A stretch of 64,000 nucleotides of DNA from the NCBI RefSeq assembly GCF_022758145.1, contig NZ_JAJVDH010000003.1:186001-250000 (forward strand), written 5' to 3'. This document shows positions 1 through 64,000 of this stretch, one piece after another. Within the stretch, counting starts at the first letter, position 1, and the number at the start of each line of letters is the position of its first letter. The position numbers and the translations under genes are program-made. Under the pieces are notes generated by a model that saw only the letters and a program-made list of their open reading frames with translations, made no database searches and was not told the DNA's origin. Origin of the DNA: Pontibacter vulgaris (GTDB taxonomy: Bacteria > Bacteroidota > Bacteroidia > Cytophagales > Hymenobacteraceae).

Positions 1-1730
1 AGGCAGCAGATACCACGCACAATAAGTTTTATAGGTACGCCTGCTTTAGAAGCTTTGTAAAACTCATCAATTACTTCCTTATCCTCCAGCGAGTTTATTT
101 TAATAACGATACCACTTTTCAGTCCTTTCTTAGCATTCCGCGCCTCATTCCGGATAAGCTCAATGAGTTGCTGGCGCATGCTGTTTGGCGATGTAAGCAG
201 GTACTTATACTCGTTAGGGCGTGAATGGCCTGTAATTACATTAAAGAATTCAGACACGTCGTGGGCGTATACTTCGTCGGTTGTCAGCAAACTCACATCG
301 GTATAAAGGCGGGCTGTTTGCTCGTTGTAGTTACCACTGCCAATGTGTACATAACGCGTAACCTTCTCTCCTTCTTTCCGGATGATCATCAGCATTTTTG
401 TATGTGTTTTATACTTGCTGATACCATAGATAACGAAACATCCGGCCTTTTCTAAACGCTCGCCTTCTTTAATATTACGCTCTTCATCAAAACGGGCTTT
501 TACCTCGAACAATACCGAAACGTGCTTTCCGTTTTCAGCAGCCTTCAGCAAAGCAGCAGTTACTCTTGACTGATCTGCCAGGCGGTAAATAGTTTGCTTA
601 ATACCAAGTACGTAAGGGTCTTCGGCGGCGCGCTCCAGCAGAGCTACTACAGGCTCCATGCTATTATACGGGTGGTGCAGCAACACATCGTGCTCCTTCA
701 GGTACTCAAACATATCCACGGTTTCGGCAGGAAGGCTTAGCGGCGTTACTGGTGGCGGTTGTTTAAAGCATCGTTCTTTGAACTGACGGTGGTTGATGAT
801 CTGCCAGAGCGAGCGCAGGTCTATCAGGCTGGCCATGGTGAAAACGTTGGCATTATCAATTACCCAACGCTCCTTCAAAATCTTCATCATCAAAGGCGAA
901 GGGTTCCGCTCTACCTCCATGCGCACCACACGGCCTTTCTTTCGCGTTCGCAGCTTTACCTTTATCTCCTGTACAAAATCAGCATCAATATCATCCGATT
1001 CTTCCAAAGTAAAGTCGCCGTTGCGGGTTATCCGAAACAGGTTTACCGATACGATCTCCACATTGCGGAAAAGCTTCTTGATCTTCCAGCGGATGATCTC
1101 CTCTATCGGTACAAAAATTATTTTATCCTTGCGGTTGATCTCATAGAAACGTGCCAGGTTACCCGGAATCTGTACAAACGTAACACGGTCCTGCGCTTTC
1201 TGCTCTTCGGTGGTGCGTGTAACCACGCCAAAGGTAAGCAGTTGATTCATCAGCAACGGGAAACCGTGGTAGTTATCGTACACCATGGGTGTAAGCAGCG
1301 GGAAGATCGTGTTCTTAAAGTATGAATCTACTTTTTTCTGCTCTATTTCAGTCAATTCTTCTACCTGCAGCACATCAAAGCCATGCTTCGAGAATAAGGG
1401 TTTCAGTTCGTTGCTATAGGTCAGGTACTGGTCGTTTACAAAACGGTGGGCATAATCGAGCAGCTTTTTACGGAAAGGTAATTCTCGCAAACCTGAATAA
1501 TCATGGCGCTCTTTACCATAATCGATATAGTTGTATAAACTGCCTACCCTGATCATGAAAAACTCATCCAGGTTAGAGGCTGTAATGGCCATGAATTTAA
1601 GCCTATCGAAAATGCTTTTGTTTGTATCGCGGGCCTGGTCAAGTACCCGGTAATTAAATCGCAGCCAGCTCAGGTCGCGGCTTATGTATTTACTTTTCTT
1701 TATCTGGTCAGAAACCTTATTGACAAGCAT
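1..1730 (-). CDS. ppk1: Polyphosphate kinase 1 (partial, C-terminus beyond window)
   Basis: Translating the minus strand from ATG at 1730 gives 576 codons open to the window edge; PPK1 proteins are about 690 residues, so roughly the last 110 are missing. Seen: the N-terminal SRDLSWLRFNYRVL signature, FEVKARFDEERNI, and YVHIGSGNYNEQTARLYTD, in which H462 matches the phosphorylated histidine of the family. PPK1 polymerises the gamma-phosphate of ATP into inorganic polyphosphate, usually at the inner membrane, and supports stress survival. It is divergent from the DUF5996 gene across a 366-bp gap. It carries only two copies of the window's AAGTATA word. Identity is secure. Confidence 0.95.
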   Translation of the reverse strand, partial: MLVNKVSDQIKKSKYISRDLSWLRFNYRVLDQARDTNKSIFDRLKFMAITASNLDEFFMIRVGSLYNYIDYGKERHDYSGLRELPFRKKLLDYAHRFVNDQYLTYSNELKPLFSKHGFDVLQVEELTEIEQKKVDSYFKNTIFPLLTPMVYDNYHGFPLLMNQLLTFGVVTRTTEEQKAQDRVTFVQIPGNLARFYEINRKDKIIFVPIEEIIRWKIKKLFRNVEIVSVNLFRITRNGDFTLEESDDIDADFVQEIKVKLRTRKKGRVVRMEVERNPSPLMMKILKERWVIDNANVFTMASLIDLRSLWQIINHRQFKERCFKQPPPVTPLSLPAETVDMFEYLKEHDVLLHHPYNSMEPVVALLERAAEDPYVLGIKQTIYRLADQSRVTAALLKAAENGKHVSVLFEVKARFDEERNIKEGERLEKAGCFVIYGISKYKTHTKMLMIIRKEGEKVTRYVHIGSGNYNEQTARLYTDVSLLTTDEVYAHDVSEFFNVITGHSRPNEYKYLLTSPNSMRQQLIELIRNEARNAKKGLKSGIVIKINSLEDKEVIDEFYKASKAGVPIKLIVRGICC

Positions 1731-2096
1731 GTTTTCAGGGTGTTAATCGGCAGCAATTTGCAATGCGGCTACCGCTTTGTGGTATGGGCTGTGTATACGT
1801 TTTTCGCCCAACTGCTAATATAATTTTTGTAACTGAAATTGAATAATTTTTCGTGTGATTAAGTATAAAATAATCCACACAGTTAACTGCATCGCCTATT
1901 TTCAGGATTGTTTTTTTTCTGGCATGGCGCTATACAGCTATTTTACTTACATGCTAAATTAGGTGCTTTGCACCATTTTTTGATACACATCATCAAAAAC
2001 AGCCAATTAATTACAGATATTATACAATAATACGTAAACCTATTTAATGCTTCCTCCAAATAAAGGAGCATTTTGGTACTTAATACTACTATCGCC
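1731..2096. other. Divergent intergenic region ppk1 / DUF5996 gene
   Basis: AT-rich gap holding the upstream regions of both divergent genes. I see one AAGTATA copy at 1861, a T-run near 1911-1918, and an AAAGGAG at 2062-2068 that could serve a TTG start at 2073 of the downstream gene. No convincing TAnnTTTG element on either strand, no hairpin of note and no coding potential. Confidence 0.5.
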
Positions 2097-3047
2097 ATGG
2101 CACCAGCAGTAACTCCTAACGATGATGTAGCCGTTGTGTTTCCGCCTTTACCATTAAAAGATTGGGAGCCAACCAAAGATACGCTGCATTTGTACCTGCA
2201 AATAATAGGCAAGATCAGGCTAAAACAAATGCCTCATCAAAATCACTGGTGGCATGTAACGTTATACCTTACCGCTAGGGGTTTAACTACCGGGCCCATA
2301 CCTTACAGGTTTTATACTTTCCAGATAGACTTTGATTTTATCTCGCATCAACTCATTATAGAAACAAGTTTAGGGACTACCGAAACCATAACACTGCACA
2401 ACGGCCTGAGTGTGGCGCAATTTTATACTTCTGTTTTCAGTGCTTTAACAGCACTGGGCATTAAGGTTGCCATACTTGCCAAACCCTACGATAACAAATG
2501 CGCAACTCCGTTTGCTGATGATCACGAGCATGCCACTTACGAACCGGAGCAGGTAACACGTTACTGGCGCATACTTGCTGTTATTGATGGCATTATGAAA
2601 GAGTTCAGCGGGCGCTTTTATGGCAAAACCTGCCCGGTACAACTTTACTGGCATCACTTCGACCTGGTAGTTACACGTTTTTCGGGCAAAGCGCTACCCA
2701 TACGCCCCGAAGCAAGTATAGTAGAAAAAGAGGCCTATTCGCATGAAGTAATCAGTTTTGGATTCTGGCCCGGCGACGAACAGGTCCGTTTTCCGGCTTT
2801 TTATTCTTATACTTTCCCTTCGCCCCACGGCCTGGACGAAGAACCATTATTACCTAGAGAAGCCGCCTGGGTAGACTCTAACGGCAGCCCGATGGCACTT
2901 TTAAAGTATGACGACATGCGCACGGCCGACAACCCCAAACAAGTTTTGCTAGACTTTATGGAAAGTGCTTACCATGCAGGCGCAAGCCTGGCGGGCTGGC
3001 CGGTAACTGAACTGCGGTCAAAGCCATTAGAAGAGCATGAAGTATAA
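2097..3047 (+). CDS. DUF5996 family protein
   Basis: About 316 residues, soluble, no signal peptide or membrane segment. The motifs PPLPLKDWEPTKDTLHLYLQ near the start, HWWHVTLYLTARGLTTGPIPY and a C-terminal region with many aromatic residues match DUF5996, a family of unknown function found in many bacteria. A TTG at 2073 would add 8 residues and has a purine-rich AAAGGAG 5 nt upstream, so the start is not certain; ATG 2097 is chosen because homologous sequence begins later. The stop codon lies inside an AAGTATAA word at 3040. It converges with the DUF486 gene. Confidence 0.75.
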   Translation: MAPAVTPNDDVAVVFPPLPLKDWEPTKDTLHLYLQIIGKIRLKQMPHQNHWWHVTLYLTARGLTTGPIPYRFYTFQIDFDFISHQLIIETSLGTTETITLHNGLSVAQFYTSVFSALTALGIKVAILAKPYDNKCATPFADDHEHATYEPEQVTRYWRILAVIDGIMKEFSGRFYGKTCPVQLYWHHFDLVVTRFSGKALPIRPEASIVEKEAYSHEVISFGFWPGDEQVRFPAFYSYTFPSPHGLDEEPLLPREAAWVDSNGSPMALLKYDDMRTADNPKQVLLDFMESAYHAGASLAGWPVTELRSKPLEEHEV

Positions 3048-3176
3048 AGTATAGTTTCACCTGCCTTAAACTTAGCTCCTATTAAAATCAGCTTATTAAC
3101 CACACACAATTACTTCCGGCTGTTCTCAGCAAATATTTATACTTCCTGAATTCAATTGCGGCTTAATTTTCAAGAT

Positions 3177-3506
3177 CTACCACTTCCTGAAAACAAAGAA
3201 TACGGCTAACAGAATCAGTATAAACCCTACTATATAATTCCATTTTACCTCTTCGCGCAGGTATAGCACCGAGAAGCCGATGAACACCACCAGCGTAATC
3301 ACCTCCTGTATTGTTTTAAGCTGAAAGGCTGTAAACTGGCCATGACCGATCCGGTTTGCAGGAACCTGAAAACAGTATTCAAAAAAAGCGATCAGCCAGC
3401 TGATAAGTATAACTTTCCAGAGTGTCACGTCTTTGTACTTCAGGTGGCCGTACCAGGCAAAGGTCATAAAAACATTGGAAATCAGTAGCAGTATAATGGT
3501 TTTCAT
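3177..3506 (-). CDS. DMT family protein (DUF486), small membrane protein
   Basis: 109 residues with four predicted membrane helices (about 1-20, 28-46, 66-84, 88-106), ending FRKW. The pattern MKTIILLLISNVFMTFAWY, then FEYCFQVPANRIG and a helix-2/3 loop FQLKTIQEVI, is that of DUF486, half-sized relatives of drug/metabolite transporters. Substrate unknown. It probably acts in the inner membrane as an oligomer, by analogy with small DMT proteins. Monocistronic by context. Confidence 0.82.
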   Translation of the reverse strand: MKTIILLLISNVFMTFAWYGHLKYKDVTLWKVILISWLIAFFEYCFQVPANRIGHGQFTAFQLKTIQEVITLVVFIGFSVLYLREEVKWNYIVGFILILLAVFFVFRKW

Positions 3507-3659
3507 ATTATTAAAGTATAAACCTTAAAGCTGCAAAATTTTGCCCGGAAGTATACATAAAACAGGTTGAAAATACACTACTATTCGCATGTGTTTATAC
3601 TTCTATTCTGGCATGATTCTCGTTAGCAGTTCACTATATACTATAACCCTATACTACCT

Positions 3660-4301
3660 ATGAAGAAAAATCTCCTTCTGGCACTAATTTTTATAACAAG
3701 TATCGGCTTGTTAAGCAGTTGCGAAACCCGTAATTCTACTTCGGAAGATAATTACATTGAAGTTATTGGCGAGTATGAGCAGCCCGCCCCCGATGCCGGT
3801 TACCGTTTAAACCTGTCGTATAACGGACCCATTAGCTTGCGCCCCAGGTTTCAGAAATGGGCCGATTCGTTGCAGCAGCAATTCCCAAGCATGACTAAAA
3901 TGAATGAAAATATCTTCCTGAATTATATGCCCGAACAAATGGGGAAAAACATAAACCGGAACATGTACCAGATTGGAGTTTCCTATAACCTGACCGTTTC
4001 TGATACTGCCTCTTACAACCGGATCACCCGCGAAGCCCTGAAGCGTAATATTCCTTTTAACCTGAATGTAACGGGCAGTTTTATAGAGCCAGGCAAGCGC
4101 CTTGCCGTTCAGAAAGAAATGCTTCAGAAAGCCATAGAAAATGCAAAATCAAAAATAGAGACACTTAAAGGCACTCCTGAAAAGAAGTATGTAATAGTAA
4201 GTATGGAGGAAATAGATAGCTCTGTACCATATAACCCTGAATATTATGATTTTAACAGGCGCATGGTAGCCCGCATTAAAGTAAAGGCCCGTTTGCAGTA
4301 A
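3660..4301 (+). CDS. SIMPL (DUF541)-like lipoprotein
   Basis: 213 residues. The N-terminus MKKNLLLALIFITSIGLLSSC is a lipoprotein signal with cysteine at 21. The mature part begins YIEVIGEYEQPAPDAGYRLN and has a helix rich in A, K and E (about 135-165) before a C-terminal strand ending RIKVKARLQ. This order (strand, helix of the form LQKAIENAKSKIETL, strand) resembles SIMPL/DUF541 periplasmic proteins. The assignment comes from pattern, not a clear signature, so function is left open. A terminator with AAGTATA in both stem arms follows at 4391-4422. Confidence 0.6.
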   Translation: MKKNLLLALIFITSIGLLSSCETRNSTSEDNYIEVIGEYEQPAPDAGYRLNLSYNGPISLRPRFQKWADSLQQQFPSMTKMNENIFLNYMPEQMGKNINRNMYQIGVSYNLTVSDTASYNRITREALKRNIPFNLNVTGSFIEPGKRLAVQKEMLQKAIENAKSKIETLKGTPEKKYVIVSMEEIDSSVPYNPEYYDFNRRMVARIKVKARLQ

Positions 4302-6577
<2,276 letters not shown>

Positions 6578-6597
6578 GTATAAAATAACAGTAATTG

Positions 6598-6636
6598 AAA
6601 AGCCGGCTATACTTTAAAGTATGGCCGGCTTTTTTA
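6598..6636 (+). terminator. gyrB rho-independent terminator built on the TATACTT word
   Basis: Left arm 6598-6615 (AAAAGCCGGC then TATACTTT) and right arm 6616-6633 (AAAGTATG then GCCGGCTTTT) form an 18-bp inverted repeat with a single G-T wobble, followed by a T-run. The central part is an inverted pair of the signature word (one arm AAGTATG). Confidence 0.88.
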
Positions 6637-6653
6637 TTGGCAAACTATAAGTA

Positions 6654-6794
6654 TTAATGCAGGAATAATGTATCTTCAGGATTAGTAAAATTAGGTAATA
6701 TACCTTCGCACATAGTGCAGATAAGCGTATGTTTTCGTTTATCCGTTAGTTCTCTGTAACCTGATTTAATAAAAAATGTATCTCTAAACTTCAT
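6654..6794 (-). CDS. Small hypothetical protein (46 aa) with a CxxC
   Basis: Minus-strand ORF from ATG at 6794 to TAA at 6654: starts MKFRDTFFIKSGYRELTDKR, contains CTMC and ends DTLFLH. The composition looks protein-like and there is no competing gene on either strand. It lies in the AT-rich island just past the gyrB terminator and is divergent to the small ORF at 6803. I recognise no family; the CxxC could bind metal. It may also be a remnant. Confidence 0.35.
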   Translation of the reverse strand: MKFRDTFFIKSGYRELTDKRKHTLICTMCEGILPNFTNPEDTLFLH

Positions 6795-6802
6795 GATTTT
6801 TT

Positions 6803-7018
6803 ATGCTTCTATTCTTAGGGTGCAAAGAATCCGAAGGAAGCTTAGAAGATGAATGTAAAGAATTCCTGTTCCCTGGACCTTTAAAAGGCGAGAAAGCAGA
6901 TATACAATTCATTTTACGTGTAATACATGCAGATTACTTGGAATATAAAGCCTGGGAAGTACTACATAAGCTCTGTGGAGGCTACATCGACAACTTTACA
7001 GTAGACTTGAGAATCTAG
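6803..7018 (+). CDS. Small hypothetical protein, possible lipoprotein or remnant
   Basis: 71 residues beginning MLLFLGCKESEGS, which looks like the tail of a lipoprotein signal (LFLGC) with its front missing: a TGA stop lies in frame just upstream, so no longer start exists. The rest is acidic and mixed, with no family I recognise. It is followed by two still shorter ORFs (7060-7140 and 7137-7178), which suggests a decayed gene. Confidence 0.3.
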   Translation: MLLFLGCKESEGSLEDECKEFLFPGPLKGEKADIQFILRVIHADYLEYKAWEVLHKLCGGYIDNFTVDLRI

Positions 7019-7059
7019 AAGGAAAAGCCTGAAACAACACCAAAAGAGCATTAAATAAT

Positions 7060-7140
7060 ATGAATCCAGCTGATGCACGCATCAAATCAGAGGCATTACA
7101 GGGCTTCTTCAGATTCTTCTCTGTAATTTTTAATAAATGA
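7060..7140 (+). CDS. Very short ORF (26 aa), doubtful
   Basis: ATG 7060 to TGA 7140 encodes MNPADARIKSEALQGFFRFF plus six residues. A 13-codon ORF (7137-7178) overlaps its stop by ATGA and ends one base before the GTG start of the AraC gene. Either a chain of tiny translated ORFs coupled to the regulator, or fragments of a frameshifted gene. No family recognised. Confidence 0.22.
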   Translation: MNPADARIKSEALQGFFRFFSVIFNK

Positions 7141-7178
7141 TCACAGAAACCAGTTTCCCGGAGAAGTCTCTCCAGTAG

Positions 7179-7934
7179 GTGTTAAAAGAATACTACTGCA
7201 TCCATATACAGAATGATAGTGTTATAAAGCACATACCTGTCATAGACGATTGCTGCTATGATTTTGTGTTCTTTGAAGAAATGGATGCCGACTTTCTTTA
7301 TGGAAGCAAGACAGAGTTCATTCCGATAAACAACCAAGTCTTCACCATTCATGGCCTAAAACCACCTTACAGAATTGCGATCAGGAACACACTTACATTT
7401 TTTGCCATCAAAGTACAGCCTTGGGTTAATTCTTATTTTTTCTCTAATGTAAAAACCAGAGGCGTGGTGGATTTGGCAAACGTAGATTCAAGCTTATTGG
7501 ATCTACATGAGGATTTATTCAAAGAACAACCTTTGGCCAGCCGGTATTCAATTGCAGATCTGTATATGCTAAATAAATGTATCAGGCTAACACCCACAAT
7601 GGAAGTTGTGAAATCACTTTGTGTTTACATTTATGACAAACAAGGAATTCTTACGGTTAATGACCTTAGCGCTGTTTTTAATAAATCCAGGCAATACCTG
7701 AACAAGGTTTTTAAGAAAGAGGTCATGTATAGCCTGAAGAAGTTTATCATTACGGTACGCATTCTTGCTTTGGTAAAACACAAGGTAAAAAATACCGAAC
7801 TATCCCTCACCCAGCTAAGCTATGAATTCGGATACTTTGATCAATCTCACTTTATTCGTGATTTTAAAAATGTTTGTGGTGTAACACCCCGTCATTATTT
7901 CAATAATATACCTGAGTTTGTACTTCGCCACTAA
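7179..7934 (+). CDS. AraC family transcriptional regulator
   Basis: 251 residues from GTG 7179. The C-terminal half has the paired helix-turn-helix of AraC proteins: LTVNDLSAVFNKSRQYLNKVFKK (about 160-182) and LSLTQLSYEFGYFDQSHFIRDFK with GVTPRHYF (about 209-242). The N-terminal half resembles the DUF6597-type ligand domain of Bacteroidota regulators; effector unknown. It sits 59 bp upstream of the serine hydrolase gene in the same orientation and may control it. AT-rich codon use and no AAGTATA copy set it apart from its neighbours, which suggests recent transfer. Confidence 0.88.
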   Translation: MLKEYYCIHIQNDSVIKHIPVIDDCCYDFVFFEEMDADFLYGSKTEFIPINNQVFTIHGLKPPYRIAIRNTLTFFAIKVQPWVNSYFFSNVKTRGVVDLANVDSSLLDLHEDLFKEQPLASRYSIADLYMLNKCIRLTPTMEVVKSLCVYIYDKQGILTVNDLSAVFNKSRQYLNKVFKKEVMYSLKKFIITVRILALVKHKVKNTELSLTQLSYEFGYFDQSHFIRDFKNVCGVTPRHYFNNIPEFVLRH

Positions 7935-7993
7935 AGTGGTTTCCATTTTTACAATTAAGAGCGCATAACTTGTTTTTCCTTTGCGAAAAAAAG

Positions 7994-9313
7994 ATGAGGT
8001 ATATTTTAACTTTATGTATTGCATTCACTTTCACGGGTTGTAGTCCACGTATTCACTCAGAATCGGATACCACTATCGCAGCAAAAGATTCATTGAGTAT
8101 CGTAAGCGATACTTATCTAGCCCGGCTTACCAAATTAGAAAAATTCAACGGTGTGGTGCTACTGGAAAAGAACGGGCACATCATCTTGAGAAAAGCTTAT
8201 AACATAGGCACAGACACCTCCTCGTCGCTTTTTGTAACTGAAAAAAGCCAGTTTGACTTGCGGTCAGTTGCAAAGTTGTTTGCGAAAGTAAGCCTGGTAA
8301 AACTAGAAAATGAAGGCAAGCTTAAAAGAACGGATCTGCTGGAGAGATACATTCCCGGTTTTCCGAATGGCGATAAAATAACCATCCAGCATCTTATGGA
8401 TAACCGCTCCGGTTTACCCAGAGAATTAGGAGCAAGCGTCAAGCATCCCATTGAGCTCACTGCTGATGAAGTGGTTGCCCTTGCTGCCAAAGAGGCTTTA
8501 GAGTTTTCCCCCGGTACTAAACAGCAGTACTCCAATGTTGGTTTTCAACTTTTGTACTACATAATTGGTCAGCTGCATGGGGGTTCCTTCTCGGGTTTTC
8601 TCGAGAACGCTTTTTTCTGGCCTTTAGGCATGAACCATTCAGGAGGTAACTTTGATGAAGATCTAGGTCGATTAACAGATTATGCCTACGGACATTACCT
8701 GAATGACGATAATAGCATTGTCTGTGAATGTTCGGTCCTGGAGAATGAAATGAAGATGGGGAATTTACATTCAACCGCAGATGATCTGGCCTTATTCCTG
8801 AAAAAGCTGGACCAACAGAATTATAAGTCAATAACCCATAATGGGAGCATTTCTCATGCCGGAGGAACCCGCGGGAAAAGGGCGTATGTAGAGAGAAACT
8901 TTGAAGACCAGTATACCATCATTTTTCTCGCTAATTACGATGCGCTTCCTTTTGAAAAGCTTGTACGTGATTTACAAAGTATCCTGAGAGGGCAAACAGT
9001 TAAAATGCCGGAAGCCATTGATCGTAAATCAGTTTACATTTCACCTGCTATTCTTAAGAAATATGAAGGGACTTATGATCTTGTAGATGCTGGTCACCTA
9101 ACGCTGACCATAAAACTTGAAAATGATAGTCTATATGTATATCAAAAAGGTATCAATAACGGAGTATTATATCCCGAAAATGAGAATACATTCTTCTCAG
9201 ATAAAACATCTGAAGAGTCTATCAGATTTGTAGAAGATAAACCAGGAGAGTATTTTATACTAATGGATTTTCAAGGTGTGCAATGGAAAGGAATCAAGAC
9301 ATATGGGAATTAA
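7994..9313 (+). CDS. Serine hydrolase, beta-lactamase class C family lipoprotein
   Basis: 439 residues from ATG 7994 (MRYILTLCIAFTFTGC), a lipoprotein signal with cysteine at about 16; an upstream start at 7970 would bury this signal. The class C / penicillin-binding fold is shown by S-V-A-K in DLRSVAKLFAK (SxxK nucleophile), YSN in KQQYSNVGFQ, and HAGG near the end of the catalytic domain. About 110 C-terminal residues form a lipocalin-like tail. Such proteins are often D-aminopeptidases or esterases rather than resistance enzymes; substrate unknown. AT-rich and free of AAGTATA, like the AraC gene before it. Confidence 0.88.
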   Translation: MRYILTLCIAFTFTGCSPRIHSESDTTIAAKDSLSIVSDTYLARLTKLEKFNGVVLLEKNGHIILRKAYNIGTDTSSSLFVTEKSQFDLRSVAKLFAKVSLVKLENEGKLKRTDLLERYIPGFPNGDKITIQHLMDNRSGLPRELGASVKHPIELTADEVVALAAKEALEFSPGTKQQYSNVGFQLLYYIIGQLHGGSFSGFLENAFFWPLGMNHSGGNFDEDLGRLTDYAYGHYLNDDNSIVCECSVLENEMKMGNLHSTADDLALFLKKLDQQNYKSITHNGSISHAGGTRGKRAYVERNFEDQYTIIFLANYDALPFEKLVRDLQSILRGQTVKMPEAIDRKSVYISPAILKKYEGTYDLVDAGHLTLTIKLENDSLYVYQKGINNGVLYPENENTFFSDKTSEESIRFVEDKPGEYFILMDFQGVQWKGIKTYGN

Positions 9314-9320
9314 CGCTTGC

Positions 9321-9488
9321 CAATAACGCCGTTGCAGTAGACACTCGGGTAATTGAATCAGACTTAATTGAAGGTAAAAGTATTGTCATATGGAGTTAAA
9401 TATGGTTTGACAAAATAGCATCAGAGAACATGGTATAAAAGCCATACTTCGGCTACGCCTCGTCTGCCTTTTATACAAGACGTTATCA
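9321..9488. repeat. attC-like imperfect inverted repeat
   Basis: Outer arms ATAACG (9323-9328) and CGTTAT (9481-9486) pair, continuing inward as CCGTTGCAG against TATACAAGA with unpaired bases. A second perfect stem, GTATAAAAG / CTTTTATAC, flanks a GC-rich loop with CTTCGGCTACGCC. The nested, bulged layout and the TAACG...CGTTA ends resemble the attC-like elements next to accessory genes in Bacteroidota. No integrase is present. Judged by eye. Confidence 0.4.
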
Positions 9489-9538
9489 CTTATACTTTGC
9501 TGTATTTTAATACCCAATCAAAGAGGCAATAACTTTAA

Positions 9539-9585
9539 AAACAGGATACACCATTCAGTTTAAAGTGTATTCTGTTTCTTTGTTT
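9539..9585. terminator. Hairpin, probable terminator
   Basis: 13-bp stem, 9539-9551 against 9565-9577, with one G-T pair, followed by a T-rich tract. It sits between the island and the hemerythrin gene and would stop rightward transcription leaving the island. Confidence 0.5.
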
Positions 9586-9754
9586 TAATCAGAACGATAG
9601 CCAAGTAAACCCCATCATTTCTGCTTAACATATTAACACAACTATACACTTTCTTTCTTTCCCATCCATTTTTCATTACTACCAGGTAATCAGATAGTTC
9701 GTAATATAAAGTACTCTGTTTAAGAGGTTTATTTATCTACTAAAGTATAAAACT

Positions 9755-10318
9755 ATGAAATATCCGGTTTTAGTAATGACTATAGTGCTGACAGCATCAC
9801 TTTCCTTACAAGCTCAAAATCATAAAGACAGCACGCATTTAAAACAACCCAAAGAGAAAAAAACTGCTACTGCTATGAAATTTCAAATTCCCAAATCTTT
9901 GAAAGCGGAGCATGAAGAGCTTCATCAGAATTTAGAAAAGTTTACCAGATTGCCTGGTAAAACCGGTGTGGCCGCTAAATCTGTTGCTAAAATGCTGCAT
10001 CCCCATTTTGTGAAAGAAGAAGAGTATGCACTACCGCCTCTTGGCTTACTCCCTGCTCTGGCAAAAGGACAGGCTCCTGCCGATGCAAAAGCTGCTATTG
10101 CCATGTCTGAAAAACTAAAACAGGAATTCCAGCAAATGCTTAAAGAACACCAGCAGATAGTAACTACTTTAGAAGCTTTAAATAAAGCTGCCACAGACGA
10201 AAAACATTCGGAAGTTGTCCGTTTTACCGAAGCCTTAAAACTACACGCACAAACAGAAGAAGAAGTGCTATATCCTACCGCCATTTTAATAGGCGAATAC
10301 CTTAAACTCAAGCAATAG
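9755..10318 (+). CDS. Exported hemerythrin-domain (HHE) protein
   Basis: 187 residues. An N-terminal signal MKYPVLVMTIVLTASLSLQAQ, then a Lys/Thr-rich linker (22-45) and one four-helix hemerythrin domain (about 46-185). Likely di-iron ligands are visible in order: AEHEELHQ, HPHFVKEEEYA, LKEHQQIV and HAQTEEEVLYP. Hemerythrins bind O2, NO or iron; most bacterial HHE proteins are cytosolic, so a secreted one is less usual. It stands alone, 188 bp before the SCO operon, with an AAGTATAAA word just upstream of its ATG. Confidence 0.85.
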   Translation: MKYPVLVMTIVLTASLSLQAQNHKDSTHLKQPKEKKTATAMKFQIPKSLKAEHEELHQNLEKFTRLPGKTGVAAKSVAKMLHPHFVKEEEYALPPLGLLPALAKGQAPADAKAAIAMSEKLKQEFQQMLKEHQQIVTTLEALNKAATDEKHSEVVRFTEALKLHAQTEEEVLYPTAILIGEYLKLKQ

Positions 10319-10475
10319 TAATCTATATAGTTGCTCCCGGCCTAATCCGCGCCATTATAATCATCTTGGGTACTGAGCCTGAGTTCCATTGGCATGCCCA
10401 AACCTTTACAAAATAAACATGCAAGGTAAAATAGCTATAGTATAAAGTTCTTTTACAACTCAGCATCTTATACCT

Positions 10476-10483
10476 TACCTTTG
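10476..10483 (+). promoter_or_regulatory. -7 element TACCTTTG of the SCO operon
   Basis: Matches the Bacteroidota housekeeping -7 box TAnnTTTG and lies 23 bp before the ATG at 10507, which supports that start over the GTG at 10486 just downstream of the box. The -33 region is only T-rich, so the call is moderate. Confidence 0.55.
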
Positions 10484-10506
10484 CAGTGCAGATCAATCAG
10501 CTACTC

Positions 10507-10932
10507 ATGAAAAGATTACAGGTACTACTTGCGATCACGCTTCTGTTTTTGGCAGCCTGCAAGAGCGGCCCGTCCGAGGAAGAACAAAAGGCTACTTTAG
10601 AGAAAACCGTGCTGGATGTGCACGACGAAGCTATGGCTAAAATGGGTACTATACATCAGCTTAAACGCCGGCTCCAGCACCTCCAGGATTCGCTTCAAAC
10701 AGCAGATACTGCCGCAACCGGCTTGTTTAAACGCCAGGAAACATCTCTAGACAAAGCCGATGAAGCCATGATGAGCTGGATGCACCAGTACCAGGCTCCT
10801 GACAGTTTGCAGTACAAAGAGGCCATGCAATACCTGCAGGAGCAAAAGGCTAAAATAGAAGGAGTGCAACGCCAGATGGACAGCACCATTACGGCAGCCC
10901 GAAAACTAACCGAACAATATGAACCTAAATAA
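10507..10932 (+). CDS. Helical lipoprotein of the SCO / cytochrome c operon
   Basis: 141 residues from ATG 10507: MKRLQVLLAITLLFLAAC, a lipoprotein signal with cysteine at 18. The mature part is charged and almost fully helical, with heptad-like stretches (LKRRLQHLQDSLQTADT, YLQEQKAKIEGVQRQMDSTI), so a coiled coil is likely. No enzyme motif. It overlaps the SCO gene by 14 bp, so the two are translationally coupled. Bacteroidota genomes often carry such a protein beside SCO genes; its role is unknown, possibly a scaffold in copper delivery or cytochrome oxidase assembly. Confidence 0.7.
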   Translation: MKRLQVLLAITLLFLAACKSGPSEEEQKATLEKTVLDVHDEAMAKMGTIHQLKRRLQHLQDSLQTADTAATGLFKRQETSLDKADEAMMSWMHQYQAPDSLQYKEAMQYLQEQKAKIEGVQRQMDSTITAARKLTEQYEPK

Positions 10933-11593
10933 AGAAAAGTATAAATTCATTGGTTTTATACCTGCCTTAACGTTGGCTGCTGGCCTGTTCTATGGCTGCA
11001 ATAACGCCGAGCAAAAACTGCCTATACTTGGCGAACGCGATGTAGTGGAGCGCGAAGTAAACGGCCAGACCGTTGCCGATACCCTTTACCCGAAAGTACC
11101 GGATTTCGCTTTCACAAACCAGGATGGCCAACAGGTAACCAACCAGACCTTTGCAGGCAAAATATACATTACCGATTTCTTTTTCACTACCTGCCCCACC
11201 ATCTGTCCTAAAATGAAAAGCCAGATGCTGCGCGTGTATGAGCAGTATAAAGATAATCCGCAGGTGATGCTCCTCTCCCATACTATAGACCCGCAACACG
11301 ACTCTGTGGCTGTTCTGAAAGAGTATGCTGACAGGCTAAGTGTAAAGGCTCCTAAGTGGAATTTTGTAACCGGCCAGAAAGACAGCATTTACGACATTGC
11401 CCAGCGCTACATGGTAACTGCCCAGGAAGACAAGGCCGAAGCAGGCGGCTTTGTGCACAGCGGCGCTTTTGTATTGGTTGATGAAAACCGCCACATCCGG
11501 GGCATTTACGATGGCACCGTTGCCGAAGAAGTAGATAAGCTTTTAAAAGACATTCCAGTACTGTTGAAAGAACAGCAGCATGAGAAAAAATAA
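10919..11593 (+). CDS. SCO family protein (SCO1/SenC)
   Basis: 224 residues. Lipoprotein signal with cysteine at 27 (LTLAAGLFYGC). The thioredoxin fold carries the copper motif TTCPTICPK (C92 and C96) and the distal histidine in GGFVHSGAFVLVDENRHIRG. SCO proteins deliver copper to the CuA site of cytochrome c oxidase or act as thiol-disulfide reductases in the periplasm. It overlaps the lipoprotein before it and the cytochrome c gene after it (14 bp each), a compact operon that fits a role in respiratory copper handling. Confidence 0.92.
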   Translation: MNLNKEKYKFIGFIPALTLAAGLFYGCNNAEQKLPILGERDVVEREVNGQTVADTLYPKVPDFAFTNQDGQQVTNQTFAGKIYITDFFFTTCPTICPKMKSQMLRVYEQYKDNPQVMLLSHTIDPQHDSVAVLKEYADRLSVKAPKWNFVTGQKDSIYDIAQRYMVTAQEDKAEAGGFVHSGAFVLVDENRHIRGIYDGTVAEEVDKLLKDIPVLLKEQQHEKK

Positions 11594-11990
11594 ACTGCTT
11601 ACAGCATTCATTGGCTTTGCGCTGCTGGCTACCCTTACGCAGTGTTTCACCAAAAAAAAGAATGAGGGCGAGAAACTGTATACCGCCAACTGCGCAAGCT
11701 GCCATATGGACGATGGCAGCGGCCTGCGTGGTGTAATTCCGCCCATTGCAGGCTCTGATTACCTTGTAAAACACCGGCGCTCACTTGCTTGCCTTATCCG
11801 GCATGGGCAGGCTGGAGAAATAACCGTGAACGGGCAAAAGTATAACCAGGCCATGCCCGGCGTAGAGCACCTGAACGATGGCCAGATCCTGAACCTGCTC
11901 AACTACATCCAGACCAATTTCGGTAACAAAAATGAACGCTATACTTTAGTAGAAGTTAAATCAGACCTGGAGATCTGCCCATCGCATTAA
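11580..11990 (+). CDS. c-type cytochrome lipoprotein
   Basis: 136 residues. Signal with lipobox-like LATLTQC (cysteine 22). One haem c site CASCH (C38, C41, H42) and a likely axial methionine at M92 in YNQAMPGVEHLNDGQI, the typical class I monohaem layout. It probably carries electrons at the membrane. It overlaps the SCO gene by 14 bp, starting ATGAG, and ends the operon. Its last 35 residues after the cytochrome fold contain an extra cysteine (ICPSH). Confidence 0.9.
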   Translation: MRKNKLLTAFIGFALLATLTQCFTKKKNEGEKLYTANCASCHMDDGSGLRGVIPPIAGSDYLVKHRRSLACLIRHGQAGEITVNGQKYNQAMPGVEHLNDGQILNLLNYIQTNFGNKNERYTLVEVKSDLEICPSH

Positions 11991-12006
11991 AAGATAGCTA
12001 GCTGGT

Positions 12007-12906
12007 TTAACCGGCAATTGTGTTTTCGCTTTTCTCTTTGTAGCAATCACTGTTAAAGTACATGCTGTGGTAAAAGGGGTACGTTACCCAGTTCGCTTCA
12101 CTTTTATTTCTGAACACTCCTTTATGTGCAGGAGAAATGGCCGTTGAGATATTGAAAAGCTTACTGTTTTCATCAATACCTTTGCTCTCAAGCCACTGCA
12201 TGGTTACCGCTATTTTATCCACCCCCTCCACATGAAGGTTATACTTTCTTAAGTCTACCTGTATCCATCCTGTTTGCCTATCTCTAATATCAAACTGAAT
12301 ATCCTCCTTCAGCAGCGATTCCTGGGGTAAGCCCTCTCTTACAGCATATAAATTCAGCCTGAATCTGATGCTTTTAAACTCATTGTAGTTTACATAAATA
12401 TTAAAGTCGTTTAAGTAACAGCTTTTATTTATGGAGATGATGTTGCCGGTTTCTTTGCCCAGTTTATCATCTATTACATCATATCTGGTAAAAAACACAG
12501 CACTTGTAAAATACTCCCGGTCGTTCTTGCCCAGCACTTTTGCCTTCAGCTTTCGGGGCCTTACTGCAACTTCGTGCAGGCCAATTGCCTGAGGTTTCAG
12601 CTTTACGGCAAGCGTACCATTTCCCGCATACTTTACCGGCAGTTCTTTTTGCTCGTAACCTATACTTGAAATAATGAGCTTGTCTATATCAGTTATACTT
12701 TCGGCAGGAATTTTAACCTGAAAGTTGCCCTGGCTGTTGGCAATTGTGCCTAATTCTTTTCCGGCTACTCCCACCGAGGCATAAGCAATTGGCTCACCCG
12801 TTTCCATATTGGTAACCTTGCCCTTTACAAGTATGGTTTGAGCAATAAGTGGGGTACTGCTGCAAATCAGCAGCAATAGAAGTAACAGCGGCAGTCTGGG
12901 TCTCAT
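12007..12906 (-). CDS. Exported carboxypeptidase-regulatory-like domain protein
   Basis: 299 residues with signal MRPRLPLLLLLLLICSSTPLIAQ. Residues 24-110 form a CarboxypepD_reg-like beta sandwich (VKGKVTNMETGEPIAYASVGV ... GTIANSQGNFQVKIP), common at the N-termini of TonB-dependent receptors, but no barrel follows. The C-terminal 190 residues hold strand-rich sequence without a recognised family. Periplasmic or outer-membrane-associated. It converges with the cytochrome c gene with only 16 bp between stops and no obvious terminator. Confidence 0.75.
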   Translation of the reverse strand: MRPRLPLLLLLLLICSSTPLIAQTILVKGKVTNMETGEPIAYASVGVAGKELGTIANSQGNFQVKIPAESITDIDKLIISSIGYEQKELPVKYAGNGTLAVKLKPQAIGLHEVAVRPRKLKAKVLGKNDREYFTSAVFFTRYDVIDDKLGKETGNIISINKSCYLNDFNIYVNYNEFKSIRFRLNLYAVREGLPQESLLKEDIQFDIRDRQTGWIQVDLRKYNLHVEGVDKIAVTMQWLESKGIDENSKLFNISTAISPAHKGVFRNKSEANWVTYPFYHSMYFNSDCYKEKSENTIAG

Positions 12907-12996
12907 GGTCTTATAGATTACATAGTATAATTGCTATATATAACAGAAGCCAGACGCATCTAGTATATTTTTACACCTGTTTAGTTTAAAATCTTT

Positions 12997-13920
12997 CTAC
13001 AATAAGTCTTCCAGCTTATACTTCGCATCCAGGTTAAACCAATCCTGAATAAGTCGGTACGATATGGATACCGGCGATGGTAATCGGAATGTGCCTGCCT
13101 GCAAGCTTTCCGCAATTTCCTGGCGTGTAAACCAGCGGGCATCCTCCAGCTCATCGTAGTTCACATTTATACTTCTGCTGGTTGCAGTAGCCATAAAACC
13201 CACCATAATGGTTCCCGGAAAAGGCCACGGCTGCGACGAATGGTAAGTTATACTTTGTAATGCTACGCCAGTTTCTTCGTGCGCCTCGCGGGCAACGGCT
13301 TGTTCCAGTGTTTCGCCTGGCTCCAGAAAGCCGGCCAGCGTAGCATATTGCCCCGGTGCCCACATGGCCTGGCGCCCCAGCAAGCAGGCATCTCCTTCCG
13401 ATATCAGGACAATAACGGCGGTATCAGTGCGCGGAAAATGTAATTTACCACAGTTTTCACAATGGCGTTCGTGGCCACCTGCCTGGCTACGTGTTGGTTC
13501 ACCACAATCGGAGCAGTGCTTGTGGCGTATATGCCAATAAACCATTGCCCTGGCATGCGCCAGCAGCGCACTATGTTGTCTCGGCAAAAATGGTGTTACG
13601 CCCCTCAAATCCTGGAATGTATAAGTATGACCTAACAAACTTTCTACTTGCTCATGCTGCCCCTCTAAACCAAGTGCAACATAGGCCTCCTCTCCTTCTG
13701 TACCCAAAAACACCTGTATTGGCGCTAAAGTAAGTATATCATCCAACTCTGCACGTAGCAGAAACGCCACCTCCGGCTGTTCCTGTCTTCTCAGCAGGCT
13801 TTTGGCATCACTCACAACAATAAACCGCGTGGTTTCTGCATCCAGATATTGCTTCATCAGCGCATTATCAGTTCGAAGCTCAGCCCTGCGGTTTAAGGGA
13901 TTATCAGAGTAAAAATTCAT
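12997..13920 (-). CDS. nudC: NAD(+) diphosphatase
   Basis: 307 residues. A zinc ribbon CSDCGEPTRSQAGG ... CENCG (about 137-158) precedes the Nudix box GFLEPGETLEQAVAREAHEETGV (about 192-214), with the NudC marker SQPWPFPGTIMVGF after it. NudC hydrolyses NADH/NAD to NMNH/NMN and AMP and can remove NAD caps from RNA. An N-terminal NUDIX-like domain fills residues 1-125. Its length fits the family. Located on the minus strand, 90 bp upstream of the CarboxypepD-like gene. Confidence 0.95.
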   Translation of the reverse strand: MNFYSDNPLNRRAELRTDNALMKQYLDAETTRFIVVSDAKSLLRRQEQPEVAFLLRAELDDILTLAPIQVFLGTEGEEAYVALGLEGQHEQVESLLGHTYTFQDLRGVTPFLPRQHSALLAHARAMVYWHIRHKHCSDCGEPTRSQAGGHERHCENCGKLHFPRTDTAVIVLISEGDACLLGRQAMWAPGQYATLAGFLEPGETLEQAVAREAHEETGVALQSITYHSSQPWPFPGTIMVGFMATATSRSINVNYDELEDARWFTRQEIAESLQAGTFRLPSPVSISYRLIQDWFNLDAKYKLEDLL

Positions 13921-14265
13921 AGTAGATGGATTTTGCAGGAAAGTTAGGTAATCAAATTTTATACTTAGTTAACTGTAGGAGTAATTTCGGATTATTTTAA
14001 ACCATATTAAAAGATCAGCACCGGCATTGGTCTATTATCTATCTTGATAATCAATTTACCCTATCAAATTTATGCTGCTGATGGCTGATAATCTTATACT
14101 TTAGTCTTTCAAGAAAATAAGTATAAACCAGGAAAGAGATATTACAGAGCCTTTTAAATTAAATGCAGACTAGGTATTGCAGTAGTATTATAAATAGGAG
14201 AAAATTGAATAGGGAATTTATATTTTAGGAAGATTTCCCAACAACATAATTGAAAACGTTATTAA
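13921..14265. other. Intergenic region nudC - tRNA cluster
   Basis: AT-rich, no coding potential seen. TATACTT / AAGTATA copies near 13958, 14094 and 14118. It ends at the tRNA-Arg terminator. Confidence 0.45.
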
Positions 14266-14299
14266 ACAAAAAAGCCAGACAACTTGTGTTATCTGGCTT
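14266..14299 (-). terminator. Terminator downstream of tRNA-Arg
   Basis: On the minus strand AAGCCAGA ... TCTGGCTT pair across a short AT-rich middle (AAC / GTT also pair), followed by a run of six T. It lies 11 nt past the tRNA 3' end. Confidence 0.8.
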
Positions 14300-14309
14300 G
14301 ATTATCAAG

Positions 14310-14383
14310 TGATCCCATTTGGATTCGAACCAAAGACCTACTGCTTAGAAGGCAGTTGCTCTATCCAGCTGAGCTATGAGACC
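14310..14383 (-). tRNA. tRNA-Arg (anticodon TCT)
   Basis: 74 nt on the minus strand. Acceptor GGTCTCA pairs with TGGGATC (G-T pairs allowed), D arm GCTC/GAGC, anticodon arm ACTGC-CTTCTAA-GCAGT giving anticodon TCT, T arm TTTGG-TTCGAAT-CCAAA, discriminator A. CCA is not encoded. Reads AGA codons. No own TAnnTTTG box in the 66-bp gap before it, so it may depend on read-through from tRNA-Pro. Confidence 0.96.
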
Positions 14384-14417
14384 ATTGCTACGGAGTGGTT
14401 ACCGTATCCCTTAAATG

Positions 14418-14447
14418 AAAAATTTCGGAATTGCTTCCGAAATTTTT
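14418..14447 (-). terminator. Hairpin between tRNA-Pro and tRNA-Arg
   Basis: A perfect 13-bp inverted repeat (14418-14430 and 14435-14447, loop of 4) whose arm ends in five T on the minus strand, directly after the tRNA-Pro 3' end. It looks like an intrinsic terminator or processing hairpin. Confidence 0.7.
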
Positions 14448-14449
14448 AG

Positions 14450-14523
14450 TCGGGGTGGCAGGATTCGAACCTACGACCTCCACATCCCAAATGTGGCGCG
14501 ATACCGGGCTACGCTACACCCCG
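14450..14523 (-). tRNA. tRNA-Pro (anticodon TGG)
   Basis: 74 nt. Acceptor CGGGGTG with CACCCCG, anticodon arm CCACA-TTTGGGA-TGTGG giving TGG, T arm with TTCGAAT, discriminator A, no encoded CCA. Reads CCN proline codons. It has its own promoter at 14586-14616 and a hairpin immediately after it. Confidence 0.96.
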
Positions 14524-14585
14524 AACTATTTTTGCTTTCAAGTCCATTTTCACTTTTTCAAGTGACCTTTTCGTTGATTGCGATG

Positions 14586-14616
14586 CAAAAGTAAGCGAAG
14601 TTTTTAAATAGTCAAA
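14586..14616 (-). promoter_or_regulatory. Promoter of tRNA-Pro
   Basis: On the minus strand TTTG (14616-14613), 19-nt spacer, TACTTTTG (14593-14586): a full match to the Bacteroidota consensus TTTG-N19-TAnnTTTG, about 60 bp before the tRNA 5' end. Confidence 0.75.
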
Positions 14617-14640
14617 ATTTAATTTAAAAATATTTCGCTT

Positions 14641-14728
<88 letters not shown>

Positions 14729-14753
14729 GGGTATCTTCCTGCTGAAGATGATG

Positions 14754-14784
14754 CAAACATACGACATTCTATCAGAACGCACAA
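14754..14784 (-). promoter_or_regulatory. Promoter of tRNA-Ser
   Basis: On the minus strand TTG (14784-14782), 20-nt spacer, TATGTTTG (14761-14754), matching TTG-N19-21-TAnnTTTG, about 26 bp before the tRNA 5' end. Confidence 0.7.
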
Positions 14785-15020
14785 TACCTGCCGGAATAAT
14801 TTACTTCATTTTAAACCTTAAAAAGCGCATTTTATACTTCGCCAACGCATAAGTAATTGATAATATTAATCTTGCTGCCTCCTAAAAACTTCAAAAAAAT
14901 TTCGCCCGAAGTATAAAAACCCCTTACCCTATCATATATCTAAAGTATAGCCAACTGATTTTTCCCGCAAACTAAAGTGTAAGCCGAAAGATTTACTCTC
15001 CAAAGTATAGCCTGCTTTAG

Positions 15021-15028
15021 TATATTTG
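15021..15028 (+). promoter_or_regulatory. -7 element TATATTTG upstream of the VWA gene
   Basis: Fits TAnnTTTG and lies 46 bp before the ATG at 15075. No clear TTG 19-21 bp upstream; three AAAGTATAGCC-like repeats occupy that space instead. Confidence 0.45.
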
Positions 15029-15074
15029 CTATTGCGCGGTGCAATTTTATGCAAAGCACCCGTTACGTTTACAC

Positions 15075-16049
15075 ATGAACTGGTACCAGACCCTGACCCT
15101 GCTTGAGATACTTTTCGGCGCCCTCTTTGTGGTGCTGTACTTTGGGTATTTGCTGCGGGTATGGCGGGTAGCAAACTTCTTTAAACAGCGGCCGCACGCC
15201 ATCTGGGTAAAATTTGTGCTGCGCCATTTATATGTCGGCCTCATCCTCATTTCCATACTTGGCCCGTCTTTCGGTGCCATGAAAAAGGAGATTAAAACCA
15301 TAGGCAAAGATTTATACATTGCGGTAGACCTTTCCAGATCGATGGATGCGACGGATGTACAGCCATCACGGCTGAACAAAGCCAAAAACGAAATTCAGCG
15401 CCTCATCAGCCGATTTAACTCTGATCGTATCGGGCTCATTGTTTTTTCTAACGAAGCCTTTATCCAGAGTCCCCTCACCTACGACCAGAACGCCCTGCAA
15501 CTTTATACCCAAACGCTGCACACCGGCCTGATGCCAAATTCCGGCACCAGTTATAGCCCGGTGCTACAACTGGTGCTCGATAAATTTAAACAGCAACAAC
15601 CCGGGCTTCAGGCAGAAGAACAGAAAGCCCGCATATTGGTTCTGATAAGTGATGGAGAGGACTTCGGCGAAGATCAGGAGCGGCTGGCAGAAAAATTGCG
15701 CGAACAAAATATACGGGTGTTTACACTGGGTATTGGATCCACTGAAGGCAGCCGCATACCCGAAGGCCGTGGCTATAAGCTGGATCAGGAAGGTAAAACT
15801 ATTATTACCCACCTTAACCCTGATGGTTTAAGTGAGCTGGCTGACCTTACCGACGGACAATACTTTGAAGTAAATGAGCGCGTGAGCGAGGTAAGCAGGC
15901 TTATCAGTGCTATTAATAATATAGAAGGTGAGCTCCGCGAAAGCAAAACCGTGGACGTAACAGCCAATAAGTATATTTACCCGCTGGCAATGGCCCTGTT
16001 TCTGATCGTACTGGATGTTTTATTAACTATAAAAATCATCCGGATATGA
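15075..16049 (+). CDS. VWA domain membrane protein (BatB-like)
   Basis: 324 residues from ATG 15075. Two N-terminal helices (about 8-25 and 46-66) and one C-terminal helix (about 302-322) bracket a von Willebrand A domain. The MIDAS motif is complete: DLSRS, the threonine in SGTSYSP, and ISDGEDFG. This is the layout of BatA/BatB of the Bacteroides aerotolerance operon. The next gene is a BatC-like TPR protein overlapping by 4 bp (ATGA), which supports BatB. Exact biochemical role unknown; likely scaffolds a periplasmic complex. Confidence 0.85.
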   Translation: MNWYQTLTLLEILFGALFVVLYFGYLLRVWRVANFFKQRPHAIWVKFVLRHLYVGLILISILGPSFGAMKKEIKTIGKDLYIAVDLSRSMDATDVQPSRLNKAKNEIQRLISRFNSDRIGLIVFSNEAFIQSPLTYDQNALQLYTQTLHTGLMPNSGTSYSPVLQLVLDKFKQQQPGLQAEEQKARILVLISDGEDFGEDQERLAEKLREQNIRVFTLGIGSTEGSRIPEGRGYKLDQEGKTIITHLNPDGLSELADLTDGQYFEVNERVSEVSRLISAINNIEGELRESKTVDVTANKYIYPLAMALFLIVLDVLLTIKIIRI

Positions 16050-17014
16050 AGTTTTCGCTGCTGCTTATTTTCCTGGTAAGCCTGCTCACCGGGGGCATAA
16101 AAACGATCTCAAAGGTTAACCAGTACGCCCAAGAGGGTGCTGCCGCTTACAGGCAAAAGGATTACGCCAAGGCTATGACTGCGTACGAGTATCTCCTGAA
16201 CGACCTGGAATTACAGGACGATCAGGTGCGACTGAACCTTGCCCATTCATATTTCGAGGCAGGCCTGTTAGATCAGGCACAGCAAACGTATCGCCTGCTG
16301 GCAGATAACCCGTCGGCACATATGCGGGCAATTGCTCATCTGCAACTGGGACACATCAGCGCCAGCCAAAAGAAGTATAAACAAGCACTCTCTTTATTTA
16401 AGAATGCATTAATAGCCGAGCCAGACAATGATGCCGCGCGCTATAACTATGAATTGCTGAAAAAATACCTGGACCTTCACCCAGACAAAGCAGCTGAAGA
16501 AGAACAGGATAACCTTCCGGAACCGGAAGGCCAGCAACCAATAGATACATTGCAACCGCCACCTGCCGGAGAACAGGAGCCTAAGCCAAAAAAGAAGCCC
16601 GACAGCCAGGGCAACCAGGAAGCTGAAACTGAAACCGGGCAGAACGAAGAAGCAGACAAAGGAAAAGCAGAAAATAACCCGACAGGAAAACAGGACAATG
16701 CAAACAGCAGGCAGCAACCTGACCAGGGAAACCAAAAGCGTGAACAGAAAACCGGAAACGAGGAAGGTGACACCAAAGGCCTAAACCAGAACGGCGACTT
16801 CGATCCTAAGCAGCCGCAACGCAACACATCAGAAAACATCAGCGATCAGGATGAACGTGCCCGTACGCAACGTAGCCGGTTGAAACAAATGAACATCAGC
16901 CCGGAAAAAGCAAAGATGCTCCTGGATGCCATGCGCAGCGCCGAGTTGCAATACATCCAGCAACTACCTAAAAAGTCAACTGTCAAACCCGATCCTTCTA
17001 AACCGGACTGGTAA
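16046..17014 (+). CDS. TPR protein with long low-complexity tail (BatC-like)
   Basis: 322 residues with signal MKFSLLLIFLVSLLTGG. Residues about 25-150 form three TPR units (GAAAYRQKDYAKAMTAYEYL; AHSYFEAGLLDQAQQTYRLL; LGHISASQKKYKQALSLF). Residues about 160-280 are a disordered stretch rich in Q, E, N, K, P and G. The end, MNISPEKAKMLLDAMRSAELQYIQQLPK, is typical of BatC/BatE-region proteins. Its start overlaps the VWA gene stop. TPR units suggest it binds partner proteins in the Bat complex. Confidence 0.82.
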   Translation: MKFSLLLIFLVSLLTGGIKTISKVNQYAQEGAAAYRQKDYAKAMTAYEYLLNDLELQDDQVRLNLAHSYFEAGLLDQAQQTYRLLADNPSAHMRAIAHLQLGHISASQKKYKQALSLFKNALIAEPDNDAARYNYELLKKYLDLHPDKAAEEEQDNLPEPEGQQPIDTLQPPPAGEQEPKPKKKPDSQGNQEAETETGQNEEADKGKAENNPTGKQDNANSRQQPDQGNQKREQKTGNEEGDTKGLNQNGDFDPKQPQRNTSENISDQDERARTQRSRLKQMNISPEKAKMLLDAMRSAELQYIQQLPKKSTVKPDPSKPDW

Positions 17015-17141
17015 TATAACCGGGCATTATACCTGTTGGATTATACTTCAAATTTCGCTTCATAAAGCACCCTGACTGCCCAACCCAAGGGACTAACCAG
17101 TATTTATACTTTCTATCATTATACTAAAGTTTGCAAATTAT

Positions 17142-17155
17142 AAACCGATTGGTTT
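17142..17155. promoter_or_regulatory. Operator-like palindrome 1 (TetR site)
   Basis: AAACCGATTGGTTT, five-base half sites AAACC and GGTTT around GATT, 20 bp before the TetR ATG. The same core recurs at 17797 before the next gene. The form is typical of TetR-family operators; autoregulation is inferred. Confidence 0.65.
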
Positions 17156-17175
17156 ATTTTACGTTTAACTAACCT

Positions 17176-17778
17176 ATGCAAGCAACAAGTAAATCGGAGC
17201 GAACACGCCAGCTTATAGTTGAAAAATCGGCACATCTTTTTAACTCAAAAGGATTTGCAGGTACCTCTATGCAGGATATTATGCAGGCAACAGGTTTAAC
17301 CAAAGGCGGCATTTACGGGCATTTTCAAAGCAAAGAAGAAATTGCGCTGGAGGCTTTTGAACACGCCTCGGGCCATGTGATCAGGTTATTGGGAGAAAAG
17401 GTGGCAGCTCAGGAATCTGCCGTTGATAAACTGAATACCCTGATCTCGTTCTATAGAAATTACGTTACAACCCCTCCTATTGTAGGCGGATGCCCGGTTT
17501 TAAACACGGCTGTTGAGGCAGACGATACTAACCCACTTCTAAGGGCAAGCGTGGTAAAAGTGCTGAACAAACTGCACAAATCTATTGCCAACATAGTAAA
17601 ACTAGGTATTGCAGCCGGCGAATTCAAGGCCACATTCAATGCTGAGCGCTTCTCTGTTTTAATGGTAAGTATGATTGAAGGCGGCGTTATGGTTTCGTGC
17701 GCATACGGCGATGCCAAATACCTGAACACAGTGCTCGACCAGTTACAGGCAATGGTAGAGCAAGAACGAATACTCTAA
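17176..17778 (+). CDS. TetR/AcrR family transcriptional regulator
   Basis: 200 residues. N-terminal HTH: TRQLIVEKSAHLFNSKGFAGTSMQDIMQATGLTKGGIYGHFQSKEE in register with the TetR signature (about 10-55). The C-terminal ligand domain resembles the TetR_C type with GGCPVLNTAVEADDTNP. A palindrome AAACCGATTGGTTT precedes it and another precedes the thioesterase gene 54 bp downstream, so it probably represses both. The likely effector is an acyl-CoA or hydrophobic compound, by context only. Confidence 0.92.
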   Translation: MQATSKSERTRQLIVEKSAHLFNSKGFAGTSMQDIMQATGLTKGGIYGHFQSKEEIALEAFEHASGHVIRLLGEKVAAQESAVDKLNTLISFYRNYVTTPPIVGGCPVLNTAVEADDTNPLLRASVVKVLNKLHKSIANIVKLGIAAGEFKATFNAERFSVLMVSMIEGGVMVSCAYGDAKYLNTVLDQLQAMVEQERIL

Positions 17779-17796
17779 ATTTTTTTACCCTAAAAT

Positions 17797-17810
17797 AAAC
17801 CGATTGGTCT
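17797..17810. promoter_or_regulatory. Operator-like palindrome 2 (TetR site)
   Basis: AAACCGATTGGTCT, differing from site 1 at one base in the right half, 22 bp before the thioesterase ATG. Flanks TAAAAT on the left mirror the TTATTTTA to the right of site 1. Confidence 0.65.
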
Positions 17811-17832
17811 TTTTTGATTTAAATTAACAACT

Positions 17833-18342
17833 ATGACAACTACACCGAAAGAAAAAGTACTGGAAAGCAAGGCGCTAATCCGTTTTGAGGATTGCGACCC
17901 TTTTGGCCACCTGAACAATGGCCGCTACATTGATTATTACCTGAATGCGCGCGAAGACCAGCTGCGCGATAACTATAACCTTGATATTTATGCTCACTCC
18001 AAAAACACAGGGCAGGCATGGGTAGTGGCTTCTAACCAGATCGCATACCTGCGCGAGGTAAACTTCATGGAAACGGTAACTATAAAAACATCGCTGCGCT
18101 GGTACACCGACACCGATCTGCTGATGGAAGGCCAGATGACCGACATTAAAACCGGAGCTATAAAATCCGTGATCTGGACCCGCTTTACTTATATCGATAT
18201 CCGGAAAGGTGGTAAAGCCCAGCACCCCGATTACCTGAAGCAGGTTTTCAGCGAAGTAGCACTTGATGGGGAAGGTAAGGTTGATGCCTATTTTGAGGAT
18301 AGGGTAAAAGAACTCAGATCACGGGCTTTGGCTTTATCATAA
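17833..18342 (+). CDS. Acyl-CoA thioesterase (4HBT hotdog family)
   Basis: 169 residues, single hotdog domain. RFEDCDPFGHLNNGRYIDYYLNARED (about 18-43) carries the catalytic aspartate and the HxN segment of 4-hydroxybenzoyl-CoA thioesterase-like enzymes. Cytosolic. Hydrolyses acyl-CoA thioesters; the acyl group is not predictable. Follows the TetR gene with its own operator copy, so its level is likely set by that regulator. Confidence 0.88.
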   Translation: MTTTPKEKVLESKALIRFEDCDPFGHLNNGRYIDYYLNAREDQLRDNYNLDIYAHSKNTGQAWVVASNQIAYLREVNFMETVTIKTSLRWYTDTDLLMEGQMTDIKTGAIKSVIWTRFTYIDIRKGGKAQHPDYLKQVFSEVALDGEGKVDAYFEDRVKELRSRALALS

Positions 18343-18419
18343 ATAGCTTAGCCAGTACCAAAAGGTAAACAGCTGAAATTCTTATTTTATAATTATACTC
18401 ATAATCTATAGTTTAGTGT

Positions 18420-18427
18420 TACCTTTG
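18420..18427 (+). promoter_or_regulatory. -7 element TACCTTTG upstream of the HD-domain gene
   Basis: Exact TAnnTTTG match 36 bp before ATG 18464. The -33 element is weak. Confidence 0.5.
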
Positions 18428-18463
18428 CCCCCAGTATACGAACCTACCTAATCCGATAAAATT

Positions 18464-19102
18464 ATGAAAAATGAATTACGTAAAGTGCTGGAGGTGCTGG
18501 CGCTTGCTGAAAAGCTGAAGTATGAACTGCGCCACAGCTGGCTGTCGAACGGCAGACAGGAAAGTGTAGCCGAGCATACCTGGCGCATGGCATTAATGGG
18601 TGTATTGCTGGAGCCGTACCTGGACCAGGAAATAGATACTACCCGCATGCTGAAAATGGTTATAGTACACGATCTGGTAGAAGCAGAAGCAGGAGATATT
18701 CCGGCCTTTGATATTACCAGCACCGAGATAAAAGAGCTGAAACAGCAAAAGGAAATACAGGCTATAGAAAACCTGCGTACACAATTAGGCAGCGCCATTG
18801 GGCAGCATATTTACGAACTGTGGCACGAGTTTGAAGAAAAGCAGACCTACGAGGCCAAAGTAGCCAATGCCCTGGATAAACTGGAAGTTCAGATTCAGCA
18901 TAACCACGCCGATATGTCTACCTGGTTGGAAATAGAGCAGGAATTTGTGTTTTTGATGGGCAAACATACCGGGTTTGATTCGTGCCTGGAGCAACTAAAA
19001 GAGCTGATTGAAGAAGATGCCGTTCAGAAAATGGAAAAAGCAGGCATCTGCACTACAAGTGTAAAGGCGCGTATGGCTGCCAAAGTTTTCTCGTTGAATT
19101 AA
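18464..19102 (+). CDS. HD domain phosphohydrolase (YfbR/HDDC2-like)
   Basis: 212 residues. Conserved metal residues: R in LRHSW, H in ESVAEHTWRMA, HD in MVIVHDLVEAEAGD, and D in NALDKLEVQIQH. This spacing is that of the HD_3 / 5'-deoxynucleotidase group (YfbR, HDDC2), which removes phosphate from dNMPs. Substrate not tested here. Monocistronic, ended by a long bidirectional terminator. Confidence 0.88.
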   Translation: MKNELRKVLEVLALAEKLKYELRHSWLSNGRQESVAEHTWRMALMGVLLEPYLDQEIDTTRMLKMVIVHDLVEAEAGDIPAFDITSTEIKELKQQKEIQAIENLRTQLGSAIGQHIYELWHEFEEKQTYEAKVANALDKLEVQIQHNHADMSTWLEIEQEFVFLMGKHTGFDSCLEQLKELIEEDAVQKMEKAGICTTSVKARMAAKVFSLN

Positions 19103-19111
19103 AAGTAATAT

Positions 19112-19163
19112 ACTATAAACAAGAAACCCCGGCTTTGTAAGGCCGGGGTTTCTTGTTTATAGT
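19112..19163. terminator. Bidirectional terminator (22-bp perfect stem)
   Basis: 19112-19133 and 19142-19163 are perfect reverse complements, including AAGAAACCCCGGC and its partner, around an 8-nt loop. T-rich arms on both strands serve the converging HD and VOC genes; the VOC stop codon lies inside the right arm. Confidence 0.92.
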
Positions 19164-19546
19164 TTGATATCCGGGGTGTGTGCTACCTCCAGCACAAAAC
19201 CATTGGGGTCGCGGAAGTCTACGGTATAGTACGTGGCATCGTAATGCGGCATTTCCTGCGGGCCGCGTATTATATCGGCATTTATACTTCTCAGCCACTC
19301 TCCTACCTGCTCCACCACCTCGCGGCTTGTAGCATGAAAACAAATATGCCGCACTCCCAGGCTGTCGTAAAAAGCTACCGGCATCTCTTTAAAGTATATT
19401 TCGTGGTTGCCGCAACTATAAGAAGTATGCGTTAGTTCGTACCAGCCAATCATCGGGAAAAGCCGGCTGTAAAACTGCAATGATGCTTCGAGGTCTTTTA
19501 CCCAGAACTCCAGGTGGTTTATACCCGGCCCATACTTATAGCTCAT
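19157..19546 (-). CDS. VOC family protein (glyoxalase-like)
   Basis: 129 residues, two beta-alpha-beta-beta-beta units. INHLEFWVKDLEASLQFYSRLF at the N-terminus and VDFRDPNGFVLEVAHTP at the C-terminus hold the usual metal ligands (His near 10, Glu near 120). The family includes glyoxalase I, dioxygenases and resistance proteins; this member cannot be placed further. Converges with the HD gene through the shared terminator. Confidence 0.85.
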   Translation of the reverse strand: MSYKYGPGINHLEFWVKDLEASLQFYSRLFPMIGWYELTHTSYSCGNHEIYFKEMPVAFYDSLGVRHICFHATSREVVEQVGEWLRSINADIIRGPQEMPHYDATYYTVDFRDPNGFVLEVAHTPDIKL

Positions 19547-19643
19547 AGATTTGTGGTTGTAGTTGCGAAAACGAAGGTATAAATTTCAGCTTAAAACCAG
19601 AATCATTTCCTATACTTACAGCGCAATTACCAGAACCAACCCT

Positions 19644-20093
19644 ATGGAAGCAGAAGAACATTACAGACGACTGGAGCATTTATACCACCAGGCCAACATA
19701 CAGGAAATTTTCAGCAACAGCGAAATAAAAGTTAGCAGCGAGCGTGCCGAGATTACTTTGCCTGTAGCAGCAAAGTATAACCACGGCGCCAATGCCATAC
19801 ATGGTGCGGTATACTTTAAGCTGATGGATGATGCGGCTTATTTTGCTGTAGCCTCGCTGGTGCGCGATGTGTTTATAGTTACGTCTTCGTTTCAGTTAAA
19901 CTTGTTGCGGCCTGTTACCGGTGGCACACTAAAAGCTGTGGGCACAGTACGCTCAAAAGCCAAGAACTTATTCGTAGCCGAAGCCACGTTATACAATGAT
20001 AAAGGAAAAGAAGTAGCCTTTGGCACCGGACAGTTCATGCGCACAACTCAACCGCTCAGCAGTCTTCAGGGATATGGGGAGGAAGAAAGTTAG
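19644..20093 (+). CDS. PaaI family thioesterase
   Basis: 149 residues from ATG 19644; a longer reading from 19563 has no family support. Hotdog motif NAIHGAVYFKLMDDAAYFAVAS (about 52-73) with the HGG-like HGA and acidic residues typical of PaaI / DUF4442 enzymes. Likely hydrolyses acyl-CoA or aryl-CoA thioesters in the cytosol. Divergent from the VOC gene. It contains two AAGTATA-class words in its coding sequence (about 19772 and 19809). Confidence 0.85.
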   Translation: MEAEEHYRRLEHLYHQANIQEIFSNSEIKVSSERAEITLPVAAKYNHGANAIHGAVYFKLMDDAAYFAVASLVRDVFIVTSSFQLNLLRPVTGGTLKAVGTVRSKAKNLFVAEATLYNDKGKEVAFGTGQFMRTTQPLSSLQGYGEEES

Positions 20094-20319
20094 AAAGTTT
20101 ATGAGGGAGATGACTGAGTTCTAGAGCTGCCAGTTTATACTTTTAGAGGCGCTTTGTTTTAGCTTTTATTCTTCTACTTTTTATACCGGATTTTTCATTC
20201 ACTAGTAAAACTTGCCCTCTCCCATTTGTAGCAGTGCTGCTCACCAGTCTTTTCATAGCAGGTTTTAATTTAGACACTACGGCCTCGTAGGTATGTTTCA
20301 TTTTAAAAATTATAACACT

Positions 20320-20925
20320 ATGAAAAACTTTATCAAAAACACAACCGGTTATGTGGCACTCTTTGCCCTCCTTTTCGGCTTTAATGCCTGCGACCAGTCT
20401 GAAGTAACACCAGAGGCAAACTTATCAGCCCAAAACTCAGAAGCTGCTCACCAGACAAACTCCATGAATCTGAACAAAACTTATACGGTAGAGCTAATGG
20501 AACTGAACGGCTCAGGGGTACACGGCATGGCACATATCGAACTAATGGGCAATGAAATTGAGGTTAATTTAGAAGCCGCCGGGCTAACCCCCGAAATGGA
20601 GCACATGCAGCACATCCATGGCTTTACCGAAAATAACAAGAATGCTGTTTGCCCGCCGTTGTCTGCTGATACCAATGGTGATGGTTTGATAAGCTTGGCT
20701 GAAGGTGTACCATTTTACGGACCAGTATTAGTAGCGCTTGATCCTTACCCTACGGCTGATGCAACAGGTATGGTAGATTTTATGGATCAGTATACTATAG
20801 CAAGAGCAGCCAGATCGCTTCAGAATAATGTGATTGTATTACACGGCATGTATGTAGATGGTGTTTATGACCCAACTATACCTGTAGCCTGCGGCCAGAT
20901 AAAAGTTGTAAACCAAGGCAACTAG
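20320..20925 (+). CDS. CHRD-like lipoprotein
   Basis: 201 residues from ATG 20320, which gives the proper lipoprotein signal ending LFALLFGFNAC; the ORF can be read from 20293 but that blurs the signal. The mature part is strand-rich with GVHGMAHIELMGNEIEVNLEAAGL and MQHIHGF, as in CHRD (chordin-like) proteins, plus DTNGDGLISLAEG, an EF-hand-like calcium loop. C-terminal VIVLHGMYVDG also fits CHRD. Surface or periplasmic; function unknown. Followed by a terminator at 20958. Confidence 0.7.
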   Translation: MKNFIKNTTGYVALFALLFGFNACDQSEVTPEANLSAQNSEAAHQTNSMNLNKTYTVELMELNGSGVHGMAHIELMGNEIEVNLEAAGLTPEMEHMQHIHGFTENNKNAVCPPLSADTNGDGLISLAEGVPFYGPVLVALDPYPTADATGMVDFMDQYTIARAARSLQNNVIVLHGMYVDGVYDPTIPVACGQIKVVNQGN

Positions 20926-20957
20926 TAAGCTTTAAGTTAAGACTACTTTACAAAATA

Positions 20958-20993
20958 AAAAGGGAGCAAGTATAAGCCTGCTCCCTTTTCTTT
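20958..20993 (+). terminator. Terminator after the CHRD-like gene
   Basis: AAAAGGGAGCA (20958-20968) pairs with 20979-20989; the loop region carries AAGTATA. Followed by C then a T-rich tract. Confidence 0.8.
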
Positions 20994-20995
20994 AT

Positions 20996-21012
20996 TTATA
21001 CTTCAAGTATAA
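20996..21012. repeat. Inverted pair of the signature word
   Basis: TTATACTT at 20996-21003, one base, AAGTATAA at 21005-21012, right at the 3' end of the S9 peptidase gene. Together with the hairpin beside it, it forms a compact block of three copies within 45 bp. Confidence 0.7.
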
Positions 21013-23916
21013 TTACTCCTTTGCTTCGCCGGCAACTTCAGGCTCTACCAGTTCAAAGCCAAACTCTTTGCCTTTTACGGTAGTTGGTACGCCTTTTTTC
21101 ATCCAAACCGGCATAGGTTTGCCTTTCAGGTAGTAATCAAAGAACTGCGACATACGCACCGAAAGATCTTTGCGATTTTTGCGCTGCACCAGGTTATGGT
21201 CTTCACCATTGTAAACCAGCATCCAAACCGGCTTGTTCAGGCGGCGCAGTGCCATAAAGTACTCGATACCCTGGTACCATGGAACAGCACCATCCTGGTC
21301 GTTGTGCATGATCAAAAGCGGAGTCTGAACGCGGTCAGCAAAGAACAATGGTGAGTTCTCAATAAACTGCATCGGTTTCTCCCACAGCGTACCACCAATG
21401 CGGCTTTGTGTGCGCTCGTACTGGAACTGGCGGCTCAGGCCTGTACCCCAACGAATACCGCCGTAAGCACTTGTCATGTTAGAAACCGGGGCGCCTGCCA
21501 TAGCTGCTTTAAACAGATTCGTACGGGTAACCATGTACGCGATCTGGTAACCACCCCAGCTCTGGCCTTGCAGCGCCATGTTCTTTTCGTCTACAAAACC
21601 CTGTGCTACTAAACTCTGCACACCAGGTATGATGCAATCCATGGCGCTCTCGCCCGGGTAACCATTTGTATACACGATATCTGGCACAAAAACCAGGTAA
21701 TCATTGCTTACAAAGTATGGGATGTTGATGGTGGAGGCACTTGGCGCAGGCGTGCGATACTGGTGCAAACCATCAGAAGAACGCTCATAGAAGTATACCA
21801 GCATCGGGTATTTTTTCTTCGGATCGAAGTTCTCGGGCTTAAACAGCAAACCTTCCAGCGGTGCACCGTCTGTAGATTTCCAGTTCACCAGTTCCACATT
21901 TCCCCACAGGTACTCGCTCATTTGCGGGTTGGCGTTGCTCAGCTTTTCGGCTTTGGCGAAGTTTTCATCAGCTGCATAGATATCAGTAAACTCACGGAAG
22001 TTTCCTTTGCGATAAGTTACTCTGCCATCGTTCTTCGCTTTCTTCAGGCTGATGTAAGAATGAGGCGTCATCACCAGTTTTTCCGGCTGCACAGTTTTGT
22101 TTACATAATCGCGGAAGTAACCATTCGATTTATCTGTATAGTTAAAGGCAGTCAGGTATAACGGTGAGTTAGCAGGTATAAACTTCTCATCCTCGTTCAG
22201 CAACTCGTAACGCAGGCGCAGGTTGTTCTGTCGGCCATACTTGTCGGTCAGGTTAAGGGCAGCTTTTTTACCACTTGGGTCCAGTTGCCATACATCGTGC
22301 TTATCGTACACTAACAGGTAGCTGTCTTTTTCAACCCATCCAGCCATACCATACTCGCCCGGCAGCATCGGCATGTCGTTAGTCTCGTCGTAGAAAGCAA
22401 CTTTGGTTTTCTTTGTCAGATTAAGGTTAGCGACGTTTTTTACGTTAAGTGAATGCCAGCTGCTGTCCATTGGTTCGTACCAGTATACGTACTGCCCCTG
22501 TGGCGACAGCCGTGGTTCGCCTCTTGTTTCGCTTAAAATCTGCTTGCGTGTCCCTTTTTTCAGATCGATCAGGAAGGCGTCTTTTTTAGTTGGCGTATCA
22601 TAGCCAATCGTCATTTTATACTTCTCGTCGCTTACACCAAGCGCCACATCGCCCTCGCTGTAGGCATCCAGGTATACATCAGGCACTTCCAGCGTAGCCA
22701 GCTGGCGTGTCTTCTTTTCTTTAAAATCATACATGGCCAGGAAGGAACGCTTCAGTTCGCGGTCCAGCTGCTTTAGCTGCATCGGCTGAATAAGCGGATC
22801 TTTGTATGTCCAGATATCCAGGCTCACTTTTTCTTCGTCCAGTTTGGTAGTATCTTTTTCGTAGCGAGTTGGGCGCGGGAACGTGCCGAAGAAAAGACGC
22901 TTGCCATCTTCAGAGAATTTCAGGTTGCCATGTTCGCTAACCATCCAATCCTTCGTCATGCCTTTGCTCAGGGTATCGGCCAGCACACGATTTTTGTTTT
23001 CTTTTCTGGTCCAGTAGTTCAGGTTAAAGTACCGGATATCAGCCCCCACAGTATCTTTGGTAGCTACGTAAGCCAATTGTTCACCGGCTTTATCTGCGCT
23101 CAGGCCCTTGTATGTTACCCTGCCAGAATCGATCGGAATAACTTTCAGGTCTTGCATACTTAAGGCATACACACCGGCTTTGTGCAACGAGTCCAGCTCA
23201 TCTTTTGCAAAGTATAGCATGTTGCCTTTTTCAGAAAGTATATAGTCTACTACGCGCTGGAAGCGGTGCTCCTGCCCTGTTTGCAGGTTACGCAATACCA
23301 GTTCCGTGCCTTCTGATTTTTTAGCTTTGCCTTTGGCAGCAGGTTTTGCAGCAGTAGCTTTCGCAGTTGATTTAACCTCGGATTTCGGAGCTTCGGCTTT
23401 TTTGTCTTCAGCGGCAGGTTTAGTTTCTTTTTTAACCGGCAGCTGTTTTTCCAGTTGGTAAGCCAGCCAGTTGCTTCCCTCTTTCGGCAGCTTAAACGAT
23501 TTTACACGCGGTATCTTTATCAGGCTCATGTTGTCCAGCGAAAGTATAGCCAGGGAATCTTTTGGCAGATCGTCGGCTTTTTTCTTTTTCAGCTTGAGCT
23601 GGCGCACCTTGTTATACTCCGGCTTCACCTGGAAAACGGCATAGCGGCTGTCGGTGGTAAACTGTGCTTTGTAGCCGCGGCTATACTTAGCCATGGCATT
23701 GTTCACATAGTTTTTAATGTAAAGCTCGCCATCACCCTCTTGTGGGTTAACATTGAATAGCACGTACTTGCCGTTGTTGGAAATTTTGTCGCCCTCCACG
23801 TTTTTCCAGCTGTCGTACACATCGTGGGTAAGTGGCTTTTTACCGGCTTGCTGCTGGGCATAACTATGGTTAATACCGGCACCGCAGAGAGCCATCAACA
23901 ATAAAAGTTTTTTCAT
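21013..23916 (-). CDS. S9 family peptidase (prolyl oligopeptidase-like)
   Basis: 967 residues. Signal MKKLLLLMALCGAGINHSYAQ, a long beta-propeller-like N-terminal part, then a C-terminal alpha/beta hydrolase domain. The catalytic triad is readable: S786 in GQSWGGYQIAYM, D875 in NDQDGAVPW and H907 in GEDHNLV. A Lys/Ala/Pro-rich insert at about 160-205 interrupts the first propeller blades and looks disordered. Periplasmic or outer-membrane peptidase cutting short peptides, perhaps at proline; specificity unknown. Long for the family but within range for Bacteroidota. Confidence 0.92.
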   Translation of the reverse strand: MKKLLLLMALCGAGINHSYAQQQAGKKPLTHDVYDSWKNVEGDKISNNGKYVLFNVNPQEGDGELYIKNYVNNAMAKYSRGYKAQFTTDSRYAVFQVKPEYNKVRQLKLKKKKADDLPKDSLAILSLDNMSLIKIPRVKSFKLPKEGSNWLAYQLEKQLPVKKETKPAAEDKKAEAPKSEVKSTAKATAAKPAAKGKAKKSEGTELVLRNLQTGQEHRFQRVVDYILSEKGNMLYFAKDELDSLHKAGVYALSMQDLKVIPIDSGRVTYKGLSADKAGEQLAYVATKDTVGADIRYFNLNYWTRKENKNRVLADTLSKGMTKDWMVSEHGNLKFSEDGKRLFFGTFPRPTRYEKDTTKLDEEKVSLDIWTYKDPLIQPMQLKQLDRELKRSFLAMYDFKEKKTRQLATLEVPDVYLDAYSEGDVALGVSDEKYKMTIGYDTPTKKDAFLIDLKKGTRKQILSETRGEPRLSPQGQYVYWYEPMDSSWHSLNVKNVANLNLTKKTKVAFYDETNDMPMLPGEYGMAGWVEKDSYLLVYDKHDVWQLDPSGKKAALNLTDKYGRQNNLRLRYELLNEDEKFIPANSPLYLTAFNYTDKSNGYFRDYVNKTVQPEKLVMTPHSYISLKKAKNDGRVTYRKGNFREFTDIYAADENFAKAEKLSNANPQMSEYLWGNVELVNWKSTDGAPLEGLLFKPENFDPKKKYPMLVYFYERSSDGLHQYRTPAPSASTINIPYFVSNDYLVFVPDIVYTNGYPGESAMDCIIPGVQSLVAQGFVDEKNMALQGQSWGGYQIAYMVTRTNLFKAAMAGAPVSNMTSAYGGIRWGTGLSRQFQYERTQSRIGGTLWEKPMQFIENSPLFFADRVQTPLLIMHNDQDGAVPWYQGIEYFMALRRLNKPVWMLVYNGEDHNLVQRKNRKDLSVRMSQFFDYYLKGKPMPVWMKKGVPTTVKGKEFGFELVEPEVAGEAKE

Positions 23917-24212
23917 TGAATCAGGTAATTTACTAGAAGTTTAGGTTGTTATAGTATTGTTAGTTAGTACCTCTAATCTAAGTATAATTCTGCTCAGCTT
24001 TATAATTGTATTAAAAGACAACCATAAAAGGTGAGTTAAGTACAAGTTGATGCTGCAACATTAAAGCCTATACTTCTGTTAAAACCAGCTGGAGGGGGCT
24101 ATGCTTCAAGTATAAAACTGCCTGATGCTGACAGCCATATTGCCTAACAAACGTTTGGTTTTATAGCTAAATCCTGATAATTTCACACAATAAAATAACA
24201 GAACACATTTCA

Positions 24213-25397
24213 ATGCAAACGAAAGAAGTTTATATAATATCGGCTGTTCGTACTCCAATCGGCAGCTTTGGTGGTGCTTTGGCAAGTTTATCTGCTACTG
24301 ACCTGGGTGCGGCTGCTATTAAAGGCGCTGTAGAAAAAGCAGGTATCAATAAAGAGCAGGTGCAGGAAGTTATCATGGGTAACGTACTGTCTGCCAATGT
24401 TGGCCAGGCTCCGGCGCGCCAGGCGGCTGTAAAGGCTGGTTTGGGTTACAACGTGGAGTGTACTACAGTAAACAAAGTATGTGCATCCGGCACAAAAGCT
24501 ATCATGTATGCGGCGCAGGCAATTATGCTGGGCCATAAAGATGTGATTGTGGCTGGTGGTATGGAGAGTATGAGCAACGTGCCTTACTATGTTGACAAAG
24601 CCCGTTGGGGTGCTAAAATGGGCCATACCCAAATGACAGACGGTTTGATCAGAGATGGTCTGTGGGATGTTTACAACGACTTCCATATGGGTAACGCTGC
24701 TGAGAACACTGCCAGAGAAATGCAGATCACGCGCGAAATGCAGGATGAATATGCCATCAATTCTTACAAAAAATCGGCGGCAGCTGCTGAGGCCGGCATG
24801 ATGAAAGATGAGATTGTTCCGGTTGAAATTCCGCAGCGTGGCAAAGACCCTATTCTGGTAACAGAAGACGAAGAGTATAAAAAAGTAAGCTTCGATAAAA
24901 TACCTGGCCTGCGCCCTGTTTTCGATAAAGCGGGTACTGTAACGGCTGCCAATGCTTCTACTTTGAACGATGGTGCTGCAGCCCTTGTACTGATGAGCAA
25001 AGAGAAAGCGGAAGAGCTGGGCGTGAAACCAATAGCTAAAATCCGTGGTTTTGCTGATGCAGAGCAGGATCCGATCTGGTTTACGACTACGCCATCACTA
25101 GCTATACCTAAGGCGCTGAAGAATGCTGGTGTTACTCCTGAGGAAGTAGATTTCTATGAGATCAACGAAGCGTTCTCTGTAGTATCAATCGCTAACAACC
25201 AGAAACTTGGCCTGGAAGGCGGTAACGTAAACGTGTTTGGTGGAGCGGTTTCGCTTGGTCACCCACTTGGTGCATCTGGTGCGCGCATTGTAACTACACT
25301 TTGCAATGTGCTGAATAAAAAAGGTGGCAAAATTGGTGTAACCGGTATCTGTAATGGTGGCGGTGGAGCTTCTGCCCTGGTTATCGAGAAAGTATAA
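24213..25397 (+). CDS. Acetyl-CoA C-acetyltransferase (thiolase)
   Basis: 394 residues. Thiolase triad: C90 in NKVCASGTKA, H350 in SLGHPLGASGAR, C380 in ICNGGGGASAL; also NEAFSVV. The short length and the lack of an extended loop favour the biosynthetic/AtoB type that condenses or cleaves acetoacetyl-CoA rather than the FadA type. Cytosolic homotetramer in the family. Monocistronic, with a strong terminator at 25424. Its stop codon lies inside an AAGTATAA word (25390). Confidence 0.93.
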   Translation: MQTKEVYIISAVRTPIGSFGGALASLSATDLGAAAIKGAVEKAGINKEQVQEVIMGNVLSANVGQAPARQAAVKAGLGYNVECTTVNKVCASGTKAIMYAAQAIMLGHKDVIVAGGMESMSNVPYYVDKARWGAKMGHTQMTDGLIRDGLWDVYNDFHMGNAAENTAREMQITREMQDEYAINSYKKSAAAAEAGMMKDEIVPVEIPQRGKDPILVTEDEEYKKVSFDKIPGLRPVFDKAGTVTAANASTLNDGAAALVLMSKEKAEELGVKPIAKIRGFADAEQDPIWFTTTPSLAIPKALKNAGVTPEEVDFYEINEAFSVVSIANNQKLGLEGGNVNVFGGAVSLGHPLGASGARIVTTLCNVLNKKGGKIGVTGICNGGGGASALVIEKV

Positions 25398-25423
25398 ATT
25401 GCTGTTTGGCATACATTATTCAG

Positions 25424-25457
25424 GAAGCCTTACGTTAATGCGTAAGGCTTCTTTTTT
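25424..25457 (+). terminator. Thiolase gene terminator
   Basis: Perfect 11-bp stem GAAGCCTTACG / CGTAAGGCTTC (25424-25434, 25441-25451), 6-nt loop, then six T. Confidence 0.92.
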
Positions 25458-25521
25458 ATACCTTCGCCTCACATTAAACTGTTTTCTATACTTTTAGTGT
25501 TTATCTATACTAAAGCAACGA

Positions 25522-26055
25522 ATGTCATTAGAAACTGAATTAGCTAAATTCTGGCAATGGGCCAGCATGACTCCGCAAACCTATAACGAAGAAAGAGGAT
25601 TAGGCGAGTGGGAAATTGATTATCCGGGCTGGGAAGCGCTGTACAAAGCTGCAGACGAGGTGATAGAACAGCTAAACAAAGAGTTTAACCACGACCTGGC
25701 ACAGCAGTTGGTTTACGCCTTAGCTATAAATAACGAATCCGGAACTATACTTCAGAAAGTAAATGATAAGCTGGAATCTATGCTCAGGTTTGTAAGAAAG
25801 GCTATTTTCTCAGATCAACCACAGGCCAGGTGGCAGATTGCCGAGCTGCTTGGAAATACAGAAGTGGAAGACCGCGAGAAATTACTCGTTAACCTCTTCA
25901 ACCGCGATAAAGACAAGTATGTTATCCGGAGGGCGCTGATGAGCCTGGAAAAAGTGAACCATACTAAAGCTGCTGAGTTTGCAAAAAACTATGTAAGAGA
26001 CCCGGATCCGTTTATGAAACTGGTAGCCAAAGAAATCATTAAGAAGAAAGTATAA
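25522..26055 (+). CDS. HEAT-repeat-like helical protein
   Basis: 177 residues, all-helical, no signal peptide. From about 85 on, paired helices such as ARWQIAELLGNTEVEDREKLLVNLFNRDKDKYVIRRALMSLEKVN and VRDPDPFMKLVAKEIIKK read as HEAT-type repeats, often protein-binding. The first half has no family match I recognise. It is 31 bp before the YwqK-repeat gene, in the same direction. The stop codon is formed by an AAGTATAA word (26048). Confidence 0.65.
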   Translation: MSLETELAKFWQWASMTPQTYNEERGLGEWEIDYPGWEALYKAADEVIEQLNKEFNHDLAQQLVYALAINNESGTILQKVNDKLESMLRFVRKAIFSDQPQARWQIAELLGNTEVEDREKLLVNLFNRDKDKYVIRRALMSLEKVNHTKAAEFAKNYVRDPDPFMKLVAKEIIKKKV

Positions 26056-26086
26056 ACTTATACTTCACGCATTGCATTCTATACTT

Positions 26087-27409
26087 ATGTATAAATTATT
26101 GTCACCCTTAATCATACTTTGCACGGTAAGCACTTTAGCTTTTGGGCAAACCCGCAAAGTAACCACCTACCACAACGATGCGCATACTGCTGTAAAGGAA
26201 GTATACTATATGACCGCCGACTCGGCTATAGTTGGTAATTATGTACGCTACTACCCTACCGGCGAGCGCGAAGCTTTTGCCAAGTTTGTAGACGGAAAAA
26301 AAGACAGCGTGTTTACTGAGTTTTACCCCAGCGGCAAACCTAAACTACAGGTTACTTATAAGCAGGATGTGAAACAGGGTCCTTTTAAAGCCTATCACCC
26401 GGATGGCCGCTTGTTGCAGGAAGGCAGCTACGAAAACGATAAACAGAGCAGCATTTTTAAAACGTTTTACCCTGATGGCACCATCCGTAAAGAGACCAGC
26501 TTTGTAAATGGTTTTCCGGAAGGATTGGTAAAAGAATATTATCCGAGCGGCAAGGTTAAATCTGAAATCAACTATAAAAACAGCCAGCAAAACGGGCCTG
26601 CCAAAACATACTATGCCAACGGTCAGCTGGAAAGCGAGGCCAACTATAACAACGGCATGCTGGAAGGCTCTTACAAAACATACTTCGACAACGGCCAGCT
26701 GGAAACCGAAGTTGTAAATGTGGCAGGCCAGAAAAACGGAACTTACAAAAGCTACTACCGCAGCGGCAAACTTAGCACCGAAGGCAGTTTTGCAGCTGGT
26801 AAAATGCATGGCCCATCAAAATCATACTATGAAAGCGGAAAGCCCCGCAGCATCATAACTTACCGCAACGGCCAGATAAGTGGCACCGGCCAATACTTTT
26901 TTGAAGATGGCAAATTAAAAGAAGAGGTAAGCAGCAGCGGCAACGGAGACGATACCAAAACTACACGCTATTACCCATCGGGCAACGTGCAGGCTGAGGA
27001 GCAAATAAAAGATAAAAAGAAGCATGGCAACTGGAAAACATACTTCGATGCGCCAGGTAAAAAGGTACAGGTATCTGAAAACTATACTGCAGATAAACTG
27101 GTAGGCGAGCGCTTAACGTACCATGAAAATGGCCAGGTAAAAGAAAAGTATAAGTATGAAGATGGCAAGATAGTTAGCCTGAGCTATGCGTATTACCCAT
27201 CAGGCAAACTGCTTTCCGAAACCAACCATAAAGACGGCCTTCGCTTTGGGCCTTACAAGCAGTATTTCGAGAGCGGCAAAACAGAAGTGCTGGGCCAGTT
27301 CAGGAACAACCGCGAAACCGGCACCTGGAAATACCAGGACGAAAATGGCAAACTCCTGAAAACCCGCCTTTACAGAAACGGCCAGATACTGGAAGAGAAA
27401 GTGAAGTAA
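26087..27409 (+). CDS. Exported YwqK/MORN-type repeat protein
   Basis: 440 residues from ATG 26087 (signal LLSPLIILCTVSTLAFGQ). The rest is about fifteen tandem repeats of ~23-25 residues with core YYPSGKxxxExxYxNGxxxGxxxxY, the pattern of YwqK-family antitoxin and MORN_2 repeats. Each unit is a beta-hairpin; together they make an elongated sheet. YwqK is named for a toxin system in Bacillus, but here the protein is exported and no toxin gene is nearby, so a surface-structural or binding role is more likely. Confidence 0.85.
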   Translation: MYKLLSPLIILCTVSTLAFGQTRKVTTYHNDAHTAVKEVYYMTADSAIVGNYVRYYPTGEREAFAKFVDGKKDSVFTEFYPSGKPKLQVTYKQDVKQGPFKAYHPDGRLLQEGSYENDKQSSIFKTFYPDGTIRKETSFVNGFPEGLVKEYYPSGKVKSEINYKNSQQNGPAKTYYANGQLESEANYNNGMLEGSYKTYFDNGQLETEVVNVAGQKNGTYKSYYRSGKLSTEGSFAAGKMHGPSKSYYESGKPRSIITYRNGQISGTGQYFFEDGKLKEEVSSSGNGDDTKTTRYYPSGNVQAEEQIKDKKKHGNWKTYFDAPGKKVQVSENYTADKLVGERLTYHENGQVKEKYKYEDGKIVSLSYAYYPSGKLLSETNHKDGLRFGPYKQYFESGKTEVLGQFRNNRETGTWKYQDENGKLLKTRLYRNGQILEEKVK

Positions 27410-27426
27410 CGTATAGTTGATTTTAT

Positions 27427-27468
27427 AAAACAAAAGCCCCTGCTGAACTAAGCAGGGGCTTTTGTTTT
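27427..27468. terminator. Terminator after the YwqK-repeat gene
   Basis: AAAACAAAAGCCCCTGCT (27427-27444) and its exact complement at 27451-27468 around a 6-nt loop, with T-rich arms on both strands. Confidence 0.92.
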
Positions 27469-27500
27469 ATGTATAGCTTTAGCTATATTTAACATAAATC

Positions 27501-27557
27501 TTATTACGTTTAGCCGCCATATTTAGGTGTATAAACGTAATAAACTCCGTTTATACA
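27501..27557. promoter_or_regulatory. Three overlapping half-sites forming two alternative inverted repeats
   Basis: TTATTACGTTTA (27501-27512) is the exact complement of TAAACGTAATAA (27532-27543). The middle element also pairs, as TGTATAAACG (27529-27538), with CGTTTATACA (27548-27557). The two pairings are mutually exclusive. The block sits 28 bp before the next ATG, so it could be an operator array or a switchable leader hairpin. Confidence 0.5.
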
Positions 27558-27584
27558 GTAGTTGCCTGTAATCTAAATAATGAA

Positions 27585-28259
27585 ATGAAATACGAATTGG
27601 AGAAAAAGATATGGACAGATGCAGACTTCGAGCAGATGGGCTGGCATGACTGCCGTATTTATAAGATTCGCTTTTCGGAGGATTTAGAGTTAGACATAGA
27701 TTACATTCTTCAATGGAATAAGCCTGACCTGGAAGGACTTCCTTTTACCTTTTGGGTAGCTCCTGCTACAATGGTATTCAAACGGGTCAAGAAACTGAAC
27801 TTCGAAATTGACACAGCCTTCGATGAGGCAGTTGAAATTGAAGATATAGAGAGAAGAGTTGATAAAGAAGGAATGGTTTGGACCATATTGACTCAACAAG
27901 GGGAGATTGAATTTTTAGCTGATGGCTATGAGCAGTTTATCCGGCAAGAGCCTTCTTTCCAATTTGGTCAGACTATCCCATATATCGAGAGGTATGGCTC
28001 CTCGCTTGAGAGAACCACAAGTCAAGATAACCCTAACAGGCTACGTGAGGATTTACAAGCACAAAGGAAGAAGGATTTGGAAGATTACGAAAATGCGAAG
28101 AAGAGGCATTTGCTCAGACAGGAGAAAGAGGCTTTAAGCGAGTCAAGGGAAGGGAGAAAGCTGAGTCTGAAGGATTACCTTGTGAGGAAAAAGGAAATTG
28201 CAGAGAAGCTTGAATACTATGACCATTGGCTACAGAATACAAGGTTTGAAGCCTGGTAA
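27585..28259 (+). CDS. Hypothetical protein with C-terminal coiled coil
   Basis: 224 residues, no signal peptide. The N-terminal half (MGWHDCRIYKIRF ... LELDIDYILQW ... FTFWVAPATMVFKRVKKL) looks like a small beta-rich domain seen in stand-alone Bacteroidota proteins; I cannot name the family with confidence. Residues about 150-215 are highly charged (RKKDLEDYENAKKRHLLRQ) and helical, likely a coiled coil. Codon use is AT-rich, and the gene has no AAGTATA word. An array of inverted half-sites lies before it. Possibly acquired. Confidence 0.65.
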   Translation: MKYELEKKIWTDADFEQMGWHDCRIYKIRFSEDLELDIDYILQWNKPDLEGLPFTFWVAPATMVFKRVKKLNFEIDTAFDEAVEIEDIERRVDKEGMVWTILTQQGEIEFLADGYEQFIRQEPSFQFGQTIPYIERYGSSLERTTSQDNPNRLREDLQAQRKKDLEDYENAKKRHLLRQEKEALSESREGRKLSLKDYLVRKKEIAEKLEYYDHWLQNTRFEAW

Positions 28260-28415
28260 AAATAGCCTTCAGACAACAAAATGTATACTTTATGCTGCGG
28301 CTGAAAGCCTTGCACATCATCTACACTAATACGTTACCTTCTATATAAGTAGACAGTCTAACCCAGCATTGCAAACGAGTAATTAAACAACCCAACCAAA
28401 TCCGAAACAACCAAA

Positions 28416-28967
28416 ATGGAGTTATCACCTGAACAATGTGAAGAACTACTCAGCGTACTGAAAACACGTTTTGAGAAAAACATGAACCGCCACGAAGGTA
28501 TTGAATGGGCTAAAATACAAGCAAAGCTGGAAGGTAATTCTGATAAGCTATGGTCTCTGTATGAAATGGAACGAACTGGTGGCGAACCAGATGTTGTTGG
28601 TTTTGATGAAAAAACGGGTCAATACATTTTTTATGATTGCGCAGCCGAAAGCCCCAAAGGCCGCAGAAGTGTTTGCTACGACCGCGAAGCCCTGGAATCC
28701 AGGAAAGAACATAAACCTCAAAACAATGCGATAGATATGGCTACTGCTATGGGCATTGAGATCTTGACTGAACAACAATACCGGGAGCTTCAGCAACTTG
28801 GGAAATTTGATCTGAAAACATCAAGTTGGGTGCGAACGCCTGATGCTATTAGAAAACTAAAAGGTGCTCTTTTTTGTGACCGCCGCTACGACACTGTCTT
28901 TTTATACCACAACGGAGCAGAATCTTACTATGCTGCAAGGGGTTTCCGTGGCTCGCTCAAAGTATAA
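28416..28967 (+). CDS. DUF4256 domain-containing protein
   Basis: 183 residues, soluble. MELSPEQCEELLSVLKTRFEKN, WSLYEMERTGGEPDVVGFD, FYDCAAESPKGRRSVCYDREAL and the C-terminal LKGALFCDRRYDTVFLYHNGAESYYAARGFRG are the conserved blocks of DUF4256, found across many bacteria with no assigned function. Its length is usual for the family. Its stop codon lies in an AAGTATAA word (28960). Confidence 0.88.
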   Translation: MELSPEQCEELLSVLKTRFEKNMNRHEGIEWAKIQAKLEGNSDKLWSLYEMERTGGEPDVVGFDEKTGQYIFYDCAAESPKGRRSVCYDREALESRKEHKPQNNAIDMATAMGIEILTEQQYRELQQLGKFDLKTSSWVRTPDAIRKLKGALFCDRRYDTVFLYHNGAESYYAARGFRGSLKV

Positions 28968-29091
28968 ATTTTGCTTCTAATCCTGCCCTTTCACAAGTTT
29001 GCAAAAAGTTAGTCGTACTTAAAGGAGCCCATTATTCATAGAAATTGAATAATATTGTTACACACATCCGTTAACAATTAAAACTATCTTT

Positions 29092-29736
29092 TTGGAAGGG
29101 ATCTTTATAACTATACTTGATTTAACCGGGACGTTCGTATTTGCCATAAGCGGCATAAGGCTCGCCTCGGGCAAAAACATCGACTGGTTTGGTGCCTATA
29201 TAATTGGCCTGGCAACTGCTATTGGAGGCGGAACCACAAGAGATGTGTTACTTGATGTAACGCCTTTCTGGATGCTGGACGGTAAATATTTCCTCACAAC
29301 CGGGGTAGCGCTACTGGCAACTTTACTTTTTAAAAATAAGATCTTCAGATTAGGAAATACCTTGTTCCTGTTCGACGCCATAGGGCTTGGGTTATTTACA
29401 ATAGTCGGCATCAGCAAAAGCCTTGAGGCTCAATTGCCTTTCTGGGTTTGCATTGTAATGGGAGCAATTACAGGTTCAGTTGGCGGCCTTATCCGGGATG
29501 TGCTATTAAACGAAGTGCCACTCTTGCTGCGAAGAGATATTTATGCACTTGCATGCGTAACCGGCGGCGTTGTTTATTTTATGTGTTTGCAACTCAACTT
29601 TTCGACAAGTATAACAGAATTAACTGCTGCTTTGGTAGTTATACTTGTCAGAGTGGTTGCGATGAAGTTTCATATCCATTTACCCGTGTTAAATTCGCTT
29701 AAGAACCCTTACAGCGACAAAACCGACAAATCCTGA
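29092..29736 (+). CDS. Trimeric intracellular cation channel family protein (UPF0126)
   Basis: 214 residues, seven predicted helices, made of two repeats each bearing the glycine-rich GGG(T)TRDVLL motif (about 45-54: GGGTTRDVLLDVTPFW; about 125-137: GGLIRDVLLNEVP). This is the TRIC / YicG fold; family members conduct K+ as trimers in the inner membrane. There is no ATG in frame, so TTG 29092 is taken as the start; the first residues EGIFITILDLTGTFVFAISG match the family N-terminus. No strong terminator seen after it. Confidence 0.88.
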   Translation: MEGIFITILDLTGTFVFAISGIRLASGKNIDWFGAYIIGLATAIGGGTTRDVLLDVTPFWMLDGKYFLTTGVALLATLLFKNKIFRLGNTLFLFDAIGLGLFTIVGISKSLEAQLPFWVCIVMGAITGSVGGLIRDVLLNEVPLLLRRDIYALACVTGGVVYFMCLQLNFSTSITELTAALVVILVRVVAMKFHIHLPVLNSLKNPYSDKTDKS

Positions 29737-29831
29737 AACTGCCAGCTTTGGAGAGCAGCAAGTATAAAGTATTAAATACCTGGCACATGGCCTTTAGCAG
29801 CAATTTTAAGTATAAAATCCGTGAAGTATAA

Positions 29832-30521
29832 ATGAACCAGGAACAACTAGCCTATCATTATAACCATTTATACCAAGAGTCTGCTAATAAAATCCTCAAT
29901 AACAACCTCACTATCGACACTTTAATCGATTCGACTACCGATAGCAGATTTGGAATAACATTGCTTATCAGGCCTAATGCTGAGGTAAAACAAAATATTG
30001 AGAAATTTCTGGAAGAGATCAGGTTAAATGAGCCGGACCAATATTACTATCCAGCTTCAGATTTACATGTTACGATACTATCCATCATATCCTGCTACGA
30101 TGGGTTTGATCTATTTCAGATCGCAGTAAATCAGTATTCAGATGTAATCCGAAAAAGCTTGGAAGCTGTAAGAGATTTTGAAATTGAATTCAAGGGCGTT
30201 ACTGTTTCAGATGCCGCCGTAATGATACAGGGTTACCCCAAGGATGAATCTTTACGGAATTTGCGGGAAAACCTGCGGGAGAATTTTAAACAAAGTGGCT
30301 TGCAGCAGAGCATCGATCAAAGATACTCTATAGTTACTGCGCATATTACCGTAGCCAGGTTTAAAGCTAAGCTACAGAATGCCAATGCATTTCTGGAGAG
30401 CCTGGACAAGTATAAAAACCATCAGTTTGGCATTTCCAAAGTCAGCAAAGCAGAATTAGTTTACAACGATTGGTACCAAAGAGAAAGATTTGTGCAGAAG
30501 TTAAAGGAGTTTGAATTATAA
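29832..30521 (+). CDS. 2'-5' RNA ligase / 2H phosphoesterase family protein
   Basis: 229 residues. Two HxT/S motifs mark the 2H fold: HVTILS in ASDLHVTILSII and HITVAR in TAHITVARFK. The family opens or closes 2',3'-cyclic phosphates or 2'-5' bonds in RNA; the substrate here is unknown. Cytosolic. An AAGTATAAA word ends at the base before the ATG. It converges with rlmH, leaving 54 bp between. Confidence 0.82.
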   Translation: MNQEQLAYHYNHLYQESANKILNNNLTIDTLIDSTTDSRFGITLLIRPNAEVKQNIEKFLEEIRLNEPDQYYYPASDLHVTILSIISCYDGFDLFQIAVNQYSDVIRKSLEAVRDFEIEFKGVTVSDAAVMIQGYPKDESLRNLRENLRENFKQSGLQQSIDQRYSIVTAHITVARFKAKLQNANAFLESLDKYKNHQFGISKVSKAELVYNDWYQRERFVQKLKEFEL

Positions 30522-30575
30522 GATTTTAACCCGGCAAAGTTTATACTTTGCTCCGGGAAGCGGTGGAAGCATGGT

Positions 30576-31049
30576 TTAATCGTGATGGTACTTTTCGCCC
30601 CGAAGTATAGTGAAGCCGCGGTAAATTTGTTCTGTAAAAAAAAGCCTAACCATCTGGTGCGAGAAGGTCATTTTAGAAAGCGATATCTGATCGTTTGCCC
30701 TTTGGTAAATAGCCGGCGAAAACCCAAAAGCGCCGCCAATAACAAAGATCAGGTTGGTGTTAACCACATTCAGTTTCTTCTGAAGAAAGGCTGCAAACTC
30801 AGAAGAAGTGAACGTTTTCCCTTTCTCATCCAGCAACACAACATGGTCGCCATCCTGTACCTTCTGAAGTATAAGCTTGCCTTCGGCTTCTTTCAGGTTA
30901 TCGGCCGTAAATTTGCCGCCCTGTTTTATATCCGGAATAATAATAAACTCAAACGGATGATAATGTTTTAACCGCTTCAGGTATTTCTGAATACCTTCCT
31001 CCAGAAACGCTTCGTCTGTTTTGCCTATCGCAATAAGTTTGATCTTCAT
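30576..31049 (-). CDS. rlmH: 23S rRNA (pseudouridine-1915-N3) methyltransferase
   Basis: 157 residues from ATG 31049 (MKIKLIAIGKT), the standard RlmH start and length; a longer reading from 31097 adds 16 unrelated residues. SPOUT fold with the knot sequence LIFVIGGAFGFSPAIYQRAN and the C-terminal SLSKMTFSHQMVRLFFTEQIYRGFTILRGEKYHH, which is nearly diagnostic. Methylates pseudouridine 1915 in helix 69 of 23S rRNA, using SAM, as a homodimer on the 70S ribosome. Confidence 0.96.
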   Translation of the reverse strand: MKIKLIAIGKTDEAFLEEGIQKYLKRLKHYHPFEFIIIPDIKQGGKFTADNLKEAEGKLILQKVQDGDHVVLLDEKGKTFTSSEFAAFLQKKLNVVNTNLIFVIGGAFGFSPAIYQRANDQISLSKMTFSHQMVRLFFTEQIYRGFTILRGEKYHHD

Positions 31050-31274
31050 CTGCTGCCAGCTTTTCGCCAATATCGCTTTAAATGCAGTATTTTCCAATAA
31101 TATGCTAAACGCTGCGCCTATTACCGAACAGGTAAAACCTATACTTTATACTTTAAATCAGCTGGTTATAAACTATTCTGATGTGGAAGTAAAACCTTAA
31201 ACTTTTATCGGTTTTATCTGAAACAAGAAACCCTTATATTCGCTCTGCCGCTATACATGAACCGGATCTTCACC

Positions 31275-31592
31275 ATGAAAAATATACTTCCCTTTTTAAC
31301 TATTGCCTTGCTTATGGCTTCCTGCACCTGCGACCAGCAGATCAGCGGCATTGTGCTCGATAAAGACACGAACAAAGTTATCAGGGAAGTATACGTGCAC
31401 AAACAGGGCAATACCAACCAGGGCGACTTTACCAACGAGAAAGGCCAGTTTAAACTCGAAGGCCTGGCCACAAAAATATTTAACTGCCCTAGTATGGATG
31501 TAACACTCAACAAGAAGGGCTATAAAAGTATAACTGTTAGCGTACCTAATGCCGAAACAAAAACCATTTACCTCGAAAAAACAAAGCGTTAA
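31275..31592 (+). CDS. Small lipoprotein with carboxypeptidase-regulatory-like fold
   Basis: 105 residues from ATG 31275 (MKNILPFLTIALLMASC), a lipoprotein signal with cysteine at 17. The mature part ISGIVLDKDTNKVIREVYV ... GDFTNEKGQFKLEGL ... KGYKSITVSVPN reads as a single beta-sandwich of the CarboxypepD_reg type. No catalytic residues. Periplasmic or outer-membrane anchored; function unknown. It has three AAGTATA-class words in about 240 bp. Confidence 0.72.
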   Translation: MKNILPFLTIALLMASCTCDQQISGIVLDKDTNKVIREVYVHKQGNTNQGDFTNEKGQFKLEGLATKIFNCPSMDVTLNKKGYKSITVSVPNAETKTIYLEKTKR

Positions 31593-31689
31593 GCATTCAG
31601 GGAATTTTATACTTTAAGCCAACAAGCCGGGCGTAAATATTTTTGATTTAGCGGCCAAAAAGTTATCTTTCTTTGTAAAATCTCACCTT

Positions 31690-33321
31690 ATGCACAGAAG
31701 AAACTTTTTAAAGAACGGCTCGCTCGCGAGTTTGTCGCTTTCTACCCTTTTTCTTAGCTCCTGCAGCACTACAACCACAGAACAAAGCGAAGAAAAAGCT
31801 ACCTCAGAAAATACTGCAACCGCTTTTGCCTTAAGCGAAGCAACTATAAGCGAACTGCAGCAGAAAATGCAGCGCGGCGAGTATACTTCCAAAGCCATCA
31901 CCAAACTATACTTAGACCGCATAGAAGCCATTGATAAGAACGGCCCTAAACTAAATGCAGTAATAGAAGTAAACCCCGACGCGCTAAGTATAGCGGAGGC
32001 GATGGATGCTGAGCGCAAGGCCGGTAAAGTACGTGGCCCGCTGCACGGCATTCCGGTACTGATAAAAGACAACATTGATACCGGCGATAAAATGGATACC
32101 ACAGCCGGCGCGCTGGCAATGGTAGGTAATAAAGCTGCAAAAGATGCTTTTATGGTTGCCCGGTTGCGTGAGTCCGGGGCTGTATTGCTAGGCAAAACAA
32201 ACCTGAGCGAGTGGGCCAATTTCCGTTCTACCCGCTCTACAAGTGGCTGGAGCAGCCGGGGTGGCCAGAACAAAAACCCATACATTTTAGATCGTACGCC
32301 TTGCGGATCAAGCTCAGGTTCTGGCGTTGCCGTATCTGCTAACCTTTGCACAGTAGCCATTGGCACCGAAACAGATGGCTCCGTTGTATGTCCTGCTTCC
32401 GTTAACGGGCTTGTAGGCATAAAGCCAACAGTTGGTTTGCTAAGCCGCTCCGGTATTATACCTATTTCCCATACCCAGGATACTGCCGGCCCAATGGCCC
32501 GCACTGTTCGCGATGCAGCCATACTTTTAAGCGCATTAACAGGAGTTGACCCCAAGGATGCTGTTACAAAAGAAAGCACTGGTAAAATGCAGCCGGACTA
32601 CACTAAGTTTCTGGATGAAAATGGCCTGCAAGGCAAACGCATTGGCATAGAGAAATCCTTCCTGAAAGGCCACGAAGACATAGATTCATTGCTGCAAAAA
32701 GCGCTTGAGCAACTCAAAGCAAAAGGTGCTACTATTGTGGAAGTGGAGATCATGAAAAAGATAAACGAGTTATCTGCCACAGAATTTAAGGTACTGCAGT
32801 ATGAATTTAAAGATGGCGTTAACAAATACCTGGCTACGCATAATGCCCCGGTTAAATCGCTGAAAGAAGTAATAGCCTATAACAAGCAACATGCTGATAA
32901 GGCCATGCCATACTTTAAACAGGAAATCCTGGAAACCTCGGAAGCCCTCGGCGACCTTAACAACAAAGAGTATAAAGAGGCGTTACAGAAAAACCTGACC
33001 ACTGCCCGAAACGCCATTAACTCGATCATGAAAGAGAACAAGCTGGATGCAATTTCCGGCCCGACTTATGGCCCATCTTGGTGCATCGACTTAATAAACG
33101 GCGACTCTTTTACTGGCTATGGTTTGTCTACTCCGGCGGCCATTTCCGGATATCCGCATATTACAGTTCCGATGGGTTTAGTGCATGGTTTGCCAATTGG
33201 TTTATCATTCTTCGGCGGAGCTTATACCGAGCCTCAGTTAATAAGTATAGCCTACGCCTATGAGCAGGCATCTAAGAACAGGGTTGCTCCTGGTTTCCTG
33301 AAAACCACTAATCCGCTATAA
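31690..33321 (+). CDS. Amidase family protein (amidase signature), lipoprotein or Tat substrate
   Basis: 543 residues. The N-terminus MHRRNFLKNGSLASLSLSTL has a twin-arginine-like RRNFLK, then FLSSC, a lipobox, so export as a lipoprotein, perhaps by Tat, is likely. The amidase signature follows: lysine in PVLIKDNIDTGDKMDTTAGA, then CGSSSGSGVAVSANLCTVAIGTETDGSV with the cis-serine and the nucleophile serine. The family hydrolyses carboxylic amides; substrate unknown. A promoter-like TTTG (31642-31645), 18 bp, TATCTTTC lies upstream. Confidence 0.9.
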   Translation: MHRRNFLKNGSLASLSLSTLFLSSCSTTTTEQSEEKATSENTATAFALSEATISELQQKMQRGEYTSKAITKLYLDRIEAIDKNGPKLNAVIEVNPDALSIAEAMDAERKAGKVRGPLHGIPVLIKDNIDTGDKMDTTAGALAMVGNKAAKDAFMVARLRESGAVLLGKTNLSEWANFRSTRSTSGWSSRGGQNKNPYILDRTPCGSSSGSGVAVSANLCTVAIGTETDGSVVCPASVNGLVGIKPTVGLLSRSGIIPISHTQDTAGPMARTVRDAAILLSALTGVDPKDAVTKESTGKMQPDYTKFLDENGLQGKRIGIEKSFLKGHEDIDSLLQKALEQLKAKGATIVEVEIMKKINELSATEFKVLQYEFKDGVNKYLATHNAPVKSLKEVIAYNKQHADKAMPYFKQEILETSEALGDLNNKEYKEALQKNLTTARNAINSIMKENKLDAISGPTYGPSWCIDLINGDSFTGYGLSTPAAISGYPHITVPMGLVHGLPIGLSFFGGAYTEPQLISIAYAYEQASKNRVAPGFLKTTNPL

Positions 33322-33412
33322 CAGCAATTTTGCCCGCAGGTCAGAGCTCCGGTACTATAGCACTGGCGTTTCGACTTGCGGGTATACTTACTTCGTAAAG
33401 CTATACCCTGCT

Positions 33413-34171
33413 CTAAGCTGTTTTGGGTTTACTCGCTGTTGCTATATCATACTCTTTCAGAAGTTTAGGCGGCACTGGCGGCATCGTGACATATTTTCTC
33501 TTTAGCAACCAGGTTTCTTGCAGCAAACTGTAAGGAGAAAACCCACACCCTCTACAACCTTTCAGAGAAGGAATGTTGTTTAACTTAACAAAAGTTATCA
33601 CTTCAGATGCTCCAATATCTGCAGCCTTTTCAGCAATCTGGCACATGGCATCAGGCATAATACCTAACCCACGGTAGGCGGGATGCATATAGGCCCCTTC
33701 CAGAAGCGCCTCGTTAGCTTTTAACTGGGGAAACAAGCCATTAAATGTACTGCGGATTTTGTGATTATTTGCCGGGCCAACAAGCCATTGCATATAGCAA
33801 GGCTTACCATCTTCTGTAACCGCCACAAAACAGGTTTGTAAATTGCTGTTTACCAGTTTACGCTGGTAATTTATTTGCTTCACCTCTTTTTCGGTAAGGC
33901 CAGTAGTATCTAATAAATAATCAATATCGCGCTCTTCTAAAGGGCGAACCGTAATATTGATTTTTGCTTTAGGATTCTGAAAATCATCAACCAGATATCT
34001 CTTTAGCCCATACCAGTAACGCGTCGAATAAATCCTTTCTTTAGCAGCAATGGAGTAAAGCCGATTATTTGTTAATTTCCATGCATCTCTTACATTCCCC
34101 TTTGCCAAAAGCTCCCACCCTTTCCTGACCTTGCCATAAAAGTCATTTCTTTTAATTGCTACCTCTTCCAT
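33413..34171 (-). CDS. GNAT-fold acetyltransferase-like protein
   Basis: 252 residues from ATG 34171; an ATG at 34195 adds 8. After an N-terminal helical segment (about 1-70), residues about 70-225 form a GNAT-like fold with the acetyl-CoA loop in GAYMHPAYRGLGIMPDAM (R/Q-x-x-G-x-G/A form YRGLGI) and NNIPSLKGCRGCGFSPY. Two cysteines in CRGC are unusual there. Substrate unknown; such proteins in Bacteroidota are often linked to envelope or capsule. Divergent from bioB over a region with DnaA-box-like sequences. Confidence 0.7.
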   Translation of the reverse strand: MEEVAIKRNDFYGKVRKGWELLAKGNVRDAWKLTNNRLYSIAAKERIYSTRYWYGLKRYLVDDFQNPKAKINITVRPLEERDIDYLLDTTGLTEKEVKQINYQRKLVNSNLQTCFVAVTEDGKPCYMQWLVGPANNHKIRSTFNGLFPQLKANEALLEGAYMHPAYRGLGIMPDAMCQIAEKAADIGASEVITFVKLNNIPSLKGCRGCGFSPYSLLQETWLLKRKYVTMPPVPPKLLKEYDIATASKPKTA

Positions 34172-34590
34172 ACTAACACCTAAATTAAAGCCCAAACAAT
34201 TATTAGTATAATTTAAATACGTAATAGGATTTAATTTGCTTAATTTAAATTCACTTTTGAAGTGTAGGGTATCAATTTCAAGCCGAGCAATAGAGTATAC
34301 TTATTCAACAGCTATACAGCGGCTTTCCAGAAATGGTAATTACCTGTATTTAAAGTATAGTTCAACCGGGCGGAATAGAACAATAAAATTTATGGCAACC
34401 ACACAAGGCATGCATCAACACATCTTTGTTGCTTACACCGCTGTGGAAAAGCGCTTTCCAACAAATTAACAAAAACGATTTATCCACAGAAATACATCAG
34501 AAGCTTAAGTAGTTAACTATTTATCCACTGAACATACCAATATCTTGGTTTTTTATTCCTAAATCTTCAAATTACCTTCGTATCCCAAAC
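34172..34590. other. AT-rich divergent region with DnaA-box-like sequences
   Basis: About 400 bp. The left part (34196-34260) is very AT-rich. Between 34442 and 34529 lie TGTGGAAAA (reverse of TTTTCCACA, one mismatch to the DnaA consensus), an exact TTATCCACA (34480-34488) and TTATCCACT (34521-34529). The two perfect or near-perfect boxes share orientation. The promoter region of bioB follows. A 77-codon reading frame through it looks spurious. Confidence 0.5.
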
Positions 34591-35601
34591 ATGAGTACCA
34601 TGATGCAAAACGGAGAAAATACAGACATCCGCAACAACTGGAGTCTGGAAGAGATAAAGGCCATATATAACAAGCCTGTTCTGGAACTGATCGTAGAAGC
34701 GGCCAATGTGCACAAGCAATACCAGGCTACCGGCGAAGTACAGGTATGTACTTTGTTATCAGTTAAAACTGGTGGTTGCCCTGAAGACTGTTCGTATTGC
34801 CCGCAGGCTGCCCGTTTCCATACGGATGTGGAGGTACATAAATTATTAAGCCAGGAGCAGGTAATTTCAGCTGCGCAACGCGCAAAAGATGGCGGCTCTA
34901 CCCGTTTTTGCATGGGTGCTGCCTGGCGCGAGGTACGCGATAACCGCGACTTCGACAAAGTGCTGGACATGGTGAAAGGCGTGAACGAAATGGGGCTGGA
35001 GGTTTGCTGTACTTTGGGCATGGTGAACGAGTACCAGGCTGAGAAGTTGAAAGAAGCCGGCCTTTATGCCTACAACCACAACCTGGATACTTCGGAAGAA
35101 AACTATAGCAACATCATTACCACCCGCACTTACGACGATCGTCTTGATACAATTGAGAATGTGCGGAAGGCAGGTATTTCAGTATGCTCCGGTGGTATAA
35201 TCGGCTTGGGTGAAACAGATGAAGACCGTATCGGCATGCTTCATACTTTGTCTACACTGGTGCAGCACCCGGAGTCTGTTCCGGTTAATGCGCTGGTTCC
35301 AGTTAAAGGTACACCCCTGGAGAACCAGCCACTGGTAACGGTATGGGAAATGGTGCGCATGATCGCAACTGCCCGTATTCTTATGCCAAAAACGATGGTG
35401 CGTTTATCGGCTGGCCGTGAGCGCATGAGCGTTACAGACCAGGCACTTTGCTTCCTGGCGGGCGCCAACTCCATCTTCACAGGGGAGAAGCTGCTGACGA
35501 CCCCTAACCCGGATTTTGACGCAGACAAAGCCATGTTTGACCTGCTGGGCCTGACACCACGCAAATCATTTAAAGAAGAAGCGCAGCACGTTTGTTCTTA
35601 A
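34591..35601 (+). CDS. bioB: Biotin synthase
   Basis: 336 residues. Radical-SAM cluster motif C63-C67-C70 in [15 protein letters not shown]. Further BioB marks: [57 protein letters not shown], and [10 protein letters not shown] with the arginine near the [2Fe-2S] cluster. Inserts sulfur into dethiobiotin, the last step of biotin synthesis, using SAM. It heads the cluster bioB-bioF-bioD-bioA-KS, with 67 bp before bioF. Confidence 0.97.
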
Positions 35602-35668
35602 ACACAAGATTGCAGACACAAGACACAGGACTATTAGTCTAAATTTAAAGTCTTATATTTTACGTCTT

Positions 35669-36799
35669 ATGTCTGAAATCCATAAAAGATTGCAGCAGAA
35701 ACTGGCGGAACGGGCAGCACAGGGCAACCTGCGCACCCTTAAAACTACCTCCGGCCTGATTGATTTCTGCTCGAATGATTACCTCGGCCTTGCTCGCTCT
35801 GAAAAGTTACGGGCACTCATCCATAAGGAAGAGGATAAGTATAAACTACTACCATTGGGGGCAACAGGCTCCCGTTTGCTATCAGGCAACCACCTGCTAT
35901 TTGAAGAGCTGGAAAGTATAATTGCGGATTACCATAAAGGCGAGTCGGCATTGCTATTCAATTCTGGTTATATGGCAAATGTTGGCCTGCTGTCAGCACT
36001 GCCGCAGCGTGGCGATACCGTATTTTATGACGAGGCCAGCCATGCGTCTATGAAAGACGGCCTGCGCCTGAGTTTTGCAAAGACTTATCCTTTTCGCCAT
36101 AACAGCGTGGAGGATCTGAGGCAGAAACTAAAGCATGCAACCGGGCAGGTATATGTGGTAGTAGAGTCGGTTTACTCAATGGATGGCGATAAAGCCCCCT
36201 TGCAGGAACTGGCACAACTCTGTACTGAATATTCGATTGCATTAATTGTAGATGAGGCCCATGCCGTGGGTCTTTATGGTGAGAAAGGCGAAGGAATGAC
36301 TGTGGCTTTAGGGCTGCAGGACCAGGTATTTGCACAGGTTATTACTTACGGCAAAGCCATGGGCAACCATGGCGCTGCAGTGGTTGGCCCAAAAGTGCTG
36401 CGCGATTTTCTCATCAACTATAGCCGTGCATTTATTTATACTACGGGCTTACCAACGCATGCGCTGGTTGCCTTAAAGTGCGCTTATACTTTGCTGCCAC
36501 AGCTTTCCAGCGAAAGAGAAAAGGTAAAAGAGCTGGCGCACCAGCTGTACCAAAAGCTAAACAAACTTAGCAGCATACGCTGCACCCCGGAGAACAGTGT
36601 TATACTTTCTGTTTTCCTGCAACAGCCCCGGCACCTGAAAGAACTGGCGGCTGCGCTGCAAACTGATGGATATGATGTACGCCCCGTGATGGCCCCTACT
36701 GTGCCCGAAGGCACCGAGCGGCTTCGCGTAATCGTGCATGCTTTTAATACGGAAGAAGAAATTGAGGGCCTCGCGCAGGCCATAGCTAAAGGTACATGA
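35669..36799 (+). CDS. bioF: 8-amino-7-oxononanoate synthase
   Basis: 376 residues, alpha-oxoamine synthase family. PLP lysine K229 in VITYGKAMGNHGAAVVG; DEAHAVGLYGEKGEG holds the PLP-binding Asp and His; N-terminal DFCSNDYLGLA is typical. Condenses pimeloyl-ACP (or -CoA) with alanine. KBL is a close relative but the position between bioB and bioD settles the call. Overlaps bioD by 4 bp. Confidence 0.95.
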   Translation: MSEIHKRLQQKLAERAAQGNLRTLKTTSGLIDFCSNDYLGLARSEKLRALIHKEEDKYKLLPLGATGSRLLSGNHLLFEELESIIADYHKGESALLFNSGYMANVGLLSALPQRGDTVFYDEASHASMKDGLRLSFAKTYPFRHNSVEDLRQKLKHATGQVYVVVESVYSMDGDKAPLQELAQLCTEYSIALIVDEAHAVGLYGEKGEGMTVALGLQDQVFAQVITYGKAMGNHGAAVVGPKVLRDFLINYSRAFIYTTGLPTHALVALKCAYTLLPQLSSEREKVKELAHQLYQKLNKLSSIRCTPENSVILSVFLQQPRHLKELAAALQTDGYDVRPVMAPTVPEGTERLRVIVHAFNTEEEIEGLAQAIAKGT

Positions 36800-37410
36800 A
36801 ACAATATTTTGTAACAGGCATTGGAACGGACGTTGGCAAAACAGTTGCCGCTGCCATACTTACCCAGGCACTACAAGCTGATTACTGGAAACCCGTTCAG
36901 GCGGGCGGACTTGACTTTACCGATACAGACATGGTTAAGAGTCTGGTTTCGAATGAGAACTCTGTATTTCACCCGGAAGCTTATCGCTTAAAAATGGCAT
37001 CTTCGCCACATAAAGCAGCAGCAGCTGAAGGCATTGAAATTGACGTACACGGCCTAAAGCTCCCTGAAACCAGCAATAACCTAATCGTGGAAGGTGCAGG
37101 CGGGCTGATGGTGCCTCTGAATAAGCGCTACCTCGTACTCGACCTGGTGCAACAGCTTGGCCTGGAGGTTATACTTGTCTCCAGAAACTACCTGGGAAGT
37201 ATAAATCATACCTTGCTTACAGCTGAGGTGTTGCGTTATCGCAAGGTTCCTGTGGCCGGCATTATCTTTAACGGTGAAGAAAATCCTACCTCCGAAGACT
37301 TTATCATCAAGTATACAGGTTTGCGCCGTTTGCCATCTATCCGCCAGGAAGCCGATTTTTGCCAGGATGCGGTTGCTGCGTATGCTAAGACATTTGAGGG
37401 TTATCTGTAA
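36796..37410 (+). CDS. bioD: Dethiobiotin synthetase
   Basis: 204 residues. P-loop GIGTDVGKTVAAA (K15-T16), then YWKPVQAGG and EGAGGLMVPL, the BioD signatures for ATP and DAPA binding. Forms the ureido ring from DAPA, CO2 and ATP. Starts on the bioF stop (ATGA overlap), so the two are translationally coupled. Confidence 0.95.
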   Translation: MKQYFVTGIGTDVGKTVAAAILTQALQADYWKPVQAGGLDFTDTDMVKSLVSNENSVFHPEAYRLKMASSPHKAAAAEGIEIDVHGLKLPETSNNLIVEGAGGLMVPLNKRYLVLDLVQQLGLEVILVSRNYLGSINHTLLTAEVLRYRKVPVAGIIFNGEENPTSEDFIIKYTGLRRLPSIRQEADFCQDAVAAYAKTFEGYL

Positions 37411-37482
37411 GACTTAAAACGCATTATTATAGAGAAAAACTCTACATAAGATTCAGTCATTCATTTAGTCAGTTATTCAAAA

Positions 37483-38763
37483 TTGAGTTTAGCCGAACGC
37501 GATCATAACGTTATCTGGCACCCGTATACCCAGATGAAAACTGCTGCCCTTCCTATACCTATAGTTCGGGGCGAGGGTGCGCTTTTGTACGCTGAAGACG
37601 GCACAAATTATATTGATGCCGTTTCGTCGTGGTGGGTTAATTTGCACGGCCACGCACACCCTTACATTGCGCAACAGGTGGCTGAACAGTTGCAGACACT
37701 GGAGCACGTTATTTTTGCCGGTTTTACACATCCGGCTGCTGTTACGTTTGCCGAGCGCCTTATAAAGATTCTACCGCAGGGCCAGAGCCGGATTTTCTAT
37801 TCAGATAATGGTTCTACAGCTGTAGAAGTAGCCTTGAAAATGGCAATCCAGTATTGGGAGAACGTCGGTACTCCTAAAAAAAAGATCATCGCCTTCCGCG
37901 ACAGCTACCATGGCGATACCTTCGGGGCTATGTCGGTGAGTGCCCGCAGCGCGTTTACGGCACCTTTCTGGCCATACCTGTTTGATGTATCTTTTATAGA
38001 TGTACCCATTCCCGGCAATGAAGCGGAAACTATACAACAGCTTGAAGCACTAGCCAAAACAGGCGACATGGCAGCTTTTATTTACGAGCCTCTGGTATTG
38101 GGTACTGCCGGAATGGTAATGTATAAACCAGAGGTATTGAATAAGCTAGTTCGGATTTGCCAACAGCACAACATCCTGACCATTGCCGACGAAGTAATGA
38201 CAGGATTTGGACGCACCGGTCGCATTTTCGCAAGCGATTACCTTGAACTTAAACCTGACATGACCTGCCTTTCGAAAGGTTTGACAGGCGGAACAATGGC
38301 TTTAGGAGTAACTTCCTGTTCACATAGAATTTACCAGGCTTTCCTGCACAACGATAAAAGTAAAACATTCTTCCATGGGCATAGCTATACGGCCAACCCT
38401 GTAGCTTGTGCTGCCGGCCTGGCAAGTATGGATCTGCTGCTGCAACCCGAAACACAACAAAGTATAAACCGCATCAGCAGCAGCCACGCAGCTTTTGCCG
38501 AAAGTATAAAAGTACTGCCAAACATAAAAGAAGTACGCCAACAAGGTACTATACTGGCTGTGGAATTTGAAGTTGGCTGCACTTCCTACTTCAGCAACCT
38601 GCGCGATACGCTTTATAATTTTGCCCTGGAGCAGGGAGTTATACTTCGTCCGCTCGGAAATATCATTTACATAATTCCGCCTTACTGCATCGCAAAAGAC
38701 CAACTTGAGAAAGTATATCAAACCATACTTGGGATGCACGAACTGGTAGTTGCGGCAAAGTAA
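37483..38763 (+). CDS. bioA: Adenosylmethionine-8-amino-7-oxononanoate aminotransferase
   Basis: 426 residues, class III aminotransferase. WHPYTQMK near the N-terminus is the BioA fingerprint; PLP lysine K265 in CLSKGLTGG; DEVMTGFGRTG and SWWVNLHGHAHP also fit. Moves the amino group of SAM to KAPA, giving DAPA. The start must be TTG 37483, because no ATG precedes the conserved AERDHNVIWHPYT segment in frame. Followed directly by the ketoacyl synthase gene. Confidence 0.95.
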   Translation: MSLAERDHNVIWHPYTQMKTAALPIPIVRGEGALLYAEDGTNYIDAVSSWWVNLHGHAHPYIAQQVAEQLQTLEHVIFAGFTHPAAVTFAERLIKILPQGQSRIFYSDNGSTAVEVALKMAIQYWENVGTPKKKIIAFRDSYHGDTFGAMSVSARSAFTAPFWPYLFDVSFIDVPIPGNEAETIQQLEALAKTGDMAAFIYEPLVLGTAGMVMYKPEVLNKLVRICQQHNILTIADEVMTGFGRTGRIFASDYLELKPDMTCLSKGLTGGTMALGVTSCSHRIYQAFLHNDKSKTFFHGHSYTANPVACAAGLASMDLLLQPETQQSINRISSSHAAFAESIKVLPNIKEVRQQGTILAVEFEVGCTSYFSNLRDTLYNFALEQGVILRPLGNIIYIIPPYCIAKDQLEKVYQTILGMHELVVAAK

Positions 38764-38771
38764 TTTATACA

Positions 38772-39983
38772 CTGGTAGCAGCTAAACAACATATTGTTAT
38801 CCGGGGCACAGGTGTTATCTCGCCGCTTGGTCATGATGCTGCGTCTGTTAACAAAGCTTATACCGCAGGCCAGCCCGCTTTTAAAAACATACTTCATAAT
38901 GGCGAGCTAACACCAGTTGCACCCTTAGCTGCGCGTGCCGAAGATGAGCTGCAAAAGCTGCTGAAAACTAACCCAAGTTACAAGCAACTTGACAGATCGG
39001 TATTGCTGGCCATGTATGCAGCCAGGCAGGCGGCAAATGAAGCAGGCTGGCTACATGAAAATGCACCAGTTTCAGATGATCTGGCAGTAAATATTGGATC
39101 ATCACGCGGGGCGACGGGCCTATTTGAACAGCATTTTGAATCCTTTCAGCAAAGTATAAACGGACAAACACTTCCGGGCGCATCGCCTACTACTACACTC
39201 GGTAACTTATCCAGTTGGGTAGCCCATGCTGTAAATGCAGGCGGCGCTCAAATAAGCCACTCGATTACCTGCAGTACTGCTCTGATGGCAATTGCCAATG
39301 CTTCGGCGTGGTTACGTTCAGGTATGGCTCAGCGTTTTCTGGCTGGAGGCACTGAAGCCCCTCTTACCCCCTTTACCATTGCACAGATGAAAGCGGTAGG
39401 CATTTACTCAAAACTGACTGATTCCCCCTATCCTTGCCAACCTTATACTTTAAGTAAACAGAATACTTTCGTTCTTGGTGAAGGTGCCGCTGTTTTCGCG
39501 CTGGAGTTAGCGGATGAAACCAGTTTAAAGCAGGGCGATATAATAATAGAAGCTGTTGGCCTGGGTTTTGAAAAGATTGTAAGTAAAACCGGCATATCAA
39601 CGGAAGGCATCAACTTTCAGAAGGCAATGCGGCACGCGCTGTCTCAACTTCCTGCAAACGACCAAAAAATTGACCTTATTGTCACCCACACCCCCGGAAC
39701 CAAAGCCGGAGACAGTGCCGAACTACAAGCTATTGATGCCATATTTAAGAATGAATCAGTGGCCATAACAACAAATAAATGGTTAATTGGCCATACTTTA
39801 GGAGCTTCTGGCGCTCTTAGTTTACAGTATGGTATGCATTTATTATCATCACAATGCATGAACCAACTCCCCTATTTTTCTGAAAATATTTTCGCTTCTA
39901 ATTATCCTATCCTTCGCATACTTATAAATGCAGCTGGTTTTGGCGGTAATGCTGCCAGCATTGTCCTTAAGGTTATACCTTAA
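38772..39983 (+). CDS. Beta-ketoacyl synthase with non-standard start, in the biotin cluster
   Basis: About 404 residues if begun at CTG 38772. Reading upstream of the first ordinary start (TTG 39003) gives AAKQHIVIRGTGVISPLGHD, the conserved N-terminus of FabF-type enzymes, so the gene begins there; the frame is open back to 38709 and has no ATG, GTG or TTG in that stretch. Catalytic cysteine (about C167) in SITCSTALM, histidines in VTHTPGTKAGD and IGHTLGASGA. It follows bioA by about 8 bp. A role in making the pimeloyl chain for BioF is inferred from position. Confidence 0.75.
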   Translation: MVAAKQHIVIRGTGVISPLGHDAASVNKAYTAGQPAFKNILHNGELTPVAPLAARAEDELQKLLKTNPSYKQLDRSVLLAMYAARQAANEAGWLHENAPVSDDLAVNIGSSRGATGLFEQHFESFQQSINGQTLPGASPTTTLGNLSSWVAHAVNAGGAQISHSITCSTALMAIANASAWLRSGMAQRFLAGGTEAPLTPFTIAQMKAVGIYSKLTDSPYPCQPYTLSKQNTFVLGEGAAVFALELADETSLKQGDIIIEAVGLGFEKIVSKTGISTEGINFQKAMRHALSQLPANDQKIDLIVTHTPGTKAGDSAELQAIDAIFKNESVAITTNKWLIGHTLGASGALSLQYGMHLLSSQCMNQLPYFSENIFASNYPILRILINAAGFGGNAASIVLKVIP

Positions 39984-40312
39984 CCGACTTTAGTTCATTT
40001 ATTTATCAGGTAGTTACCAATTCAAAGTATAAACATAATTTAATCTTATCCATTATCTAAATAATCAAAATAGATATTTCAACTAATCCAAATAGTACTA
40101 TTTAAATCATTTTAGTTATAACTAAAAATAGCTGTTTTTAATTTCTATACTATATAGTAATAAATCTATATAGTATATTGGGTCATAATTGTATCTTTTA
40201 ACCACTATAAACTTATACTCTTATGACTTAATATTAAATTATTTATCAGATACACAATAACTTATCCCTCAATATAACTTAGTTTATTTTAAATATTACT
40301 TTAGTTAACTCC
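39984..40312. other. AT-rich upstream region of surface protein 1
   Basis: Strongly AT-rich. Holds AAGTATAAA near 40025 and a 12-bp perfect inverted repeat (40146-40157 with 40166-40177). No coding potential and no clear promoter box. Confidence 0.5.
40146..40177. promoter_or_regulatory. 12-bp perfect inverted repeat
   Basis: TATACTATATAG (40146-40157), 8-nt spacer, CTATATAGTATA (40166-40177). Lies 136 bp before the start of the first surface-protein gene. Could be an operator or an RNA hairpin; there is no T-run, so a terminator is unlikely. Confidence 0.45.
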
Positions 40313-42904
40313 GTGAAAACTGCTTTTAAATTACTCTTCAATATTTCTACTTTTCTTATTGTAAATCTTATTTGTACTAATAGTAAACTTTTAGCCCAGT
40401 CTCAAACTTTTACAGTACAACCTCAAAATCAGTATATTTGCTCCTCAGGAGCTCAGGCTACTTTTAATGCTACATTAAGCTCTGCTAATGGCAATGGAAA
40501 TGGTGTCAGACTAAATACATTCTGGCAAGTAGACAAAAAAGACGGTGTAGGCTGGCAATTATATGGCACCATAAGTTACCCAGCTAAAACAGCAAATAAT
40601 CTTTATACCATTTCACTTTCAGTAACCCCAACTGCAGCTGAGTTAAATTACTCGTATAGAGCTGGATTTAGCGAGGGTGATGGCAAACCAGCTGTTTACT
40701 CAAATATTGTTATGATAAGTAATGCTACTCCATCAACTGCACCAACTACATCAGGAGATATAAGGACAGGACAGGGCACGGTAACCCTTAAAGCTTCCGG
40801 TGCCCCAGTAGGAGGTAATTACAAATGGTATAATGTCTCAACGGGGGGCACATCGATTTATACTGGAAATACTTATTCACCATATTTTGATTCTCCTGCT
40901 ACAACTACAGTTTATACATATTATGTTTCTATAGTTAGTGCTCCTGAACAAGGCGGATGCGAAGGGCCAAGGTCAGCAGTTACTGCAACTGTACATCCAG
41001 CATTTTCACCAATTGTTGCCAATGATGTTATAACTAATATGAACTTGATCTCAAATAGTGATGGACCGATAGCTATTGATGCATTAAGTGCTTCTTATCC
41101 AGAGAATCCTGCCTCTCCTCCTTATACTGCCTCTTATATAATTACTCCTCCTCCTAGCACGCAAGGTGTACTTTATGTTGATACTACCCCTATAACAGCA
41201 ACCCGAACAATTACTCCCGCAGAGGCAAAGCTGCTTAAGTTTGATCCAGCATCTACTTTTTATGGCGTGGCTTCTTTTACATTTAAAGCAATAGATAATA
41301 GTGGGAATACCAGTTCCAATGATGCTACCTATAGTCTACCTGTAAATGCTGCACCAGTAGCTTTCAACGTATCTTCAGGAAACCTGACAAAAAATGTTAG
41401 ATCAATAATACCTCTGCTTAACGCAACAGACCCAGACGGAAATATTGTAAGCTATACCATAGTTAGTTTACCTACACCTAGCCCAGATCAAGGAGAACTC
41501 TATTTAGGACCTTCAGGAGGATCGCCATTAACTGTTAATCAAGTAATTAATACAAACCAGCTATATTATGAAGCACCAAACGCTAATGGCCTCACCCGTA
41601 CTTTCACTTACAGAGCTACAGATAACAAAGGTGTAATTTCGAGCACAGCAACTTATTATTTATATGTAGGAACTACTACCCCGCCCACTGCAGCTAATGT
41701 CACAATTGCAACAATGCCTAATACGTCTGGATCAACTACTATCAGCCCTTTAAGCGCAATAGGTGGTACAATAACCAACTATGGCATTTTAGCGTCATCT
41801 GTACCTACCTCTGCTATTGGGTTATTATATACCGGCTCCACTTTAGTCACTACACTTACATTGGCAGGTGGGTATTATACTTTAACTCCTGCTCAAGCTG
41901 CTAATTTAAATTTCGATCCAGCTTCCACTTATTCAGGTACTGTTACTTTTACTTACACAGCAACAAGCTCGAACGGTACGTCTCCAAATGCCACCTATAC
42001 CATACCGGTAACTTATCCCCCTGTGGCAAAAGATCTTACTTCCTTAATAGATCCTAACCTATCAACAGCACAATCAATTGCAGCTTTATCTGCCACAGAC
42101 CAGGATGGAAGTATTTCTAACTTTATAATTACTTCTTTACCAGCTCTAACTCAGGGCAAACTAACTTTATACGGTGCGGATGTTACTGGGAACCAGGTAT
42201 TAACACCGCTTCAGGCAAAAGACTTAAAATTTGTAAAAGGGTCAAACTTTACAAGCCCGGTTACTTTTAAATACAATGCCACAGATAATATGGGTGTTAA
42301 GGCTGGAAGCGATGCAACTTATAACATTAAATCTTCTGTTCCCCTGCCAGTAGAGCTGGCCTATTTTACAGGCACCTACAACGGCAGCACGGTTATGCTC
42401 AAATGGCTGACAGCTTCGGAAAAGAACAACGAGAAGTTTATCATCGAACGTAGCAGCAACGGCAAAACCTTCGAGGTTATCGGGCAGGTAGCTGGCCAGG
42501 GCGACAGCTTCCAGGCCACCCGCTACAGCTTCACCGATCAGCAGCCAGGTGGCCACCACCTCTACTACCGCTTAAAGCAGGTAGACTTTGACGGCACCTC
42601 TACCTACAGCAAGATCATTGCCCTGACCGGCACAACTGCTACCCAAAGCCAGCTGATCCTGACGGCCTACCCTAACCCGACAAAAGGCTTATGCACGGCC
42701 TTGGTCACAAACCAGGCAGCCGGCAACAGCCACATCCAGCTTCTTGATCTACAGGGCCGCCTGGTGCTGCAAAAAGAGCTTTACCTGGAAAAAGGCCTGG
42801 CCGAGATCCCGCTTGACCTAAGTAATACTGCCACGGGCTTATACCTGCTGCAGGTGCAAACCGGTAACCACACCCGGCAAACCAAGGTCCTCATCAGCAG
42901 GTAA
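40313..42904 (+). CDS. Large T9SS surface protein with cadherin-like repeats
   Basis: 863 residues from GTG 40313. Signal about 1-29 (ends LLAQ). An Ig-like region (30-140), a PKD/Ig-like unit (about 143-222), then four ~110-residue cadherin-like units (about 225-680) sharing endings such as FTYTATSSNGTSPNATYTI. Residues about 675-780 (PVELAYFTGTYNGSTVMLKW) resemble a fibronectin-like linker. The end, TAYPNPTKGLCTALV ... TGLYLLQVQTG ... KVLISR, is a type A T9SS sorting domain, so it is sent to the cell surface. The coding DNA before 42341 is AT-rich; the last part is GC-richer and matches the next gene. Confidence 0.85.
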   Translation: MKTAFKLLFNISTFLIVNLICTNSKLLAQSQTFTVQPQNQYICSSGAQATFNATLSSANGNGNGVRLNTFWQVDKKDGVGWQLYGTISYPAKTANNLYTISLSVTPTAAELNYSYRAGFSEGDGKPAVYSNIVMISNATPSTAPTTSGDIRTGQGTVTLKASGAPVGGNYKWYNVSTGGTSIYTGNTYSPYFDSPATTTVYTYYVSIVSAPEQGGCEGPRSAVTATVHPAFSPIVANDVITNMNLISNSDGPIAIDALSASYPENPASPPYTASYIITPPPSTQGVLYVDTTPITATRTITPAEAKLLKFDPASTFYGVASFTFKAIDNSGNTSSNDATYSLPVNAAPVAFNVSSGNLTKNVRSIIPLLNATDPDGNIVSYTIVSLPTPSPDQGELYLGPSGGSPLTVNQVINTNQLYYEAPNANGLTRTFTYRATDNKGVISSTATYYLYVGTTTPPTAANVTIATMPNTSGSTTISPLSAIGGTITNYGILASSVPTSAIGLLYTGSTLVTTLTLAGGYYTLTPAQAANLNFDPASTYSGTVTFTYTATSSNGTSPNATYTIPVTYPPVAKDLTSLIDPNLSTAQSIAALSATDQDGSISNFIITSLPALTQGKLTLYGADVTGNQVLTPLQAKDLKFVKGSNFTSPVTFKYNATDNMGVKAGSDATYNIKSSVPLPVELAYFTGTYNGSTVMLKWLTASEKNNEKFIIERSSNGKTFEVIGQVAGQGDSFQATRYSFTDQQPGGHHLYYRLKQVDFDGTSTYSKIIALTGTTATQSQLILTAYPNPTKGLCTALVTNQAAGNSHIQLLDLQGRLVLQKELYLEKGLAEIPLDLSNTATGLYLLQVQTGNHTRQTKVLISR

Positions 42905-42963
42905 AACCTATACCACTCCCACAGCACACCAAAAGCCGGACATCGTGCCGGCTTTCTCATTTT
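42341..42963 (+). repeat. C-terminal sorting cassette, copy 1 (about 620 bp)
   Basis: Direct repeat of 47187-47809. The first about 270 bp are identical by eye, the remainder differs at a few tens of positions at most, and homology continues past both stop codons through the terminator. Confidence 0.9.
42931..42958 (+). terminator. Terminator after surface protein 1
   Basis: AAAGCCGG ... CCGGCTTT hairpin, 8-bp stem, followed by a short T-rich tract; homologous to that at 47777. Confidence 0.7.
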
Positions 42964-43424
42964 TATACTGGTATACTGGTTAACTGAATTGAACCGCCAA
43001 ATGTAGTTGCACTGAAATTTAGTTAAACCTTAATTAATAGCAAGTTGAGTATGAAGATGAAAAGCAAAACCTCATTAGGCTATTGGCGCTATAAACTATA
43101 ATTTTTCAAATAAAGCTTTTCCAGTATCACTATTTTTTATTCCATTTTCTGGAAAATTCATTCCTATTAATAGAAAACCTTTCCTAGCAACTATGCTTTC
43201 AAATCTTTTTAAGTTTCTGAATTCCCCTAATGAAATATCTAAAACACTAATTAATAACTCATTATAAGTACTTAATAAATTAAAAATATTACATATAAAG
43301 ATAATACTCTAAGGCACGGTTTTATCATACTATAAAGAATATATAACATATCTGATTAAGGCAAATTGCACTTTTAAGATATATTATTTAATAAACCTGA
43401 AGGCATTAGTATTTTATCTTTCAA
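42964..43424. other. AT-rich gap between the two surface-protein genes
   Basis: About 460 bp of very AT-rich DNA. Apart from the minus-strand remnant at 43096-43308 I see no gene, no promoter box of the TAnnTTTG form and no AAGTATA word. Confidence 0.5.
43096..43308 (-). pseudogene. Probable gene remnant
   Basis: Minus-strand frame open for about 70 codons between stops at 43309 and 43096. It reads NELLISVLDISLGEFRNLKR, then FESIVARKGFLLIGMNFPEN and a short tail, which looks like real protein sequence, yet there is no ATG, GTG or TTG near its 5' end. Most likely the 3' end of a gene whose front was lost, perhaps when the surface-protein region was rearranged. Family not recognised. Confidence 0.35.
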
Positions 43425-46400
43425 ATGAAATTTCCTAGTTTGTTACGCTCGTTGAAGTTTATAATTGCGATTATTTTGTTTGTTTATACTTATGCTTCTC
43501 AGGCTCAGACACTTGGTTTGATATATAAACCAGCAACAAACGGAGGTAACAAAATTCTGGATCCAAATGGCGACGGGTATGTTTCTAAAACAACTTCTGG
43601 TTTTCCGGGGGCTAACATGGACGAAGGTGCTGCTTATAGCGAGATCCCATACCAGCCCTTTCCGGTATTCATGAACGAGCCCCTTTCAGACCTTTCTACT
43701 GGTTCTAAAGGCGGCCATACCGACTATGCTCCTAAAGTTTTTGACGCATCTGGTAAACCAATCGGATCCCCTTTGGCAACATACTTTGATGGCACAAATT
43801 TCCTCTTTCGTGTCAGGCTGGGTGGTCAATCTACAGCATCTAAGGGTTATAGTATTCTGATAGATATAAATAACGATGTAAGCGGAACAGGTATAAATCC
43901 AGGATTTGAATTTGAAGTGGTATTGGCCACTAACTTCGATGTCCGGATTTACGATCACAGAACAAACACTACAGGCGGCACTATTATTTTTAACGGTTCA
44001 GTAGATCAGTATTCCCAAAAAGCAATCGCGGCCTCGCTAGGAGGTGGCGATGCTGATTATTTCTATGATTTCTACGTGCCAATGGCGGCATTTAACGGCG
44101 GCATTACAGCAAGCACAACTTTGCGTATGACAGGCGTAACAGTTACCAGTGCTAAAAGCGGCATATTTGGAATAGCCTCAGACTTAGGAGGAGTTGATGA
44201 TCAGAAGTATAGCGGCAATATAACCGGCGCCTGGAAAGATGCAATCAATAATGCTCCTGCCACATCGCCTACAGGCATACAAACAGGAGGCTTTGCGGCG
44301 GTTTATGCCAAAGCACCGGTTGTTACAGCCCCCATACTTACAACCAGCACATCTGTTACAGGCTACTCAGTTGAAGCTGCAGGCTCTGTAATTAGTGTGT
44401 ATCAGGGCTCAACGCTACTCGGTACAACAACAGTAACATCAACCGGCACCTGGACACTCAGCACCTTCTCTACTCCGCTGGTAGCAAATGGCGTTATTAC
44501 AGCCACCGTAAAACCTGCGGATAAATCCTTATCCCCAAAATCTGCAGAAGTTATAGTTAAGACGGTGCAAAGTATGTGTAAGACTTCGCCTCCCATCATT
44601 ACAGGTAGTGATGGTAGTAAGGGTTTCTTTATCACTACTTATGAATCCGGCACTCTTAGGATCTTTAAACTTACTGCACCTAATACATGGACTTTAGACA
44701 AAGTATTCGCTAATACTACACCCGGCACTTCCGTATCATATGCTTACGGAACGGCAGCTAAATCTCTACCTGATGGCACCTATTATGCTACTTTGTTACC
44801 TTCAGGAGGTTGTGAGTCTGAAAGATCAAATGAAATTTGCTTTATCGCCGACAACGGTAATAACGGCACATCAACAACGCTAGTAGCTCCTCCAACTATA
44901 ACTACAACTTCATTAAATCTATCATCAACATTACTACAAGGATCAAGCGCTGTAGCGGGCGCTAAAGTAACCATATATCAAAATGGAATAGTAGTTGGAA
45001 CGATACAGCTTGCTACTGGTGCTACTAGTTGGTCCTATACTTTATCAGGACTTTCAGCCAATGATATTTTTTATGCTAAAATAACACAAGGTACTTCGCC
45101 TTGTGGCGTTGAGCTCTCTTCAGGCAGGTCCACCACACTTACGGTAGTTGATACAAGCGTTCCTGCTGCAAGTACAGCCCCAACTATAACCGGAAACTAT
45201 TGCGGCCCCACAACTACAGTTACCGGAACATCTTCTGAGGCACCAGGCACAACGATAAAAGTATATAACGGAACTACAGTATTAGCTACCACTACTGTAA
45301 ATGCATTCGGAGCCTGGACAGCAACAGCCGCCACAAGTATAGCTTCAGGAACAAGTATAACTGCAAAAGCCACGGCCTATGGCAAGACGGAAAGTGCAGC
45401 CTCTACAGCTATTGTAATAGGCACTGTATATTCAGCTACTGGCTTAACTATAACTAACACGTCTCCTATTTACGAAGGCAGCACCAGTGTATCTGGCACT
45501 GCACCAGCCAATGCATGGGTAACGCTCTACATAAATGGTGCACCTTATGTTGATGGCGAGGGCAAAGCTATTGTAAAGCAGGCTAACACTTCTGGCGCAT
45601 GGACAATAACTGGCATTTCACCTTTTGAGCTATATGCCGGGGCTAAACTAACCATAACGGCAAAGGCATCTGCTACATCAACCTGCGAAAGCGCTCAGTC
45701 TACTGGTATAGTAGAAGTAGCCTGCATCCCTGCCAGCACAAGTATGTCAGCAGCTCTGGCAGCTTCAACCATCTGCCCTGACACACCGGCTACCATTAAC
45801 CTGTCTACTTCAGAAGCGGGAGTTATCTATAACATTTACAGAAGAACATCTCCAACTACTTACGAAACCTTTGGCAGCTCTATACTAGGCACAGGTAAAC
45901 CGATCAGCCTGAAATCAAATAACATTACTACCACAGGCACTGTACTACTGGTAAAAACTATTAAGGTGGGCGCCTCGTGCCAGTATACTATCGGCGGTGA
46001 GCTTACTGTTAATTTATATCCGCCGGTGCCAAAAAACTTTACCGTAACAGCTGTACCGGAATCTTCAACCTGCGCTAATGTAAGCACCATCATTACAGTT
46101 AAGGCTGCTGAAACAGGTTATTCTTACCAACTGATAAACAACGATACGAAGGCATCAATTGGCAGCGCCATCATCCCAACTGCGGCAGATAACGGTAAAG
46201 ATCTTGTATTCCCGGCAGTAACGGTTACTAAAACAACTACTTATGGCGTTGTAATAAAAGGTGTTACATCTGGGTGCGTAGCCGAAAACACTATCCTAAA
46301 AACCATCACCATAAGCGGAGGCCCTGATGTTACAGTACCAGTTACAGTAGATAAAACAACTATCTGTGTAAATACTTCCGTTAATTTAAGCGTAAGCACC

Positions 46401-47750
46401 CAAGGCAGCGCTTATACTTACAAGATCTATAATGAAAGCGATCCGGCAACGGCATTATTCACCTTTTCTGGTACAGGTGGTGTAGTTAGCAGAACAATAA
46501 CAACACCATTTACCACAACAGGAACTAAAAACCTTTACGTAACTGTAACAGGCGGCGGCTGCTCAGACCTGGTACTGGCAAACAAAGCAAGTATAACAGT
46601 AACCAATGGTATAGCTACACCGGTATCAGCCGGCACCGAACAAATTACCTGCGGTAACGCAAGCCTACAGCTTCAGGGTAGCAATCCTGCACCAGGCAGT
46701 GGCCTTTGGACATTAAAAACTAAACCTACAGGAGCACCAGATCCGGTAATTACAAATCCAACCTTTGCAAATGCTACAGTTACCGGATTAGTATCAGGTA
46801 CTTACGAGTTCACCTGGACTGTTTCTGCCTGTGCAGGGGCAAGCTCAAGCAGCACTGTAACCATTATTATTAACTGCACTGCAGAACTTAGTGTAAGCAC
46901 AACAAAGTTTGTACAGGATTACATTAACGGAGATATTCTGGCAGTAATTTCGGATGATAAAGATGGTGGCATTACAAGTTTCTTAGCCACTGCTACTTCA
47001 CTGCCACCTGGCACAGCTTTCAGCATCATTAATAAACAGGTAGTACTTAAAGTTACTGACATATCACTTTTGAAGGCAGGCTCTTATAGCTTCACTACGC
47101 GTACCACGGATAGCAAAACCCGAACCTCAGATACACCTATGCTTATCCGTATGTACGATTCAAATACGGCACCAAGCTCCTTTACTCCCCTGCCAGTAGA
47201 GCTGGCCTATTTTACAGGCACCTACAACGGCAGCACGGTTATGCTCAAATGGCTGACAGCTTCGGAAAAGAACAACGAGAAGTTTATCATCGAACGTAGC
47301 AGCAACGGCAAAACCTTCGAGGTTATCGGGCAGGTAGCTGGCCAGGGCGACAGCTTCCAGGCCACCCGCTACAGCTTCACCGATCAGCAGCCAGGTGGCC
47401 ACCACCTCTACTACCGCTTAAAGCAGGTAGACTTTGACGGCACCTCTACCTACAGCAAGATCATTGCCCTGTCCGGCACCACTGCTACCCAAAGCCAGCT
47501 GGCCCTGACAGCCTACCCTAACCCGACAAAAGGCTTATGCACGGCCTTAGTCACAAACCAGGAAGCCGGCACCAGCCACATCCAGCTCCTGGACCTGCAG
47601 GGACGCCTGGTGCTGCAAAAAACGCTTTACCTGGAAAAAGGCCTGGCCGAGATCCCGCTTGACCTAAGTAATACTGCCACGGGCTTATACCTGCTGCAGG
47701 TGCAAACCGGCAACCACACCCAGCAAACCAAAGTCCTTATCAGCAGGTAA
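43425..47750 (+). CDS. Very large T9SS surface protein
   Basis: 1441 residues. Signal about 1-28 (ends ASQAQ). Residues about 30-290 form a distinct N-terminal domain (LGLIYKPATNGGNKILDPNGDGYVS, a dockerin-like calcium loop, through DLGGVDDQKYSGNITGAWKD). Then several Ig-like units rich in Thr and Ser (about 300-1100) with motifs such as GTTIKVYNGTTVLATTTVNAFGAWTATA, typical of bacterial Ig/adhesin domains, two units with paired cysteines, and the same linker plus type A sorting domain as the previous protein (last 190 residues). Likely adhesin or surface polymer. Ends in a copy of the shared cassette. Confidence 0.85.
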   Translation: MKFPSLLRSLKFIIAIILFVYTYASQAQTLGLIYKPATNGGNKILDPNGDGYVSKTTSGFPGANMDEGAAYSEIPYQPFPVFMNEPLSDLSTGSKGGHTDYAPKVFDASGKPIGSPLATYFDGTNFLFRVRLGGQSTASKGYSILIDINNDVSGTGINPGFEFEVVLATNFDVRIYDHRTNTTGGTIIFNGSVDQYSQKAIAASLGGGDADYFYDFYVPMAAFNGGITASTTLRMTGVTVTSAKSGIFGIASDLGGVDDQKYSGNITGAWKDAINNAPATSPTGIQTGGFAAVYAKAPVVTAPILTTSTSVTGYSVEAAGSVISVYQGSTLLGTTTVTSTGTWTLSTFSTPLVANGVITATVKPADKSLSPKSAEVIVKTVQSMCKTSPPIITGSDGSKGFFITTYESGTLRIFKLTAPNTWTLDKVFANTTPGTSVSYAYGTAAKSLPDGTYYATLLPSGGCESERSNEICFIADNGNNGTSTTLVAPPTITTTSLNLSSTLLQGSSAVAGAKVTIYQNGIVVGTIQLATGATSWSYTLSGLSANDIFYAKITQGTSPCGVELSSGRSTTLTVVDTSVPAASTAPTITGNYCGPTTTVTGTSSEAPGTTIKVYNGTTVLATTTVNAFGAWTATAATSIASGTSITAKATAYGKTESAASTAIVIGTVYSATGLTITNTSPIYEGSTSVSGTAPANAWVTLYINGAPYVDGEGKAIVKQANTSGAWTITGISPFELYAGAKLTITAKASATSTCESAQSTGIVEVACIPASTSMSAALAASTICPDTPATINLSTSEAGVIYNIYRRTSPTTYETFGSSILGTGKPISLKSNNITTTGTVLLVKTIKVGASCQYTIGGELTVNLYPPVPKNFTVTAVPESSTCANVSTIITVKAAETGYSYQLINNDTKASIGSAIIPTAADNGKDLVFPAVTVTKTTTYGVVIKGVTSGCVAENTILKTITISGGPDVTVPVTVDKTTICVNTSVNLSVSTQGSAYTYKIYNESDPATALFTFSGTGGVVSRTITTPFTTTGTKNLYVTVTGGGCSDLVLANKASITVTNGIATPVSAGTEQITCGNASLQLQGSNPAPGSGLWTLKTKPTGAPDPVITNPTFANATVTGLVSGTYEFTWTVSACAGASSSSTVTIIINCTAELSVSTTKFVQDYINGDILAVISDDKDGGITSFLATATSLPPGTAFSIINKQVVLKVTDISLLKAGSYSFTTRTTDSKTRTSDTPMLIRMYDSNTAPSSFTPLPVELAYFTGTYNGSTVMLKWLTASEKNNEKFIIERSSNGKTFEVIGQVAGQGDSFQATRYSFTDQQPGGHHLYYRLKQVDFDGTSTYSKIIALSGTTATQSQLALTAYPNPTKGLCTALVTNQEAGTSHIQLLDLQGRLVLQKTLYLEKGLAEIPLDLSNTATGLYLLQVQTGNHTQQTKVLISR

Positions 47751-47809
47751 AACCTATACCACTCCCACAGCACACCAAAAGCCGGACCTCGTTCCGGCTT
47801 TTTTCATTT
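47187..47809 (+). repeat. C-terminal sorting cassette, copy 2 (about 620 bp)
   Basis: Partner of 42341-42963, offset 4846 bp. Codes for the linker and type IX sorting domain and includes the terminator. Confidence 0.9.
47777..47803 (+). terminator. Terminator after surface protein 2
   Basis: AAAAGCCGGA and TTCCGGCTTTT form a 10-bp stem with a 5-nt loop, then six T. Confidence 0.88.
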
Positions 47810-47908
47810 ATACTTCCGCCCAGAATTAATGAAAGCCAATAACCTGATTTACTGCTTGCTTTTTATTAATTTTACCACTTAAATCGATACAAATTTTTTT
47901 TCACTTAA

Positions 47909-49240
47909 ATGAAAGTTTTAAAATTCGGCGGAACCTCTGTAGGATCGGCTGAGCGGATGAAGGCACTTGTGAACCTGATTCACAACGATGAGCCTAAAAT
48001 TGTAGTGCTGTCGGCTATGTCGGGCACAACAAACCAGTTGGTACAGATAACTGAAAAGCTGTACCAGAATCTTAACCAGGAAGCTAATGCGCTGATAGAT
48101 GCGCTACATACAAAGTATAAACAGGTTGTAGCGGAGCTCTACAGCACAGAAGATAAACAGAAACAGGCTCTTGAATTACTGCAACTTCATTTTGATTATA
48201 TCAGGGCTTTTACGCAGGACCTTTTTACCATACACGAAGAGCGCGCGATACTGGCACAAGGCGAGTTGCTATCAACTGCTTTATTTCAGCTATACCTGGA
48301 AGAGCAAGGTATAAACTCAGTACTGCTGCCGGCCCTCAACTTCATGAAGATAGATGAGAACGAGGAACCGGATGCCGATTACATTGCCAAAAACCTGAAA
48401 GCAGAACTGGCCAAGTATAGCGGAACAAACTTGTTTATTACACAAGGGTATATTTGTCGTAATGCTTTTGGTGAGATCGATAACCTGAAACGTGGTGGTT
48501 CTGATTACTCTGCATCATTGATAGGTGCTGCTGCTGATGTTTCCGAAATCCAGATCTGGACGGACATTGACGGCATGCACAATAACGATCCGCGCATTGT
48601 AAAAAACACTTACCCGATTGCAGAGCTATCTTTTGACGAAGCAGCTGAGCTGGCATACTTTGGTGCAAAAATTCTGCACCCGAGCAGCGTGTTGCCAGCC
48701 AAGCAAAAAAATATTCCGGTTCGCCTGCTCAATACCATGCAGCCCGAAGCTAAAGGCACAATTATTACGGCCGAAAGTGCGGGCGGAAGTATAAAAGCGA
48801 TAGCTGCCAAAGACGATATTACAGCCATCAAGATTAAATCAGGCCGCATGTTGCTGGCCTATGGTTTTTTGCGTAGTGTGTTCGAGGTTTTTGAAAGGTA
48901 TAAAACTCCTATCGACATGATCACTACGTCGGAGGTTGCTGTGTCGCTTACAATTGATAATGCTAAATTTCTGAATGAGATTGTAGCGGAACTGCAGCAG
49001 GTTGGCCAGGTAGAAGTTGATAAAGACCAGACCATTATCTGTATCGTAGGTGATTTCCTGGAAGAACGAAGCGGTACCGGCCTCAAAATATTTGAATCAC
49101 TGAAAGATATACCTTTGCGCATGATCTCTTACGGAGGTAGCAAAAACAACATCAGTGTACTGATTAACACAACAGATAAAGTAAAAGCACTTACAGCCCT
49201 TAACGATGGAATTTTTGAAAGGAGAAATATCAATGCTTAA
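47909..49240 (+). CDS. lysC: Aspartate kinase
   Basis: 443 residues. [17 protein letters not shown] is the aspartokinase N-terminal signature; [32 protein letters not shown] marks the catalytic centre; the C-terminal ~150 residues form tandem ACT domains (about 300-440), which bind the feedback effector. Phosphorylates aspartate, the entry to lysine, threonine and methionine synthesis. Monofunctional: no homoserine dehydrogenase domain is attached, and hom lies separately at 51458. Overlaps lysA by 8 bp. Confidence 0.95.
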
Positions 49241-50378
49241 GGCTTCGGTTCAGGAGCTGCAACAGCATGCTACTCCCCTGTATGTATATAACCTGGATTT
49301 GCTTCGCCAGACTTTGCAAAAAGCAAAGCAGGAAGCAAACAAGTATAACTACCATGTGCATTATGCGCTAAAGGCAAATGCCAACGAGCCAATTCTTGCC
49401 GAAATGCTACAGGCTGGCTTAGGCGCCGATTGTGTAAGTGGTAACGAAGTTAAACGTGCTATCGAAAACGGTTTTAAACCGGAGAATGTAGTTTTTGCCG
49501 GTGTAGGAAAGTCGGACAGCGAAATTAACTACGCGCTCGATCAGGATATTTTCTGTTTCAACTGCGAATCGAGCCACGAACTGATCGTGCTGAACGAGCT
49601 GGCTGAGCAGAAGAACAAGAAAGCCCGCATTGCGCTTCGCATTAACCCGAACGTAAACGCCAATACACACAAGTACATTACAACCGGTCTGGAAGAAAAC
49701 AAATTCGGTATTAATGCCTGGGAATTGCAGGATGTTGTGGCTTTGCTTAAAACGTTACCAAACCTGGAGCTGATCGGGATCCACTTCCACATTGGCTCAC
49801 AGATAACAGATCTTTCGGTATTCAAAAATCTGTGTACCCGCGTAAATGAGTTTCAGGAGTGGTTTGTAGCGCAGAATATACAGCTGGAGCATATTAACGT
49901 TGGCGGTGGTCTGGGCGTGGATTATTATAATCCGGAACAACAACTGATCCCTGACTTTGAGGCATACTTTGGCTTGTTCAACCAGTTTCTGGAGCTGCGC
50001 CCGGGCCAGCAGGTACATTTTGAATTAGGCCGCTCGCTGGTGGCACAATGCGGAACGCTGGTTTCAAAAGTATTATACATCAAAAAAGGTATGACTACTA
50101 ATTTCGCCATACTTGATGCCGGCATGACAGAGCTGATCCGCCCTGCTTTATACCAATCGTATCATAAAATAGAGAACCTGACAAGCGAGGCAGCCGAAGA
50201 ACGTTACGATGTAGTGGGCCCGATCTGTGAATCGTCGGATTGTTTTGGGAAAGCGGTAATGCTACCAGAAACAAACCGTGGCGACCTGATTGCTATCCAT
50301 ACTGCCGGTGCTTATGGTGAAGTAATGGCGTCAGGCTATAACCTGCGCGAAAAAGCTACTGCCATTTACCTGAACTAA
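49233..50378 (+). CDS. lysA: Diaminopimelate decarboxylase
   Basis: 381 residues from ATG 49233, which has AAAGGAG 8 nt upstream, rare in this genome; an earlier start (49206) lies deep inside lysC. PLP lysine in HYALKANANEPIL; HFHIGSQITD, GGGLGVDY and CESSDCFG are family IV decarboxylase marks. Makes lysine from meso-diaminopimelate. Coupled to lysC, so the same transcript makes the first and last steps of the lysine branch. Confidence 0.95.
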   Translation: MLKASVQELQQHATPLYVYNLDLLRQTLQKAKQEANKYNYHVHYALKANANEPILAEMLQAGLGADCVSGNEVKRAIENGFKPENVVFAGVGKSDSEINYALDQDIFCFNCESSHELIVLNELAEQKNKKARIALRINPNVNANTHKYITTGLEENKFGINAWELQDVVALLKTLPNLELIGIHFHIGSQITDLSVFKNLCTRVNEFQEWFVAQNIQLEHINVGGGLGVDYYNPEQQLIPDFEAYFGLFNQFLELRPGQQVHFELGRSLVAQCGTLVSKVLYIKKGMTTNFAILDAGMTELIRPALYQSYHKIENLTSEAAEERYDVVGPICESSDCFGKAVMLPETNRGDLIAIHTAGAYGEVMASGYNLREKATAIYLN

Positions 50379-50397
50379 CATTCATTTTAGATATCCA

Positions 50398-50440
50398 AAC
50401 AAAAAGCCCGCCTCAAAACTGAGGCGGGCTTTTTGTTTTA
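50398..50440. terminator. Bidirectional terminator lysA / lipoprotein gene
   Basis: AAAAAGCCCGCCTCA and TGAGGCGGGCTTTTT pair perfectly around AAAC, with A- and T-runs on both sides; it serves both converging genes. Confidence 0.92.
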
Positions 50441-50453
50441 CAATTAGAGATTT

Positions 50454-51179
50454 TTACTCAATAACCACTGCATTTCTGCGCTGTGTGCCAGAGGTTTTCA
50501 AATCTCCGGACGAAAGTATAAAATCAGGCTCTGCGTGTGCAACAGTTTGCTCATTTTGCAATGAATTTGCCAGTTCAAGGGCATTGCCTGCAGAGTTCTT
50601 ATCAACACGAACCAGGTAAGTAAGCTCATCCAGAGGCATTACAATAGCAGCATTTGAGGCAGCAAGTAGACTTCTTAATTGCTTCAGATCATCTGATTGC
50701 TTTAATGTTACAAGCAGTTCGTTGCTGATACCCAACATTTGTGCGCCATCCTGAAAAAACGGGGCGGCATACCGGATACCCTGGCTTTGTTGCAGCACTT
50801 TTATAGCCTGCTCTACCTGTCTGCAGCTCAGGCCACTTTCAAGTTCTACAGTAAATAATTTAGCAGAAGATGTAGCAGTTGCATTGCCCAGGCCTTTTAC
50901 AAAACCAAAATTAGCCAGCAGATCTTGCTGATCTGCGAATGAAAGGTTTTCGTCGAACGCCACGATAATTTGCCGGGTGTTAACCGCACCCAGGTATTTC
51001 GCTTTACCACCATAGTTATAAGTATAGTTGGTGCAGGCAGTATTACTACCATCCTGTAGTTGGTTCAGCAGTTTAGGATCGAAGCGTACGTTGCGAATTG
51101 GAGAGGCAGAATCGTGGTCGCATGCCGTTAAAATGCATAAGGCGAAGATACTGCCGAGCAGGGGTAAAAGAATCTTCAT
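50454..51179 (-). CDS. Lipoprotein resembling tandem subtilase prodomains without a protease
   Basis: 241 residues. Signal MKILLPLLGSIFALCILTAC (lipid cysteine 20). The C-terminal part (NELLVTLKQSDDLKQLRSLL ... LTYLVRVDKNSAGNALELANSL ... VAHAEPDFILSS) has the layout of fervidolysin-type subtilase propeptides. The middle part (RQIIVAFDENLSFADQQDLLANF ... RYAAPFF) has the same layout, so it looks like two units. No Asp-His-Ser domain follows. Such stand-alone prodomains can inhibit or chaperone proteases. The relation is by pattern only; function unproven. Confidence 0.6.
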   Translation of the reverse strand: MKILLPLLGSIFALCILTACDHDSASPIRNVRFDPKLLNQLQDGSNTACTNYTYNYGGKAKYLGAVNTRQIIVAFDENLSFADQQDLLANFGFVKGLGNATATSSAKLFTVELESGLSCRQVEQAIKVLQQSQGIRYAAPFFQDGAQMLGISNELLVTLKQSDDLKQLRSLLAASNAAIVMPLDELTYLVRVDKNSAGNALELANSLQNEQTVAHAEPDFILSSGDLKTSGTQRRNAVVIE

Positions 51180-51457
51180 AGTCGTACAATTTTATAGCTT
51201 CTCAGATATTACTTGTACGTTATACACTGAATAACAGCTACATAAACTCCTATCTATTATAGCTATAAAAGCATAATAAGCTATTACACCTAGATTACCT
51301 CCAATTCAACTATAAATTGGGGCTGTTCACTAAAAACTATAAAATCCGAAGTATGCGTTTTGTGTTTCTGCTAATTGTACTGATATGTTTATCCCTTTAA
51401 AACTTTAAGTTTCTACGATCCTGAATCTGCTGCCTGCCACGAACACCACAACCTGGT

Positions 51458-52708
51458 TTAACCAGCTATTTCAACCTCTGAATTTATACTTGCTGCCACG
51501 ATGGCTAATTCCTCAAAATCATACAGCTCCGGTACGTGTGCAATAAAAGCTCCTGCCTTTTCCAATTCGGTTCGGAATAGAAGCAAATCGCTGGTATTTA
51601 TACTTCCTGAATACGCATTTTCTATTCCGGGCAGCGGCTTAACCTGTAACCAGGGCAGCTTCGGAATAGCTCCATTTTTGGAACGCACATAAACCTGAAT
51701 GGTGTAAGCATCTGAAGCTGCTGGTTTCTGACCATTCAGTTTTGTATAGTTATACTTGTATCCGGCTAATGCGGCAGCCACATCGGCCCAGACTGCTGAG
51801 CCCGTTGGATGGCTGCCAGCACCACGACCTTTCAGAAATTGGTTACCTGCAAACCTAGCTTCTACCTGAACGCCGTTAAATTCCGCATCCACAAAGTATA
51901 ACTCATTGCTTACCGGCACAAAGGTTGGCAACACTTGTAATTCCAATCTATCGGTTTCGGTTCGCCTGGCGCTTGCCACCAGTTTCAAATTTGCCCCCAG
52001 TGCCTTTGCCAGCGCTACGTCTTCTTCTTTAATATGCTGTATACCAGAACACAGAACTTCCTCCGGATAAACTACAGTACCAAAAGCATGTGCTGCAATA
52101 ATGCAAAGCTTGTTCAGGGCATCAATACCTTTCACATCCAATGCCGGGTCAGCTTCTGCAAACCCAAGATCCTGCGCCTGCTTCAGGGCTTCAGCATAAT
52201 TTATACCTTCTGAATGCAGCTTACTTAGTATATAATTAGATGACCCGTTCAGTATACCACTGACCTCATGTACTTGCTCGGTACCATAGTATGCCTCCAG
52301 CGTACGAAGTATAGGAATGCTGCCACATACCGATGCCTCGTAAAGCAATACCCCGTTATACTTTTGCTGCAGCTCCACCAACTCAGGCAGGTTCTCAGCT
52401 ATCATCTTTTTATTGGCCGATACTACAGTTTTGCCAGCCTGCAGCGCTTGCCTGACTATAAGCAAAGCCTCTACAGGATCGCTGATCAGTTCTGCCAGTA
52501 AATCTATACTTTCATCCCGGAGCAAATCCTGTGGGTTATAAGTAAAAGCGGATGAAGGCAGGGTGCGAGGCTTTTCTTTATCTTTTACACAAATACCTCC
52601 TACCTCCAGCCCAAAATCCGGGTTAGCTTGTAGCACATCATAAAGCCCCTGCCCAACACAGCCGAAGCCAAAAATACCGATGCGTTTAATCCTGTTCCTG
52701 CGTTTCAT
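51458..52708 (-). CDS. hom: Homoserine dehydrogenase
   Basis: 416 residues from ATG 52708 (MKRRNRIKRIGIFGFGCVGQGL), where the Rossmann GxGxxG begins as in the family; a longer reading from 52843 only adds non-homologous residues inside metX. VVSANKKMI and GILNGSSNYILS mark the catalytic domain. Reduces aspartate semialdehyde to homoserine. It overlaps the metX 3' end by 23 bp and closes the metY-metX-hom operon. Confidence 0.93.
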   Translation of the reverse strand: MKRRNRIKRIGIFGFGCVGQGLYDVLQANPDFGLEVGGICVKDKEKPRTLPSSAFTYNPQDLLRDESIDLLAELISDPVEALLIVRQALQAGKTVVSANKKMIAENLPELVELQQKYNGVLLYEASVCGSIPILRTLEAYYGTEQVHEVSGILNGSSNYILSKLHSEGINYAEALKQAQDLGFAEADPALDVKGIDALNKLCIIAAHAFGTVVYPEEVLCSGIQHIKEEDVALAKALGANLKLVASARRTETDRLELQVLPTFVPVSNELYFVDAEFNGVQVEARFAGNQFLKGRGAGSHPTGSAVWADVAAALAGYKYNYTKLNGQKPAASDAYTIQVYVRSKNGAIPKLPWLQVKPLPGIENAYSGSINTSDLLLFRTELEKAGAFIAHVPELYDFEELAIVAASINSEVEIAG

Positions 52709-53747
52709 AGTATAGCTTGCTTCGAAGTTCCTGTTTATAAAATGATGAGATGGCTTTTTCCAGTTGTTCGGTTTCAACCAGAAAACCATCGTGCCCATAA
52801 TCTGAGCGGATAATGGCAAAAAGAGAACCCGGCACCTGTTCATGCAGAAATTTCTGTTCTTCCACCGGGAAAAGAAGATCAGTATCTACACCAACAAATA
52901 GGGTTTTGGCTTTCAGATGTGATAGTGCTTTCTCTACACCGCCTCTGCCACGCCCCACGTGATGCGAGTCCATTGCTTTGGTTAGCAGCCAGTAAGTATA
53001 GGCATTGAAGCGTTTTGCTAATTTCTCTCCCTGGTAAATCTGGTAAGAGGCCGCTCTGTAATTATCGGTTATACTATTGCCTGGCTCCTGCTGCGAGTTG
53101 TTATAGCTGTTGTAATGCCGATATGAAAGCATGGCAATGGCGCGGGCAGTTTTAAGTCCGACCAGGCCAGCTATTTCACTTTCGGTTGCCCAACTGGCGT
53201 CTTGCCTGATAGCCATGCGCTGGCTTTCGTTAAAAGCAATCCCCCAAGGCGAATGGCGCGCATTAGACGCAACATGCACTAATCTTTCAAACACATCGGG
53301 CTTCTGTAATGCCCATTCCAATGCCTGCTGCCCACCCAAAGATCCGCCGATCAAAGTATGTACCTTATCCAGTTCAAACTCTTGCCTTAGCAGATCAAAA
53401 GCGGCTACAATATCCCGGTTGGTAAGATGCGGGAAAGTATGAAAGTATGGCTTCAGCGTATCCGGGTTTACTGACAGAGGACCGGTAGAACCATAACACC
53501 CACCCAGTGTATTGGCGCAAACTATAAACCATTCATCAGGGTCGTATACTTTACCTTCACCAAACAATCCGCCCCACCAATCTGTAAAGTCAGAATTGCC
53601 GGTTAAGGCATGGCACACCCACACCACATTGTCGCGTTGCGGGTTCAGGTGGCCATAGGTAGTATAGGCAAGTTGGAAGCCGGGCAGCGTTGCACCCGAC
53701 TCCAGCTCAAACGCCTTTTGGTAATGGAAAGTGTTATGTACTGGCAT
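52686..53747 (-). CDS. metX: Homoserine O-acetyltransferase
   Basis: 353 residues, alpha/beta hydrolase fold. Nucleophile serine in LIGGSLGGQQALEWA, oxyanion region LTGNSDFTDWWGGLFGEG, Asp in FVGVDTDLLFP, His in SDYGHDGFLVE. Transfers acetyl from acetyl-CoA to homoserine, committing it to methionine. Eight bp after metY, overlapping hom. The GGSLGG and length fit MetX rather than succinyl-specific MetA. Confidence 0.94.
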   Translation of the reverse strand: MPVHNTFHYQKAFELESGATLPGFQLAYTTYGHLNPQRDNVVWVCHALTGNSDFTDWWGGLFGEGKVYDPDEWFIVCANTLGGCYGSTGPLSVNPDTLKPYFHTFPHLTNRDIVAAFDLLRQEFELDKVHTLIGGSLGGQQALEWALQKPDVFERLVHVASNARHSPWGIAFNESQRMAIRQDASWATESEIAGLVGLKTARAIAMLSYRHYNSYNNSQQEPGNSITDNYRAASYQIYQGEKLAKRFNAYTYWLLTKAMDSHHVGRGRGGVEKALSHLKAKTLFVGVDTDLLFPVEEQKFLHEQVPGSLFAIIRSDYGHDGFLVETEQLEKAISSFYKQELRSKLYYETQEQD

Positions 53748-53755
53748 GGTTAGGT

Positions 53756-55189
<1,434 letters not shown>

Positions 55190-55251
55190 AAACCGGCAAG
55201 TATAAAATGCAGGAGATTTTAGCTGTTTAGCACATACAGCAACAGCAGCCC

Positions 55252-55557
55252 ATGGCAGACATGGACGTGCTAACGGAACCGAAAGAAAAAGTGCCCGCTG
55301 ATAGCGACAGGTTTACTGACGGCGAAAAAATAAAATACGGTTGTTGTGTTGGCTTAATTCCCTTTTTCATCTTGTTATCAATTTATATGCATCCGGGTGT
55401 TTCTCCGGATTCAGGAATTAGCACCTTAACCACGGTGGTTAGGTTGCTAGCGTTTCATAGAGCCTGTCTCTCCGCGCTTCTTTATAAATCAATAACCACA
55501 GGGATCATTGACTTGATGATGCAATATTACAGGGCCCAGAAGTATAATCCAAAATAA
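55252..55557 (+). CDS. Small hypothetical protein with one or two membrane helices
   Basis: 101 residues. A charged N-terminus (about 1-28) and a likely helix YGCCVGLIPFFILLSIYMH (about 29-48), perhaps a second around 60-85. No family recognised. It diverges from metY. An AAGTATAA word sits near its end. Moderate to low confidence that it is translated. Confidence 0.4.
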   Translation: MADMDVLTEPKEKVPADSDRFTDGEKIKYGCCVGLIPFFILLSIYMHPGVSPDSGISTLTTVVRLLAFHRACLSALLYKSITTGIIDLMMQYYRAQKYNPK

Positions 55558-55611
55558 TTTTTGAAAATATTTTTAACCTGGCACAATCAACTTCAAAACA
55601 GATTGATTAAC

Positions 55612-55629
55612 TTATACTTACAAGTATAA
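55612..55629. repeat. Inverted pair of the signature word
   Basis: TTATACTT (55612-55619), AC, AAGTATAA (55622-55629), in the gap between two plus-strand genes; further copies follow near 55672 and 55743. No T-run of terminator length. Confidence 0.65.
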
Positions 55630-55753
55630 ATATACACCCACTATTTACACCTTGTTTATCAAAACCGGAAAAGTATAATTATTAAAACTAAACAACTTTA
55701 CCGGCCAGCTGTTGCAGCAGTAACAGCTATAGCTGAAAGCCTAAGTATAAACT

Positions 55754-57238
55754 ATGAAATTACTCCTGACAGGAGCCAACGGCTACATTGGAAAACGCCT
55801 GCTTCCGCTGCTGGTAGAGCAGCAGCATGAGGTAGTTTGCGTGGTGCGCGACCCCCGCCGGTTTGATGTGCCTGAAACCCTGAAAGAGAAAGTGCAGGTA
55901 ATACAAGGCGACCTGCTTCGACCTGAAACCTTACTGGCACTGCCAACTGATATTGAAGCCGCTTATTACCTGGTGCATTCCATGGGCGGAAGCGGCAACA
56001 GTTTTGATAAAGCGGAAGAAGACTCGGCAACTAATTTTGTAAACTACCTCAATACCACCATCGCCCGGCAGATCATTTACCTGAGCGGTATTTCCAACGA
56101 TAAAAACCTGTCGAAACACCTGACCTCCAGGCGGCATGTAGAAGATGTGCTTGATAATGCCAGCGCCCATTTAACAGTTTTGCGGGCAGCAATTATTATT
56201 GGCTCAGGCAGTGCCTCTTTCGAAATCATCCGTGATCTGGTTGAAAAGCTACCTGTAATGGTAACACCAAAATGGCTGAACTCTAAGTGCCAGCCCATTG
56301 CCATACGCGATGTACTAACGTACCTGACAGCGGTTTTAGGCCGGGAAGATTGCTTTGAAAAACGTTTTGAAATTGGCGGGCCAGACATACTTACCTACAA
56401 GCAAATGCTGCTGAAACTGGCCGAAGTACGCCATCTGAAACGTTTTATTTTTACACTGCCGGTACTTACGCCACGGTTATCTTCTTACTGGTTATACTTT
56501 GTCACCAGTACGAGTTATACCATAGCACGCAGCCTGGTAGATAGTTTGCGAAACGATGCCGTGGTTAAGGATTCTTCCATCCAACAGATCATACCACACA
56601 ACTGCCTGAATTATGAAGAAGCCGTTAAACTTGCTTTCTCAAAAATAGAACAGAACGCTGTGGTTTCCAGCTGGAAAGATGCGTTGGTAAGCGGCACGAT
56701 GGCCCTGAATTACATGGACTTTGTACAGATTCCGGAACATGGGGTGTTGACCGATAAACAACGGCTGAAATTTGACAGAGACCCCGATGAAGTGATGGCT
56801 AATATCTGGAGCATTGGTGGCAACCGTGGCTGGTACAAAACTGATTTTTTATGGAGTATACGGGGTTTACTGGATAAAATGGTAGGTGGCGTTGGCTTAA
56901 GGCGTGGCCGCCGCAGCCCCGACCATGTTTTTGCCGGCGATACGATAGATTTCTGGCGCGTGCTGCTTGCTGATAAAAAGAGCAGGCGCATGCTCCTGTA
57001 TGCTGAAATGAAATTGCCCGGTGAGGCTTGGTTACAGTTTAAAATCTGCGAAGAACCCGACGGAAATTACCTGGAACAACTGGCCGCTTTCAGGCCCGAT
57101 GGCTTATTAGGCAGATTATACTGGTACATGTTGCTACCTTTCCACTTTATAATTTTCGGAGGTATGGCCCGCAACATTATCGGATATAAGCCACCGCAAA
57201 AACAGTTAAATATTAGAAACAGCAAATATTCTACTTAA
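55754..57238 (+). CDS. SDR family NAD(P)H-binding protein with DUF2867 domain
   Basis: 494 residues. N-terminal Rossmann fold MKLLLTGANGYIGKRLLPLL (GxxGxxG), YYLVHSMGGSGNSF and YLSGISNDKNLSKHLTSRRH, an atypical SDR. From about 330 a DUF2867 domain (SIGGNRGWYKTDFLWSIRGLLDKMVGG ... DFWRVL). The pair is a known architecture, with unknown substrate. An AAGTATAAA word ends four bases before its ATG. Confidence 0.88.
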   Translation: MKLLLTGANGYIGKRLLPLLVEQQHEVVCVVRDPRRFDVPETLKEKVQVIQGDLLRPETLLALPTDIEAAYYLVHSMGGSGNSFDKAEEDSATNFVNYLNTTIARQIIYLSGISNDKNLSKHLTSRRHVEDVLDNASAHLTVLRAAIIIGSGSASFEIIRDLVEKLPVMVTPKWLNSKCQPIAIRDVLTYLTAVLGREDCFEKRFEIGGPDILTYKQMLLKLAEVRHLKRFIFTLPVLTPRLSSYWLYFVTSTSYTIARSLVDSLRNDAVVKDSSIQQIIPHNCLNYEEAVKLAFSKIEQNAVVSSWKDALVSGTMALNYMDFVQIPEHGVLTDKQRLKFDRDPDEVMANIWSIGGNRGWYKTDFLWSIRGLLDKMVGGVGLRRGRRSPDHVFAGDTIDFWRVLLADKKSRRMLLYAEMKLPGEAWLQFKICEEPDGNYLEQLAAFRPDGLLGRLYWYMLLPFHFIIFGGMARNIIGYKPPQKQLNIRNSKYST

Positions 57239-57384
57239 TGTACAAAGTATAAGTATTATAGTCTAAAACTAAAAATTATGAGGGAAAGTATACTGCAACA
57301 TTGTCCTGAAACTATATATGGAATCAGGGCATTACTACAATTTTAACTTAACAACGATTTATTTTCCACACTCTAAAATATAAT

Positions 57385-57392
57385 TAACTTTG
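57385..57392 (+). promoter_or_regulatory. -7 element TAACTTTG of purC
   Basis: Exact TAnnTTTG match with T-rich -33 region near 57362; 24 bp before ATG 57417. It overlaps the alternative TTG start at 57390, which rules that start out. Confidence 0.65.
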
Positions 57393-57416
57393 CCCGTCTA
57401 TAACCCGACAGACTAC

Positions 57417-58373
57417 ATGGAGGCCATAAAAGAAACTAATTTTTCCTTCGCCGGCCAAACCGGTTTTTATAGAGGCAAAGTACGTGATGTTTATTATTTT
57501 CAGGATAAGATAGCCCTTGTTGCTACCGACCGTATCTCTGCCTTCGATGTGGTGCTTCCGCGCGCCATTCCTTACAAAGGCCAGGTACTAAACCAGATTG
57601 CCAGCCTCAACCTTAAAGCCACTTCCGACATTGTTCCGAACTGGGTAATCTCAACCCCGGACCCAAATGTAACCATTGGTTTCAGTTGTGAGCCTTTTAA
57701 GGTAGAAATGGTAATACGGGGTTACCTGGCAGGCCATGCCTGGCGCGAATACAAGGCCGGCAAACGCATGGTTTGTGGCGTAGCATTACCAGAAGGATTA
57801 CGTGAAAACGATAAACTTCCGGAGCCCATCATCACGCCTACTACCAAAGCCGATCAAGGCCATGATGAAGACATTTCAAGAGAAGAAATTTTAGCAAAAG
57901 GCATTGTATCTAAAGAAGATTATATTAAATTAGAGCATTATACACGCGCTCTTTTTGCCCGTGGAACCGAGCTGGCGCAGCAACGTGGCCTGATTCTGGT
58001 AGATACAAAGTATGAGTTTGGAAAGTATAACGGCCAGGTTTACCTGATCGATGAAATACATACACCAGATTCGTCGCGTTATTTTTATAGCGAAGGTTAT
58101 GCAGAACGCCAGGCAAATGGCGAACCGCAGAAACAGTTATCGAAAGAATTTGTGCGGCAGTGGCTGATTGAGAACGGTTTTCAGGGGAAGGACGGCCAAC
58201 AGGTGCCAGACATGACAGACGATGTAGTAACTTCTATTTCGGAGCGCTATATCGAGTTATTTGAGGTATTTACCGGCCATACTTTTATAAAAGAAAACTA
58301 TAACCAAGTGCTTGATCGCATTGAAAAGCAGATAGCACAAAACATTTTTAACGCCAAAGATTACGATATTTAA
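57417..58373 (+). CDS. purC: Phosphoribosylaminoimidazole-succinocarboxamide synthase
   Basis: 318 residues from ATG 57417. [31 protein letters not shown] is the SAICAR synthetase N-terminal signature; [14 protein letters not shown]-like and [11 protein letters not shown] ... [13 protein letters not shown] carry the ATP and metal-binding residues. The ~318-residue length is the longer SAICAR type seen in Bacteroidota. Joins aspartate to CAIR in purine synthesis. Confidence 0.95.
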
Positions 58374-58419
58374 AGTAGATTTTGGTACATTCGCGTTTAA
58401 ATCCTTTACTGGTAGATCT

Positions 58420-58797
58420 ATGAAGTACACGATTGATAAGAAAGAAAACTACACAATTATCACGATAGACGAGAAGAAGTTGGACACTTCAATTGCGCCG
58501 GACCTTAAGTCAGAATTCGTGAAATTGAATGCCGAAGGGATCACCAACCTGATTCTTGACCTGAATAATGTAAAATATACTGATTCTTCCGGGCTTAGCT
58601 CTATTCTGATCGCTAACAGACTTTGCAACTCTTCTAACGGTTTGCTTATACTTACAAGCCTGCAGGACCATGTGATGAAACTGATCACGATCTCTAAACT
58701 GGAGTCTGTGCTCAACATCCTGCCTTCAGTAGAAGAAGCTATTGACCGTGTTTTTTTACACGAGATTGAGCAGGATCTGACTAACAAGGAAGACTAA
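58420..58797 (+). CDS. STAS domain anti-sigma factor antagonist-like protein
   Basis: 125 residues. NVKYTDSSGLSSILIANRL carries the phosphorylatable serine segment DSSGL of SpoIIAA-type proteins. The single STAS domain fills about 1-110. Partner kinase or phosphatase is not in the window. Possible roles: partner switching or a polarity/transport partner. It lies 46 bp after purC and 14 bp before rnz, so it may be cotranscribed. Confidence 0.88.
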   Translation: MKYTIDKKENYTIITIDEKKLDTSIAPDLKSEFVKLNAEGITNLILDLNNVKYTDSSGLSSILIANRLCNSSNGLLILTSLQDHVMKLITISKLESVLNILPSVEEAIDRVFLHEIEQDLTNKED

Positions 58798-58811
58798 AAT
58801 TACTGCCTAAG

Positions 58812-59729
58812 GTGGATTTCGAACTGAGAATACTCGGAAGTTCGTCGGCCACTCCATCGGCAAACAGACACCATACCGCCCAATTATTCACCATTGGCAA
58901 TCAATACCACCTGATTGACTGCGGTGAGGGCACGCAAATGCAGCTGATGCTTTACAAGATAAAGCACCAGCGCATTTGCAATATTTATATCAGCCACCTG
59001 CACGGCGATCATTACTTTGGCCTGGCAGGGCTTTTGTCTACCATGCACCTGCAGGGCAGGCAACTCCCCCTCCACCTTTTTGGTCCTCCCGGCCTCTCCG
59101 AAATCTTAGCACTGCAGTTTAAATATTCAGGTACTAACCTGAATTTCAAGCTTATTTTCCATGAGCTGGATACTACGTGCTACAAAAAAATATATGAAGA
59201 CAAACAGACAACCGTGCACACCATACCTATGGAGCACCGTGTGCCTTGCTGTGGCTTCCTGTTCAGAGAGAAACCAAAACCGCGTCCGCTCATTAAAGAA
59301 AAGCTTCCCTCCTTCCTGACGCCGCCACAACTTGTGCGCCTGAAATGGGGCGAAGACATTAAGGACGAATCGGGGGAGATTATTGTATACAACGATGACG
59401 TTACGCTGGAACCCAAGCGTAGCCGCAGTTACGCCTATTGTGCCGATAGCCGCTACAAACCCTCGCTGCTGCCTTACCTGCGCCACGTAGACTTGCTTTA
59501 CCACGAAGCCACTTTTACCGACGAGTTACGCGAGCGCGCTTATTATACTTTCCATAGTACCGCCCGCCAGGCTGCCGAGCTTGCTGTCGCTGCCCAGGTA
59601 CGGCATTTGCTTATCGGCCATTTCTCTGTCCGTTACAAAGATCTCACACCCCTATTATTCGAAGCCCAGGAAGTATTTCCGAAGACCGATCTGGCATCGG
59701 AAGGCAGTATTTTTTGCATCAGGGAGTAG
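58812..59729 (+). CDS. rnz: Ribonuclease Z
   Basis: 305 residues from GTG 58812. Metallo-beta-lactamase fold with SHLHGDHYFGLAGLL (HxHxDH zinc motif), ADSRYKPSLLPYL, HEATF and LLIGHFSVRY. Lengths near 305 and the exosite HPF motif region match tRNase Z. Cleaves tRNA precursors 3' of the discriminator, needed here because the tRNA genes do not encode CCA. Starts 14 bp after the STAS gene. Confidence 0.95.
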   Translation: MDFELRILGSSSATPSANRHHTAQLFTIGNQYHLIDCGEGTQMQLMLYKIKHQRICNIYISHLHGDHYFGLAGLLSTMHLQGRQLPLHLFGPPGLSEILALQFKYSGTNLNFKLIFHELDTTCYKKIYEDKQTTVHTIPMEHRVPCCGFLFREKPKPRPLIKEKLPSFLTPPQLVRLKWGEDIKDESGEIIVYNDDVTLEPKRSRSYAYCADSRYKPSLLPYLRHVDLLYHEATFTDELRERAYYTFHSTARQAAELAVAAQVRHLLIGHFSVRYKDLTPLLFEAQEVFPKTDLASEGSIFCIRE

Positions 59730-59813
59730 TCTCAAGTATAAATAGCTAACTATACTTTTAGTGTAACTATAAATTCGTCTTGCAATTAAAGCTTTATACT
59801 TATCTTAAAAACA

Positions 59814-60284
59814 ATGAAGTATAAACTGCTACTTTCCATACTTACTTTGGTTTACCTGGCCAGTTGTAACCATCAAACCGAAAAACCGGAAGCTACCCAA
59901 AAAGCAACTATAACTGCTACCGATATCTCAGGTTGTTATGCATACTTTTCGCCTCAGGATACTGTATTGTTTCACCTGAATGTACAAGGCAAAACCTTTA
60001 CCGGTGAGCTGGTCTACAACTACTTTCAAAAGGATAAAAACACAGGCACGATCAAGGGGAAAATTCACGGCGACACACTTTTAGCCGATTATACTTTTAT
60101 GTCAGAAGGCATAGAATCGGTACGGGAAGTTTTGTTTCTGAAACAGGGAAATACGTTAGTAGAAGGCTATGGTGAGGTTACAGAACAAGCAGGAAAAATG
60201 GTGTTCCCAAATAAACGTAACCTTGATTTCAGCAAAAGTAAGCCTTTAATTAAAACGAATTGCGAAGAAGACATAAAGGGTTGA
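59814..60284 (+). CDS. Hypothetical lipoprotein
   Basis: 156 residues. Signal MKYKLLLSILTLVYLASC (lipid cysteine 18). Mature part TDISGCYAYFSPQDTVLFHLNVQG ... TGELVYNYFQKDKNTGTIKGKI is beta-rich, lipocalin-like; no family named with confidence, though small Bacteroidota lipoproteins of this sort are common. The start codon is followed directly by the signature word (ATG AAG TAT AAA), so the word here codes for MKYK. Confidence 0.7.
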   Translation: MKYKLLLSILTLVYLASCNHQTEKPEATQKATITATDISGCYAYFSPQDTVLFHLNVQGKTFTGELVYNYFQKDKNTGTIKGKIHGDTLLADYTFMSEGIESVREVLFLKQGNTLVEGYGEVTEQAGKMVFPNKRNLDFSKSKPLIKTNCEEDIKG

Positions 60285-60402
60285 TCGCTTAAAAAGACAG
60301 TTTTATACTTTAGCTATTTATCCCTATTTTGCTATAGTTTTACACCACAATTCCTGGCGAAGTGTTGAGTAACATGTATACTTGCAAAGCCGGCAAAAAA
60401 CT

Positions 60403-61194
60403 ATGGCACCAACCTCTACTTCCGAAAAAAAGCGCACACAGCTCTTTCTTATACTTAGCGGCATTTTTATTTCCAATGCCCTGCTCGCAGAACTGATCGG
60501 TGTGAAAATATTTTCTGGCGAAGCCTTGTTCGGGTTGCCGGGCGCACAGATAAATGTACTTGGCGCAGCCTATGATTTTAACCTGACAGCCGGGGTGATC
60601 ATCTGGCCAGTCGTGTTTATTACCACCGACATTATCAACGAATATTTTGGCAAAGAAGGCGTTAAAAAGGTAAGTATACTTACTGTGTTACTTATACTTT
60701 ACGCTTTCCTGGTTATAACAATAGTAACGGGCCTGCCGCCTGCACAATTCTGGGTAGATCTTAACAGTAAAGACCCTCAGGGCAATCCGTTTAACATTGA
60801 TTTTGCCTATAACAGTATTTACCGGCAGGGTCTGGGTATTATCATCGGTTCTATGGTGGCATTTCTTGTTTCACAGTTCCTGGATGCTACCGTATTTCAC
60901 TGGTTTCGCCACTATACAGGCAGCAGAATGATCTGGCTGCGCGCTACCGGCTCTACGCTTATCTCGCAGCTCATTGATAGCGTGGTGGTGCTTTTCGTGG
61001 CCTTCTACCTTTTTGGCAACTGGACAATAGGGCTGGTATTGTCGGTAGCCTTTATTAATTACATTTACAAGTTTGCCATTGCCATTATTCTTACACCCGT
61101 GCTATACCTGGCGCATTACCTGATAGATGGTTACCTGGGCCACCAGCAGGCAGAAACCCTGATCGAGGAGGCTGCAGTGGAGAGCGAAAACTGA
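60403..61194 (+). CDS. VUT family protein, probable queuosine precursor transporter
   Basis: 263 residues from ATG 60403; a TTG at 60382 adds 7. Six helices. SNALLAELIGVKIF, WPVVFITTDIINEYFGKEGVKK and SQLIDSVVVLFVAFYLFGNW are the conserved blocks of the YhhQ / VUT (DUF165) family, which imports queuosine precursors. No preQ1 riboswitch seen upstream. It holds several signature words, including the fused AAGTATACTT near 60670. Confidence 0.9.
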   Translation: MAPTSTSEKKRTQLFLILSGIFISNALLAELIGVKIFSGEALFGLPGAQINVLGAAYDFNLTAGVIIWPVVFITTDIINEYFGKEGVKKVSILTVLLILYAFLVITIVTGLPPAQFWVDLNSKDPQGNPFNIDFAYNSIYRQGLGIIIGSMVAFLVSQFLDATVFHWFRHYTGSRMIWLRATGSTLISQLIDSVVVLFVAFYLFGNWTIGLVLSVAFINYIYKFAIAIILTPVLYLAHYLIDGYLGHQQAETLIEEAAVESEN

Positions 61195-61242
61195 TGCTGA
61201 TTCTACTTCACTAAAAATAATTAAAGTTTATACTTCAAATTG

Positions 61243-61272
61243 TTGCCAGCATAAATATTTATTATACCTTTG
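61243..61272 (+). promoter_or_regulatory. Promoter of the EamA transporter gene
   Basis: TTG (61243-61245), 19-bp spacer, TACCTTTG (61265-61272), an exact Bacteroidota promoter. It leaves a leader of about 160 nt before ATG 61439. Confidence 0.7.
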
Positions 61273-61291
61273 CACCCCGCAAAAGGAAATT

Positions 61292-61354
61292 ATGCCTGCA
61301 CACTTAGCACATACACAAATATTTATTACAGGGTACGTCCTCCACGACCTGTAG
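61292..61354 (+). CDS. Possible leader peptide (20 aa)
   Basis: ATG 61292 to TAG 61354: MPAHLAHTQIFITGYVLHDL, with AAAGGAA seven bases before it, so a real ribosome site is plausible. The leader region after it contains short GC stems (CTCC / GGAG near 61340-61356; GAGG / CCTC near 61377-61393). Could be a regulatory uORF for the transporter gene, or noise. Confidence 0.3.
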   Translation: MPAHLAHTQIFITGYVLHDL

Positions 61355-61438
61355 GAGCCCCTGTTTATCCATTTCAGAGGTTGCTAAGGCCTCGTGCATT
61401 TCACAATTTTTTCTTATTCATTAAATCCCGGAACAATT

Positions 61439-62350
61439 ATGTTCAGAGGAATTACTTTGGTTTTTCTCGGAGCTTGCAGCTTCGGAATACTCTCGACTTT
61501 TGTAAAATTAGCATATAAAGAAGGCTTTACCTTGGGTGACGTAACAGGCACTCAGGTATTATTTGGGTTGATTTTTCTTTGGGTGATCGTGCTGTTGCGC
61601 CAGCTGCTGGGCAGCAAAAGCAACGGCGCTTCATTCGGAGAAAAGCTTAAACTGGCTGCTATGGGCACCAGTACAGGCTTAGTAAGCATCTTTTATTACA
61701 AATGCGTGCAAACTGTACCGGCCTCTATCGCTATACTTTTGCTCATGCAATTTACCTGGATGAGCCTGGTAGTAGAAGCCATTATGAAACGTAAATTGCC
61801 CAAACTATCGCAGGTAGCCACCGTGCTGCTGGTATTGTTTGGCACCGCTTTAGCCGGCAGGCTTTTCTCAGGTTCGTTAACTGATTTCGACTGGCATGGC
61901 ATTGGTTTCGGATTGCTGGCTGCGTTTTGTTATACTTTGTTTTTAACGGTAAATGGCTCGGCTGGCAATAACATGCACCCCACTACTAAAAGCGCACTTA
62001 TACTTACAGGTGCCTGTGTATTGGTTTTGTCTGTGTTTCCGCCGGAGTTCCTGGTTAACGGTGCGCTTGCAAAAGGCCTCTGGAAATGGGGAATCATACT
62101 TTCGCTATTCGGCACGGTAATACCACCGTTGTTTTTTGCTTATGGCATTCCGCGCATTGGTTTGGGACTGAGTGCTATACTTAGCTCTGCTGAGTTGCCG
62201 GTAGCCGTGCTCATGTCGAGCATAGTATTACAGGAGGAAGTATGGCCGGTGCAATGGTTAGGTGTAGCCATCATTCTGGCAGCTATCACACTTTCAAATT
62301 TGCATTCTATCCGAAAAACAAAACAGGCAACGCAATTGGCAACTGCTTAA
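61439..62350 (+). CDS. EamA/DMT family transporter
   Basis: 303 residues from ATG 61439, ten helices in two EamA repeats (about 1-145 and 155-295). FLGACSFGILSTFVKLAYKEG and SAELPVAVLMSSIVLQEEVWPVQWLGVAIILAAI are typical. An upstream reading from 61394 has no family support. Likely exports a small metabolite; substrate unknown. The leader is about 160 nt long, with a small ORF. Confidence 0.85.
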   Translation: MFRGITLVFLGACSFGILSTFVKLAYKEGFTLGDVTGTQVLFGLIFLWVIVLLRQLLGSKSNGASFGEKLKLAAMGTSTGLVSIFYYKCVQTVPASIAILLLMQFTWMSLVVEAIMKRKLPKLSQVATVLLVLFGTALAGRLFSGSLTDFDWHGIGFGLLAAFCYTLFLTVNGSAGNNMHPTTKSALILTGACVLVLSVFPPEFLVNGALAKGLWKWGIILSLFGTVIPPLFFAYGIPRIGLGLSAILSSAELPVAVLMSSIVLQEEVWPVQWLGVAIILAAITLSNLHSIRKTKQATQLATA

Positions 62351-62623
62351 TGTTTAATTTAAATAATAGCATATGAAAAGATAATAAAGATTTTGGGTTG
62401 ATTTTAGTGAGATGGCCGGGCAATAATGTCAGGCCATTTTGCTTTTATACCTACATATAATTAGAGGTTGATCCACATGATTTTGTAAGTATAAAGTATA
62501 CTAAACTGCTTGTTTGCAAGGTTAATAAAAGAGACCGGAGATTTTAGAAAATGAAGTCAGGAATTTGGCGACTGAAAAATATAAAGTTTTCGTACAGCAG
62601 AACTTTAAAGCGTTACAAACAAC

Positions 62624-63136
62624 ATGAAAACAATCACCTCTTTTTTCCTGATAGCTTTCCTCCTTATCGGTTATTCATCATCGGCACAGTCTTACGAGGC
62701 ATGGCTTAAATCGGCAGGTAAGAAACCTCAAAAGACAACGACTAAAACGTCTACTAAAACCACAAAGGAAACTGCAGCAAAGTCTGCTACTGCGCCTGTT
62801 GGTATGTTTACCGGAACAATACCATGCGCCGATTGCGAAGGTATACTGATGGAGCTTTCTGTAAAAGGCACTCCAAAAGACCAGAACCGCTCGTTTATAC
62901 TTAAGCAGACCTACCTGGGCAAGCCTGCCGGCAAAAATACATTTACAAGCAGTGGCACGTGGTTTTTAGCAAAGGGCAACAAGCAAGATCCAAAAGCTAT
63001 GGTACTGCAACTTATCCCGAAAGGCAATTACGAGCCTATTTACCTGTTGCAAGCCGGCAACTCGCAGCTAAAAATGCTGGACCATCAGCAAAACGAGATC
63101 AAGAGCAAGCATAACTATACCCTCCAGAAAAGGTAA
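62624..63136 (+). CDS. NlpE N-terminal-domain-like exported protein
   Basis: 170 residues. Signal MKTITSFFLIAFLLIGYSSSAQ, a Lys/Thr-rich linker (about 30-58), then an NlpE N domain (about 60-170): GTIPCADCEGILMELSVK with CxxC, FTSSGTWFLAKGNK, YLLQAGNSQLKMLD. NlpE is a copper/surface-stress sensor lipoprotein in enterobacteria; here there is no lipid cysteine, so it is secreted or periplasmic. The linker is unusual. Confidence 0.82.
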   Translation: MKTITSFFLIAFLLIGYSSSAQSYEAWLKSAGKKPQKTTTKTSTKTTKETAAKSATAPVGMFTGTIPCADCEGILMELSVKGTPKDQNRSFILKQTYLGKPAGKNTFTSSGTWFLAKGNKQDPKAMVLQLIPKGNYEPIYLLQAGNSQLKMLDHQQNEIKSKHNYTLQKR

Positions 63137-63223
63137 GTATAACCTGATATTTGTGCGCACTAAGGTGGACGTGTTTCCGGTAATTTGCGTTATTTTGCAA
63201 CCTCAAACACAAAACTACCAACC

Positions 63224-64000
63224 ATGGCACGTTACCTTACCGGAATCCAGAGCACAGGCAGGCCCCATTTGGGCAACCTGTTAGGCGCTATTATTCCTGC
63301 CGTAGAGTTATCCAGAACCACAGAGCAGGAGTCGCTATACTTTATAGCTGATTTGCACTCGCTTACAACCATCCGCGATGCGGAGTTGCTGCGACACAAC
63401 ACGTATTCTGTGGCGGCTGCCTGGCTTGCTTTTGGATTTGATACTGAAAAAAACGTTTTCTACCGCCAGTCGGATGTGCCGATGGTTACAGAACTATCCT
63501 GGTACCTGAGCTGCTTTGCGCCTTTCCCGATGCTGGCCAATGCACACTCTTTCAAGGATAAATCGAACCGCCGAGGCCTGGCCGATGTGAATGCCGGATT
63601 ATTTACTTACCCGGTACTGATGGCTGCTGACATACTGATGTACGATGCCAATTTTGTACCTGTAGGTAAAGACCAGATCCAGCACCTGGAAATTACCCGC
63701 GACTTAGCCAGCAGCTTTAATCACATCTATGGCGAAACGTTTGTACTGCCGGAGGCAAAGACAGACGAAGCCGTGATGACGGTGCCAGGTATAAACGGCG
63801 AAAAGATGAGCAAGTCGTATGGCAATATCATCGATATTTTTGAGGCAGATAAACCGCTGCGCAAAACCATCATGAGCATTGTTACAGACAGCACGCCACT
63901 GGAAGAGCCAAAGAACCCGGACGACGATACAACTTTTAAAATCTATAGTTTGCTGGCCTCACCTGCCGATGTGGAAACCATGCGCAACAACTACCTGAAT
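63224..64000 (+). CDS. trpS: Tryptophanyl-tRNA synthetase (partial, C-terminus beyond window)
   Basis: 259 codons to the window edge. ARYLTGIQSTGRPHLGNLLGAI holds the HIGH-type HLGN, then FIADLHSLTT, YPVLMAADILMYDANFVPVGKDQIQH and KMSKSYGN, the class Ic signature motifs. Complete proteins are about 320-330 residues. Charges tRNA-Trp with tryptophan. No TAnnTTTG box precedes it exactly; TTATTTTGC near 63190 is close. Confidence 0.95.
   Translation, partial: MARYLTGIQSTGRPHLGNLLGAIIPAVELSRTTEQESLYFIADLHSLTTIRDAELLRHNTYSVAAAWLAFGFDTEKNVFYRQSDVPMVTELSWYLSCFAPFPMLANAHSFKDKSNRRGLADVNAGLFTYPVLMAADILMYDANFVPVGKDQIQHLEITRDLASSFNHIYGETFVLPEAKTDEAVMTVPGINGEKMSKSYGNIIDIFEADKPLRKTIMSIVTDSTPLEEPKNPDDDTTFKIYSLLASPADVETMRNNYLN

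Follow-up and report, generated by a model that had tools for sequence, protein, structure and literature searches.

A site between the biotin cluster and lysC of Pontibacter where surface genes probably recombine at their export signals

We analysed a 64,000-nucleotide stretch of the Pontibacter vulgaris genome (the window) and compared one of its sites across the genus. This site, between the biotin cluster and lysC, holds T9SS surface genes. We consider it probable that it recombines at the export signals of these genes, both by conversion of the sorting tail and by exchange of the whole body. In the window, two tandem genes have bodies without a match to each other and nearly one and the same 3′ end. 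In a clade of related genomes (that of G010), AU tests in both directions show that the body phylogeny conflicts with that of the flanks at one site.

Two tandem surface genes with a common 3′ end

The window belongs to genome G000 (4.19 Mb in 36 contigs). Gene 1 (40313..42904, + strand) encodes 863 aa from a GTG start and carries Ig_7 and Big_9 domains in its body. Gene 2 (43425..47750, + strand) lies next to lysC and encodes 1441 aa with a PKD-like domain; both products are predicted T9SS surface proteins. The usual left border of the site is what we take to be a beta-ketoacyl-synthase-like gene at the end of the bio (biotin) cluster (39003..39983, + strand), and the right border is presumably aspartokinase, lysC (47909..49240, + strand). 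The frame of the left border gene is open further upstream, and the open frame at 38754-39983 is about as long as in relatives. The listed ORF begins late, the part upstream of it holds no ATG, GTG or TTG, and a rare start codon is possible. The intergenic stretches 5′ of gene 1 (39984-40312, 20.7% GC) and gene 2 (42965-43424, 26.1% GC) are very AT-rich.

Performing blastn within the locus, we found 627 aligned positions at 96.2% identity between the gene 1 tail (42340..42963, + strand) and the gene 2 tail with its terminator (47186..47810, + strand). Near-identical ends of about 620 bp had been predicted for these two surface genes at nearly these coordinates, with the first 270 bp or so identical; the longest exact match is in fact 286 bp, from 42340 and 47186. 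The shared stretch runs from the motif PLPVEL through the T9SS sorting domain and the stop to the terminator, the last ~60 bp being non-coding with a hairpin. The gene 1 tail thus comprises a ~108-aa module, which has no Pfam match, followed by PF18962, stop and terminator. As had been expected of the ends, both contain the sorting domain (PF18962 at 46.1 and 48.4 bits, cut-off 27; TIGR04183 at 44.2 and 41.8 bits, cut-off 23) and a terminator-like hairpin, at 42932..42955 behind gene 1 (+ strand, −12.3 kcal/mol, z −3.39) and at 47777..47802 behind gene 2 (+ strand, −14.5 kcal/mol, z −5.42). Against solved structures, the sorting domain gave two weak matches (E 0.0043 and 0.052). The same genome encodes the T9SS translocon protein SprA (TIGR04189, 2439.5 bits, G000:C3:1107393-1114304). 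The N-terminal starts are hydrophobic and end in AQ, and read from the sequence they are signal-peptide-like. By family membership the tail is an export domain, and export to the surface is predicted. We infer that the bodies are adhesin-like and that their exposed part is under diversifying pressure.

The left edge of the shared stretch is sharp. Upstream of PLPVEL the identity drops immediately, to 13-60% per 30-column step, and the bodies of the two genes have no match to each other, as predicted for the upstream parts. Whole-gene duplication is ruled out, the gene bodies being unlike. Past the 286 identical bp, the tail identity is 83-100% per 30-column step. The coding tails are 564 nt long (188 codons including the stop), and all 17 codons that differ are among the last 93, a clustering with P = 2.8e-6 under random placement; 11 of the 17 are synonymous.

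A collapsed or chimeric repeat in the assembly might also yield two such ends. An exact repeat of 286 bp is longer than a short read and the genome is in 36 contigs, which would favour an error of this kind. However, the two copies differ in 26 aligned columns, all outside the exact stretch. The same gene order is found in genomes G018 and G060, and likewise, plus one gene, in G004. Moreover, a feature of this kind is also present in G010, whose assembly has 8 contigs, on a contig of 2.0 Mb. We regard an assembly artefact as very improbable.

Likeness of sorting tails within and between genomes

We searched G000 for further copies of the cassette, as the original prediction had suggested. With all 34 of 34 candidates scored, there were two full-length copies, namely the window pair, besides two matches that are shorter and weaker (54 bp at 85% and 225 bp at 67%). 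Among the 49 sorting-domain matches in this genome, no other pair had more than 60 bp of tail in common at E up to 1e-3; nine of the 49 are under the family cut-off or above it only with a neighbour, and L124 and L138 in this set are one place seen twice. A second pair, G000:C5:319900 (L098) and C8:158711 (L105), was considered as a shared tail and rejected, as the common part is the domain before the tail. In these two loci, which are on different contigs, 483 bp at 92% stand directly before differing sorting tails. The common domain is presumably PA14-like, and it is perhaps another case of domain conversion or transfer. Searching the named genome collection with gene 1, we obtained three loci, each matching the tail only. 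When the tail was searched as protein against plasmids, 23 records matched, 16 of them from Hymenobacter and none reaching 60% identity.

In relatives, such tails are usually unlike. Bodies like that of gene 1 (38-44% aa, among the matches listed) adjoin gene 2 in G018 and G060, and in these genomes the two side-by-side genes have tails that are 50% alike in DNA (40 and 42% aa). G004 has a gene 1 body of the same likeness (38-44% aa), with a third gene between it and gene 2. Since G018 and G060 have unlike tails on the same genes, the two window tails most likely became alike secondarily, which would be due to gene conversion of the tail, as judged from relatives whose gene 1 bodies are 38-44% alike. 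The original prediction had offered gene conversion keeping the ends alike as one of two explanations, and for the window pair this one is favoured by the divergent tails of G018 and G060 and by homogenisation also in G010 and partly in G004. It had counted full-length genes with normally diverging ends in relatives against itself. Such genes are indeed present in G018 and G060; we read them as the likely ancestral state, in which case they support conversion.

Comparing 23 within-genome tail pairs from 13 genomes, we found two above 95% in DNA and 21 at 48-63% (median 53%), the G004 pair being at 63%. Shared tails occur in 3 of the 13 genomes with several tail genes (G000, G010 and partly G004). 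In G010, 559 bp at 98.2% are common to two tandem genes with bodies 38% alike, and in G004 the sharing covers 300 bp at 88% within the tail; G016 is a weak case (281 bp at 70%). In both G000 and G010 the sharing starts on the left at PLPVEL, and likeness is highest in the first half of the tail. The tail sequences of G010 and G004 match those of the window at most at ~71% over 185 bp. The window tails are 96-97% alike within G000; at the locus in other genomes, the gene that matches them best does so at 70% over 217 bp. The window tails therefore bear the marks of concerted evolution, that is, an excess of likeness within the genome that includes synonymous sites, and a patchy, sharp-edged tract.

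Strong purifying selection on the sorting signal could keep tails alike with no recombination at all, and the tail is an export domain by family. However, the identity extends to synonymous sites and to the non-coding terminator, a likeness that rules out selection alone, and 21 of the 23 within-genome pairs are no more than 48-63% alike in DNA. Of all the alternatives we find this one the hardest to credit.

Which gene gave its tail is clearer in G010 than in the window. The tail of the lysC-side gene of G010 has counterparts in G015, G059, G029, G017, G009, G063, G067 and G011 (75-85% DNA; in each genome one match over the full or nearly the full length, among the best 10 or 12 candidates). 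Because these counterparts in eight genomes carry its tail, the lysC-side gene is probably the donor in G010. In the window, the gene 2 tail finds its eight best matches in relatives all among tails of the gene 2 type, which is also the type of most tails compared, and the mean tail identities in the donor test are hardly different (41 vs 37-39%). Gene 2 is thus a possible, weakly indicated donor of the gene 1 tail.

The tails also stand out in base composition. They are unusually GC-rich at 55-56%, compared to 39.4% for the gene 1 body, 44.2% for the gene 2 body and 44.1% for the window; the body of gene 1 is the more AT-rich one, as had been noted from the sequence. The GC3 is 71-72 in the window tails, 23 and 34 in the bodies and 45 in aspartokinase. 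Expressed as the difference from the aspartokinase of the same genome, GC3 averaged +6.3 in the tails that we labelled as recombining (n = 15) and −9.7 in the other 42 (Mann-Whitney p 3e-7). This comparison covered 57 of 59 genes, those with lysC in view; the labels were assigned from these very data, and one clade supplies 11 of the 15 recombining tails. The contrast persisted when counted per genome (12 vs 33, p 8e-6). Three of the 15 recombining tails are not above aspartokinase (G009 0.0, G059 −0.9, G067 −12.1). In the two tails of G004, the first 285 nt, which make up most of the shared part, have a GC3 of 65 and 68, and the remainder 49 and 38. The excess fits GC-biased conversion; GC-rich donors would give the same picture. 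GC-biased conversion in bacteria is debated.

The lysC-adjacent site and its bodies across relatives

The gene 2 body was matched in 41 of the 50 genomes of the genus, G000 included. In the genus-wide DNA searches, the best 10 or 12 candidates per genome were scored. We mapped the neighbourhood in 40 genomes, picked for a match to gene 1 or gene 2, dropping ORFs inside larger ones; L065 and L066, other loci of G000, were left out of the comparisons. Between the biotin cluster and lysC, the site holds up to three large T9SS surface proteins. A gene-2-like gene is immediately upstream of aspartokinase in 36 of the 40 genomes, counting the broken copies of G022 and G035 and the gene of G029, which has an ORF in between. 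In G008 such a gene is behind another surface gene and a gene 2 fragment, and in G028, G005 and G068, of the 40 mapped, none was found at the site. The broken or fragmentary copies (L145 of G035, 4052-8077; L152 of G022, 4564-7337; L076 of G008, 6725-7393) suggest turnover by decay. The intervening ORF of G029 (L155, 13042-14424) lies between gene 2 and aspartokinase, encodes 460 aa on the opposite strand, is not listed at that place in other mapped genomes, and is possibly an insertion. The N-terminal ~270 aa of gene 2 (43425-44330) are 78% identical with four relatives by mean column identity. None of the five members had a Pfam match for this domain, and no solved structure matched it at E up to 0.1.

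We compared the lysC-adjacent gene in ten G010-related genomes, with classes drawn from the bodies and independent of the tail tree. Class A bodies are found in G010, G059 and G017, subclasses related to A in G029, G067, G016 and G011, and class C bodies in G015, G063 and G009; G010 and G016 additionally carry one gene of class B. The 9 pairs of an A with a C gene have 87.6% identity from −60 to +75, 49.5% in body DNA (41.7% in body protein), 84.3% in the tail and 86.7% in lysC. The same-class pairs (6) show 88.1% from −60 to +75, 77.1% DNA (82.7% aa) in the body, 83.1% in the tail and 87.4% in lysC. The body stretch takes in the first ~25 residues; G016 does not enter the means of the A2 group, and the starts annotated for the G016 and G003 genes may be wrong, lowering their 5′ identities. 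Between classes, both ends therefore show about the identity of the chromosomal neighbour, and the body falls well short of it. For example, the tails of G059 and G015 are 91% alike, with bodies 43-45% alike in aa. In the two A/C pairs with the clearest flanks, identity falls off twice. The first drop is in the 60-nt step that follows +73 or +79, at the end of the signal-peptide-like start as read from the sequence, and the second is at PLPVEL. The surface gene next door served as a control: across G010, G059, G063 and G015 its bodies are 87-91% alike in 6 of 6 pairs.

AU tests with 11 genes gave the same picture. The tail data rejected a class C clade (p 1e-4) and a class A clade (p 8e-11), and the body data (quick tree) rejected G059+G015 (p 3e-4) and G063+G017 (p 2e-4). 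With lysC, a class C clade was rejected at p 0.025, and at p 0.004 with G003 included. On the aspartokinase tree of 11 genomes, G003 being C-type, at least four changes between A-type and C-type bodies are required; this tree is partly resolved, so the species history is not firm, and the tail tree is poorly resolved outside the G010 clade. Across 700 between-genome pairs from 38 genes (non-independent pairs), identity with aspartokinase correlates at r 0.80 for the tail and r 0.51 for the body. This comparison drew on 40 of the 59 genes at the locus, with tails that start at residues 1150-1340, and on 38 of these where lysC is in view; any G068 gene, G026_1349 and the broken copies of G022 and G035 are outside the set.

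These results bear on the other explanation of the original prediction, a swap of ectodomains onto a constant sorting cassette. It fits the lysC-adjacent site of the ten related genomes, where a 5′ leader and the signal-peptide-like start are constant besides the tail. For the window pair a swap is not demonstrable, because both bodies have same-place counterparts in some relatives.

An alternative is hidden paralogy. The ancestor of the clade would have held A and C in tandem with their tails already homogenised, and differential loss would have followed, e.g. by deletion between the tails. Two different bodies (A-type and B) do stand in tandem in G010 and G016, tails that are shared form direct repeats (at a distance of 4846 bp in the window), and there are fragments or broken copies in G008, G022 and G035. 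Nevertheless, with one A and one C body as queries, A and C were found together in none of the ten clade genomes, which are mostly draft assemblies. The leader and gene start are constant too, at 87.6% between A and C, whereas a deletion from tail to tail would retain the upstream gene's own 5′ end; the 5′ ends of B and A genes (6 pairs) are 44% alike, the annotated start of G016_1502 being possibly wrong. On this evidence, hidden paralogy seems unlikely to us.

In antigenic-variation systems, a variable body stands between constant ends. The arrangement seen here resembles them, so one could imagine programmed variation from silent cassettes inside one genome. But searches with one A and one C body found no strong match off site in the ten clade genomes, mostly drafts. 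Two weak matches, at 41% over ~82 aa (G067) and at 32% (G059), do not represent cassettes of either body. The gene 2 body searched in G000 likewise gave one match, itself. We consider such a programme very improbable. As A and C were not found together in these genomes, nor strong matches off site, an origin outside the cell is most likely for the incoming body. A ComEC-like gene is present in G000, but also in 10 of 14 control genomes, and it says little. We conclude that whole-body exchange by homologous recombination in the two export-signal ends is the most likely reading of the lysC-adjacent gene.

A recombination model and its nearest known parallels

Both kinds of event could be the work of RecA-type homologous recombination. 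Between tandem copies it would act as conversion. In the window, one tail would have overwritten the other, with the lysC-side gene supplying the tail. Two rounds may have taken place, of which the older would have spanned the entire tail with its terminator and the recent one the first 286 bp; we infer both the two rounds and this donor. With incoming DNA, a double crossover in the two constant ends would install a different body that is ready for export. More tentatively, and with rather less than even confidence, we propose that the export signals are the recombination arms of a modular exchange site. With a constant leader and signal peptide on one side and a constant sorting tail on the other, Bacteroidota would there replace the whole exposed body of a giant surface protein in one step, across species and with exportability kept, and conversion between tandem tails would let neighbours trade bodies and leave a GC-rich mark.

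T9SS cargo proteins are important surface proteins of Bacteroidota. A fixed site that swaps bodies between export ends would, if true, be a simple mechanism for their diversity, through recombination at both export signals. It would also predict conflicting trees for bodies and tails in any T9SS species. With the raised GC3 of its recombining tails, the site could serve as a test case for GC-biased conversion in bacteria.

The nearest published account, going by the parts of the papers available, is that of Porphyromonas gingivalis (PMC5266723). It likewise concerns Bacteroidota surface proteins, T9SS cargo with a conserved C-terminal domain among them, which show domain rearrangement and allelic exchange, and whose diversity is ascribed there to recombination, allelic exchange and gene conversion. 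In the sections seen, it deals with modular adhesin domains and with allele types within one species; here, it is the entire mature body that differs from species to species while start and tail stay constant, and tails in tandem have become alike. The accessible parts of the literature, mostly without subscription papers, gave no account of T9SS cargo in which whole bodies are exchanged while signal peptide and sorting tail stay constant.

Other systems share single features, again as far as the portions available describe them. Short-term concerted evolution of bacterial outer membrane protein genes (mentioned in PMC6053082) also makes paralogues more alike within than between genomes, whereas here the likeness is confined to the export tail and the bodies are unlike. 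The MASP surface proteins of Trypanosoma cruzi (PMC5636173) are a eukaryotic multigene family, and shared descent is not claimed. In the archaeal Thermococcales, a gene module (PMC8416519) holds a hypervariable large Ig-domain protein at recurrent loci, much as the Bacteroidota site does, from which it differs in being archaeal. Haloferax, also archaeal, has two types of S-layer glycoprotein (PMC5867893), divergent proteins with a common signal peptide type and C-terminal sorting signal. Recombination is reported within each type, and exchange at the export ends, which we propose for the Pontibacter site, is not described in the part of that paper available.
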